A stretch of DNA of 64,000 nt from Sthenelais limicola (lineage: Eukaryota; Annelida; Polychaeta; Phyllodocida; Sigalionidae). Shown piece by piece: positions 1 to 64,000 of the stretch; within the stretch, counting starts at the first letter, position 1, and every line of letters begins with the position of its first letter. Location: assembly GCA_942159475.1 (NCBI GenBank), contig OW804095.1:66430773-66494772 (forward strand), read 5' to 3'. The notes under the pieces were generated by a model that had not been told where the DNA came from, searched no databases, and worked only from the letters and a program-made list of their open reading frames with translations. Both the position numbers and the translations under genes were made by a program.

Positions 1-2551
1 TCCATTATTCCTTTGCAAATTCTAAATTGCAATATTTATCTGAAATTATTTCCTATGACTATGATCATAATTATGCTGAAGCCTTAATACACTCCAAATC
101 TACTTGCGTTATTACTATTAACAATGAGTATCCTTTCCCATTCCAGTACCCACGTGTCTTCATCAAAGACAGTTTGTCATGCTCATGAGAATTCGGCTTA
201 TCCTTGAAAATAACGTCCAAATTTATTGAATATATCGGCGCAATAACAAAGTATAGGCGAGATAAATGCCAAACGCACAAGCCTTTTCCATAACAATATG
301 CAGCCTTGTAATGAAAGAAACTACCTTTCACTGGGTTCCAATTATGAATTAATAAGTAATTATATTACAGAGAATCCAATGTAAGAAAACATAGTTGACA
401 CCGATTCATGCATATTAACTATTATAATATATAATAATACAAAATATGAGCACGTTCATTGTATCCTGCAATGCCCTCGCCTTCGGTGATCTTTCATTAG
501 AAATAATAAATATAACAAATTCTATATCATATGCAATTATGGGTAAAATGTATCGTTTTACCGAGCCTAGTCGCTTCATATAGTACGCAACTTCCTGTGG
601 ACGTATACAACTTGAATACTATATAGCTGGTAGAAAGGAGTGTGATGCTGACTTATAAGAATTGTTATATTTCTACTGTAAAAATATATGTTTGAGGACC
701 TTCAAACAAAAATATACATTTATTGGCCTCCAGGTGGCCCCACCTGCTCTTTCTCTCAAAATATTTCGACCAGGAGAGTCGAAAGAAAAACCACCGGACT
801 ATCCTCGAATGTACTGTTCTGCTTTCCGTTCAGGTGAACACATTTCCATCCCCGTACGTATCCTGGCTTCTGACCGATGAGAACACTACAAGAGAAAAAC
901 CGTTATCAGCAGGCTAATTTGTCAATTTATCTGAAATGCTTGTTTTGATTAGGACGAGACCCATAAAATTAATTGAATGTATATAGGAGGCAGGAGTATG
1001 TAATAATGATAAACTGCTGCTACAGCAATATTAAAAAGTATACTGTTTCAAGGGATCCTTTCATATCATATATTCAGAATTATTCATAGATATCTTTTGC
1101 ACATTTAGTTTACTCCATGGATCTGGGAATGGGTAAAATAATGTACATACGAGAATCATTTTACCAAAGGAAAGTGTATGTTTGTTTTTTACTTCCACTG
1201 AAATACTCGTCCATCCTAATCCTGGTCTTTCACTAGTATTCTGCATTGTGCCCTGACACTGCAGTTAATTGCTTTTTTTACCAAGTGATGTATTTCTTTG
1301 AAGGTTAATTATTTTGGGCTAGACCTTAGGAGGTGCTTTGTTACCTCTATTTGGGTGTAGTCCTAATTAACAGAAGTTATAGAAAGTTGTTGCTATCATT
1401 CATATATATATTATCTGCTGGTAGTCCTTGTATTGATCATTTGTCCTTTTATTCTCCCCAGACCCACTTTAAATAAGCTGTTTGATCATAAGTTCTTAAA
1501 GGCTGATGAATTCCTACTGGGGAATTTCCTTGGCACCCTTTGACAAAAACTTTAATGAAAGATTGGAACACGTTGCGAATTATAAAAGTGTAAATTAAAT
1601 AGCCAATGAAGTTGTATGAGAAGAAGAACATAAGTTGGTTTTAATAACGACGAGTAAAAATGAAATAAAGATTTTAGTTTAATTAAATAAATGAAGATTA
1701 CTGAAATACACACACTCGAGACAATTGTAAAATCATCTAACTTTTTTTTTAGCGATTTACAATTTCAGAGATGAGGTGAGAGTATAGTATAGTTCCAAAA
1801 ATTTCAAAATTTATAAGACAATGTACTTACTATTGACAAATTAAAGAATATTACATTGTCAACAATATAGCTAAGACTATGAAGGGTAGATTTACGGTTG
1901 TCGTAACCCGAATCTTAAGAGAATGTTTGATTCGAGTGCAATACAAGGAAATTCTACCAACAAAAAAACTACTACTACGCAGGCTCTAAAAAAGGTGTAG
2001 AATGTTTCTTTATTAAATGCGGACTTCTTCTGTTTGTATTGATGATCCTATGAATACCTATTAGTCTACTCAATTACTATTCTCTTTTTAATAAGCTGTT
2101 TTGATCTTTTCTAGATGTATACTATCAATTTAAACATTCTATGAAGCTAGCAAGGAGTAACAATAAAATAGCCTCAAATCGATGTTGTTAGTATTGAGTC
2201 ACGAAATTCTATTTTTCTATGTTATCTTAAAAGAGTAGGCTAACCCTTTTAAAAAGTTAACACTACATCCACTTTCAAGTATCATCCTCCTAGTTAATGT
2301 CTGAAGGTGAATTTATTAAATATATTATCCAATCGGAGCCATCCATTGATCTGTTAACCGTTGACCGCCGAATTTCTCATCCTTATCTTATCTTTCTTTT
2401 ACGTTAAATGACTTAAAATAATGAGTGACTATGTTTATGTTGATGATAGGACGTAAAGATGCACGATTCTGAATTTCACATGTACCATTATATTCTGTAA
2501 CTATTTAGGAAAATTTGTATCGAAATCATTTCAAAAGCTCTCTTGCTCGTT

Positions 2552-2565
2552 TTTATTCGTTTATT
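2552..2565 (-). other. Candidate polyadenylation signals of the receptor gene
   Basis: Read on the minus strand there are two AATAAA hexamers at 2565-2560 and 2557-2552. They are the first canonical signals I found downstream of the receptor stop codon and would give a 3' UTR of about 860 nt. This is position-based inference only; AATAAA is common in AT-rich DNA. Confidence 0.25.
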
Positions 2566-2970
2566 TCAGATCCGTCCGGCAAATGAACATGCATAATTGC
2601 ATACATATTTTACTTGACTACATTTTCAAAAAATACATGCACATGATAGCTTCTATTCTCTGGCATAAGAAAAGTTTTAATAGCATGCAACTTGACATTT
2701 TTACATTTATCATTAAATATACAACCATTATGATCGTCATAAAGAAGCACATTTACATACGTATCATGCATAAATAATTGAAATGAATCTCAGCCAGTAT
2801 TGAAATTAGAGGCAATATGATAATTTGTATATAAAATGTGAGAAATGACCATTGTGATGATGAATTTAAATGGGATATAGTGCATGGTATGGTACTTCAT
2901 AAAACCATTCTATGATATGCATTCAAAGAAGTAGAGATAATTCTGTAGTGATGGGCTATTAAACAAGAAA

Positions 2971-3061
2971 CGTCATTATAGGGTCCATACGTCACTAACC
3001 AGAGACGTCAGATTTAGTACTTCCGCCACCGGTGCTAGGTGTATCCAAGGAAATGACGTCA
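2971..3061. promoter_or_regulatory. Cluster of CRE-like CGTCA motifs
   Basis: Four CGTCA motifs occur in about 90 bp (2971, 2990, 3006, 3057). The last lies in a full palindromic TGACGTCA (3054-3061), the consensus cAMP-response element bound by CREB/ATF proteins. The cluster lies 3' of the receptor coding region, so a role in that gene is unproven. Confidence 0.25.
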
Positions 3062-3420
3062 GGGTGAAAAACGACCATCAACCTTGAACTTTATCATTGA
3101 TTTAAAATTTGATTACTAGACTAGAATTAATAGAAATATGTGATGAATAAAGAACTGTAGAAACCTAACCTGTACCAGACCGATAAGTAGGGTTTCATTA
3201 ATTTCAAATTGAATTGTCGCACATTAGAACCGATGGACGGATAGTTTTCAAAATAGCATTTCTTCAAAAAGTCACTGTCTTGAATGATTAACAAATATCG
3301 TTACCCATTTACTAAATGGAATTGTTCGCAATACATTTCAAGAAAAAGTACGTACATCTTCAATAGTTCTTTCATACCAACGTGAAATAAATATCAAAAG
3401 AGGTGAAGTAATCAGACTAG

Positions 3421-4091
3421 TTAATCAGGAGAAAAATCTGGGGAAGGCGACCGTGAGAAATGTTGTTGAAGATTTTGTTTGTGTTCATTATTAGAGCGAC
3501 AATGTTGTTGGTAACGGTTGGATAAAGCTTTAAGATGATGAGTCATTGTGCTCGTGTTAAGTTTACCTGTTCTTTGAGACTGGCCATATGTACTTGCTTC
3601 TCTCCAGGCCGTCGTATTCTTCTTTGGTCCACAACAGTGGAACGCTGCCAAGAATGCATGCCGGAACTTCCGGTTCATAAAACAATAAGTTATAGGATTG
3701 CAGCAGGCTGATACATATGAGAGAAGATGGATGAAATTCATGCAAACTGGGGAACACTGTCTCCTCGCGCTGTCTTTATCCAATGTATACCACGTATTCA
3801 TCACCCAAACTGGTGTCCAACACACAAAGAATTCCACAACAACTACAAACAACATCCTAATGACACGCTTCTTTGCTGCGAGGCTTTTCTCTGTGTTTGT
3901 GTGGCGAATGTTCTGGTAGCGGTTGGTATCAAATTTTCTCCTCACGCCCGTGCTTCCCCGCCTATCATCATTTTTGTTTTGTCCATTGGTTACTACCCCA
4001 TTTCCAAAGCGACCACTGCCTCCCACTTCCTCGTCCGTGTCTCCGTCATCATCATCTCTGATATTAGTGGGATTCCGGAGCTCTCGCATTT
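3421..4091 (-). CDS. CCKR: Cholecystokinin/sulfakinin-type receptor, last coding exon (ICL3, TM6, TM7, C-tail)
   Basis: This is the terminal exon of a rhodopsin-class neuropeptide GPCR; the family couples to G proteins at the plasma membrane. It opens after a TTTTAG acceptor with two bases that finish a codon from the previous exon, and ends at TAA (3423-3421). Residues 1-70 of the exon are a hydrophilic, acidic then basic third intracellular loop. AAKKRVIRML leads into TM6 (about 77-99), with CWTP in place of the usual CWxP. TM7 carries LLSYVSACCNPITY, the NPxxY motif, followed by FMNRKFRHAF and a CC pair at 152-153, a likely palmitoylation site. AKKRVIRML and the LLSY-to-FMN block are characteristic of vertebrate CCK-A/CCK-B receptors. 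The C-tail is Ser/Thr/Gln-rich and ends SPDFSPD. The family call is strong; the choice between CCK and sulfakinin ligand is inference. Confidence 0.88.
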
Positions 4092-5357
4092 CTAAAACGA
4101 TATATTAAACAGTTCATTTATCGACAATACCCAAAGTAAATAGTTGAGTTTTACGCAGGTTATACGGTGTACCAATACATATTTTCCCACAATGTTCACA
4201 ATCATAAATCGATCGAATTATCTCAATAATTATATTGATTTCAATGAAAACCAAAATCACTTCAATCAGTTCGTTCAAATTCAAATTCAAATTCAAGAAT
4301 TCTTTATTTGCAAGTATGTTGAAATTACAAATTAGGTCGGTTCGTTCGGAAATATTGCACACGTATGTTTAACAGTAGGCACCGAAAAAATAAAGCTTCA
4401 CTCTGAATTATTACATCGAACTCTAGATAGACACATAAAAATTCCAAAAGTCTGACAGAAACCTATCAAAGAGTCACGGAGAGAGTAATTTCAACACAGA
4501 TACTGATATGGAATGTTTTCTGCAAGTTGTTTATTAGTTCTAGGGCATTGGGTGAGAGAACAAGTTCAGTGGAAGGATGTTGGTTATGCCCCCATGTACA
4601 TGTTTTGAAGTGTACACGGGTGAGGTTTGGCATTGCAAGATACCATTCCTTCCCTGATGTAGATCCCAATAGGTTCCCTGACTATTGGGGGAAATTAGTT
4701 TTTATATCCCTTGTTTACTGCCCCGTATCAATAATTAAACAGTTGATTGCTCGTCAATTCAGGAATCGCTTACCCCACTCTACCGAATTTTCGAAACGAC
4801 CGCTCTAAAACTGGTGTACCATATCAGTTTTATTATGCCAGGGCATTGCTTATCAGTGGATGTTATCCTCTGTGGGGATGGAATCAGTGCGGTTTGTGGG
4901 AAGGTATTGGGGATCTCTCCACGGAATGATCAATATAATTTAGCATTTGGTTGGGTCAGGACCCCATGTACTAGTATGAAACGAGATAAGACAAGTTATT
5001 TTGTTGAACATTTTTTATAATAGTTACTGGCGGTCACAAGATCTCTACTAAAGACCTATGATAACTTAAATACATTGTGAGCTTCAGCTTCAGCTTCAAC
5101 TCATGAGTCGAATATTGAAAAGTGAATTCCTACTGCCATATTAATTTTACATAGCAAGGTATTTAGTGTTATAATTAAATACAATGTAATTTAATAAGGT
5201 GCCTATTATATATGATTCAACTATGCCTTAACGTATTAGCCTTTAATGAAATAAAAAAGTGCATGTATTAATTGAAAATTTATAGGGATTGGATAGGTAA
5301 AAGGAAAGCTGTAAAAAGCAATAGAAAATCAAGGAGTTATAGATCATTTATATTTAC
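4092..5357 (-). other. Phase-1 intron of the receptor gene
   Basis: This 1266-bp intron is bounded by an AAG|GTAAAT donor (exon end 5358) and a TTTTAG acceptor (exon start 4091). Both flanking exons agree on phase 1. Several plus-strand open frames of 60-93 codons lie at 4527-5020 but resemble no family I know and have no splice context. Confidence 0.75.
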
Positions 5358-5561
5358 CTTGCGTACTCCGCATTTCTAATTGCATACCCTTCCACAGGGT
5401 CCTTGATATCAGTCCATAAGCTACTAGCATAAGAAGTAGAGGCAGGAGGAGTAGAACCAGGTCTAGAAATACTGTGTATGTCTTCTCAAGGGTTTCGTCT
5501 CCCCACATCTCTGCGCATTTGTGCCTGCCATCCGGCATCTTGATCAAACGTTGACAAACAC
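5358..5561 (-). CDS. CCKR: Cholecystokinin/sulfakinin-type receptor, exon with ECL2 and TM5
   Basis: This 204-bp internal exon has canonical splice sites (acceptor TTTTGCCAG before 5561, donor AAG|GTAAAT after 5358) and phase 1 at both ends, so it joins its neighbours in frame. It encodes the second extracellular loop, with a cysteine in HKCAEMW that should form the conserved disulphide to TM3. TM5 follows, with a leucine-rich core ending VAYGLISRTLWKGM. The VAYGLIS block is nearly diagnostic of CCK/gastrin receptors. Vertebrate genes usually carry TM3-TM5 in one exon; here an extra intron separates TM4 from ECL2. I see no frameshift or stop. Confidence 0.88.
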
Positions 5562-5618
5562 CTGGCAAAATAATTTTCGAAGTAGGTTGCAATTGATATT
5601 TTCTCTTAATTCACTCAG

Positions 5619-6003
5619 TGGCAGCACTGGAATGCATGGCCTGAGATATGTTCATAAGATAAAGTCAGTCTCAGTCAATACGTTTATCGGTGTTCACTAT
5701 ACACAAGTAATATATATACCAAAATCAAATCTTAACTAGTTATAATTAGAAAAATAGCATCAGTCTTTCCAAGCAGTGAAAGACTGATGCCTTTGAATAA
5801 AAGGCAGAGCCCTATAAACTAGAAAAAAGGAAGCCCACCACCTTCATCTTCAAAGATAACATTGATAAGCTTTTATGTTATCGGATTCTTTATGTGGCAA
5901 AGTACCTCTCTGCATTCTTATTGGCACCAGATGGCAATGGTTGGGCTTTTTTCATGTTATCAATACATTTTGTTCGGTGGCAGCACTGGAATGCACGGCC
6001 TGA
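5619..6003 (+). repeat. Pair of 26-bp direct repeats in the intron
   Basis: A 26-bp word beginning TGGCAGCACTGGAATGCA occurs at 5619-5644 and again at 5978-6003 with one difference (T/C). The copies are 359 bp apart, with unrelated sequence between apart from a hairpin at 5757-5790. They may be edges of a small insertion or leftovers of a dispersed repeat. Confidence 0.6.
5757..5790. repeat. Perfect 13-bp hairpin in the intron
   Basis: GCATCAGTCTTTC (5757-5769) is followed by an 8-nt spacer and its exact reverse complement (5778-5790). It lies between the two 26-bp direct repeats and may be a terminal fold of a small mobile element. No function is implied. Confidence 0.6.
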
Positions 6004-6595
6004 ACAAAAACCCAAATAGGTGATATAAAACCTTTTATGGGTGATTATTGGTGTATTGTATTTTTTTTGTAAAGAAAACTATCCATCTATTATACATTAA
6101 ATATCTCCACAGGCCAATGGGAAGGGCTTAGGCCCCTTGTCCCGTTATTTAACCCCAGGCCATGAGCACTGGTTGCATACAGATGTCATAAATTTATACT
6201 GTTTAGGTGCATCGTTTCACAAAAAGGAAACTAACGGGTAGCCATGAGGAAATCCTTTTTGATTGTAACTGTTGTCGTCCCTTCGTGTAAATTATGATAG
6301 CATACATGTAAACTATCCTTCTATTCCATGCATTAATTATTTAAACAATTGATAAAAGTTCACTCTCAGAATTGAACGAGACTGAATGGGAGAGCAACAT
6401 AGGCTTTCGCCGCCGAAATAGACTGCCGTTGCAGGTTTCTTACCAAGTGACTAATTAATATTTCAATCATTTGTCTCATTGATCTGTTCTAGTGATTTAC
6501 TGTTTGTTTGAGGCTGACTTAACTAATACTGAGTGAATTTACATTGAAAACATGAGGAAGTACTAGGAGAAAGAGTCCATGCATAAAGTACCCAC

Positions 6596-6760
6596 CTATT
6601 GGTATGGAAACTATGAAGGCTGTTAACCAGACCGCAATTATCATCTTATAACTGTGAGAGAGGGTCTGCCAGCTCCGCGACCTCAGAGGATGACATATTG
6701 CGAAGTACCGTTCCAAGGAGATGGACACCAAAGTAAAGACACTCACTCCGACGGACACGG
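6596..6760 (-). CDS. CCKR: Cholecystokinin/sulfakinin-type receptor, exon with TM3-TM4
   Basis: This 165-bp internal exon follows a strong acceptor (polypyrimidine tract ending TTTTGCAG before 6760) and ends at ATAG|GTGGGT (6596). It starts with CC, so the previous exon must supply the first base of the codon, and ends in phase 1. It encodes VSVGVSVFTLVSISLERY (TM3 and the E-R-Y form of the DRY motif), FAICHPLRSRSWQTLSHSYK (second intracellular loop) and TM4. The WQT-SH-YK block is typical of CCK receptors. The expected upstream exon with TM1-TM2, ending near the TM3 start, could not be located in the rest of the window. The gene is therefore incomplete here, or its 5' exons are distant or too diverged to recognise. 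Confidence 0.88.
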
Positions 6761-9700
6761 CTGCAAAAGAGGAAATAAAACATCAAGATACAAGATGACT
6801 TTGGCATTCTTTGTGGCTAAATAATAAGTATTAGGTCCAACGCGAAAACAGGCACTGCACTATACCAAAGACGTGACTGATTTATTTATTTAAAGCCAAA
6901 GAAGGGGTATAATGGTTTCAGTAATTTATTTCACTCTTGGTGCGTTGTCCCTATACCTTTAGCATTGTACACCTCAAGTACCTGAGGTTGCAGTGTAGAG
7001 GTTGCCGTGTACACCCAACCTGCAGTGTATGAAAAATCGCAATACGCTTGGTATTAGGGAGTATTTTCATGCAGTTTCCACCAAACGCAAAAGGGGGACA
7101 TCTAGCAATTCATATGGCAGACATATTTATGCTATACTATATAACTTTCTACCTTGTTTCACTTCTGACTTAGGTTCATGTACTTACTAGTTTATAGAAA
7201 TGAACTTCTATAGACTAGTCCTTTTGATTTTTAAAATTAGATGGCTAGCACCAGCATACTTTCAGATGAAGTTTCCCAACATATAATTCGGCTTATATAA
7301 CTAGTATGCTTCTCCACCAGATGCCTTGCAATCTGAGATGCCTGTCGAATTCATCTTATTAAAGTGACACTTAAATTGCCGCTGAGTTCCTGATTTTGGG
7401 GACATTTGCCTGAATGTTAACCATGTGCTAGATCACTATGTCAGTAACAAATATATGTGGGAGCATTAATGATTGAAATACATATATTGGAAATATTTGA
7501 GGGTTTAAAACTCCCATATTGTATTAAGCCGCCAGGACGAATCCCGCACAGACTCAGCCGTTGGACTTGCAAGGAGGAAGTACCCGACCTCTCTTATCAT
7601 AATTGGTTAAGTAATAACACCTGTTATGTATGTCCTGCCTCGCTCCTACTTGACATCCCTTCACTAGGCACTGGGAGCAGCACTCTATGGTCAAGTTACT
7701 TCTCTCTCAGATTTGAACTCCCCAATGGAATCTTTGCGACATTCTTCATTAACAGATATCACTTAATCTAAGGAATATATAGCGCGTTGGTATTCCACAC
7801 AAATGTTCTTACTTCTGCAGGTCATCGAAAACTACAAATATGTCTAAATAACATATGGTCAACATAGTGATCTTAGCCACTTTAAGCTTATTGTCGTTTT
7901 GCCTTGCTCTTTCTTTCTTTATTCAGAAGAAATGCAAGTGAACCTGACTGTCAATGTGAGGGCTGGGCGAGTTTTTGTGTGAGTGTGGTTCCGAAAAGAT
8001 AACAAAATATTTCAGGAAGGATTGCACACGCCTTGGTGCGGAAGGATCCCCCGGGCACTATGCACCCTCGAGATCCTTCCTTCACCTTGGCGTGTATGAT
8101 CCTTCCCGCCTTCACCCTTGGTGGATTCCTTCTATGTAGTGCCAACATAAAGGACTTCCTAGGGAGATTGGAACCTGTTTGACAGACTTTGTAGTGCTTT
8201 ATTGGTTTCTGCCACTATTTTGCAACTTTCGATTTCAAGATGAGAAGGCACTCTAAAAGCCCTAATAGGATTGTGCAGTTTTGAAATTACACTGCTAAGA
8301 AAGACCATGTGGTGACTTGAAAGTGGATTGGAAAGAACTCAAAGTATTAGCCAGTTCCGATGTTGGGAGTTGCTATAACAAAACGATTGATGGTAGGATT
8401 ATGAGTTTTAGACCTTATGAATAAACTATATTATTCACAAGTCTAAAATAATTCACTCTGTTCGAAACGGTTTGAATACAAGATACAATTAATGAATTGG
8501 AAAAAAAGTATGGAAAGCAATTATTATGTATTTGGTTTGAATGGAATTGCCTAGATTGCAATCGTCAAGCTTTGCAACCATCGGCCAAGTCAGTCAAGGT
8601 TTTTGTAGTTTTCACAAGATTTGAGTTGATCACTAGTGCTTATTTAAAGTTGCCTCCCCATATGGCCAATACAAATCTTGAATTTCCCTACTATCCTACT
8701 TCTTTAGATCAAATATAGTCGGCCCCACCTTGTCCCACAAGTTGTGTGTCTCTTTCATAATGTTAGAGACATTAAATGCAAGTTGAAATGTGCATATGTA
8801 CGTACACCGAATCAGATTTGGAACATGTTTGAACTAGTATACCGAATGGCCGCAATCACAAATTCAGTGCATGCAAATCAACACACGATTGAGTTGGTAC
8901 CATCGTTATTCCTTCATCTGCATATGGCACGAATGGTCGGTCGCTCCAACATGTAAAGCTAGTTGCTGATTCAAATTTAAAGTCAGATTAAGGGATAATA
9001 TCCAAGCCCTGACTAAACCCCATTCTTGAAAATTACAATCCGTATCTCAGGCCCCTTAGCGTGGTGGACACACACTAGGTGTGTCATAGCCACAGAATTA
9101 CACGCCATTTTGTCTACAACCCATTAACATTTGTCTACTATTATTGCAGTTCCACCACCACACTTGATTGTTTCAATATATTGAAAATGAAAGGGTATTG
9201 AGAACCAATATATAAAGAATCAACTGCCTAAAAGGTAATAAAACATTATTAAAAAACAATCTTTCTTGGTAAAGGGCATGTGTAGCCCGAAACGTCAGAC
9301 ACTAACACTAACACTACACACAATTCCCCAGTTTCTGTTTTCATTGTTTTGGGTTCCATTAAGTTGTATTACGTTCATAAAAGGCCTAGGCCTTTGTATA
9401 ATTGTCAATGTGATGCAGGTTCTAACCAGACAATAGACCAGTATATATAATGTAGGGAGGAGATTGCCACTCCTGTCCACCTACAGAACCTGCTAAAAAA
9501 ACAACGTCAATGTGATTAAATACATAAATGAAATATGTACCCAATAGCATGTAATATCAACTTATTTAGACGGGTGCTTTGTACATCACAATCATTATTC
9601 TGCAAGACATACATGTGCAGGAGATCATTAATCCCTGTTAAGTGTGCTGGTAGAGTATGTTGGGTTTATCATAGGCGTCTTGAGATGCACGGACGCGTAT

Positions 9701-10368
9701 GCATACGTTTTGCTACAGCTTCCTTACTCCCCATCCTCAGGATATCCCTATATCATCGGATTAATGCACCAGTAGTCGCAATGTTGCATTAGGCATTAGG
9801 GGACACTCAATTACATCTGTGTTATCTGAAGCGTGGAGTGTGTGATGTCACAGATTATAGAGCCTTGCAGCTGGGATGCTGCCTCCGGGATGAAGAAATT
9901 ACACATTATTCAGAAACTCATTGTTACCAGAATGGTGTGAAGCATATTTCATCCCACGCATTACATCTGTTTTAACACATTCCGTTAATGTATTTCTCCT
10001 CTGATGAATGGAAGGAATCAGTTGATATATTTTGGGATTGAAATTACCTACATCGTTTCCCCAGACAGAACATGCAGATTAACCATTTGTGACATACGCT
10101 TCAATTAAAAGATGATAAGATGCTGACTAAAGACACAATTCATGCCCCCGCTTGAGGAGCCCATAGGAGTTGGTGGTTTCAATTGAAGCTACTAATAGAA
10201 CCTGATACCTCATTCAGAAAAGATGGGTTCCATATATAAATATTTGTCTATCATATGAATTGCTAGATGTCCCCCTTTCGCGGTTGATGAAAAAAACACC
10301 CAAATATCAATATTGGACTCAGTGAAAGCGTAATTGGAAGTTGAAACCGGTATCAGGTTCAAACGGTA
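6761..10368. other. Non-coding, no gene recognised
   Basis: This region should hold at least part of the receptor's upstream intron. I found no exon encoding TM1/TM2. Open frames at 7457-7771 (+) and 9535-9792 (+) have no family resemblance. A degenerate hammerhead-like stem with CCCGAAACGTC is at 9261-9300. Confidence 0.4.
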
Positions 10369-11300
10369 TTGGATGGATATGCACACAAAGGAAATTTCAG
10401 CATTATAAACAAGAAGAACTCGAGAAAGCTTGACGATTTGAGGCCTATTTCGATCTCATCCCTTATATGGGGAAGGTTTTCTTTTGGTAAAGTTTCTTTA
10501 TTCAGGGAATATGTTGAGTCACGCTCACTCAGAAGAGTGTTTTTCATTGTGCCCTGACGTTTTATACATTATACATTCGGGTGCAGGTTATGAAGAAACT
10601 ATCATACGATTGAATTTACATCCAGCCAGCAACATTGCTTTCGATCAGGTAAGAGTATGCTGATACATCGTTATATGATGTTATGTCTTTTGTGTTGAGG
10701 AACAAGGACAATGGAATTCATACTATGGCTATATATTTCTTCCTGTCCAAGGCTTTTAATTCCATAAATATTGATATCTTTCATGGTACGACGTATAAAA
10801 GACTCTGCAGAATGCGACATTATGTAAATAAGAAGATTGCTGTATTAATTTATAAAACCTATGTGCATCCAATTCTATAACAAGGGAATATATTGAGTGA
10901 TCTTGCGACCCAGAAAATGTTAAAAGACTGCAGGTCCTTCAAAATAACTGTCTGCGTGTTGTATTTGGGGTTAAAATCAGAAATGCTGCATATATATGTT
11001 TAGTAATGTAGACTTGCATCTGAGCAGTTAAGATACTACCACTTTGTCACAGGAGAACTGTTATATGTTTATATTTATTCTGTGAGAGGGTAGATAGATT
11101 AGATAGAAATGATGTACCATATCAGATGAGGGACCCTGTGAGGTTAAGAGTGGGATGGCTGGGTTAAAAGAGACTATCAGGAAAAGGTTCTTTGGTAGGG
11201 TAAATATTCTGGTGAACTCCCTACCAATTGGAGTCAAGACTTAATATAATAAATTGACATTTAACAATAATATAAAGAATATTTTTTAAAACCTCTTCAC
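10369..11300 (+). pseudogene. Decayed non-LTR retrotransposon ORF2 (reverse transcriptase remnant)
   Basis: Several frames together recover collinear pieces of a LINE reverse transcriptase. LRPISISSLI (about 10440-10470) matches the xYRPIS region of motif 1. CFRSGKS (about 10640-10660) matches the xGFRxGxS region of motif 2. SKAFNSINIDIF (about 10748-10785) matches the catalytic SKAFDxVxHxIL motif, with the first Asp position not preserved. IYKTYVHPIL followed by NILSDLATQKMLKRLQVLQNNCLRVVFG (shown as separate pieces, about 10845-10980) matches the post-RT thumb/connection region. The YxDD core is missing, so there is an internal deletion between the SKAF motif and the C-terminal part, plus several frameshifts. 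It is dead. The family cannot be fixed beyond the Jockey/CR1/L2/RTE-like group. Confidence 0.65.
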
Positions 11301-14300
11301 TGAGGACGGAGGTATTTGGACCTGCTGAATCCTCTTTTTGCCTAGACCTTTTTCATATGCGGGTTGTGTTGTGGACACCCTGCTGGCGATTACTGACTAT
11401 TTTTTTCTGTTCTGTTTGTGTTATATATAAGTTTACACTTTGTACCTTAGATTTGACTATGAGTTAAAACGGTGGAGTGAATTTTTAATGTTTTAACTTT
11501 ATTCTCTATCTCGTTTACATCCATGTGTATGTGATAGAATATACTACAAAAACGTGCAAGTTTACTATATTACAGTTATTAGAAATTAAATGTGATGTAC
11601 AGCTACAACTGGGAATCGTGTGTAATTGCATATGTTTGGCTCAAATGTATACACATATTTAGATACAAAAATATGTTTTAGGATGAATCACGGTAATCAT
11701 AAAGTTAAGTTTTATTGACAATTTAGATATTATTTTGTCCAGTTAAAAAACAAATCTAATGCGTAGAAACCCAATAATAAAGCATGGTAATAACAGATAT
11801 AGTTCCCCGTTAAATCCTTCTCAAATGGCTTTGATAGATTTACACTGACGGATTTATGAATACATTTCTCCAGCACTGGGCATGTGGGCTTTGGGAAGTG
11901 CTTGGTGATTGGCAGATGGGCTTACGGCCGTGTTCCATGAGGAAGGAGGCTTATATTGGCTCCTCCCACTTCCCTTGTCGCAGGATGAGGAAGATGTAAT
12001 ATGAAGTTGATGGGAAGAGTAGGCAAAGGTTTTGCAGCTGTTCTAATTCATAAGTGCAATGGTACAAAATGTTGAAATGGGAAAGTTCAATCATATCAAA
12101 CCATTTCGGAAGCCGCGTTTACTTGAACCAGAAATGAAAAGGGATTAACCGGTGATGGTGAAGATTTAGCCAAAGCGTTAAGAAATGTTACCTTTCGCTG
12201 ACAAGATAAAAAGGGATTCAAATGGAAGCTCTGATAACGACACATCGCTTTATCGGCTTTCTGTGCTTCAGGTCAAAACAAATTAATGCACTGCATACAT
12301 ACATACATACACATATATATAATATATATATATAAAGCATTTAAATATGAAGTAAAATTAATGGGAAATATATGGCCTTTGAATGTTATTGCCTAGAATT
12401 CAAGCACAAAATCAAAGAAATGTTCACAGAATACAAATGTTCACAGAATACATTTGGAAGTAGAGATATCTTCGTTCCTGCTTTGCCAATTTTGAATGTC
12501 AGGGGCTAATTCCCGGGGCAATAGGGACATCCTTTAAAATTTAAATAGGAGTGAAATGCTTTTCAGATGAAGCCAGAATTAAGGGGTCTTTTTTTCTGAG
12601 AAAGAGTCTCTGCACGAATAAAAATGTGTGGGGAAAAGGATATGCACCTAATAAGCTTATCTCCTTTTCGCACATTAAACGCTAAATGTTCCTGCCTTTC
12701 AATATTTTAAATAGGACCGAGGACTAGAACAAACATATTACATCGAGCCGTCGACCCACACGATATGTTTAAAAGTACGCACACACAAACCCCGATTTCA
12801 AAAATAGCCCGATTTGGGGTGTATACCGACCAATCGGGGCTGAAATCCTAGGAATTGTCTGTAAAATCGGGCCTATCTTTTGGCCCACACAGAGCCGATT
12901 TGAGTCCCGATTTGAGTCCCGATTTGAGTCCCACATATTGTAAAATCTTCAAAATAAATCGTGAGGCCTCCAAATCGTGAATATGTGCATTGTGCTTTAG
13001 AAAGACCAATATTTATGTTGGTGAACGCAATTTGGGCGATTATAAAAAATGAGGGAGTTAGCAATTAGAAACAAAAACGATCGCTATTCATTCCCCCAAA
13101 TGTTATTCGATAAAATGATTAGAATAACAGGATACAACAAAAAGTTACAGTTGTCGGGAAATGTCAAGTTAAAACATGACCGTCCGCCTCGAAGGAAGTA
13201 GACACGGAGACAGGAGACCACATAATAGTCAATCTACAAAGATAACGAACAGTATCTGAGTAGCCAGCTCACTTATGTTGCTTTATTGATATCATCAATA
13301 GATTAGTATCGAAACAGGACCGCCCTAGATTTATACATGGCTGATATCTGAATTCCCGATAGTACCTGACAGACCTAGTTTTTAAACATCCATCTCCGCT
13401 TTCACGCATATAAATACATCTGACTCAAAACTTACCGTGACTCAAGGTCTTTTTGAAAAAGAATCCATGTAGCATACCTGCTGTTCATGATATTAGGTTC
13501 AGTTCAGGACTATGTATGTAAACAGGTACACTTTTCTCTTACAGAATTAATGTTATAGATCACTGATTCTTTCTCAAAGAGGTGTCATAAACTATAGAGC
13601 TTCTTGATAGGATTTTGATATCATGCGGGCACCTAGGCCGGAAATTAAAAGTCCGAATATTGTTGGTTACTGGTATAGGCCTGGCCTGGCCTAGAATAAA
13701 GAAATGGTTTGAAGGGACGTCAAATATACATGATAAATAATCTAAGGGTATCCTTATATTTATTAATTCAGAATATTCCTGAAATCTAGAAACAAGGATG
13801 TATGAATGTACCTCAGTTAGGTTCTTGGAATTTAAGATTAAGGAATATATCCTATCACCAACGAGTAATTGCTATTACTTATAATTTTAGTAGGTTACAA
13901 TATGGAAACTCATAATGATGATTTTTTCAATGCATATGGCACATCGGGGACATGCCATATCCATGTCCAGGGAACGTCATGTAAAGGGGTAGTGTGAAGA
14001 GCTAAAATGCAGTACACAATGATGTTTGATGATATATCATGAAGTTTGTGATGATCTGGCACTCTTTCAATTCTTTAGAGATAGGCAAACACCTTCTACT
14101 TCCCAGCCTTAACGTTGACCACATTGTCAGGTAACCTGATCAGCAACTTCCTAAACTTTTTTCATCAATGAAGTAGTCCCAACCTCATCGTCTACTTCGC
14201 CATTACTAAATGGAATGTTCAGTCAGACATAAGGTCCATCGACATCTTGGTACATGCAGCACCCAAACCCTTGGCCAAACTACACTTTCAAGTTTTAGGC

Positions 14301-15036
14301 ACTCAGTCTCTAATTATTAGGTAGACGACACCAAACGTTTAAACATCTAGAATGAGAGGTTCGTTTCTTCTAAATAGACTGAAAATAGGGAAAATAAACA
14401 AATAATTCAGTATAATTCCATTCGCAGGTTTTAACATTTTTATGTGTTTGTAATGCTTTTGATTCGACGTCACCCGCACCGGGAGAAGGTATTTTAGATA
14501 CCCTTTATTCTTCCCTAATCTACTTCTTGTCCTAATGATTGTATTTTCTAATTTACATCCTCTTTAATGCATCTGATTATTCAGCTGCAACTGAGAATAA
14601 TGTAGCGATACATACTGTTTGGCTGAAATAAAAACACTTAAATACAAAAAAAGATGCATCATAATTGAAAAAAATATTCTACAAGAATTAATGGACTATT
14701 TTGTATTCTGTACACAATCATAATCTTGCCATTCTGTACATAATGAAAGTGGAATTCACTTATTAAAAAAAATAGTTCATTGATTTGACTCGAGAAAAAG
14801 CTTACATAGCTAAAACCTATTCCTCGTAAATGTGACCTTACGAAGTAATTCTTTGAAAGAGAAAAAAACCCGCAGATCGCATTCGTCTGACTCGCCTGTC
14901 AAGGGAGGGATGTTTGTATTGTGTGGATACAGTATTGATTTGTAGATATATATTGCTTTACAGATCCCCACCCTATAGGTGGTCCGTGTGTACAGGTATT
15001 GGCTATAAACACAATGCCTTTTACAGTGAGCAGGGG
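11301..15036. other. Non-coding, simple repeats only
   Basis: No gene is recognised. It contains CATA/TA microsatellite sequence near 12296-12336, a short tandem repeat at 12893-12933 and a TAGGCCTGGCCTGGCC stretch near 13675-13693. The segment 12775-13000 is rich in CGATTT/AATCGG words and begins with ACGCACACACAA, resembling the internal and end sequence of the TTAA element at 15041-15864. It may be a degenerate relative. Confidence 0.4.
12893..12933 (+). repeat. Three tandem copies of a 13-bp unit
   Basis: The unit CGATTTGAGTCCC occurs three times head to tail. It sits in a stretch with many CGATTT words, possibly inside a degenerate short DNA transposon. Confidence 0.7.
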
Positions 15037-15040
15037 TTAA

Positions 15041-15529
15041 AGGCCGACGCACACAGTCAAGATCTCAGATGTTCTCACGTTTTGGGATCAAATCGTGCAG
15101 ATTTCTTTTTAAATCGTGTCCATTTTTATGGCGCACACAGTCACGATTTCAGGGAAAATTTGGTGAAAACCTGAGATCGTGAGAATTGTGCACACACACT
15201 CACAATTTCATGAAATAATCTGGTCACGATTTGGTTCATATACGCAATTTAAGTAAATTTAACAGTTTTGGAGAGAGTATTATTTGGCCAATAATTCTAT
15301 GTCTTTATTTTATAGAGTGCATTGTTATTTTTATTTTGAAAACAATAAATATGTGATGTGAATTTTAAATTAACAACTTAACACCGTGCTAGTTTCTGAA
15401 TTATGGGGATTTGAAACATGGCTGACAACCCCAAAATCTGCTGCTTTCGAACTTTTCTATGTTTCCTAAACATGTCTATTTTAGACAGCTACAATTATTT
15501 TTTCAACACGATGACATACATTTTTTCCC

Positions 15530-15560
<31 letters not shown>

Positions 15561-15864
15561 AGAATATTACCTGCACTATTTGTGTAGATTTTTTTTAGGA
15601 CATTAGTAGTATCCATCTTTGTTTTATTCCCAAAACCGTGAAAGAAAAAAGCAGCATTACCCAATAGACCACAGCTAGCTCTGTTTCCCAAACATGTCTA
15701 TTTGAGACAGCTATAAAAAAATATTTAACGCGATGACATGTATTTTTTTCCCTTTTTATAATTCAAAAACATAAACCAGGATTTGAAATGAAATCCTAAG
15801 ATTCATCAGAAGACCCTAATCGTGGGGCAATTGGGAGCCAAATCGGCGATGTGTGCGTCAGCCT
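15041..15864. mobile_element. Non-autonomous TTAA-flanked DNA transposon (Kolobok/piggyBac-like target)
   Basis: The left end reads TTAA then AGGCCGACGCACACA. The right end, reverse-complemented, reads AGGCTGACGCACACA then TTAA, giving termini that differ at one position out of 15. The flanking TTAA (15037-15040 and 15865-15868) is the target-site duplication used by Kolobok and piggyBac superfamilies. The 824-bp interior has no transposase. It is rich in CACGATTT/AATCGTG words near the ends and holds a roughly 75-bp internal duplication (15457-15531 and 15679-15754, both with AACATGTCTATTT and GATGACAT). A TA microsatellite lies at about 15531-15556. Mobility would need a transposase from elsewhere. 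Confidence 0.75.
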
Positions 15865-18800
15865 TTAAGAAATGAGTGAGTGAGTGAAATGAGTGAGTAG
15901 TTTAGTGCCGTGTCCGACAACCGGTTGGAGTCATAATCACGGCAATGAAATCAATTGGTATAATCATGAGACCATTGTAAACCGATGCCCGAATAAAAAA
16001 TTTAATAGGTTCCTAGAATATCAATCTTTTTAATAAGAATTCAGACAACTTTGATTTATAAACTTAGTTCTCAGACATGTATCTATGGGGATAGTATCTG
16101 CCCGTTAGTCACAACTGCCAACACGAAGGGCGGGCAATCATAGATTTTCTCAGTAAGTTAAAGGCAGGAAAAGTGTAAGCAAAGCTCGTGTTTAAGATGA
16201 TAAAAACTCGGAGATCGGCAGACTGACTTTCTCCCACACTAACCAGAACTATGATATAAAACGATTTTATGTTATATCAGTTTACGAGAGGATGCCCATA
16301 TTGGAACAGTAAACTTGTAGCAGCGTTCAATATCAATATCGATAGAAAAATTAAGATTCTGGTTCCGTCCTTTTACTGCGCGTTTGAAAGTCGTTTGGCC
16401 AAAATTGGGGAGTCCCCTTTTATATTTCGGCGGCCCGCCGTACTTCTTTGTTGCAGGCTTTTATTTCGCTCGATTATCTTTGGTGTAATAGCCAAGAGTG
16501 TAGCTTTAAACCCAGACGGACGTATTGCTGTTCGCAAATCCTATGGATATTGGCACAACATATATTATATATGCGTGTAGATAAAACACAATAACAACGA
16601 AATGTTATTACATCTTGATACGAAAAATATGTTTCCTAATTATTTCATGCATTAATACGTTGATTGTGTGGGTGGGGCACTGCACATTGGAAATAAGGGG
16701 TTGTCTGAGCGATTTGTGGGTACAGCAATGGTGGCTAGATTGAGGAGGCAAACGTAGGGTTGGCAGTTGGACTGGTGAGATCGCGGGGAGGGGGGGGGGA
16801 TCGCGACAAGTGGGGTTCTAGATCCCCCGGTGTAATTTTGAACAGCTGCCCTCAGAGCCATTAAGCGACAGCAAGAGATGAACAGGACCAATTTGCAAGA
16901 TGTGGGCTCAGCTTCATACGAGATGGAAGAGAAAATGCAGAGGGCAATGGCCAGAGGACATACCCCAGGGTTATAGTGCAAATCTACAAACCAGGACTTA
17001 TCATTACGAGCGGAAACTTACTCCTACCAACTCTCGCGTTCAATATTTGTTTTGCAGAATCCCACTTGGGGGCACTTCTCTTATATGACTTCCTTGCTCA
17101 CCAGAGGGTGTCACTCTGATGGAATGAGCGACTCGAGCCTATGAAGGATATGTGGATGTGATTTTCTTCCCCGATAGTTCTGTAGACTACTCCAGGGACA
17201 GATCAATATCATGTATGAAATACTTCTCTATAATTATGTACTGAATCTTCTCGAGGATTTTATCATTTCACTGCAATCAAACCCTCTCAGCAATTTTTAT
17301 GCCACCAACAAACAACGAGCAAACCCTAATTAAGTATGAATTCATATAATTATACTATAGACCAAACATACCTGGTTTGCATGACCGGAATCAATTAGCC
17401 TAATTAAACTATGCATCTGTTAAGGAAGGCAGGCAGGCTCACTGCATATTTTCAGATCTCGTCACCGATATGCTTAGGGTTGGGTATATAGTGAAGTGAT
17501 AAAACCCTTAGAAAAATATTCTATCACGCCAGAGCAAGTCATGAATGCTTCTGCACTAGACCCTATGGGTGAGCCTTTTAATTGCCAGGGGATGTTGTTC
17601 CTTCGCGTCTCTCTCTCTAAACACTCCCTCCGCTGAACATCATGCACCATCATCTGATTTTCATCCTTGGAGTGCAATACATTTCGCGCTTTGATTTCAA
17701 CCAGGGAAACATACCATCCCACCAAGAGGTATAATAAAATAGGTTTTACCACGAAAGGAAATCTCTGCTGATGCCGTGGCGTTAAGTGTGCTCTATATCA
17801 TACCCTGAAAAATACTTGGGAGAAATCAATTTTAATAAGTAGACGAACTTAAAAAACCCAAATCAAATCTTAAAGAAATGACGATTGCACCCAGAATAAA
17901 CATGGAAAGGACAGCTTTATTTTTGCCATCCATACCAATGCCACTTTGCCGAGACCCAGAAGAAGGCAATTTTTTTATTATATTATCTATGTACTTTTAT
18001 TTCCCATTTTTGGCTTAACTTTACATCATTCTTTGGAAAACAGGTGTAACTAACAGTTCTTCCTATGAGAATTGCGAAATTGCGTAGCCCAAGTGTAATA
18101 TAGGATGTAACATGATCGCCTGAGGGTAATTTTGTATTTATCATATTTTTCCTGATATGGAAAGTCGATGGAAATTAATGGAAAAACAGAAGTACGTGGG
18201 CCCTCAATCAATCCACTGTCTGTGTTTACAACCTCACTTCCGTTTCTTTCCTTACATATCATTGCGTGGTTTCAGTCCTACTTTTTTCCTTTCCTTTCAC
18301 TAAATACCCCAGATTAAAGGCGTTTACTTCCTGTGTTTCAGTTTAGGCGTTTTCATAATGAGATGCAAACAGAGTAAATAATTATAAATGAAATTAATGA
18401 TTTATATTATAAATTATTTAGAAAACCCTTATCGGTCAATTTTTGTGGGAAATTATAGGATATGAAGAACTCAGTAAGATAAACCACAGAGACGTCTTCC
18501 ATGAATTGCATTGCTTACAATATGCAGGGCATGCTTTTCTCCCACATCCAGATACAATGCACAGTGTCTAGAACAATAAGCTTAAAAGTTAAATTGCCAA
18601 AATAACATATGCTTCGTTCCCAAGACATTTTCTGAAGTAAAAAGAAATCCCTAATACCGATAAAACCGTCCGGGAAAGTGTTATGGAAAAGACAATCCAA
18701 CGAGAAGTTCATCGAACTCACGGAATGCCATGGCAGTATCAAAGCACCCAGAGAAGTGGGAGATAAAAGCTAGAGAGGTCAGACAGGAAATAGTTCCATC

Positions 18801-21217
18801 TGTGTCCGCTGCATTCTGTCAGCGCTTTCTCGAAGGGGAGGTCTCGCATATAGCTGCGCAAATATGATTTGGCCAGCAATAGGAGAACTCGTCAGGGAAC
18901 CTACACGAATGGCTATCTACAATAATCACGTTGGTAGAAAGCTTTCACTTTCCTATCAGATTTCATGCTTCCATAGAGATCCACAAGGTGGCATAATTTT
19001 TCTATGAGTCACGTGACAAGAATCAACCAATCAGTGTCATGAACACTCGTCTGGAGAATTTAATCTTGACAATGATGCCCCCTGCCAATGTCAAAGGACC
19101 TAATGGGAGCCCATGATGCTATTGGCTAGGCTCTTCATCACCCGAGTAAACATATCCCCAAATAAGCAAGAGAGAAAAATGCTGTATCTGTATTAATATT
19201 ATCTAACGTGAAGATTAATGAATATTGCAATCAATGTGATATAACGATATTAGGAAGTAACGTAAATATTATCAAATAGTGATGCTGGAATACCAGTTCA
19301 TCACACGACATCACATTCAGTGTATGAAAGGATGGACAGAGTATTTATCGTTTTCTTGATTCAGAGATCGAGGTACAAGAATTTCCGATTGAGTTGGCGT
19401 GATTAATGGTTGTTGATATGGCACAGGATTGATCGTCACCCGGTCAATTTGGTGTCAGAGCATCTGGTCAGAGGATGGTTTGTAGATAGGGCAAATGGGT
19501 GAAAGACCATTGTAAGTTATGGGGATCAAGTGTTATCAGAAGATAGGTTTACAGAGAAAGCTACATTTTTTTGGAAAATTTTCTTCAAAGTCATTGACTA
19601 TAGCGTTACACTGGTTTGTGCCAGGGGTTTACTTATGTGGATAATTACAAGTACGAACCCTAGTTGTACACATATCTGTAGGGCTATATGACATTCTAAA
19701 TATTTCATCAATAAGATGAAACGCAGACCAGAATCCAAATATTCGGCTCCGCTGGTCACTCATATATGTTCGAGATATTGATACACCACAATATCTAAGT
19801 CTAGATTCGCCTGACTCGCTCCTGACAGTCAAATATGAGAAGATCACAGGAAAGATGACTTACATTACTGTCATCTCGGATAGAGTGGTATGGACAGTCA
19901 TATGGACGTATCATGACGTCAACCGAGATCACGATGGCTGGAGATTAAATGGAGTGGAGTATGTAAAAGATGGTGTATATAGTGTTCTTTTCTGTGTAGT
20001 CAGTTTTCACACAGTCAGCTTGAATTCCATTACAGCAGCCTCATAATATATCAACTTATCTAATGCCTGATATATATTCTCCGAAAACTGGGGGGAAGTT
20101 GGACAGAGAATCCAATATTACTCGGCAACTTTTTAATTCAAATGGGATTCAGTCAAGATTTATCAATCATTTCTTCAACCATATGGGTATTTTGTCTACA
20201 GACTGTATAGACTGGACGCTGTCTAAATTCAACATGTTCTACATAGTTTCATCAGACTTAAACTTTGATTGATGTTGGCACTGTAATTATACAATGCCAG
20301 TGATTATCTATATGGCAACAGTGTACACTTTATTGATGTTGGCATTGTCGATGCACGCATACACCAAATCAGTAAGAACTGTGATAAATGTGTTCATGAC
20401 CCTATGCCCCAACTATAATTCTGTGGGCCTATCGTGGGTACCGTGTCTTTGTTTAGAAAGGGAGATGGGGTCTGTGCGAATGCAAAAGGATGAATATTCC
20501 GTTTACATAGTAGTTGTGCCAATGGGTGTCTGGGCGCAATGAAATGGAATGTGTCATAGGTTGTTGTGCCATACTTCTGATAAACCAACATACAAGTGGT
20601 CCTACATGCATTGAGGTTTGCGCCAGTGAATTTCTCATTGCATTGGCACCGGTAAATGTGACCTCTGTAAATAGAAATCATATATGAGGTTAATCGTTAA
20701 TAGATAAAGAGGGGCAACGGTTGTGGAGCATATGAGTAAGATTGGGTTCTGATGAGGTAAAATACTCTAGTCAGGGATATAGGTTTACGACGGTTAAAAT
20801 GAAACATCGTGGACAAAAGTGGATTTTTGTCAGAATTTATAATTTATGGACAGTGCATTTTTTCATGTGAACTTTTAAATATTGTATTGGCATTAAATGA
20901 ATAATAAAAAAATATATATACGTTACATATAAGTCAAGTAAACTGTAAAATGGAATTCTCTGAACTGCTTTCTTGCTTCAAGTATCCCCAGCAACTGTAA
21001 ATCATCGTTGTAGCTGTCTGAGTAGGGATAATCAGAGTCAGAGAGACACCCATGGTAGAGCCTGGTTGTAATTATGCAACTGATTTCAACGTGAAAATGA
21101 AACCGATTATTCTAAACCTTCAGACAGCAGCTTACAGTATTTACTCGGGATAGGGCCTGTTCATGTGGGAACGTTCCCACGTGATTACTAACGTTTAAGA
21201 TAGCGATCATAAGATGT

Positions 21218-21269
21218 TTGTTATGAGTTTTATTTAACGCATTTTGTTATGAGTTTTATTTAACGCATT
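21218..21269 (+). repeat. Two perfect tandem copies of a 26-bp unit
   Basis: A unit beginning TTGTTATGAGTTTTATTTAA is present twice without mismatch (21218-21243 and 21244-21269). It looks like a recent slippage or unequal-crossover duplication. Confidence 0.8.
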
Positions 21270-22678
21270 CTTAACCCAAACCAATTTGCATATATCTTAA
21301 ATTATTATAAATGCGTGTGTTTATGTATTTATTGGTTGCATTTTATCGTGCAAATTTTCTCAGCATTCCAATCAAAATCGAAGTTACAAAACAGATCCTA
21401 TGAAGTTTCACAGATAGATTAAATTAATTAACATATTCCTATCATTGATTAATAATAAAAATATGAGAATGGGTAAAATACAATCAAAGGATATATATAG
21501 TCCAATCTGGAAACTTCTAATGTATCGACTAGCCACCTGATTGATGTAGGTCGTATACATAAACATAGATATAATATTAAGATGGACCCGACACAGGGTT
21601 TCAACATAGTTTCAGAATTAAAAAAACAACATATTTTTAGAGTTTTCTTATAAATAAAAAAGGATGAAATTTCATTATTGTTTTTTTCTTTGAAATTCTC
21701 GGGGTCAGCGTCAGGGAGCCTATAGCCCCTCGCTTCAAAGATGAGATTGCCCATCTGTCTTAAAACATGTCGTCTCGCATTAACAATGTTCAATAGCAAA
21801 GAAAGAAGTGCTAGCCGTGTTGTTTTAAAAATGATTAACGCATGCCTTCTATTCTGTTGAGTACGCCTACCTTCCCATCAGTATTCCAATGCTTTCACCA
21901 ACAGATAGACGGGTAGAAACCCATTTTTCCTCTTCCCGTAGGCGGCTGTCGCCAGAAAGTGACAGACAAGGATTAGGATAGATTTGTGTGGTAAGACTGG
22001 TTGCTCTTCGCCGAGCATGCATAAAAGGCTCAAATGAATAGTGTGCATTGGTAGATACTCCTTTACTCACCCCATTATAGCGTGTTGCCACGTCTATGTG
22101 AATGTGCGCTTTATTATCGTACAAATGCCAGCCTATATGATTTCTGTGACACCATTTTCTAATTAATCCGTGGTTTATAATAGTGGATGTCAAGTACATT
22201 TACCGGGTTACTTCAACACGGAAGAAGTAATCTGATATTTGCGCTGTTTTTGATTTACAGGGTTGTCATCTCTGAACTCTTAGATTATAATATTTCACAC
22301 CACATTTGTCCTAATTCGGGCATGATTTATAGATAAATATCTAAAATGCCCATCATAGGAAGATGAAATAAATGCATTCGAAGACAAATCTGTAATGGTG
22401 ACCGTTCACAAATCAAAGTGTTCGCCAGTTTCATATAAAGATTGTGTATAGTAGATTATTAGAATAAACATGCCGGGATTGTTTCGCAGATGGGAAGGCT
22501 ATCATTAGGACTAAACTGGAATGGATTTATACTTCAGATTTTGACGTCAGAGATCACCAATAATAAAATTAAACCCAAATGAATATGAATGTTTGGGACT
22601 ATTGGACCAACGCTGTTTTGAGGGAGTACATCAATTACTATATATGGTCAATTTCAAATTCAAACGATAATATGTATC

Positions 22679-22743
22679 AAAATCATTTACTTACATTTGA
22701 GCTATGAATACTTTTCATCACTCAAATGTAAGTAAAAGATTTT
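22679..22743. repeat. Near-perfect 23-bp stem-loop
   Basis: The arm 22679-22701 pairs with 22721-22743 across 23 positions with a single mismatch, leaving a 19-nt loop. The arm contains ACTTACATTTGAG. The length is close to that of a microRNA precursor, but the outer flanks pair poorly, so a tiny inverted-repeat element is equally possible. Confidence 0.7.
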
Positions 22744-23065
22744 AGTAATTGGTAATAGTTTGTAGGCCTATTTAACAGCAATTCTATTCACTCTCCTTAA
22801 AAAGGATCGTTGATCTCATAGTGTAGCGGTGCTTGCTGGATTGTGAACAGGTCTTTGACACTGCACATTTGGTATTTATGATTACAGAGATACCGATCTA
22901 CTAAAAAACAAGCAAATGCCTTTTGAGATTTCTTGTTGAAGTTATACATGCACGATGTCACTAGACGTATCAGCTAGCTCGAGAAATGTGATCGCTTTAA
23001 ATGCAAGGGGATGGTGTCAGGATTTCCTGCCTACATCCATGTTGTGCCTCGCCGACCCTTTCATA

Positions 23066-23089
23066 TTTTTTTTTTTAAATATTTTTATT
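23066..23089 (-). terminator. Retrotransposon 3' end: AATAAA and poly(A) tract
   Basis: Read on the minus strand, AATAAA (23089-23084) is followed seven bases later by a run of 11 A (23076-23066). This marks the RNA 3' end copied during target-primed reverse transcription. ORF2 ends about 400 nt upstream. Confidence 0.7.
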
Positions 23090-23482
23090 GGCCTCCATTT
23101 ACAAATGATAATACATTATACTTTCAAAATACGCATTAACTGACCACGCAGCTATGTTTCAAGCGTTGCCTCTTCTTTACTAAGGTACAATAAAGATTCA
23201 CAATCGTTGATATTCTTGTGTTTGTTACTAATTCGGAGTTCAGATATTCCTTTTACCTATAGATCGAGTCTACCTGTGCAATACAAATACAATACAAGAC
23301 AATGAAATCGTTCTAGATAGTCAGGTTTGAAACCATTACATAGAAAATGTTGGTCTACACATATTCGCATACCCAGTACAATGACACTGGAAATAAACAC
23401 ATGGCTTGTTATTTCAAAATGGCTTGCTATCTCACCGCACAAGAAAGATAAAACCGGGCAGGCTAAAAACAATTCAACATTC

Positions 23483-26311
23483 TCAATTGTTTACGTCTAA
23501 CAGGTTTCTGTAATTGCTCATGATTGCGTATTTAAACAGCTGATGGTCGACAATTACTTTATACTCTCGGTCCAATTCATTCCAGTATCTTTTACCACTG
23601 TACACAATTGATTTCTTAAATCGTTCCGTATTGGGTCGAGATAGAATCAGATTGGGGGCGATATCATTTCGTAGTCCAAGCTCACGGATTACCATCTGTG
23701 CATCGTTGCGGTGTTTATGTACGAGTGTCAGCATATTCGCTTTCCTCCTATATTCTAAAGGTAAAATATTATATTCTTTCAATTTATTATCGACATTGGT
23801 TTGTTGACCGTGAGCGATTCTTATCGCATACCTACACGACCTGTTCAATTTGTTGACCAAGCCGATATTACATGGTCCGAAGAAGGAGCAAGCATATTCA
23901 CACAGTGGCAAGATGTACGTTTTAAATATTAGTATGCATATCTGAGGAGACATATATCTTCTCCTTCGTTGCAACTCCCCAAGTTTCCAGTACACTGTTT
24001 TCAGTGTGTTGGAAATATGTTGGTTTAAAGTTAGCTTTTCATCGATGATGCACCCTAGGTATTTGAATGTAAAGACGCGTTCAATACGTGTGCTTTTACA
24101 ATATAGTACTATGTCATTATTATTTTGGTTCCTTCCTTTCCGACCGAATAGTTGGGCTTTGGTCTTTTTATTATTTACCTGTAGTTTATTTGTCGTACAC
24201 CAACTCAGATATTTATTTATATCTTCCTGAGTTTTTGCCTTCAAACTGTTGATATTTTCATCATATGATATAAGAGCCACGTCGTCGGCATATATAACAA
24301 GTTTGCTGTGTAAATCAAGGTCAGAGATATCATTTATGAATAATACAAACATTAAAGGGCCTAAAATACTGCCTTGTGGGACGCCTGCAGCAACTGTACA
24401 ATCTTTACTTAGGCCACAATTTGATCTAATATATTGTTTCCTGTCATCTAAAAAACTCGACAGCAATCCTATTGATGACCTGTTCAAACCTAGGCTATGA
24501 AGTTTCTCTAGCAGTAGGCAGTGATTGACGGAATTAAACGCTTTGCACACGTCGAAATATACTACACTGGCCACTTGACCCAAATTTGTGGCATTATATA
24601 ACTCTGACAACAACATGTATATTGCATCGTTTGTTGATTTCTTACTACGAAAACCGTATTGATGTTTATACAGAATATTATGTGTTTCCACGTAGTCATA
24701 TAGTCTTGTATATACAATTCTCTCGAGTATTTTGCTGGTCGATGCTACAAGAGTAATGGCTCTGATGTTTTCAATACGTTTAGTATTACCATTTTTTGGA
24801 ATAAGTACTACTGGAGATCTTTTCCAAGCATGAGGGAATGTACCATTTTTAAGAATCAAATTTATGAGATTCGTGAAAAAGCCTATAGCACTGGTAATCG
24901 CCAATTTTATTGTGAAATTGTTTAGCTTTTCCATACCTGAAGACTTAGAATCTTTTAATTCCTTCACCAATCTCAAAACCTCCGATTCTTGTACATGTTG
25001 AGTAATGTCTAAATCACCAAAGGCCTTTCCTTCAAAGATGAATTTATCCACCTCGCTATTTCCTATTCTTGAAAAATAATTATTTGCGTAATCTATCGCA
25101 ACCATACCAGATAATGTTCCTGTTTCTGTTTCAAAACTTTCTAAAATGTTCTTATCTTTAGAATTCTTGTTGCTGTAAATCGCACCCATATTTTCCCAAA
25201 ATTTCCTCGGGTTACCATTATTTTCATTTACCTTATCGACTAAAAATTGTCGACGTTCTTGATCTATCAATTTTTTCACCCTTTTTCTGAGAGATTTGGC
25301 GTCTAGGTAATCACCACGTACCTTTGTGGATCTGGCCAGCAAAAATGCTTCGTCTCTTTCTTTTATCAAATTATGTGTTTCTTGAGACAGATAGGACACA
25401 TTTGGTTTTTTTCGTCTGCGAATAGGTATAAAACATTTCTTGTCGGTTCTTTCTATAGATCTGTAAAAGTCAGACCAAATGTTGTTAATCGACCTGTCTT
25501 TACATTGAATCTTTTTTGATTCCAGTGATATAATGTTCTTGAACCTAGTTACCGCTGCTGGACTTCGACATTTAGTCCATACATATTCCCTTTCACCAAG
25601 AGACACTCGTTTTTTTTGAAATATAACACCTTTCACTGGGAAGTGGTCTGATATATTAATGTTCATACTCTCGCAGGCAGCCATATCTATGTTACTAAAT
25701 ATGAGGTCTATCTGCGTCTGACTCTTATCAGTTACCCTGGTGAACGAATTATTTTGTAATCTTAAACCGGTTCTATTCATGGTATCAGATAGTACCCTCT
25801 TTTGTGGGCTCCTGCCGGCCATGTCTATGTTCATGTCCCCTAAGAATATGACTTTTAGCTTTTTTACTCTTATCATATCTAGTATTTTATTGATATGGGC
25901 CATGAAAGCATCAGGAGATCCAATCGGTGGGCGATAAGTATTCACGAGGAGGAATTTCCCATACATTCGATATTTACACATCAGTAGTTGGCATTCTATA
26001 TCCTTATTACAGCAATTTAGGTAACCAAACCGGTGTTTGTCAACAACCACGGAATTATTGTGATACACTGCAAGGCCCCCACCCCTTCTCGGGATTCCTT
26101 CGATGACTCGATCTTGTCTTACAAGATTATAATCATTATGGGCCAGATAAGAGTCTCTATCGTAATCATATAACCAGGTTTCATTGAGAGCTACTATATT
26201 TACACCCCTATCGAGTATTGATACGTGTACCTCATTAAGATGATTGTTGAGGCTTCTAACATTGAAGCTGATTATTGAGCAACCCATTTTTTTCGACATA
26301 TTCTTAGCCAT
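23483..26311 (-). CDS. Non-LTR retrotransposon ORF2: APE endonuclease and reverse transcriptase
   Basis: This 942-residue protein nicks target DNA and copies the element's RNA into it. The first ATG (26311) is chosen; the frame stays open 27 codons further upstream but without an ATG. The endonuclease (about 10-233) shows SFNVRSLNN, LNETWL (catalytic Glu), NTYRPP, FLGDMNID (GDxN, about 158), QIDLIFSN and ISDHFPV (SDH, about 221). The RT (about 485-735) shows PVVLIPK, IRAITLV, QYGFRSKKST, YFDVCKAFNSVNH (first catalytic Asp, about 587), GVPQGSILGPLMF and YADDVAL (about 674-677). A basic linker (RRRKKP) lies between the two domains, and the C-terminus has the usual YLGCIID and FKTYILPLCEYA thumb motifs. 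No RNase H domain is visible. All catalytic residues I can check are present, so it is probably enzymatically competent. Confidence 0.93.
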   Translation of the reverse strand: MAKNMSKKMGCSIISFNVRSLNNHLNEVHVSILDRGVNIVALNETWLYDYDRDSYLAHNDYNLVRQDRVIEGIPRRGGGLAVYHNNSVVVDKHRFGYLNCCNKDIECQLLMCKYRMYGKFLLVNTYRPPIGSPDAFMAHINKILDMIRVKKLKVIFLGDMNIDMAGRSPQKRVLSDTMNRTGLRLQNNSFTRVTDKSQTQIDLIFSNIDMAACESMNINISDHFPVKGVIFQKKRVSLGEREYVWTKCRSPAAVTRFKNIISLESKKIQCKDRSINNIWSDFYRSIERTDKKCFIPIRRRKKPNVSYLSQETHNLIKERDEAFLLARSTKVRGDYLDAKSLRKRVKKLIDQERRQFLVDKVNENNGNPRKFWENMGAIYSNKNSKDKNILESFETETGTLSGMVAIDYANNYFSRIGNSEVDKFIFEGKAFGDLDITQHVQESEVLRLVKELKDSKSSGMEKLNNFTIKLAITSAIGFFTNLINLILKNGTFPHAWKRSPVVLIPKNGNTKRIENIRAITLVASTSKILERIVYTRLYDYVETHNILYKHQYGFRSKKSTNDAIYMLLSELYNATNLGQVASVVYFDVCKAFNSVNHCLLLEKLHSLGLNRSSIGLLSSFLDDRKQYIRSNCGLSKDCTVAAGVPQGSILGPLMFVLFINDISDLDLHSKLVIYADDVALISYDENINSLKAKTQEDINKYLSWCTTNKLQVNNKKTKAQLFGRKGRNQNNNDIVLYCKSTRIERVFTFKYLGCIIDEKLTLNQHISNTLKTVYWKLGELQRRRRYMSPQICILIFKTYILPLCEYACSFFGPCNIGLVNKLNRSCRYAIRIAHGQQTNVDNKLKEYNILPLEYRRKANMLTLVHKHRNDAQMVIRELGLRNDIAPNLILSRPNTERFKKSIVYSGKRYWNELDREYKVIVDHQLFKYAIMSNYRNLLDVNN

Positions 26312-26606
26312 AGTCTCTAAAGAACAGGGGGATCGTTTTCCAATATGTTTCGCTATCACAAAGATTAAAAACAGCGGTGATATACAGTACAAACAATGAT
26401 TTCAATACAATTTCCCATTGGGACGACATACCTTAAGTATGTATCGGGCTGATATAGACTACCACCAGTAATTACAGTGTATATCTTCTTGCACGACTAC
26501 TTGATCGGGGATCATTAGATGCATATATTTAAAAACAGTAGGGTGAATCTAACAATCGCATGGAGACCTGTTGGAGTACTTAGCGAATAGAGCGACTATG
26601 ATTGTA

Positions 26607-28433
26607 TTATGGCATAAGGAGTTTGTCAAGCTTAGAGCTCCTGGTAGAATTGTCCTTCATAGATCTATACGATTCTTCTAGTGTGTTTCGGGTCTTTATC
26701 CTGTATCTAGGGGTTTTGGTAACCCTATCCGCAGGAGTTGATATATGTTGGTTTTCTAGTCCTTTGGCAAAGTTCTTGTCAATAGCAGTTTCATTAGGGA
26801 TAGGAGAGGGCATGTGTTTGTCTTCGTCGTCGCGGTCCATCCAGAGGTGTTCGTAATCGGGTCCATTCTGAGCGTATTGGTTCATTCCATCTCTTGCTAT
26901 TGCTATCTGGCCGGGGATCATTGTTGTCTCTGCTTCCTCCATTGGGGTGCCTGGTCTGATTAATCCTGAGTCCTTACCAACATTGATACATCTGTTGGGA
27001 GGAGGGGTGGTATTTGGTCTTTGGTACAGGAATTTGTGATGGTCAACGTGTAGATTGCGGGGGGGGATCGGTGTGTCTAGGGGATATTTCTTAAAACATT
27101 CCTCTCTGATCATTTCTAGGATGTTGCCTAGAATATTCTCCCCATCCCATGAGCCATCGTTCAGTCGTTTGCTCCCCAGAATACAACCACTTCCAAAGTG
27201 TTTGTCATGAGTAGCTTCGATCAGCTGGCATCTTCCCATTCCTATGAGCTTACATCTTAGACTGGGATTATCCATAAATTTTATCCTTACCAGTGTTTCC
27301 AAGATTCGATCGCGTTCTTTTAGCCAGTTCGGGTATTTTGGGTGTTTTACGTCCAAGATCATCTCCCCAATTCGTTTGCATTCATGTGGATCTCTAGTGG
27401 CTCTAATCCTTGCTGCTACCCTGTCTTTATCGAAGAATTCGGCTTTCTTGGCCTGATAAGCCTGCTCGACGTGACAGTAGTCGTCATCATTATACTCAAT
27501 ACTACACTTATAAAAATTGGACAAGAAGGCTTTTTCGCTCTGAAACGCATACCCGTTTTTTACCGGGATTATCTTGGTGCTGGATGGATGGATAATGTCC
27601 GGCACATATTCGAGCATGCTTTGAGAGAATATTTTGTCGTCTACAATGAGCTTATCTCCTTTTGCTTGGGCCCTATGTTCCGTGACTTCGTTGGCTCTTT
27701 TCGCCATTTGACGGATGAGGCTTCTCTTTTGTTGCATGGCTGGAGGTAGTATCTGATTTATTTTCACGAACTTTAAATAACCAAATTTATCTGGTGGAAA
27801 GTGCCTTTTGTCTTGGAATACTGATTGCTCCTTTAGTAAGAATTCCTTGTCCCCGACACTAATCAGTTTAACCACCAGTTTCGGGGGTATCTTTCCTCGC
27901 TGTTTTCCTACCCTGTATGCCTTCTCGATATTCTCATCTGTGAAGTGGGGTATTAGCAGCCGGATGATAGATACTGCTTTGTCAGTCGGATTTTCTCTTT
28001 CGTATTGGTCCAGGCCCTCAATTTCGATATAGTTTTCTTTAGCAACTGTCAAACTTTCCTCTACTTGGTTCCTCAGCGATTTTTGGTCGGTGGTGAGGTA
28101 ATTTACTTGTTTTTTCAGATCAACGATTAGGTTTTCGACTTGGACTCTCCTAGAGACCTCGGAGTCTAGATCAACTATCACGTTATTCAAAAAATGAGTG
28201 TTCGTGGCTATATTTGTCTCCAATTGACCCACCTTTTGTGTTGGTTTTTCTTTATTATCCAGGGCTGTTTTTAGAGCTTTCTGTTCGACTGTTAGTAGCC
28301 TCACTTGCTCTTTAAGTGCATCTAGTTCACCTTCACTGTGATCACCACTAATGGAATTTAGCGATAGGTTATCCCGTCTACGCTTATTCCTGGCTTTCTT
28401 TGCTGCCCTAGACATATCGAATGTTTTGTCCAT
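26607..28433 (-). CDS. Retrotransposon ORF1: coiled coil, RRM/L1-ORF1-like region and NADAR (YbiA-like) domain
   Basis: The start is the ATG at 28433; the frame begins two codons earlier with GTG. The 608-residue protein opens with a basic stretch (RAAKKARNKRRRD). A heptad-rich coiled coil follows (about 33-131), then an L1-ORF1p-like RNA-binding region (about 138-265) with ENIEKAYRVGK and PPKLVVKLISVGDKEFLL. Residues about 296-445 (27548-27099) are a NADAR/YbiA-type domain (COG3236, DUF1768): FLSNFY (302-308), HVEQAYQAKKAEFF (about 321-335), a WLKERDRILETLVRIKF helix, LIEATHDKHFGSG (about 404-416) and GENILGNILEMIREE. These align in order with the SNF, EHYFQAQKF, ALRAKF, LVEHTENDAYWG and GKNRLGYLLMELRE blocks of bacterial YbiA; the usual W of the YWG block is F here. 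The C-terminal 160 residues are proline/polar-rich and unrecognised. Bacterial NADAR proteins are N-glycosidases (riboflavin intermediates, ADP-ribosylated guanine). A role for it in the element is inference. Confidence 0.88.
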   Translation of the reverse strand: MDKTFDMSRAAKKARNKRRRDNLSLNSISGDHSEGELDALKEQVRLLTVEQKALKTALDNKEKPTQKVGQLETNIATNTHFLNNVIVDLDSEVSRRVQVENLIVDLKKQVNYLTTDQKSLRNQVEESLTVAKENYIEIEGLDQYERENPTDKAVSIIRLLIPHFTDENIEKAYRVGKQRGKIPPKLVVKLISVGDKEFLLKEQSVFQDKRHFPPDKFGYLKFVKINQILPPAMQQKRSLIRQMAKRANEVTEHRAQAKGDKLIVDDKIFSQSMLEYVPDIIHPSSTKIIPVKNGYAFQSEKAFLSNFYKCSIEYNDDDYCHVEQAYQAKKAEFFDKDRVAARIRATRDPHECKRIGEMILDVKHPKYPNWLKERDRILETLVRIKFMDNPSLRCKLIGMGRCQLIEATHDKHFGSGCILGSKRLNDGSWDGENILGNILEMIREECFKKYPLDTPIPPRNLHVDHHKFLYQRPNTTPPPNRCINVGKDSGLIRPGTPMEEAETTMIPGQIAIARDGMNQYAQNGPDYEHLWMDRDDEDKHMPSPIPNETAIDKNFAKGLENQHISTPADRVTKTPRYRIKTRNTLEESYRSMKDNSTRSSKLDKLLMP

Positions 28434-28721
28434 ACACACACGTAGTCAGTCTCTGGTATCCGTATGGGGTTGTTACTATACACAGTGCACTGGCCTTTGT
28501 TTGGGTTTACCGCCACTCGATCGAAGCTCCCAATATCGCCCTATTCAGGTGAAAGTTTTAGATAATTCGATTATTATGCCCGAATCGAATCGTCTGGATA
28601 AAAAATACGTTATCCTTGGTCCATAGGCCACGACGTAAAAGCCTATTTGGAGCAATCGGCAAGAATCTGTTCATATGCTGGTGGGATTTTGCGCTTAGCT
28701 GCACGGGGCGTCCGTACTAGT

Positions 28722-28731
28722 CGCCATCTTG
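28722..28731 (-). promoter_or_regulatory. YY1-like AAGATGGCG motif at the retrotransposon 5' end
   Basis: On the minus strand the presumed first bases of the element include CAAGATGGCG, the YY1 core also found at the start of mammalian L1 5' UTRs, where YY1 positions transcription initiation. Here it sits within about 20 bp of the inferred 5' end and 290 nt upstream of the ORF1 ATG. The functional assignment is by analogy. Confidence 0.45.
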
Positions 28732-28740
28732 CCTTGCCAT

Positions 28741-31700
28741 ATAATGCTTGCCTTATTTTCTGAAATTTCTAAAGCTCTTTCACTGCTACAGTCAACAGCG
28801 GAACAAATGTCAGGCTCATATGCAAGTCGCTGGCTCAGCTTTTCTTCTTTACTCACATATTCCTATTGTGTAAATCCGTGGGCGTCCCTTTTTATGTCAT
28901 AGGGGAATCGCGGCAAAAGATATTTCATCTAAGTCAGGACTTTCTAATCCGAAGAACCCCTTTTAACACCTTTTTAGAAAGTCAAAAGGATGGGAACTTT
29001 CATGCATGCATGGACAGTTCTGTGTGGATTGGGGGGTTTCCTATATTAAGCAATTGGCTTCTAGGCAAAGCTCGGGTTGCACTGCATGTTGTGAATATAC
29101 TACAGGAATGTGATAGAATGTGAATAGTATTATATTCAAAAAGAGAACTTTATGGTGACAATGATGCATACAACATATTTGAGTCAAGCTCCGACTTCTC
29201 CCTCTAACAAACAAAGACAAAAGAATATAATGCAAAACGAATTGCATGTAAGCAGAACCAAAATAATAATTTTCAACGAAAATAAACATGTTCATCAGAA
29301 AGCTTTAGCTTAAGATAATATTGAAAATCCTCTGGTCAAAATCAAGTTTCCTACGTGTACATCTTCTAATTACGTTTGTAATCAATCGCGCAAAATTACC
29401 CTATTTTTAACGGAACAAAAGCTCCCAACATTCTCTTGAAAAATAATCATGGGAGGTTAGTGGGATGTTTTGTTAAAACTTTTCGTGAAAGATATGGTTC
29501 TCAAAGAAAGGCTCCATAAGAGCATAGTCAATTAGCCCTCTGAAAGCCAATACAATTTTGTTGACTCCACAATGGAGTGGAACAACGTCTCATGACTTAA
29601 AGGGGAACGAATGAACTGCCTTAGGAATGACTTGTTTAAGTTTAATTATTATACCGAGTAATTTGAGAAAAGAATTGCACGCCTCCTCTCTTTTTTTTCT
29701 TTCTCTCTCTTGGACTTGTTAATTAGTTTTTTTAACTTCTAGAAAAGAAAAAAAAATCTGTCAACAAAGTAGTCATGTTTCTATAACATAAATATTCTAA
29801 ATAGAGTGGTAAATAGAGTGTCCTCCAAAAACAAATGTAGCCTTTTCAATTTTTGATAATTTCTAGTTACAAGAACTCACAACACAATCAATATTTAAAA
29901 TTTCTTCAAAGAACAAGTGCCCTCTCCTCATTAACTATCACTCTTGCCCTCAAGGGGGAGGCTTTTCACACAATATTGTTTCCACACAATATATTCGTTT
30001 CGAACCATTCCAGAGAAGGGTCAGGTCTTTTTCTCCTGTACTCAAATGTAGCCCCGGGGAAGTTAGCCATTTCTGGCTGACATACCACACAAGCTTGACC
30101 AGTGATACATGGACGAGTTTACAAGACTAATTTCTGGTTAAAACTTGTGGAAAACATAGATCTAAGCGTCGAGTTGTGTCAAGCAAGAATTTTCTTTAAC
30201 CAAATAGATTTAAATAGATTTAAATTGCGTGAGGTTCATGGATAATTTACATAGACACCTCAATCATACATGAACTACCACCTCAATCATACATGAATAT
30301 TGTATTTTCCTCTTACACTATTGTATTCTATTCTATTCTGACTGTATGTACTGACAAATGGGCTAACAATGGAAACTTGCCCCATGCACTATATATATAT
30401 ATACATGTATACAAGTATTATATTGTCGGTACAAATTGTGTGTAATCTAAATTATTGATTGTGTACATGGGTTTTGCGAATATGATGTACAATTATAGAC
30501 GGCCTCATAAGATCAATAAACACATTTATATTATGTGTCATAATAATATAATGCATATCCATACGACAAAATCACATTTAGGAGCTCACACGGTATATTA
30601 CGTTTTCAGACAAGTGTTCGTTAACCCAAACCTAGCATCTCGGGTTATAATTGGTGTAGACTGACTATACTGCAATGGGTACTGATGTCAAGAAGCCATG
30701 ATAGTGATTTCATGGCCCGTAGTTCCGTGTGGTTGGAATGGAAGGCCTGCACGTATCAGGCATGAGCAGGTGCCAGTTCTACAATATACTAGTGCCTTTG
30801 GGCAATTTTAAAGTTACTGTCTATTTCGCACCACGAGGTTGAATGAGATCCCGAATACCCCATTATTATCGGAAATGGTCGACAGTTCTTCTAAAAGATT
30901 TTACTCGTAGATTTCACCTATATAACTGGCTGTAAAATAAGACTTTAAATAAATAACAGTGCAAAATACATAATATAATTCCCGGGTATTCACATTATTT
31001 TATTAGGAAAAAAGCAAATGGCATACACATAAATGTCTATATAGACCACATCAATAGTAAACACTCGGCATTGTGAAAGGACCTGCTCAGAATGTTATGA
31101 ATAAAAGGGGATATCTGTATTTGTACTGTTTACATATATGTCTCTTCTATAAGAACATACTCTATGTGTCATAGATTGATTAGCCTGGTAAAAATCAATA
31201 AGATCTAGAGGGTTTTTATTTGTTCATTTCCCTGGGGATCCTTTAATTTCCGGTCTTCCTACAAAATCAAAGTGTGGTTCTGCTTGAATGTTCAGGGAAT
31301 TACTTTCTCCGGCATATCTGGAACACTTTGTAATAGAAAGGGCAGAACTATTGACCACGTTCGGGCCGTCATAGAAAACACCGCCTTCTGTCATACTATA
31401 GGCTACAATGTACTTACTTTATCAATTATCACATGAATTCAGTCAGTGCATGGCGAAGGGTTTATCACATACCTGGACATGATTCTCAGCCTTTCATTGC
31501 AGCCCTTCATCACATTAAACTATAGATATTAGATCGATCATCACATAAGGACATCCCGTCGAGTTTCACTTCTGATATTGAGATTTACTATAGATGTACT
31601 ATTCAGAATGGATGTCATACAAATATATATGTGGGTCGGTTGTAATGCTTTCTATTTTAATCTCAATCCAACTGCATGCAGTGTATAAAATATACTTTGT

Positions 31701-34700
31701 ACCAGCTGTAGAATATATCACATTTTCTGATCTGAACACTATAGGACATACCTTTATCTCAATTTCTAAATGCAGCAATGATCATTCAGCAATCTCGATT
31801 ATATTTGTATCCGTCCCCGTTCAAACTCCATTATAAAGTATTTGTTATGATGTATATTTCATAATGACGTTTCAGGTTATCAAGTTTGAGAACTAAGTCA
31901 TTTAACAGTGGAAGAGAAACAAGGATGAGGAAGAAACCTTCTTGCGTGCGATTGGCTGAACAGTAAAAAAGTCAATCTGCCGCATGCGTATTTCCAATCC
32001 ATCTGGCTTTGTTTCCATTCTTACATGTTTTGCCCATCAATACAAAGGAAATGAAAATATTGAGGCCGTTGAATTGGGGAAGCTCTTAGTTCCCCGTTTA
32101 ATATGCCTCTGGTTTTGTAGTCTTAGTTTCGCACCAATTGCATCCGAGGTTCGGAAACTTTCTTATTGTTGCAAATGTTTCACGTATAGATTAATTTGAT
32201 CCGTGAGGATATTCCATTTTACCGCTATAGCCACTTCATGCTTGAATGGATCCGTGCTTCGATTAATTTGTTGGGACCTGTCAGAATTCTGATCATCCCA
32301 TTTCGACAGGAGCTTTTCGTTACTTAAAGGGAATCTTGAATTAAACTATCCTTGTTTTAAATTAGGCGCCATGCGTGGACAACGTAGCAACAATTGGACA
32401 GGACCACTGAACTGTCCTAGTGATTACCTTTATTGCCCATTATCTAATAATATATTTAACCCTTTTCAATTCCTTCATCGGCAAAACAAAATTGTCATTG
32501 TAGAAAGAGTAGGGGACCATACCCTACTGTATAAGGATCCAACATATAAGAATGATCAATCATTGATGAGTGATCGATATCTGAATACTGGCCACAGTCA
32601 CTTTATCTAAAACTATTCTTTCCATTTATTTGCATCCTTCCGTCGCTTTCTTGCTTTATTTTTGGCCGTATAAAATACTTTCGCCTTATCTCGCCTACGC
32701 CTATAAATATTGGAGTGTGCATTTGTATGTATGCATATAGTCTACACATGAATGTTTTATACATGTACAAGTACGTATACCCAAAAGCACTTTTATTTTT
32801 CAAGTATATATCCATCTTAAATGATCTCGTGCACAAAACCACTCAAGTTAATAGAACATTATACTCACGATTCAACACGCGAATAAACTCTAATGAACTA
32901 ATTAAGTTTCGTAACCAGACATGTGAAAGAAAGATTGTGTTATGATATAAAGAATAATAATAATATGAGTTTCCTCTAACAGGTCTGTATATATATATAT
33001 ATCTCCGGAGTTCCTTGAACTGTGGGGATGTATATATATACAGACATGTTAACATTTGCCAGAATCCTAATGATCCAAAGCAGTGAGCTTAGGCCTTCAT
33101 ATTTCATGTAGGTAATGGCAATACAATACCAAGCTTTGTGTAGTATTCTGTAGTCCATGTCATTTGATTACATACAAGTCCGGCGGGCACAGAGCAGTAA
33201 TGATTAGGCCTTATATAGGTTCCTTGATATCCGCTGGGGGCACAGTGATGCATGTATGAATCATTCATGAACGGGGCTCCTTCCATTTCAGTAGGCCTAA
33301 TCGCGTTCTAAAATTTCATTTGCTTTATTTTCCTTGGCATAAGTATGGTTCCACTATTTAGGAGAAGGGAGTTCTGAGATACTGTTTTGCTTTCTCTACT
33401 ATTTCCTCCTTTAAATGAAGACCAAACTAGGTTTTATTTCGTGATCCCGTATGTGGACATCATACAGCTGGCAGAACAGTCAGTGGATAATTATGAAGAA
33501 GTCAAAATCAGTTCATTCTCACTGCAGGAGTATATCCACATCTACAGTTATAGAGTTGCACGATAGTGATGCCTTTGGGACAGCCGGAATACGAATAAAA
33601 AAGAACTTTGGGATGTGGCCTAAAGGCGCCACAATGAACAAAGAATATGCCCCGGAAATGGGTCCACTTTAAGTTGACATGAGTGCGCAGTCGCGACGAC
33701 TCTACTCACTTCCGATCATAGATTTCCAGTGTGTCCCCGCTTTGGCATAATCCGTTGGTCTGTCTCTTGGGGAAATCAAATCTCATAGAAAAGGGAGGAA
33801 ACACGAGAAGCGAGAATATGTTTGTGAGCGGGGAGTGATAGAGTTGAGTGGATGTAAGTGATGGGTATGTTGGGGGCGATAGGACTGGTATGATAGAAGT
33901 ATCATACCTCAAATATCAGAATATCCCAGTAGGATCATGGACCGGGTCAGCTTTATGCAGGCGTATTTGGCGATAGTGAACCAATCGACTGATAAATTGT
34001 TAAATGGGTTGAAAAGAGAAGAAAGGTGAGACCGCAGATGGATGTGGTTTGGAGAGGAAATGGGGATCTTCGTTGAAACTTTCCAAAGGATAGAGATGGA
34101 TGGGTTTGGGGCATTGTTATAGGCCACATTGTCCATTGTGTAGCGGGTGGGAGTTGGATCCCAGGGAAAACAGTGGGCTGATAGTCAAAGCCGGTATATC
34201 AGCAAGAAGTATAATGACGCAAACTCCTATGATTTATCCTTTTAAATGAATTAATTTTCCCCCAAAGAATCTTGTCCATACGCTTGGTACGTAGAAGATT
34301 CATTACATTTTATAATGCAAAAGATTCGTGTTTAGCTTAATTTCCTAGTATCTTTTTTTAAATCAAATTTTTATTTGGTTTACAGTCGTTTCTTACATCC
34401 GGTACACCATTCGAATCATTCATACAGTATAGCACAGAACTTATAATTCTGTGAGTATAGTCAACAACTTCCAGGTCACCATTAAGTGGTCTTTCTCTTC
34501 CTTTCAAAAATCACATTATATTTTCACCCAATTCCGATGTAATATATTAAACACTATATCAGCAAGTAAAGATATTTGAGTTTTCATTAATTATTCAGGT
34601 GCCGGTACACTAAAATATTAAAAACGTCAGTGATTATCAGAAATTACAAAACCGTACTTTGTGCAGACACATAGAGGATAGAAATGTGACGAAAGGATAA

Positions 34701-35994
34701 TTCAGTTTCGAAGCTAAAAAGACAACAGAAATTGAAGTATACTGACATAACCTGTTCTAAATGACTTTTCTAAATGACTAGAATCACCGGCTAGGTGTCA
34801 ACATATCACTCATGTATCCAAAGATATAATTTATGTGTCAATTAATGTTGAAAATAGCGTATCAAATGGAATGTCAGGAGGGTAAAGTTACTTTCTCACA
34901 TGAGAATAGCAAATAGCAAATTACATATAGCAAATAAAGATAGTGCTGCTTAAGAAATATTTCTTTCCTAGGTGTTTTTTGATAGACGTTAATTACTACA
35001 ATGCATGGAGCCGACAGATATTCACGATTTTAGAGGACATTTTTCTATCTTCTGGCATTATCACATGCAACTTTCTCTCGGGGAAGTTTGGACTGTGATA
35101 CAATGAACATTAAAGTAATGTCCACATACCCACATACTCTTCCCATTTAATTCCCTAAGACTCAAACTTCATAACGTACATTTTTGTCAATGTTACACCT
35201 ATTATGAAAAATCTTATCTCTGAAGCCTCTTAGAACTGACTTGCATCAATTTCCAGGGTACTGTTTCATAATGATTGAGAGATGATTGAGAGGAACGGCC
35301 AATATCACAAATAATGTCCTAGTTGTCTCAACTAGGGAATTCCATAGTTATAGTCGTTGTGGGCTTGAATATGTCTATATAGGACTATAGGTTGTATTTA
35401 TTATAGCACTATAGGTTATAATTATCATCATTGCTTGGTTTTGTTCGTTTAAATCGAATGTCCCTAAATAATTAGATCACTGTCAATATCATGGTATATA
35501 TACAGGGTAGACAACTTCCTGAGGCAACTGTTTGATTCCATGATTTGAGAAAAGTTAAATTAGTGAATGATTTTTTTTATCATTACGTAAATATCATCAT
35601 CTGGCAATAGCCAATCATGTACCCGTGATTTTCACCAACAAAATTAGAAAAAAAAGAACACCTGGGAATATTGATAAAGAAACTGTATTTTTCCAGTTGT
35701 CTATAGACCTTTCATGACTGTATGTGATATATTCCAAATGGTTTCCTTTTTCATCAGCTTCCTGAGGCATGTCACAAGAACTAAAACATCTTCGGAACAG
35801 AATATTTGGGTTGTAATAAAAGCGAAGGCCTTGGCGGAGTTTCAATCAATAGGCTTGCGAGTCATATCTCTTTATATAAATACACTTTCGTGCACGTGGT
35901 GCTTGTATTGGCTTACTTAGCTACAGTTACTGGCAATGAATAAGTCTTGTTTTATGGTTCATTTTGACATGTTCGGTAATCAAGAAGTACAAAA
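28741..35994. other. Non-coding, possible unrecognised exons near 33.4-34.0 kb
   Basis: No gene can be named. A 23-bp-period duplication lies at 30256-30297. A TA-rich inverted repeat (arms reading GTCTGTATATATATA and its complement) lies at about 32983-33048. Plus-strand open stretches at about 33380-33566 (VDIIQLAEQSVDNYEEVKI) and 33920-34025 (MDRVSFMQAYLAIVNQ) look protein-like. The second is bounded by a candidate acceptor (ATATCAG) and a good donor (AAAG|GTGAGA), but I recognise neither and they are not linked to a gene. Confidence 0.35.
30256..30297 (+). repeat. 19-bp word duplicated at 23-bp spacing
   Basis: CACCTCAATCATACATGAA occurs at 30256-30274 and 30279-30297 without mismatch, separated by four bases. 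Confidence 0.75.
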
Positions 35995-37435
35995 ACTACG
36001 GAAGACGAGAGTGCTCACGCATGGAAAGTGACTTTTGTGTTTTGTTTTCAAATAGAAAATCATTTTCATTTCAAAAATTATTTTGAATTTGAAAATCATT
36101 TTTTATCTCATTTAAAAACTAAAATTCCTTTTGTTTTAAAGTATGTTTCAAAAGACATAGGCGTTTTCATTTCCGTTTTGAATTTGATTTCAAGACAATC
36201 TAGATCTCGCGAGAACATTCAAGTGCGTTTTCATTTCCATCTTGAAATGTAAATGAAAATCTATGAACGAGACTTAAAACGAGATGAGATCTCACGAGAT
36301 CTCACGCACAAAATGGCGGCTCCTATGGGGCTGCCATCTTTGATTCCTTCCTCAGGTGAAGTGCAAAGTTTTAGTCAATAATGCAATAATGGTGCTACGA
36401 ATAGGGTATTTCCATCAATCATAGCACAGCACAGAGCAGCACTGCATGTGTTGTGCAGCACACAACTGTCCAGCAGCACAGTGCAGCAGAGAACAGAAAT
36501 GATATAGTCAGTTGCACATTTGGCTGACTATTTGTAGGCTGATGTGATATATTTCCTGCTTGTAAAAATATGCGAGAGTTGTTTATTTTATTGTGTATAG
36601 ATATGATCGAAAATAGAATTATAGCACAGTGCAGCACTGTGCTTTGCAGCACTTTCCAGCGCAGCACTGTGCTGTACAGCACTTTTCAGTGCAGCACAGT
36701 GCTGCGCAGCACTTTACAGCGCAGCACTGTGCTGCTCATCACTTTACAGTGCAGCACTTTACAGCGCAGCACTGTGCTGCTCAGCACTTTTCAGTGCAGC
36801 GCAGTGCTGCCCAGCAATTTCCAGCGCAGCACTGTGCTGCCCAGCACTTTCCAGCGCAGCACTGTGCTGTGCAGCACTTTCCAGCGCAGCACTGTGCTGT
36901 GCAGCACTTTCCAGCACAGCACTGTGCTGCACAGCACTTTCCAGCGCAGCACTGTACAGTGCTGCGCAGCACCTTAGAGTGCAGCACCGTGCTACACAGC
37001 ATCTTTAGCTGCACTAAACATTGCTGTACACTGCTGCAATGGACATTGAGCATTAGCAGCATTATGCCACAGGAACAGAAGTATAACCAATCCAAGACTC
37101 ATCCGAGATCATCTTGCCTAGCGCTATAGCTTCTTCGGCCATTTTGCCAGTGAGATCTCATGAGATCTCGTCTCGTTTAAAATCTCCAAATATCTCGTTT
37201 AAAATCTTTTAAATATCCAAAATGGATATCAAAACGGTAGTGACATGTGATGTTGAAACGAAAATTAAAACGATAGTGACCTGTGACTTTGAAACGAAAG
37301 TCAAAACGAAAATTGAAAGTGATTTTATTTTTTAAATGTGATGCACAATGACTTTGGAAACGAAAATGATTTTCTTTTTTAAAATTAAAACAGAATTTTA
37401 CTTTTCATCACATGAACACTCTCGTCTTCCGTAGT
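35995..37435. mobile_element. Long-TIR (foldback-type) non-autonomous DNA element
   Basis: The outer 19 bp, ACTACGGAAGACGAGAGTG (35995-36013), recur as a perfect reverse complement at 37417-37435. Similarity continues inward for about 310 bp on each side (to about 36313 and from about 37128). Both arms show strings of TTTCGTTTT/AAAACGAAA-type words and end in matching GAGATCTCA(C/T)GAGATCTCA blocks next to CAAAATGGC. No transposase is encoded. The middle (36314-37127) is filled by a 30-bp minisatellite. I could not identify a target-site duplication. Confidence 0.75.
36420..37045. repeat. Minisatellite, 30-bp period, inside the long-TIR element
   Basis: From about 36620 to 37000 the sequence repeats every 30 bp, with units built from GCAGCACTTTCCAGC followed by GCAGCACTGTGCTGT. 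A more degenerate GCAGCAC-rich part extends left to 36420. Each unit contains CAGCACTGTGCTG, a 13-nt palindrome, so single strands can form serial hairpins. Because 30 is a multiple of three, all frames show repetitive open reading frames (AQHCAVQHFP-type on the plus strand). These are by-products, not genes. Confidence 0.9.
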
Positions 37436-37858
37436 ACGGATATCTAACAAGTATCGTGTGAAATTGAAGCCATTGCAAAAAATAGATGATGAATATGAGT
37501 TCTGCACAAAAGCTTTTGTCACCAGGGAAATCAAGACAGGTTCTTGATGTTGATGTTGATTCCCAGATTATACTCCCAGTGAGTCCTTTCCCCGAGTCGG
37601 TATGGTGGAAGAACTCATATTCATGATTGCTAAATTGTTGTTCTGCTTACAATGAACAATGAATAGAATTGCTATACATAGGACAATTAATGGGAGAAGA
37701 AGTAGATATAATCATAAGAAGGACATTGATCTTGAATCTTCAAAGCGGGCAGGTTACCTGAGCATGTTGCAAACTGGAACAGTTTGCAGAGTGTATGGCA
37801 CACTTTACGATGCTATACTCATCCGAAATCATCTTGCCTAGCGCTATAGCTTCTTTGG
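37097..37858 (+). repeat. 42-bp direct repeat, one copy inside and one outside the long-TIR element
   Basis: Copies at 37097-37138 and 37817-37858 share 40 of 42 bases (core ATCATCTTGCCTAGCGCTAT). The first lies at the inner edge of the right arm of the 35995-37435 element, the second about 380 bp beyond its right end. One copy may have been captured from the flank, or both may belong to a larger dispersed repeat. Confidence 0.7.
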
Positions 37859-38767
37859 GTAACTTTTATTGAATGATCAAACCAGAGCCAGACTTGGCCT
37901 CTAGTATACTCATCTGTAACATACTTTTCTAAATGGCAACCAAAATCTAACTCTACAATCATTCATTCAGATACCCACGACACTAAGCAAGTCTCCAGAT
38001 ATTGTCTTGCTTATTAGCACCCTTATACAGGCACACTATGCTACTCTTCAAATGTCTCGATCTTCTGGTGGCTTCGGGACCCAACCACCCAGCAACAAAC
38101 ACGATCAATCTGAACACGAAATAACACACAAGTGCTATGTGGTCAGTTGAAGCACAGGGTCACATGACTGGGGATATTTTCACACTTTGTGCTCCCCCTG
38201 GGTTTGTATTTGCGAGCAACAACTTGTTTGAAGCCACTTCCGGTTTTAACAGCTATACTTTGACTTTGGTCAGTCCGGTCCTGATGGATTCGTATATCAA
38301 GCGCAGGCAATCAATAACTTTTGTGATTGGGAACATATGGGGATACCAAAGAGCAGTAATGTTACGTGAATTGAAATGAAAGAATGGACTTTGCAAGGGA
38401 CTTTAGTATCAATTTGCATTGTAAAAAGAGCTAAAGAGACACTCTTAGCACGGTGGCAATTAGAGATTCTACCGTTCACAAAATCAAATATTTCCAATAC
38501 CTCCATATATTCACAACGGATATGGACAACAACGTTATGATATATATTTCTAATTGTTTGACATCGATCATACCTTTTTAATTGAGAGATAAACATACAG
38601 TTCCTGGTTTTTACCCCGATGGCAATGTAATCAGGCAATCCTGCCATTTATCCACACCTCCTTTCCAATATACTATTTCCAACGAGACAGCGGCATGGGC
38701 TTGTGGCAAGCAAGAAGGTACCCTTTGATATTGATAACCTTGGCAGCTTTGATGCGGGTGTTAAGGC
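37436..38767. other. Non-coding, no gene recognised
   Basis: Apart from the second copy of a 42-bp repeat (37817-37858), nothing recognisable is present. Short open frames at 38137-38379 (+) and 38297-38647 (-) overlap each other and have no family features. Confidence 0.4.
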
Positions 38768-38794
38768 CGTTATCCACTTGTACGACAAACGGTC

Positions 38795-38975
38795 ACCGAC
38801 AATCGGTCACTAGGGGTCACCGACAATCGGTCAAGTGGATACCGGGCGACCGACAATCGGTCACCAGGTGACCGACAATCGGTCACCCTCTTCATTTCGT
38901 CGGTGGGTTGTCGTGACCCCCTCCTGACAATAATGTAAATTTACATTATTGTCGGGAGGGTGACCGATTGTCGGT
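38795..38975. repeat. Left subterminal palindrome array
   Basis: There are five copies of ACCGACAATCGGT or ACCGATTGTCGGT. The copy at 38871 extends to a 21-nt palindrome with GGTGACCGA/TCGGTCACC arms. Between the fourth and fifth copies lies a separate perfect inverted repeat, GACAATAATGTAAA with its complement (38926-38953), continuing imperfectly for seven more bases each side. The internal CAAGTGGATACC at 38833-38844 repeats the terminal sequence. Confidence 0.85.
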
Positions 38976-40383
38976 CACCTACCAATTTTAATTTTTTTAT
39001 TAACATGTATTTATGGTCATACTGAATGTCGTTATGACCTTGGATACCTTCGGTGGACATATGTGAATAATTTGGAGTACATTTGTACCTTTAAATTAAT
39101 TTTATTTTGTTCATTTCTATCGATTTATGTATAATTATAGTCATTTTTACTGAATATTTCGATTTTTGCCTGGTTTGCAGGTCCCTGATTTTGGTAAATA
39201 GTTTGGTGTTTATTTGGACATTTATTTTTTATCATGTCTGATGATTTATGATTATTTATTGGTATTTGTTGGTGATTATTTTGAATATTGCAACTTCAAA
39301 AGTATCCCAATCGTACAGTATGTTACACCACATTGTAGCATACTTATCTAACTTAATATTTCTTGTATTTCCATACATGTTCTTTGTGTATACAGGGTGC
39401 GACAAGATCCAAATTATCAACCTGCATCCGGTTGATATAAAATCTACCTGCCCACCTCAAAATTCCACATGCCCAGTAGGCCCTAGTTTCAGACCCCTTT
39501 AGCCTAAACATTTACATGACATCTTTATAATATCTGAGACTCCCTATATATGTCGTCAATATTGCTAAATAATAAATGTGTTGAATAATAACTTTCTTTA
39601 GTATTTTAATCTTGAAGTAAGTCCAAATCACACACATTTACCTATATATTCAAGTAATCAGGGGCCGATTAAGGGGGCATGGCACAGGGGCACACGCCCC
39701 CTCCTTTTCAAAATCAAGCTATGGTATTCTGTGGTGCGAAAGACATGAAAAAATTCATGTAACACTAACTATAAAATAGGTATCTACACTTTATCAACTG
39801 TATTCCAATAATGGGGTTGAAATATGAACATATAGGCCTAGGTCGAAAGGCTTTGGGCTAATTCTCACTGGAAATATGCACACTTCATTAATGTCATTTT
39901 GATTCATATCTGCAATAACTCTTATATTCTAACATTATAACGGCTCTTGTTATTCTGTGACGAAACTGGATTTATTTGTGAGACCTTTCTTACATAGTTG
40001 TTATTGCTCTTTCATAATGTCCATATTAAGCTATATCATTTAATATTTAATTAAGATCGAAGGTATAGGCCTATATAAAATGACTTAGTTATCTGATTAG
40101 TAGGCCTACCATCACAACATTTTGTTACCTTTTGTAGGTAAAATCAGCACGTCCTGAGAATAGTGTAATTGTTGCATAATGACCCATAAAATTATAGATT
40201 CGGTCTCTATTTATACTATATTTCATATAAACAAAAAATTGTTTAGGCCTACATCTTAACACTAATGTGTATCAACAAAGGAAGACTCTTTATCAAAAAT
40301 CTTAAAATTAATAGCTGTGTCAATCATCAATTACGCGCAACCAAGACTGTGGCCAATTTGCTAACCCTATGTCCATGTTTTTT

Positions 40384-40441
40384 AAGGTTTCCCAGTACGA
40401 GCGCCTTTGGCGCTCGTACCGCCTGCGGCGGGGGAAACCTT
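40384..40441. repeat. GC-rich nested inverted repeat (T-shaped fold)
   Basis: The outer arms AAGGTTTCCC (40384-40393) and GGGAAACCTT (40432-40441) are perfectly complementary. Between them are two side hairpins: TACGAGCGCC/GGCGCTCGTA with a TTT loop (40396-40418) and CCGCC/GGCGG with a TGC loop (40419-40431). The segment can fold as a three-way junction and is far more GC-rich than its surroundings. Confidence 0.85.
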
Positions 40442-40539
40442 ATATAGGTTCCAGTTTTTGCCGCCTGTTCTTTGCGCGTCCGCGTTGCCCCCTTATAAGG
40501 AAAACCCCATGCCGCCTATTCCCACCTTAATTTCCGACG

Positions 40540-42200
40540 CACTTGCGTACACATTGCGGTGATTTTACGCTCCCGCAAATTGATAAAAATAGCTATTTCT
40601 ACTCGAAATAAGTTGCCAAAAACATGAAATTCAGAAAGAGCATGTTTTTCTACCTCTAAATATGTGTTTATATCAAGGATTGATTGAACGAATTTGTTTG
40701 GTTATGTAAAACTGTATTTTGAACCTCCCCTGCTCCTTGAAAAGTACGGGATTGACAAAAATCCGATCGTTGTGCAAAACTGGCTTGTCCAATATGGGAT
40801 TTTAAGGCATTAATATATAAAATAATAACCTAACCCTATACACCATCGGAAAGAGAAATGTCTAAGCTGGCATTTGGTCAGAACCATATTTATATACCAC
40901 TCTTCCCTAAGTGATAGATACTGACGGATACAGGTGAGATTAGGCCCCATTAGGCCTATTGAGTCAGGATGTACGAAAATGTACAATTCGCCTGCACCAT
41001 TCCTCTCAGATTTTTTTCTATTAGTTTTAGGGTAGGCCTACATAACCAAGCAGATTCATTAAATCAATGTTACACCAAATATACTGTAGTATAGCTAGTA
41101 TTTGTCATTTTTCAGAGTAAATTAGCAAGATTTACTAAATGTGTAGGCCTAGAGCTGACAATTGTTCATTTTCTGACGACCTGACCAGTGGCAGGCACAT
41201 CGCGGGGAAATTATGCTCCCGCGAAGCACTAAAAAACGCTGTTTCTATTCGAAATACATTGCCAATATGTTTAAATTCTGAAAGAGCATGCTTTTCTACC
41301 CCTATGTATTTAATTTTATCAACATCTGTATTCAAATAAGGAAGATAATATTGGTGGAACTTAGGGAAGTTTATAGGGAAAGTATAGGCCTATCGATGCT
41401 GATGCCGGCAACGACGCAATAATATACGTAGTGATGTCTTCTAATTTTTACAACGTTAGTAACGCACCATGACAACAGTGAACTAGAGTCCTGGACAACG
41501 CATAATAGACATTTTCCCGCGCAGAGTATTAGAGGAAGAAGGTGTGTGTGTGTGGGGGGGGGGGGGGGGGGGCATTTATTGTTTAGGCATTTAGGCCTGC
41601 CTATCATAGAAACGGAATTGGGGGAAATGATATGAGAAAGTTTTCAGTGACATAAGTAAACAATAAAAAAGCTTGCCGACGATTGTAGGCCTACATGTTC
41701 TGATGAGCTGATCCTATTGCGTCGTAGCCAGCATATCGCGGGGAAATTACGCTCCCGCGAAATAATAAAAAACGCTATTTCTACTCGAAATACATTGTCA
41801 AGATGTTGAAATTATGAAAGAGCATGCTTTTCTACCCCTATATATTTAGGCTACTTTTATCAACATTTGTATTTAAATAAGGAAGATATGAGGAAAAACG
41901 TATAGGCCTAGACCCTATGCACCAGATATGCTGGTGTCATAGCGCGACAATATTCAGGAGCTATAACACATTCCATGTTGTTATATTAGCCGTTGCTAGC
42001 TGCATAATTGCTGACAAATGGTATAAAATATATGTCTTTAGGCCTATATATCTCTCCATAAATTGTAGGGTAATTTTTCAATGGGGTCACTTTTCGATAT
42101 GACACCGGCCATGACGCAATATTGTACCGGTCATAGTGACGTCTTCTAAATTGACTTTTTCCCGCGCGTCTGTGTTGGCGTTGGAGGTTAGAATTAGTCG
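40540..42200 (+). repeat. Three diverged long repeats inside the TIR element
   Basis: A block with GCGGGGAAATTA-GCTCCCGCGAA, then CTATTTCTACTCGAAATA, then GAAAGAGCATGCTTTTCTAC recurs at about 40547-40680, 41197-41345 and 41737-41890. The spacing is about 650 and 540 bp. Other shared words (GACGCAATA, GTCTTCTAA, CCCGCGCG) follow each of the last two blocks near 41410 and 42110. These look like remnants of an old tandem array. Confidence 0.75.
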
Positions 42201-42483
42201 GGGGAAACCGTTTTCTCCTTGGTCACAACCAAAATTTCTTGTTAGAATTATATAGACTATAATAGAGGAGAATATATATATTTTCATGCTTAATTGTACA
42301 AGTGGATACCAGTGAACGACAATCGGTCACCCCTAGGTGACCGATTGTCGGTCACTAGAAAGCCACTTTTTGTCGTACAAGTAAATACCGACCGACAGCA
42401 GCCACCGACGATGGCAGGTGACCGATTGTCGGTCACCTGTGGCCAGTTTGTCGGTGGTCATTTTGTCGTACAAGTGGATAACG

Positions 42484-45400
42484 CACTTTACACTCAGATG
42501 CGCCAAGTGTTCACAGGACAGAGAGCACCAATTAATTACTCTGCTTAGTGTCCCCTACCCTACCCACGTATTTTTTAAAGCGCTTCTTTGTCCAGCCTAG
42601 CTTTCAGGACACTTGGATTATTTTTCGATGATGAAATCAGATTTCTGCAAGGGACAAATGCTGTTTTGTCCTATCTAGGTAATAAGTGATGTATAATTTC
42701 TGCTTTTGTTTCCACAAGGAAAATGATTCCATTATAATTTTCGCATCTTAATTTAGCCTAATTTAGTGAAAATGCCTATGAATCATTCGGAGGTGTAAGG
42801 AGTGTACAGTGTAATTAACTAACAAAAGTTATATTTGGTTACTCGTGATTAGCAATGTACGTAATTCAGATTCATCAATCAGCGTAATAGAAGTTCTAAG
42901 TGAAATGTATAACTATGGATAGTATTATTTGAATATTTATGTCTTGTAAATCACTAGATAAATAATGTAATATTCAGTCTTCTGTAGGCAATGCGATAAT
43001 ACATCAGCACGGTCAACACGCATCTTTTGTATTGATATTAAATGTGCTTGGCCTCATTTGAAATAAGAAATTAAAAAAAAATCAGCTCCTCCCCAGAGTA
43101 AGAAAACGTATATATATATATATATAGACGTCTGTGTGTGTGTGAAGGCGATAGCGTCTGGTGATCGTTATACACGAATTTTCCTACATAACATTTTTTA
43201 TATTGATACCATATAGTAGACATAAGGCAATGTGTACTTTTTAAACCGCTCCTAGTAGGAACATAGGTATTATTTTATTGGAAATCTGGTGTAATTAGAC
43301 GACATAAAGTGAAGAAACAGTGACAATTAATTGTCACATAATTTCATATTAAGGACAGTTACTGATAAGGAGTCCAATCCATTCTAAGCAATATCCCTGA
43401 GAGTGAGATGATAAATCTTAAAATATCTTTTCTGTGACGAAGCAAGGTGTGAGACCTCCCATGAGCATCCCCGTCTTAGGCTAGATGAAAGGTATAAAGG
43501 AAATCTATGAGACAATATAACGACTGGACCTCTACGAGGGCATCTTATAAGCCTCAGGGCGTACCATTATGTGGCTTGTTGCCCCCTACTCCCACCCCTG
43601 GGTGTTATTAGTTCCACACTGAGTTATTGGTTATACTATTGCAAGGTATAATGTTCCTTCATCAGTGTCGTTCGCTTAACAATTTAAGGAATCTCACGTT
43701 TCTGGGGGTTAAATGTAGACAACAATTCTTATAAAGTTTTTGTTTATATTGACCTTTTCTTATCTCCAACAATCGGTTTCCATGACAGTTACTGGGATAT
43801 AGCATCAGATTCTAGAGTGATATATGTACTTTTGGAGTTTCGATTGTGATTAATGACATCGTTAACTATGTATCTACATTGTGCGCACCAAGCTGAGTTG
43901 TGTATCAAATTGGTTTCATACATGCAGTATTCCCTATCTGTTAGAAGATCTCCCTTGTAGATCAGCACATCATGACCAACCATTTTAAGAACATTTACGA
44001 CAATTCTATATAAGTCCCGGCGATGAATTGATATTGTAGGCAAGCCAAATAATAATATATATTGTTATTCTGTGTACTCACCAATCAAGGGTGACTTTGG
44101 ATTAATAATAAGATGCGTCACATAATTGTACCCATTTCAAATAGCTGAGATCAATTAATTAATTGGAAGTTTCCTGGCACTTATTGTATTATTGTGGGTA
44201 CCTGACCTCGATATGATTAATATAAATATATAATGAGATATACAATAATAATACATAATTATATCCATGATCACATCCATACATCTAAGCATGGCGCCAC
44301 CACAACAACATATATCTAGTCAGGAGTTCTCCAGCAAGTTGGACCAGACCCAGGACAAACAACGTCTCTAAAGCAGTTGTATGACATTAACCATATCTAT
44401 GTCTTATCTCGCTCACTTTGATGCCTATGGAAACATTGATAAGTTGACATTTACCGAAGGAAGACTAGGACCTTTATATCGGCATTATCCCTGAAATAAC
44501 CAAACCCCTCATTCTCTGTCTGTCTGTTAGACAGAACGTGTTGTCATGGTTATCTGACTCTTGAGAGAGAAGACGAGCTGCAAGGTTAGTCAGGTCACTT
44601 AGAGGATTATCCCCGCCACAACAGTGCAGTATAGACAGTCTCTGGTCTAGCTATCATCGGATTTTCTGTTCTGCATGTGAGAAGTACCTATGATATACAG
44701 AGTACAGAAACTAGTCGTAGAAGAATATTGGGGTCCATTCATACGAGGGCGGGAGATATGCATGTTGGTACTAGCCTTGCATCTTACTTTTCCATCATGA
44801 AAAGTGTGTTGGATCGTGAATAATCAACATACTTGGCTTCTAAATTCAGCATTAATACATTCCGTGAGGACAAAAATATGAAAGTAGTCGTAGAATGTAG
44901 AGTGTTGTCGCATGTTGTTTATGCTAATTCTCAAATCTCAAATCAAATGATGAAACGAGGATAGGAGTACCTGTAAGATCTGAAATATAGTCTGCTTTTT
45001 TTTATCAATAAAAGTGCCCTGAAAAAGAAAGTGAGAGAGATGTGTTTTAGCAAAGTGTCTTACAACAGATGCACTTGATAAGGCAGCGATTTATCAAAGA
45101 TTTCTCGGATAGAGAGCCTTCTTTGTATGCTGTGCTTCACGCGTTTACTACTTAGAAATATTTACACAATTTTCTGACATTCCTCGAGGAGAGGTTCTTG
45201 GGACTTCCCAGCGTTCCATGACAGACGCAGCAAACAGCTGTTGACCCTCGAGATATAAACATCATTCCGATTTCCGGAAGCCCCTTAATCATTTTTACCT
45301 TACCTTACAACATCTATCAGTTGAGGAGAGCTCCACTACGATACTACCGTTTATAAATAGTAAAAAACACTTTCTACAGACCTCCTTCTTTATCTAGTTT

Positions 45401-45739
45401 CTGAAGATTAAAGAAGACATTCTGATCATCGCACTCATGGCTTATATGATGTATTATCATGTAGTTATTTCGTTTATACATTTCTCGAATAATTCTTCAT
45501 CCAATGAGAAACCCCAAAGACTAATGCCATTAAAAGCGAGGCTAAAGTTTTTTGTAAATATTTTATCATTATTATTATTTTCCGTAAAATCCAGCGATGA
45601 ACAAAGTAGTGTATGGTTGATAACATTGAATGATTTTGTTTGATGAGATAATACATATATAATATGTGAATAGACATAAAAAGGATGAATAATCCAAGGG
45701 GAGTTGAGGTGTTAGGAGATGGCCTTAAGGGCAGAGTGG
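42484..45739. other. Non-coding, no gene recognised
   Basis: There is a TA microsatellite at 43109-43126 followed by a short GT run. A minus-strand open frame at 43789-44043 reads like protein (GHDVLIYKGDLLTDREYCMY) but matches no family I know and has no clear splice sites. Nothing else is apparent. Confidence 0.4.
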
Positions 45740-46170
45740 ACAGAGTTCATTTAATGGCATCAGGGAAGGCCTGCCAGTAGTGTGATTTTATCCAGCCTCA
45801 TGAAGGCCCTTCTCCGGCACAAGGTTGGGTCGTCAGTAGCAGGAAACAATTTGATGGTTGCTTGTCGTGAGGACTGCATTGATTTTGTCCATTTCATCAA
45901 GATGTAGATCCCTTTATTTGCTAGATGAAGATTGTGCCTTGTCAGGTCTCTGGTGTGTGAGGTACATTACAAGGATTCCGACCCTAAGTTGCGTGGGGTG
46001 CTGGATTCTGTAGATTCCTTGTAATATTGCCTTCAGCATCCCTGGAGGCATTGGTGACGTAACAAGCATGAAGGTGAGTTGGAGGCCTCTTATGGTGTAG
46101 GTGACTCTAGGATGGTACTGTGAGCTTGAAGTATGTGCGAATAGTCATGCTGTTGTTGACAGTGTCCGGA
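45740..46170 (-). pseudogene. Tyrosine recombinase fragment of the DIRS/Ngaro-like element
   Basis: Downstream of the RNase H remnant, frames contain PPGMLKAILQGIYRI, which fits the core-binding linker. They also contain HNLHLANKGIYILMKWTKSMQ with ATDDPTLCRRRAF, which fits the start of the catalytic domain (HLxxAD, xLKWSKTxQ, PLCPVxAL in relatives). The R-H-R-Y end of the domain is not seen before a stop near 45760, so the gene is truncated. Confidence 0.55.
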
Positions 46171-46399
46171 ACTTTTGTGTAAGATGCTAGATCTCTCTAT
46201 GGAACAGCAGAGCAGTTCAGGTGAGGGGGTCGTGAAGTCATGCCCTATATGCTAGCAGAAGGTGATGTACTTTGTGACTGTCCCTGGTTGATTGTCGCAA
46301 CTAGGCCCCCTTGAATAGGTGTCTGGGGGCAGGACCTATAATAAGACATATGAATGTCAAAGATATTACTGCAAACATTTAGAAAACGGATTACATTTT

Positions 46400-47433
46400 C
46401 TTTAATTATTGCTTGTGCCTTAGGCATGCCAGCCTTGGACATCACTGTACGAGATAATGTGTCTGCTGTGACCATGGCCATAGTTTCGCCTGGAATGTTT
46501 ACAAACTCATAGTTGACTCCAGACTGTTAAGGTTTCATGAATAATCTTGCTGCTGTGAAACAGTTGATTGCCTCAAGGTGGTTGATTGACTTGTCTCAAG
46601 TTGTATTGGGGCCAAAGGTAGGTTTATATGTTTGTAGCCCCACCTCCTTTTAGGCAGCAGTCTGCCCAGGTTATCGTTACTATCCTGTTGTGAGGGATAA
46701 TGCCCTTGCCATCAAATGACTCCATGTATTTTTTTAAAAAACACTTAAGATCAGATTTCACCATTGGAGATATGCTGATGTCATCCCCTGCCACGGCTCT
46801 TAAGGTTGCCAACAGTCTTTGCATGAAGGGTCTCGCAGGGGCAATAATTTTGGCTACATGGGTGATTTTCCCCATGATGGATTGCATTGGTGGTGACTTG
46901 GTTTTGTTGAAGTGTGTAGCCCAGGCAGGAATGGGCTTCTATTAATTTATTATGTGGGATTGAGAGGAGATTGTTTTCAGTGTTTATTATAATTCCCAAC
47001 CAGCAGACATTATGGCTAGGGAATGGAGTTTTCTTTTCAGCCACTCTGAGTCTGAGATGTTGGAATAGCTTCATGGTGGTTTCTAATTTTGTTGAGCCAC
47101 TTCTTCAATCGTCTGGCCTAAATATTATGAGGAGGTCATCAAGGTATTGTTAGGTGATGATTCCCATCTTATTGAAGGCTCGTACTAGCAACTCTGCTAT
47201 AGATTGCATTACAAAAAGAAATCGTCACAACAAATGGGAGGACTTTGTCCGGATATGGCTGCGTGGCTAATTTCTTGTATATATTTTCTGACGTGATATA
47301 TGTGTTGTTTTGCTGATGGATGGTTCAGGATTTCTTGGGCGTAGTATCGTGGGCTGCCCACATACTGCATTGGGAAGCCATATGATATGCCATTGAGTAC
47401 TATGTCGTCATCCGAGTGGCTATTTCCCTCCAT
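46400..47433 (-). pseudogene. DIRS/Ngaro-like reverse transcriptase and RNase H fragments
   Basis: The N-terminal part ends in the linker that in intact relatives precedes the RT core. About 100 residues of fingers/palm are then missing before AMQSIAELLVRAFNKMG and the YLDD active-site box (47135-47146), which follows a stop codon. The thumb-like LGIII segment and the LxGKxxHxxxxxxPARxFxxRLLATLR block lead to the RNase H region, where INHLEAINCF and IPG-AD-LSR are recognisable across frameshifts. The relationship rests on these ordered blocks, not on a continuous frame. Confidence 0.65.
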
Positions 47434-50400
47434 GCGTCAGTGCACCCAAAGTGCGCTCACCTTTCATATCAAATACACAACACTTTCGACATTTTCTCGA
47501 TCCCTTTACCGAGTGTTTCCAATTAAAAGTCTGCCAGCGATCGATTTTGTGACCATAGGTCACGAAAACATTAAAGACTTTGGTCTAAATGTGTTGATTA
47601 CAATGTGAATCACAAAAAAGCTGTAAAACCTTTGAAGTAGAGCCCTCGGGAATAGTGTTCAACCAACCATGATGTTGCCAGGATATGGAATCAGATATTC
47701 TATAGACCCGCAATATAAGGGGACTTGTAGTGGGACTTATTGAGTTCTCTCCTGGGTTGCTCGAGACAGGATGAGGAATTCGAAAGTCAATTTCAGGCGA
47801 TTGCGACATACCAAAGTGGATTAGTATACAGTACTTCCACGGATGTACATATACCACCATTGCCTACACCATCTTGCCCTTCTCCCCATCTGGAAGCTCT
47901 CGGTTTGCTTCATTGTGCTCCCTTTTCTACCCTCCTTTCCTATAGTTCCTTGTTCATTCTCTCCCTCCCCGCCTTCCTTATATTGCTTATATCTAGTTTT
48001 CATTGATGTGCACATTCGGTTTCATCTGAAAGTAAAAATGGGGGCAGAAGGCCTAACGTCCAACTAGAGAAGATGTATATCGATGGACTGCATTAGTACT
48101 CCTATCAAAACTCCTACTCCGACTCCTGCTCCGACTAACGTTACAACTCCTACTACTCTCACTGCTAGATAGATAGTCGACCGTCAATGGGAACCAAGTA
48201 CGATTCGTTAGGTAAGAGCATATATGTATCATATGAATGCAAAGGACAAAAGTGCCAGCGTTTTTATATGTATATGAATCACTTTTCCCCCCAGAAGAAT
48301 GTGCGGTGCGAGTGGTTTCAGGGCTAGGGTTAAGCAAGGAATTCCTTTGCCTGCAAGTGAAAGGTTAGTTAGAATAGCTAGTTCCCTCGTCGTACTTACT
48401 AGAATTGAATGAAATATGAATTCAGGGCGCTGACTAAATAAATTATAAAATATTCTAACGAATCCCATTCAAGTCCGAAAAATAAAAATATTGTTTGGTG
48501 TCCAGGAAATAATTAAGGACTTCTTTCTTGTTCCTTTACTTAAGAGATGGTATGTCTGATAAGAAGTGGCCATTTCTAGCTACCACCAGCTATGTGTTAA
48601 CCCCTCAGCTGTTCTGTGAGTCAATGAACCAGGGTTCCACTGAAGATGGAGCCGTGACGAGAAGATTCTGTCTCCGTATCATTCACTTTTAGGCCTTGAA
48701 CGGTCTTGGGTCTATAATCACATTAGGAAAATACTAAACGGATTAATTACCTCCATTACGGGCCTGCTTGTGCTCAATTTGTGCAATATCGGCTGTTCTT
48801 GTTCGAACTCGTCGAGACAAATCAGGTCGAGATCATTTCGAACCCTAACAGAGTGTTATTTGCTATTTATTACACACTTGAATGATCATAAACTTTAGCT
48901 AGAGGAGGGTTTGTATCAACCAAACTGCAAATCGGATCGGCACCTTCAACTTGCCGTTGATGCATCAATAGGTCCACAATGTCGGTCATTAATCCTTTAT
49001 TAACGTTTATATCCTTATTCATTATACTTCAGCTGACACTAATTCATGATGGGCAAAAGTTGGTTGTACGTCCACTCTTTGTAATAAAATGAAATATATT
49101 TTCTCTGCTTGCATAATTTCTTTGAATATTGAGTAGACTTCCTACAAAGAACACTATATTTTTAGTACAAAGAGGTAATAAGAATCAACATATATAATCA
49201 TGACATATACTGAGTCAGGTCAACCAGCCCAAAATGTATGTGTCCTTGAAAATCTGGTCGATGCACAACAAAGACGCTTACATGTGGTATAACGTCAGAG
49301 CTAATGTTAATATGATGATATTTCTCAAAGCGAATCTGTGTAACTGAGAATATTGTCCATGTGGCATAATGTTTTGCGCAGAATAAACAATTTAAACAAA
49401 CAAAGCTTTTGCACAGCATAGCTGTCAACTCTACCAACAAACACGTACACAATATTTATAAATACCTCTCAGGTCTATTATCTATACTCCTCAGGTCTAT
49501 ATCAAAGAAAGAAAAAATCAATGTCGCAAAATAATTATATTACGTTAATTGCTTATTCCTTTCTCTCATCATCTTCATAAGTAAGGTGCTAACCACCTTC
49601 GTCTCCTTTAAATTAAAGTCCTTCACTAAATACCAGAATGTGGCTGAATTTCCTGTTTCAATAGAGATTAATTGATATAAACAATAAGAGATTTGACAGC
49701 TCCCCCAACTTCTGTCAACGGTATCAACGGTTTCATCTGAGGAGGTTCCTTTAAAAGATAAAGTTCGCTGTACCTGTCATACTGTGGATTCTATAGTTAG
49801 AAAGTTGATGCTATCAAATGGAGATAACTGTTCTTGAAGGAGACCCACTATTTCCTCATATATATAATACATTACAATAAATGAGTCCCGAAAATGCAAA
49901 TGTAGCTAGCTCAATGCCTGTAAGGAAATGATGCTTCAAATTAAAAAACAATTTATGAGGGAACATCTGCTATCCGGAATATATGATAAAGGACTCCGTC
50001 ATTGGGTGTTTCAAAGAGACGAGTAGCTCTAGGGTGGTAGCAATCTCACGTTCAGATAGCTGCAGTTCAAATTGAAATTACTGGAATTTTCTTATCCTGG
50101 GTTTACAGAATCGCTTTTGGGGGGTTTTCAACTGGCCCAGGAGGGCTAATTTTATGAGCATAAATATTCAAACTTGGTATTCAAGGAGTAGTACTATGTA
50201 ACCGAAGAAGACACTTTACGTTGTCGGGAGTGACAATGCTGGCCATTAAACATAGTGTAGCCATTGATGTACTTGTGGAATATTGATGACAATGGACAAT
50301 GCTAGCCACCAGTTCTAGTGTATAGCCTTTGTAGGCCTTCTTATTGTAGCGTTGTCTATAGAGACATACACAATATATGGTGACAATCTCCATTTCAGCA

Positions 50401-50775
50401 AAACATTTTATTTATTACTCATCACTGGTCAGCATCTAAATAGTGTAGGGGATGACAATGCCATTACCAACAGAGAATAGGGTAAGCTGTGACGCTAGCC
50501 ACTTGCTGGATAGTCTAAGCCCCATTCCTGTCTAATTAAGTGTTGCTTGCAGCCAGATTAGTTGTCTTTAAATATTACCTATTATTCCTTACACTAGGAG
50601 TATCCTAGGGGACTTAGACAATTTCATGGGACTATCAAATTTAATTTGAAAGGATCGTGGACCCCAAATTAATGGCAAAAAGGTGTGTGCACGCTCATCC
50701 CCAAAGTGAATAATGCAAGGATTATTGCTTGACGCATTAAATCAAATTCAATAGTATCTGCATGTAGTTGTTATG
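47434..50775. other. Non-coding, no gene recognised
   Basis: Overlapping short open frames on both strands at 47585-48468 have low-complexity translations (for example SRSRSRSRS on the minus strand) and no family features. A weak tRNA-like A-box/B-box pair at 50023-50074 is discussed as a possible SINE head. Nothing else is apparent. Confidence 0.4.
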
Positions 50776-50779
50776 TTAA

Positions 50780-50978
50780 AGCTGCATTCACGACATCAAG
50801 CAAAATCTCAAGAGTTTCTACTTTTTATTCAGTTTTTTAAATACCCGTCTGAAAGTCAATTGACCAAAATCCTTTGCTGCAGTGGTTTCGCTTATTATTC
50901 CAGACAGGCGCTAGTTTTCTTTCGGTCGATTATCGTAAAATATAGTTTTTGTCGTAAAATATAGCTGAGAATGTATCT
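50780..50978. mobile_element. 199-bp TTAA-flanked MITE
   Basis: TTAA (50776-50779) is followed by AGCTGCATTCAC. The right end reverse-complemented reads AGATACATTCTCAGC and is followed by TTAA (50979-50982). The ends and the internal TTGACCAAAATCCTTTGC stretch match the right arm of the larger element at 51390-53211, so both belong to one family. Confidence 0.65.
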
Positions 50979-51087
50979 TTAAAGATATAGTGATATCGCA
51001 AACGTGATGTTAAAGTCCTTTGATGGTGTAATTGAAACATACCCAATAAACGGAGACATAAGGGCTCCACGAAAATCAAATCAAATA

Positions 51088-51389
51088 TCAATCAAATTTA
51101 ACCGTGTGAAATTCTATCAGTCGAGGGTCCAAGAAAAAGTTATCAAACTTAAATTCCATTAAAACCTGTGGATATAAAATTGAAGCAGACACTTTTAACA
51201 TTGCCCGGAAGCGGGTCTCACTTTGTAGTTGCCTCATCTCCGCTGGGTAATGGGGAACAACTTGAAGGTGGTCTTCATTAAAGAACCTGAGGGACTTCCA
51301 GAATTTTGAGTGTGACGAGCTCGTCAAATAGAACATGAGTAAATGAGGCTGTTCGCAAATGGTGATGTCCAGAAGAAATTTACTATTAA
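51088..51389 (-). pseudogene. Possible L1-type ORF1 C-terminal-domain fragment
   Basis: A minus-strand open frame reads FFNEDHLQVVPHYPAEM then RQLQSETRFRAMLK then ILYPQVLMEFKFDNFF. The pattern (F-x-D, R-rich helix, YPxxL strand, F before the end) resembles the C-terminal domain of L1 ORF1 proteins, where a YPAKL strand follows a long helix. The frame stays open up to the left TTAA of the neighbouring element, which may have cut it. The similarity is weak and short; another origin is possible. Confidence 0.3.
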
Positions 51390-53211
51390 AGCTGCATTCT
51401 CAGATATTACGTCACAACATCTTACCAAAATTGACTCATACTATGACTTAAAGGACTGAATTTATCAAACCAAAGACTTAGTCAAATTCGAGCCAAAGAG
51501 TCTGTTGCACAATGGGAAGTTAGGACGACCGCCATGGTTATTCTAAGTTTCTTCGTACGTAATTCAAGGCCCCCGAAATTTATTTATTGATATACATCAC
51601 TTCATAATGAGTAAGAAATGATGATATCGAAAGTTTTCCACGTCTATTATTAATTCCTCTATGGTTTTGATATTTGTAGCTATGAGGCTTGCTCATGACA
51701 GGTTCATTGACACCTAAAGAGGAACACAGTCTACATTACATGGAGAAGTTTATTAGAACATTTAGTGACCTTTAGAACCTTTAGTGACAACAGGTACATG
51801 GGTGGTTATACATATGATTATATGAAGGTAACTAGACATAGGTTGAAACATGGTTATATATGAAAAGTAGATAAGATAAAAAAAAAATGCCCTGTGGCTT
51901 GAATGGTAAATGAAAGATACAGTGATTAATAGGAGTGGGAGGGTGGGGAACTAGAAATCCCTTGTTAACCCTCTGGCTGTTTGTGACCGAATGCTTGAAT
52001 CTCCAAGCGCCAGGAGCATCCACCAACCGTTATGGTAATGAGGCTGGCCTCTCCTGGTAAATGAACGCCCATTGGTCAAGCTTGACCAATGGGAAGCTGA
52101 TTGATCTGCCCTAGTCCTAGATTTTAGATTTAGAAACTTTTATTTTCGACATTGTCGCCGCAAGAAAGCGATTCTTCAGCCATGGGAGGTTTACTAGCTT
52201 TTTTTGGTATCTTATATAGAATTCACGCAGTGAACAAATCTACATGCAGTCATCATTGACAAAGTTAGTCCACTGCTCAATATGACTTTGAAGATCTTAC
52301 ACGTGTTCTTTTGTAAGGGCAAAATTAAAATATTTCTTAATATTAACAGTGATATAGTAGTACAAGTTATATCAATCAATGAAATTCTGGTCAACCCAGA
52401 CGTACGGAGTTTTTTTTGCAAACAACTTAAATGCTTTGGGTTCAATTATCCCATGGGCCACTGTCTGCAGTTTGTTCCACGAGTAAGGTATTCGGTGTAG
52501 CCTAATATTGATTTTCTAATTTGCTCATTTTTTGGGACAATTTGTTTCTTAGGTGGTCTTTATTTATTGCAAGCTGCTTCAAATCAGTGAAAATGCTGTG
52601 GGGGATAGGGGGCGGTGGCGGTACATGAATGACAAGGAAAACGTATGCTCAGCTAACCTTCTGTCTCAAGTCAAAGCTATACACGAATTCCATGATTTCT
52701 TCTTTTTTCATTGACCATTACATAGGTTATACTACCTGCATATAGCAGGGTACAAGCGTCCTTATATAAAGGCACTGTCCCCGTGGAATGAAGACCAATT
52801 ATAGCTCCCCTACGCTGACCCTGAGAATTCCAATCAAACATACAAACAGGTCAGAACCTAAGTCGGAATATACCCTATGCATGACATCAGTCTATGGAAT
52901 ACCCCACTTTTTGACTGGGTCCACACCTCCTATCTAAAGTGCAGTACACTCACCAACAGGCGGACCTACAACGAGGAAGGTTTAGGAGCAGGCATTGTAC
53001 AACAGATGGTTAATCCGAGCTATATTCCCACTCGTTCATAGGCCCAACGATGGATGAGATCCTGTTCGTTCATTGAAATCCGTTGTGCAACACCCCTCTT
53101 AAGCCATTGCAGGAAACGATTGGTCAAAATACTTTTAGGTGGGTTGGAAAAAAACGGAACAAAACGTAGAAAATCTTTTGTTGTTGACAGATGTTAATTG
53201 AGAATGCAGCT
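51390..53211. mobile_element. 1.8-kb TTAA-flanked element, same family as the 50780 MITE
   Basis: TTAA (51386-51389) is followed by AGCTGCATTCTCA. The exact reverse complement of these 13 bp ends at 53211 and is followed by TTAA (53212-53215). Inside is a plus-strand open frame at about 52282-52500 (INSDIVVQVISINEILVN, LKCFGFNY, QFVPRVRYSV) that reads like a protein remnant. I do not recognise it; it could come from the transposase or from captured sequence. A perfect 26-bp palindrome lies at 52068-52093. Confidence 0.65.
52068..52093. repeat. Perfect 26-bp palindrome with two CCAAT boxes
   Basis: CCCATTGGTCAAG (52068-52080) is immediately followed by its exact reverse complement, with no spacer. 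Each arm carries CCAAT/ATTGG, the NF-Y core. It lies inside the TTAA element. Confidence 0.85.
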
Positions 53212-53215
53212 TTAA

Positions 53216-56200
53216 CTTTTCACAGTGGTTCTTCACCATTGCTTGCTTGTAAGTTGTAATTAACACAGACAAACATGAAATGCCTGCGAGATCTTAAAGG
53301 ATGTAATGATAAATATATTATATATATGACCATTTAAAATAAGAACCGGCAGTTTCACCGACCGGCAGCCTCACCTCTCAGAATAAGTTTTATGACTTGG
53401 CTGTGAAGTTACAGTGGCAGAAATCTCTGTGGGTTTTCACGAAGTTCTTCATCGAGTAAAGAGTAATGGAGTTGTGGTCTGACTTCCCCACACGCCTTGG
53501 GAAGAAATTCTGATGAAAACTGCTTAAAGCAAAAAGAGCTCTAAGGAGGATTGGTTGTCCTTTGCCACCTCAGGTTGAGCCGCGTGTTTTATCTCTGATG
53601 ACTGAGACTGTAAACATAGGCCAAGATCATGCTGTAATTTCAGGACTTTTATAATCAGCTTTTATCGGTTATTCTCCTTTGTACCAACACATTGCTCCCT
53701 AATCCTCTCATTCCCACTCAGCCCCACTTCATATGCCAGGCACCAGGTGGCGACAAGCCCTATTTTTGTTTATGTGTAGGTCTCAAGCTGATAGATTATC
53801 TCCATTTCATTACCTTATTTCTCCGCTCTGGTGATAATCCGATGAGGAGTTGAACTCTGAGTGTCCCTTTCTTTCCAAGTATCATTTTCATTATCCTTCC
53901 TTGGAAAAATAGTTTTAGTCTGCTGCGCATTTTGCGAACTTAGATATTCAAGGACGAGGGTCTGAAAGATACCCTTGATAAAGGTTTCAGTATGGAAGAA
54001 ATTAAATTAGGTAAGTTTAAACCTCATGCTTATACTCTGTGTTGGGAGTGACGGATTCAAAGTATCAGCTGAAGTCGCTATTAATTTATTCATTGGTAAG
54101 AAAAACAAAGTTGATATAAGTTGATCTGAAGTAGTCCAAAAAGACTTTCAGAATCGAATTACAAGCAGAACCAGGGGTGCTATTTGACATTTGGCAGCAA
54201 TTCAGACTGGTATATGAAATAATCTGATAAAGTGTAACACAGAATACCCTGAAGCGCTAAATTAGAGTGAGGAGCACTATTAAGTGGAATAGGTGGAGGG
54301 TTTGTTTGCAGATAGAATTGATTTGGTTGAACAGGTTGTTTGTAAGCTCACTATTGCCACGGACATGTTGCCATGGGCACCAGACTTGTCCAACGTTATC
54401 AGCCTTCATCCAGGGCAGTCTGATGTACTCCTTCCTCGTAGAGGTAACCTAGGTGACAAGGCTCCTATAGAACTTTACATGGCCCTCTGGGATAGGTCTA
54501 TATTTAGAATCAATCATTACGGCTGCCTAGATTTATAACGGGACAATGAGTTTTGGGAAGATCGGTATGATAAGGGAAGAACGGATCCCTGTCCCAATGG
54601 ACATTAGATAGAACTAAAGAAATTTAGAAGAAGTTCTAGTAACATGAACACATTTATGTTATTTTATTAGTTCGGGATATGGTATACTTACATATTAATG
54701 AGCAGATTTGTTGTAAAAGTAATGATTTTCTGCATTCATTCAGCTCGTCTGTTTACCCAGACCATTGTAGCTCAAATGATGTCCATTTGATAAAATCGTT
54801 TGAGTGAAACCAATATTAGTGTGGGGAGGGGGGTAAGGTCTTCTTGATAGTTTTAGTCACTACCATGAAGGGTCTTGGGGCTATGATCACCTCAGGCTGA
54901 GACCATTAACCTCCATTTCAATCCGGCTTCTTGAAAATAGGTAGCTTCTCCTCCAACTTAAATACTTTACTTAGTGTCACCAAATACGCGACTAGATCCT
55001 AAAATAAGATAGTAGGAACATGTTTGCTAGTCAATACTCCTCTCAATCAGAATGACCAGACTCAGACAAGAACCTCAATGCAGAGACTCTTAAATAGATA
55101 AACAATTGTGCATGAAACATTTGCTACTCAATATTTAATGTAGTTATACATATGAATAAATCAGTATAAGCCACAAAAAGCCACAAAAAGCCACCAACTC
55201 ATTATTTTCCCAGCTTTGATGTTCTTCTGGGATTTGTTATAATATGTAGTTTATCAGTAACATCGTATATGAGAAAACAAAACTTTAAGCAATGTATGTT
55301 AAAAAGTGGTTATAGAGCCTGTAATACTCCGTGTCATACAAACCAACATAGTTTGCGTCGTGTAAGCGACTCCACTAGGAGTTATGATACAACAGCATAG
55401 TGGAAAAACAGGCTATTATGGTCTAGTTCTTTCTTGCAGAACGAAATGGATTGATACGGTTCATTAAACTGTTGTACTGTTGAGCCCCCCGAGAAAACAT
55501 TCCAGGCTTGCTCAGCACTGAGAGATAGGAAAATCTTGTTTATTAAGGAATTAGTTAATTAATTCTGTACAGGTTTTCCCAGACCACAGTTCTGCTCAGC
55601 AGCAGCAGATTTCTGTGATTGGAACTAGATCTATATGGCAGCTTCTACCTGTGTAATGGTATAATTCGATATCCGTGTTAGTGACTAGATACAACTCCAT
55701 TTATAATTCCATCATGGAACAGGCAGTATTATTCTAATTTGATACTTTCAGATGTTGCATTATGACGTTCACTTGTCCAAATATAGCTATCTATTATGTA
55801 GGTTGATACGATAGATATTTCTGGTTCTGTCATCTCAATTTAATATGTAAATGGATATATATATTCCAGGTTCTGTCATTATAATATAGAGTACTTCTTT
55901 TCTAATCATCCCGTTCATAGTATCTTTGTATACACGCTGAAATGTCATATCCGCAAAGAAGCATCTTGAAGAGGATGTGATCAGTATTCAACCACAGTTC
56001 AATGCTCCTACAGGGCAAATTGCGCTCGCCTTGCTTCAGCAAGGACTTCATCCCAATACTTATCTGGATGCCTACAGCGATTCTCTCTGAAATACCCCTA
56101 TTGGACAATAAAGATATCAAGTTCACATGTTGTGACATCCATAAAAGCCTTATAACTGTGGGTGTGTCTGCGTCGTAAAGATAGGTTTAGGAAGAGCATC

Positions 56201-59200
56201 TCACCGACGTAAGGCAATGAGTAGGTTATGGTTATTATGACGTAGTCATTACGTGAGCTGGAGTGGAAAGTAGTTATGGAAGGAACCGGAACCGGATATT
56301 TGAAGAGGAGAATACCTGACGTTTATTGTCTCAGTTATTTGACTGACTCCTGTCAAGGAGTTATCTGACTCAGCCAAAAAGCCCAGTGGAAAGAATTGGT
56401 TTATCAGGAGAATGGTTTGATGGGCGGGTATACCGAATAATTGATACACAAACTCACAGTTAGTCATAAAGGGAATATTTGTTTAAAGACACATCATATA
56501 CGGTGTTCTGAGCCTCTACAACTTCACAATTACGATTGTACGCCTGAATGATTATAGATTGTGTTTATTTGCTTGCGTTTTTATCAAATACAGTGTATGT
56601 AGGGAAGGCCAAGGCTGATCAATTCATACGTTGGTGGATATTATTTTGGGGAAATGTTTCCTGTTTATCTTTTAACCTAAGACGCAATTAAAACGGAAAA
56701 CATTCCATCTGAATGTTCCATCCTATATATATATATAAATGTTAGTGTTTCTCTATTGTTGTGGACTGTAGATGACAAATTAGAACCCCATTCATTACTT
56801 AACAGCAAAACAAAAGATGTGGATCCAAGCAAGGGATCTTTCTATTGTCTAACCCAAGGCGCAGTTCAAATGGGAAGTATTCCTTTTGAAAGTGCCACTC
56901 CGATATACAATGCATGTTTTTCCTATATTCAAGCCAAGGAAATGTATGTCTTTTAAGTTTTTCCTTCCATATTTTCCCTGGGGCAACTTTCCCTAGACAC
57001 ACAAATAACCATTGCATTTTGTATGTGAAGACACCTGTGCTCTGTTAACAGGTAAACCGAACATTATCAGCTACAGCTCACCACATCTCATCCTGACCCA
57101 TTTACCCATATATTATAATAAACACTTTGCCGTCGAAAAGGTTTGAACCAACTGAGGCTAAACGATGGAGATAACAATATTTCAGCTTATTAACTACAAC
57201 AATCTCTAAATTTATGTATATTAGAAAAAGCATCTTTTCACACCAATGCCTGAAGCGAAATATTTTCGTCGGTTCAAGCAAAATTTACGGTAGAAACAAA
57301 ATATTGTCAATGCAGGGATATATTTTGGACTACCTAAGCAAGGGAATGTCAGAACAGTAATTTTCCAGAACAAGGGTGCTGTGCTATTTACGCCATTCTT
57401 CAGATAAGATTTGTAATCATGGCTTGGGCGAATTTCGGTGAATTTCAAGATGCCAAGGTATCATTCAGTAAACTGGTTTGAAGACATTCTAGATTTAAAT
57501 TTATGTTATCACAGACAGTGTTAGTCTTAGCCATAGTCACGTACCATCGTTAGCAAGTGGTTTTTGTATACTATCAATACCCAGAAGATGCCACATATCT
57601 GCGATGTCCATATTATTATAATCATAATTGATATTTTTCAAAAGCATATAACTTGGATAATGCAATTTCTGCTATTCACAGGTCTTTCAACTGGTGCGCA
57701 GATAATAAATCTGATTATTAAAATGATAATATATATAGCAATGAAGGTGAACAAACTGCCACTTATCAAATCTAATATATTTAAAGTCGATAGCAATGGC
57801 ATACATATAATTCAGGCAAAAAGAATAATACCAATTAAAATCCTGAACTATTATATCACTGTTATATTACTACATTTCTTCCATACTATACTGATATATG
57901 ATACAGTTGTATTTACAAAACACTGCGTACTTTTGTCATCCGCATCTCCCAGAGAAAGCAGTTGATCTATTAGTTCAATTATCCTTTCTTACAGACTAAA
58001 ATGGTATACAGTAACAGACAGCCAGCCACAAAACAATTATTTTTGTCTCACAAAACCTTCCATTACTTCTTCTCCAATAGTCTCAGGCCCTTGCAATAAT
58101 CTTCATAGGATAAGAGGGACATACCACACAGCTTTAAGTAATACCACAAGCAATGCGTCCTTGATTTACCAGAAAATCGATCCAGCCTAGGACGATTCTC
58201 CGAGAGTTACATTGGCGTCTAAGGAATAATACTTGATTTTCCCAAATGCAATTGTTTATTTACACTAAGGGGGTTATTTCAATCTTCACAGAATACATTC
58301 TGTTTAAGAGGTAGTTCATTACAATTACAATATATAGCGGGAGTGACAATTACCATGAAATGTCAGCTCCTCCTGATCATTGCTTATAGTGTTCCAACCA
58401 AGCTGCAACCACATGGGGGAATGTGAGCCTCCTGTTCATATCAAACTTTCACGAGGGCAATCAGAGTCTTTGACTTTATGACAAATACGTATTTAACTTT
58501 TTTTTTATACCATCGGAAGGGATGCTGGAAAATTCTTTGTTCCTAAAAGAAGTCTCCGGCTTAAAACACGTAGGCAAACAGAAATACTATACTTGATCCG
58601 CTCCAATCGACTTCTTTGTATCCACCCAAACCGCCTCCTGCAGTCTTTTAGTTTCCTGAGCTAATATTAGGCAAGCTTTCTCTCCTCGAATTGAGAACTA
58701 TGGGGACAGAGAATCCACGAGGGCCGATCTCATTGACATTGACTTGTAACAGGGCAAACTCTTTTTAGCTTGGTTTTAAGTAGGAACAGGTTGATTTGTG
58801 ATTTATGATTTTGCTGATTTTCATTTGTTGTAAAGAGAATATGCTACTAGGGGTCAACGAGGTATTTTCCCAAATTTTCGATTTGTCTCATTCAAAACAA
58901 ATTTAAAGGTGGATATTTCTCAGGGTAGTAGCTTGCCAAAAGAAATTAATTTGCCTATTTTGCGGAAATTTACGGTAGTTCCTTCATTGTGATTACGATG
59001 GAATAATTATTGTTGTCCAATGAGTGTGCCATTTGGGATTACTCTTAGAAACCTCTTTAGTTTACACCCTTAACGTTTGCTTATTACGTTTTCATTATAT
59101 ACGTGGGCTGGTGGGGAGAATTAGCATAGATAAAATCGTTTAAATTTTCCTTACACCTGGCCCCTGACCATTTCATTTTCGAAGAAAGGTAAGACTTGAA

Positions 59201-60119
59201 AAGATTTAAGCCATAACACCTTTACGAGCCACTTTTGTTCTACACATAGAACTCAAATAAAACTCTTTCAAAACAAAAACATCCTATCCTATATTCCGTT
59301 AATCCTGAGAAGAAAGAACAAAAACCTAGGCTTTAGAACGAAGATTTGACTGTCTGAAAGACATGGTACATAATCAAGATTGATTACTTGAGGGATTAAG
59401 CAAATGCTGCTAGCGGCTCACATAATTGAGTAGATGGATTAAAATCCATTTTTAACTAAATTGATTGGTAGAGCTACTCATCTAATTTGTTGGTTTAATG
59501 GATTAGGAACGGTTTAATGCATAATATAGTTTATAGTTAAATACTTTCGTATCATATCATATTAAAAGCTTTCCTATTATACATGACTGACATTTACGAC
59601 ACCTTGCACCTGCCATTGGGTGATAGATTACTCATCTAAAGCTAGCTGCCCGAACATAGGGCTTTCATTTTCTTTTATATCCCAACCCACAAGTAACTTG
59701 TTCAGGGCATATATTAGACTTGTATAACTCTTTGATTTATTTTGTGTCATAATCAAAGTTTTGAAAAACAATTAAAACTATCATATTAGAGTGAATACAG
59801 CCTCGACTGTAAGGCCTTTGCTGTGTGTACTCATTGAGTTGGGCTGAGGACTTGATGCTAGTCTACGCATATATAATCCAAACATGATTTTTTAAAAGTA
59901 AAATTGAAATACATGAGCATATATATATTCGGAGTATACAACCATGTAAAAACACTTTCCGATAGTACTGAGTACTAAAGTTTTGCAGTTTTTCAATTGA
60001 TGTTCCTGGAGATAATGAAATGTTGTAAATATATAGGGTTGGTCATATTCATAAATTTATATTAACATGAATAATATATTAATACTCTGATAGACGGATA
60101 TATCTTAAAATATATAAAA

Positions 60120-60156
<37 letters not shown>

Positions 60157-60450
60157 AAATTAATGATACCGTAAATGTTCTTTAAAGAATTTCAAAGTGT
60201 AATTTGAGTTGTATCTATTATTTATTATATGATACTATTATATTATTGCGTATGACTAATAAGACATTGAATACAAGAGACATGGAGAATCATCACCAAC
60301 CTTGTTCAGGATAAAATCGCAGATAAATGGGACTCACCTGACAAAGGAATAAAAATACAAATTATTATTTCAGTGCATTTTAATGAAAATTCTAATTACG
60401 GACAAGTACTGATTGGATGGTGTTATATCATCATGTAGGGGGCGGAGGAC
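53216..60450. other. Non-coding, no gene recognised
   Basis: Open frames at 54293-54538 (+) and 57564-57965 (+, AT-driven, with a poly-Ile stretch) match no family I know. Short tandem words include AAAGCCAC at about 55172-55194. A TA microsatellite lies at 60122-60153. No exon set could be assembled. Confidence 0.4.
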
Positions 60451-61015
60451 CAAAACATCTTGGTATTACAATCGACGATCAGTTGAGCTTAAAAAAATGT
60501 CAATATACAGGTAGCTATCGCTGAAAGATATTTAAGGAAAGTTGCTAAACTCAAGCATCTTATCGATTATGACACGGCTCTGTTAATTTACAAAACCTTT
60601 ATTTTACCAATTCTGGAAAGCGGCAGCCAGCTGATTGACTTTGGTAGTAAACAGATTTATGACAGGCTACAAGTCATGCAGAATAAGGCCCTCTGGCTAT
60701 GCAACATGACCTATATGAACGTAACTTATATGTAAGCCACAGGGAATCAAGAGTGTTACCACTGGCTAAGAGAAGGGAGTTGAGGGTCCTAGCTACCAGT
60801 CAGGCATATGATGAAAAAGGAATTAATGAGGGTCGATATAACCTTGGGGGAGGGAATATTATGAAATTGGAAGGAAAAAGGTGGAAGAAGAGCTCCATGA
60901 GCAGGACAACTTTGGGTCGCCTGCATCGAATATGGAATAATTTGAGTCAGGATATCAGATGTACTGATGATCCCAAGAGGTTCAAATCTCTTATTAAATC
61001 TAAATTATTGGGATG
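60451..61015 (+). pseudogene. 3' end of a non-LTR retrotransposon ORF2 (5'-truncated)
   Basis: HLGITIDDQLSL, LRKVAKLKHLIDYDTALLIY with KTFILPILESGSQ, and DRLQVMQNKALW match the post-RT region of LINE ORF2 proteins (YLGxxLD, LYKTxILPxLxYG, LxxLQNRAL). They continue into ERNLYVSHRESRVLPLAKRR and the C-terminal RIWNNLSQDIRCTDDPKRFK, which ends at TGA after KLLG. Frameshifts near 60500 and 60710 break the frame, and nothing of the RT core lies upstream. This is a typical 5'-truncated insertion. An A-rich run near 61233 may be its tail. Confidence 0.72.
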
Positions 61016-64000
61016 ATCTTTTGACTAATGGACACATCTGACTGCCTGGTTACAACACCTAACTCCAGAATCTGATAGACAGACCTTAAACGGAATTTGG
61101 AACTAAACATTATAATGTTAAATTGTTTGTTATATGAATCTAGGATTTAGATAAACTGCGTTTATATCATTTATACCATAATTCTATATCACCTTATATT
61201 TTTGTTTCGTATTTATACCTAAAATCACAATTTTAAAAAAAATATTTCATGGTAGATAATCTGCTCTTACTGGCATTGCTTTATGTCTTCTGTATGGTAC
61301 GTGTACGTTTTTAAGCCCTTACATTTCACATTAGGATTATTTTGAATTCATAAAGATAACTGTCGATTTCGATATGCTATTATGGGGGCCTGGATAGGAG
61401 GAAAGACGACAATATAGTAAAATGTACATACATATGTTAGAGTCCAGGCGGGGGAAATTAACCTTGCAATGCCTAATGTAAAAAACAAAAATTGGCGGGG
61501 GAAAATGCAGGCAGGGTAAATGATGGATGGGAGGTCATTTGGCGAGGAGTATGGCGGGTGGGGAAGATGTATAGTATAGCGGGGAAAATGTATCGGGGAG
61601 AATGTTGGCGGGGAAATATCCTAGAACCCTTAGGTATATGTATTATTGCGTAGAAAGCGAAAACTTGTACATAATGGTTCGCCTATTGCCTTCAATGGGG
61701 ACGCATTGGTACCGGAAGGACTGGAGGTGGATTGGAGCTCTCCACTAAGGAGATCGATTAGGCACATCCGCCCTAATACTGGGGAAATGTTCTAATACCT
61801 AATTCCAGGACTCAAAAGCGTTTATAATTAAAAATACATATAATTATATTCTTAAAAAGTAATACATTTTATGTTTATTCCATTTTAATGTCAGCAACAT
61901 ATAAAACTCAATAAACTTCCTTCAACCCACTCCTGTTTCCTTCTTAAGCCCAATGTAGTAGTATTGGTGGTAGAATATCAATTACATAATCTGAAATCTT
62001 GTTTCTGGAACTTAAGCTGAAAATAACATTGTAATGATGTGATGCTTATGGAAATAAAAATTCAAAATCAAATTAAATCAATATCCTTGAACTCCGTTCT
62101 ATACAATAGCCCTTCATTATAAAATAATTACCAGATCTATATATCACATTGGTCGTAGTGTTACTGTTACTGTCTATGCACTTGTCACACTTACATATTT
62201 ACATCACAATTTTATATGTTTACGTTATGTTCGGGTCTATGATTGTACATTTCAATAACAGTACATTGGAACTGAACGCGTATTCACGCGATGACTTGCC
62301 CACTTTCGATTACCCTTTTTATCTAAAGAAAAATCAATTATAGTCTCAACCTTTACTCCACTCGTATTTTCAAGTTGTGGTGCACAGAGGAGTATATCCT
62401 TGTTGGGTGCACTGAGAGAGTTCATTTACCAAAGATATGGACATCAGGACCGCTCTAGATGAATGTGGAGGATATTATTAGGCCAACAGATATTTCTCTG
62501 ATCTATACTGGTAAATTCCGCAACTAATACCCATTAACTACAAAGATGGAACCCTCAAGACCCACGTCTACACTTAGAGTATGCACCCACTGACACTGAC
62601 TAGATTAAAGCTCAGATACCGGCTGGTGGCTCAGAATCGCATATATATATATATATTTAGTGTATGTCTTTTAAGTTATGTCTTTTAATCTTGGAGATTT
62701 AAACATTACCCTTGTGCTAAATAAAGTGTATGATATAAAGAATAATACACTTTCATTTGACCTCTGTTATGCATGGCATGGTGTGTATATTTATTACGGT
62801 TTTGTTGTTCTTTATTATATATATCTGTAATAAAGATAATCGAGTAATGGAACAGGGAGTCGTATTAAGCACAGTGGGGAAAAAGACCAACCGTGCATTA
62901 GCTCCCACGGTCGTCTCCCGGAGTCAAGCATGGAAGACTGTAGAAGCATTATTTGTATTTATTTCTGCTGTAGTGATTTTTAACGGCTTTAAGAAGCATT
63001 TTCTGAACATAATTTCTTATTCCAATTCTAAGCTTTATGTTGTTATATACTAAGGGGAAATAGTTTTTTTTCAACTTTCAACCTTCATCAGTCAGCCCTT
63101 TGCTGGGGAGCCAAGATTGTTAGTAACTCTTGGCGAGTACCGATCATAGATATGAATGAAAACTGTCAGCAAGTCAACAATCTCCAAACAACATGTTCAT
63201 ATACCTTCACAGTTGTCTTAGAATGAGCTGCATGTCAAAGTCAAGAGCTTTCTAACAGAGTGTTTATAATTATATCTGGTCATTTATAATTATACACTTT
63301 AAATAGCAATAGGCGCTGTGCCCTGAGAACACCCCCCCCCCCCCCACACACACACCAACCCTTTTAATTGCACTACTCTGAAGTTTCTTTAGTTACCATA
63401 AACCTTTGTCCTAAAGCCATATTAAACTAAACTTGTTGTTAGTTTCAAGGTACATGTGCTTATACAATTGCTAATTATGCAATTATGCACGTACTCTTCG
63501 AATATTTCGTGGGATTATTTTGAGAAACATCTATAAATAATGGTGTGATAACAGCTTTTTTTACACTTGTTAAAATAGAAAGGTTCCTTGGATGACTGAA
63601 ATTTAAATATTTGGCGAGTGTATGGCACCCAACAAAGTGGTATTCCTACAAGAGTTAACAGGAATCATTGGCACCCGCTTGGTCTAAACTAGAGGTCTAG
63701 AAGATATGCAAGTCGGCATATACACTTATGCCAGATATCTTTATGGGAACAATCTATAAATCCTTGGTGAAAATATTGGCAGCAATGATAATGTTGTTGG
63801 TTCACCATCTGGAAATTTCAGAAAACTAAATTCTCTTATAGACCACGCCTCTGAGCAGATATGTCACTAAACCGTTAAATGGGATTCTTTTTGAGTAAAT
63901 GCAACTTCTGCCCAGTAGGATCTTAATGAGTGTTTGTTGAATGCACCTATTAATTGATTGCATCTGACACTTTATGATAGCACTATGCACATTTAAACTT
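61016..64000. other. Non-coding with a G-rich patch and simple repeats
   Basis: A degenerate GGCGGGGGAAA-type repeat occurs about six times at 61449-61620. A TA microsatellite lies near 62641-62657 and a C run at 63332-63345. The open frame at 62757-63053 (+) begins with a hydrophobic stretch but has no recognisable family or gene context. Nothing else is seen. Confidence 0.4.

What the first reader, a model, noticed from the sequence alone, without database searches (positions are those of the whole stretch)
26607..28433. NADAR (YbiA/COG3236) enzyme domain built into a retrotransposon ORF1
ORF1 normally supplies an RNA-binding chaperone. Here the coiled coil and L1-like binding region are followed in one uninterrupted frame by a roughly 150-residue NADAR-like domain (27548-27099) with its conserved blocks in order. 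Known NADAR proteins are N-glycosidases: bacterial YbiA cleaves unstable riboflavin intermediates, and NADAR antitoxins remove ADP-ribose from guanine in DNA. An element carrying such an enzyme might erase ADP-ribosylation placed on its nucleic acid by host PARP/DarT-like defences, or use NAD-derived metabolites. The domain identity is from motif recognition; the role is hypothesis, and novelty cannot be judged without a search.
Basis: partly seen in the sequence, partly recalled or inferred. Interest (0 to 1): 0.87.

Follow-up and report, generated by a model that had tools for sequence, protein, structure and literature searches.

The report
Retrotransposon carrying an ADP-ribose eraser
A LINE-type jumping gene in what is likely an invertebrate genome encodes an L1-like RNA-coating protein fused to a NADAR enzyme domain in which the three key catalytic residues are present, and it likely uses that domain to strip ADP-ribose tags from its own RNA or DNA; the same fusion recurs in 82 other proteins from public genome and metagenome data and was noted in one sentence of a 2025 paper for oyster elements, so the kind is known but its purpose is untested.

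The parts
26607..28433 (-). ORF1, 608 codons from the first ATG (table-11 reading from GTG at 28439 is 610 aa; residue numbers below use the 610 count)
   Evidence: no internal stop
28254..28343 (-). coiled-coil helix 1 (residues 33-62)
   Evidence: helix in model; heptad pattern 9 of 2000 shuffles as good
28038..28238 (-). coiled-coil helix 2 (residues 68-134)
   Evidence: helix in model; heptad pattern 1 of 2000 shuffles as good; the alignment to the L1 ORF1p trimer begins at residue 91
27744..28037 (-). RRM-like domain (residues about 135-232)
27570..27743 (-). CTD-like domain (residues about 233-290)
   Evidence: 2ykq/2yko/2ykp matches extend to residue 290 or 291
27099..27539 (-). NADAR domain (residues 301-447)
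27465..27467 (-). Glu325, equivalent of ribose-binding E43 of P. nicotianae NADAR
   Evidence: alignment; E in 83 of 83 ORF1-NADAR proteins
27444..27446 (-). Lys332, equivalent of phosphate-binding K50
   Evidence: K in 77 and R in 6 of 83
27216..27218 (-). Glu408, equivalent of E125 (YbiA-subfamily glutamate)
   Evidence: E in 81 and Q in 2 of 83
26610..27089 (-). low-confidence, probably disordered C-terminal tail (residues 451-610)
   Evidence: pLDDT mostly about 30; a tail over 40 residues occurs in 4 of 83 proteins
26312..26606 (-). spacer between ORF1 stop and first ORF2 ATG
23483..26311 (-). ORF2 from its first in-frame ATG: endonuclease plus reverse transcriptase, frame intact
   Evidence: ATG position; PF03372 E 6.2e-10 and PF00078 E 2.1e-31; motifs GDMNID, SDHFP, YADD present
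25643..26272 (-). endonuclease domain of ORF2
   Evidence: PF03372 residues 41-250 of the 969-aa reading
24044..24802 (-). reverse transcriptase domain of ORF2, motif GVPQGSILGP at 24356-24385
   Evidence: PF00078 residues 531-783; motif position
23066..23089 (-). AATAAA and 11-A run, probable 3' end of the element
   Evidence: read; no target-site duplication found

Best explanation
This is a LINE (non-LTR) retrotransposon whose ORF1 protein, L1-type by predicted fold, carries a C-terminal NADAR domain in which the three key catalytic residues are present, and the domain most likely works as an ADP-ribose N-glycosidase that would ride on the element's ribonucleoprotein and remove ADP-ribose from guanines (or 5' ends) of the element's RNA or cDNA. 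Shown: the architecture, the fold prediction, the retained Glu-Lys-Glu set, and recurrence of the fusion in many relatives. Inferred: that ORF1p trimerises through its coil and coats the LINE RNA as human L1 ORF1p does; that NADAR is thereby held at high local concentration on that RNA; that it hydrolyses guanine-N2-ADP-ribose as the Phytophthora and E. coli NADARs do; and that the benefit is to keep the template readable by the reverse transcriptase in a host that carries nucleic-acid ADP-ribosyltransferases (for example the guanine-modifying activity known from clams, or PARPs).
Against: No enzyme assay, no substrate, no host identified. R79 of the ADP-ribose-binding set is Glu359 here, and the R93 position is Arg here but Ala in 50 of 83. 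E. coli YbiA and phage NADARs hydrolyse guanine-ADPr in vitro yet do not rescue cells from DarT1, so activity on a model oligo does not fix the physiological substrate. Over the whole family the NADAR is not closer than the RRM-CTD (mean identity 0.359 vs 0.363; higher in 1555 of 3403 pairs; in 12 of 21 pairs among the window's own branch of 7); the window's 82 of 82 may partly reflect an unusually fast RRM-CTD, whose branch is long. No ADP-ribosyltransferase was seen in the element. TIGR02464, which also passes its cut-off, is named for riboflavin intermediates. PARP1 overexpression did not inhibit human L1 (PMC4441479, passage).
Confidence: 0.5

Rival explanations
1. The NADAR acts at the RNA 5' end: it removes or remodels NAD- or ADP-ribose-type caps (or handles the cap or spliced-leader junction) so that the LINE RNA can be capped, translated or packaged.
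For: 8 of the 97 proteins found join guanylyltransferase (PF01331), cap N7-methyltransferase (PF03291) and NADAR by their precomputed Pfam domains; one search confirms this for the one rescanned (P0105), and one search places the NADAR at the C-terminus of all 8. [quoted passage not shown] TRPT1 and PARP10 can ADP-ribosylate 5'-phosphorylated RNA in vitro (PMC8053099, passages).
Against: In the passages I read, no NADAR is shown to act on a 5' phosphate-linked ADP-ribose or an NAD cap; known NADAR chemistry is on N-glycosidic bonds. The capping-enzyme NADARs form a separate starred branch (with three other NADARs) from the ORF1 NADARs.
Confidence: 0.2
2. The NADAR is a binding module only (it recognises ADP-ribosylated host factors or nucleic acid, or adds RNA affinity) and catalysis is not needed.
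For: Two relatives (P0064, P0077) have Gln at the second catalytic Glu; ADP-ribose contacts are only partly kept.
Against: 81 of 83 keep all three catalytic positions, including the Glu pair that a pure binder would not obviously need.
Confidence: 0.13
3. The NADAR acts on small molecules (riboflavin intermediates, cyclic ADP-ribose or other soluble NAD-derived signals) to change the metabolic or immune state of the host cell.
For: TIGR02464 (riboflavin-intermediate N-glycosidase) above cut-off; PMC9503650 proposes soluble ADP-ribose derivatives as targets for phage NADARs (passages).
Against: Fusion to an RNA-binding scaffold argues for a nucleic-acid substrate; [quoted passage not shown]
Confidence: 0.1
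4. The fusion is an accident or an assembly chimera without function.
For: Only one copy of the element lies in the window and genome-wide copies could not be searched.
Against: 82 other proteins have the same order of domains; frame open through both ORFs; matched diversification of the two halves.
Confidence: 0.01

Closest known systems
ORF1 of several Crassostrea gigas Tx1 LINE families (Repbase), mentioned in PMC12477816 (Genome Biol 2025)
   Same: LINE ORF1 with a YbiA-family NADAR domain (one sentence in the paper; passages read)
   Different: Those are labelled Tx1 (L1 group). The window's ORF2 has the GVPQGSILGP RT motif and not the L1 QGCPLSP motif seen, so it is likely of the CR1/L2/Jockey kind. 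I could not obtain the oyster sequences for direct comparison.
[quoted passage not shown]
   Same: Retrotransposon that has captured a YbiA-family NADAR (passage)
   Different: LTR element and Pol fusion, not ORF1 of a LINE
Type II LINE ORF1 (human L1 ORF1p; several CR1 and L2 subgroups), PMC4120745
   Same: Coiled coil, single RRM, CTD (abstract and two sections read; fold match)
   Different: The five ORF1 types as described in the sections I read do not include NADAR; add-ons named there are PHD, CCHC and esterase
Phytophthora nicotianae NADAR (PDB 8bau), guanine-ADPr hydrolase
   Different: No LINE-type RNA-binding scaffold; R79 not kept in the window
DarT1-associated NADAR antitoxins
   Same: Superfamily, and chemistry by homology
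   Different: They use an aspartate (D171) in place of the YbiA glutamate and lie beside a DarT toxin (PMC11543638); the window has Glu408 and, next to it, ORF2
NADAR domains in polyproteins of positive-strand RNA viruses of invertebrates (PMC9503650, passages)
   Same: NADAR embedded with the replication protein of a selfish RNA-templated element; fold matches include an RNA-virus RdRp protein (rank 38)
   Different: Viral polyprotein and RNA polymerase, not LINE ORF1

Membership tests
NADAR superfamily (PF08719) | profile match above the curated cut-off | tested here: met
   91.5 bits vs 35.1
NADAR superfamily (PF08719) | YbiA/NADAR fold | tested here: met
NADAR superfamily (PF08719) | conserved Glu and phosphate-binding Lys (E43, K50 of 8bau) | tested here: met
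   E325 and K332 (roles from PMC11543638)
NADAR superfamily (PF08719) | N-glycosidase activity | not testable with these tools
   needs an enzyme assay
YbiA subfamily | Glu (not Asp or His) at the last catalytic position (E125 of 8bau) | tested here: met
   E408
LINE ORF1 type II (CC-RRM-CTD) | coiled coil before the RNA-binding part | tested here: met
   predicted helices and heptad pattern
LINE ORF1 type II (CC-RRM-CTD) | L1-type RRM-CTD fold | tested here: met
LINE ORF1 type II (CC-RRM-CTD) | sequence profile Transposase_22 (PF02994) | tested here: not met
   no hit at E<=1; the L1 likeness is by fold, so I do not call it a Transposase_22 member
LINE ORF1 type II (CC-RRM-CTD) | lies upstream of an EN-RT ORF2 on the same strand | tested here: met
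   23483-26392 minus, PF03372 and PF00078
Tx1 clade (L1 group) LINE | L1-group reverse transcriptase | tested here: not met
   by motif only: GVPQGSILGP instead of QGCPLSP (that the motif separates the groups is recalled); similarity to L1 ORF2p (50.5 bits) is little better than to R2 (45.3 bits). No RT tree with named Tx1 sequences could be built
CR1/L2/Jockey-type LINE | RT of that group, no RNase H | tested here: inconclusive
   motif fits, and 14 of the 18 nearest RTs have G[VI]PQGSxLGP (the other 4 gave no match to the search pattern); no RNase H hit; no named references at hand for a tree
DarT1-NADAR toxin-antitoxin | neighbouring ADP-ribosyltransferase gene | tested here: not met
   the next gene is ORF2, an EN-RT; no ART among the 24 window ORFs scanned with Pfam, which is a part of the 225 stop-to-stop ORFs listed

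The most novel reading that the evidence does not exclude
A widespread, old class of LINEs, spread over more than one retrotransposon clade, builds an ADP-ribose eraser into the protein that coats its RNA, which would mean that invertebrate hosts mark retrotransposon nucleic acid by guanine (or 5'-end) ADP-ribosylation as a defence, and that this conflict mirrors bacterial DarT-NADAR and viral macrodomain warfare.
Probability: 0.3. Interest if true: 0.87.

Novelty: new variant of a known kind. Interest (0 to 1): 0.62.

Why it matters
The role of animal NADARs outside toxin-antitoxin systems is stated to be unclear (PMC11125620 Discussion). A retrotransposon family that keeps the enzyme's catalytic positions in 81 of 83 proteins is a natural experiment: it suggests that the activity pays for a selfish RNA element, and it offers a clean genetic test (catalytic mutant against wild type in a retrotransposition assay). 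If the activity is guanine de-ADP-ribosylation, it would point to a host nucleic-acid ADP-ribosylation defence against retrotransposons, which I know of no report of (from memory, not from a dedicated search).

Tried and rejected
Copies in the own genome: the genome search was asked 13 times with the same request and each time answered that the machine was busy or could not be reached; copy number, dN/dS and sister elements in this genome are therefore untested. Within the window there is no second copy of the element (blastn at E 1e-3; tblastn hits of at most 23.9 bits elsewhere).

Loci encoding relatives: viral contigs gave none with the window's ORF1, its ORF2, A2, P0045, P0105 or A4; genome contigs gave none with P0010 and, with A4, four Erysipelotrichaceae/Erysipelotrichia contigs with NADAR-only matches (L009-L012), not used further. 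So no relative's ORF2 could be read, and the link of the other 82 proteins to LINE elements rests on their RRM-CTD, which is like the window's by profile.

Target-site duplication: none found; the longest shared word, 9 bases, is no longer than between the 3' flank and random stretches (9 to 14 bases in 142 draws), so the 5' end is undetermined.

Monophyly: the 83 ORF1 NADARs are not one branch in the best tree, since three plasmid NADARs (L001-L003) fall among them with weak support; a single branch is not rejected (AU p 0.268). I therefore do not claim a single origin. The bootstraps of both trees had not settled, the RRM-CTD tree has few columns for its rows, and there the window's long branch joins another long branch.

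The idea that the NADAR is the better conserved part of the whole family by pairwise identity was dropped: it holds for the window (82 of 82) but not over all pairs (1555 of 3403).

Host identification failed: a rhodopsin-type GPCR exon suggests an animal; 20 further ORFs had no Pfam match above its cut-off; Rfam none at gathering scores.

Selection caveats: one search scored only the 7996 candidates sharing most words, at E 1e-10 or better, and its query profile contains NADAR; the domain profiles were built from 15 of the 83 proteins they then found, so 68 are independent. Of 129 proteins scanned, 83 had both domains, 24 NADAR only, 4 RRM-CTD only and 18 (the RTs) neither.

Paper searches on NADAR with retrotransposon terms returned capped listings: 20 of 104, 20 of 7,125, 15 of 2,410; 15 of 15 for 'NADAR domain'. 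One paper on bivalve transposons (PMC10294476) has no occurrence of NADAR in its main text.

Full report
What is there. The minus strand of the window holds a non-LTR retrotransposon with both frames open: ORF1 at 26607-28433 (608 codons from the ATG; 610 in the table-11 reading, whose numbering I use) and ORF2 at 23483-26311 from its first ATG. ORF2 has an endonuclease (PF03372, E 6.2e-10) and a reverse transcriptase (PF00078, E 2.1e-31), with GDMNID, SDHFP and YADD motifs in place. An AATAAA and a run of 11 A at 23066-23089 probably end the element. No target-site duplication was found, so the 5' end is not fixed.

Catalytic residues. PMC11543638 (two results sections and the first part of the discussion read) describes E43, K50 and E125 of the Phytophthora enzyme as ribose- and phosphate-coordinating positions, with mutants of their E. 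coli equivalents losing activity or rescue. They align with E325, K332 and E408 of the window. Other ADP-ribose contacts are kept in part: W89 and R93 equivalents are W372 and R376; D130 is D412; W133 is F415; K75 is K355; R79 is replaced by E359.

It recurs. A search with the whole ORF1 found 15 proteins, 14 of them ORF1-like with NADAR. A profile search found 97 at E 1e-10 or better (only the 7996 candidates sharing most words were scored). Scanning all 128 proteins held plus the window with profiles of the two parts, 83 of 129 have an RRM-CTD like the window's and a NADAR, in that order in 83 of 83; 24 have only NADAR, 4 only RRM-CTD and 18 (the RTs) neither. The profiles were made from 15 of the 83. 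Across the 83: E325 in 83, K or R332 in 83, W372 in 83, E408 in 81 (Gln in P0064 and P0077). So this is not a single-copy accident. These proteins carry no organism names, and I could not read the DNA beside them, so their status as LINE ORF1s rests on architecture.

Evolution. Pairwise identities of the RRM-CTD and of the NADAR correlate over 3403 pairs (r 0.68; 0 of 999 permutations as high): the two parts have travelled together. Over all pairs the two parts are equally close (0.363 and 0.359), although columns conserved at 95% or more are commoner in the NADAR (13 of 155 against 4 of 141). The window's NADAR is closer to each of its 82 relatives than its RRM-CTD is (means 0.311 and 0.185), but within its own branch of 7 only in 12 of 21 pairs. 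In the NADAR tree of 117 rows the window lies in a starred branch of 7 ORF1s (97/89), and the ORF1 rows share a starred branch (95/94) with the Phytophthora enzyme, three plasmid NADARs, P0116 and P0121, apart from phage NADARs, E. coli YbiA and the capping-enzyme NADARs (bootstrap not settled). The ORF1 rows are not one branch, but one branch is not rejected (AU p 0.268). The set of 7 plus one other row is also starred in the RRM-CTD tree (96/90), where the window's branch is long and few columns are available.

Which LINE. The RT motif is GVPQGSILGP; human L1 has QGCPLSP at that place. Similarity to L1 ORF2p (50.5 bits) is little above that to R2 (45.3 bits). Of the 18 nearest RTs found, 14 show G[VI]PQGSxLGP and 4 gave no match. 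That this motif separates CR1/L2/Jockey-like from L1/Tx1-like RTs is recalled, and no tree with named references could be made. I take the element to be CR1/L2/Jockey-like, likely not Tx1. PMC4120745 (abstract and two sections read) reports type II ORF1s in CR1 and L2 subgroups, possible horizontal transfer of ORF1s between lineages, and PHD and esterase domains; NADAR is not among its five types as described there.

Prior art. PMC12477816 (passages read) reports NADAR in Pol of Ectocarpus Gypsy elements and, in one sentence, NADAR-like domains in ORF1 of several oyster Tx1 LINE families, and suggests processing of RNA intermediates. My other searches for NADAR with retrotransposon terms showed no other report in their (capped) listings; that library lacks most subscription papers.

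How it likely works. ORF1p of L1 type forms trimers that coat the LINE RNA (established for human L1; recalled). A NADAR fused to it would be held on that RNA. NADARs from E. coli, a phage and an oomycete remove ADP-ribose from guanine (PMC11543638, PMC11125620), so the simplest reading is an RNP-borne eraser of ADP-ribose on the element's RNA or cDNA. Invertebrates do possess guanine-modifying ADP-ribosyltransferases: activity in six clams, CARP-1 purified from one (PMC11209040, passages). ZAP, a PARP-family protein without PARP activity, restricts human L1 through its zinc fingers, and PARP1 overexpression did not inhibit L1 (PMC4441479, passages), so this line gives no direct support. The strongest rival is action at the RNA 5' end: 8 of 97 proteins unite capping enzyme, cap methyltransferase and NADAR, and the nematode trans-splicing factor SNA-3 has three NADARs and contacts the cap-binding complex (PMC9303266, abstract and passages).

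Verdict. Observation confirmed; interpretation partly supported; the kind was already glimpsed in print. What is new is the ORF2 type, the breadth and catalytic conservation of the family, and a structural model that makes the eraser hypothesis directly testable.

Noticed in passing
P0103, P0105, P0108, P0110, P0111, P0112, P0114, P0117: mRNA capping enzymes of 934-1136 aa (guanylyltransferase, cap N7-methyltransferase) with a C-terminal NADAR, on contigs of 3.6-21 kb; probably viral (a guess from the domains). They suggest a NADAR role at RNA 5' ends.
   Followed up: partly
P0116: 852-aa protein joining an RNase H1-like part, a PHD finger, a weak coiled-coil-like match and a NADAR on an 85-kb contig; reminiscent of retroelement parts.
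   Followed up: partly
P0121: NADAR preceded by a weak SGNH/GDSL match (E 3.6e-4, below cut-off), possibly an esterase-type ORF1 with NADAR.
   Followed up: no
P0064 and P0077: Two ORF1-NADAR proteins, sisters in the NADAR tree, with Gln in place of the second catalytic Glu: candidates for an inactive lineage.
   Followed up: no
window 3421-4089, minus: Rhodopsin-family GPCR exon (PF00001, E 2.6e-15), the main hint that the host is an animal.
   Followed up: no
window 36645-36962: Tandem repeat array (units of 30 and 105 bases, CAGCAC-rich); the 166-aa ORF at 36629-37129 spans this repeat.
   Followed up: no
L009-L012: NADAR-like matches on four Erysipelotrichaceae/Erysipelotrichia contigs, found with the ORF1-derived alignment.
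   Followed up: no
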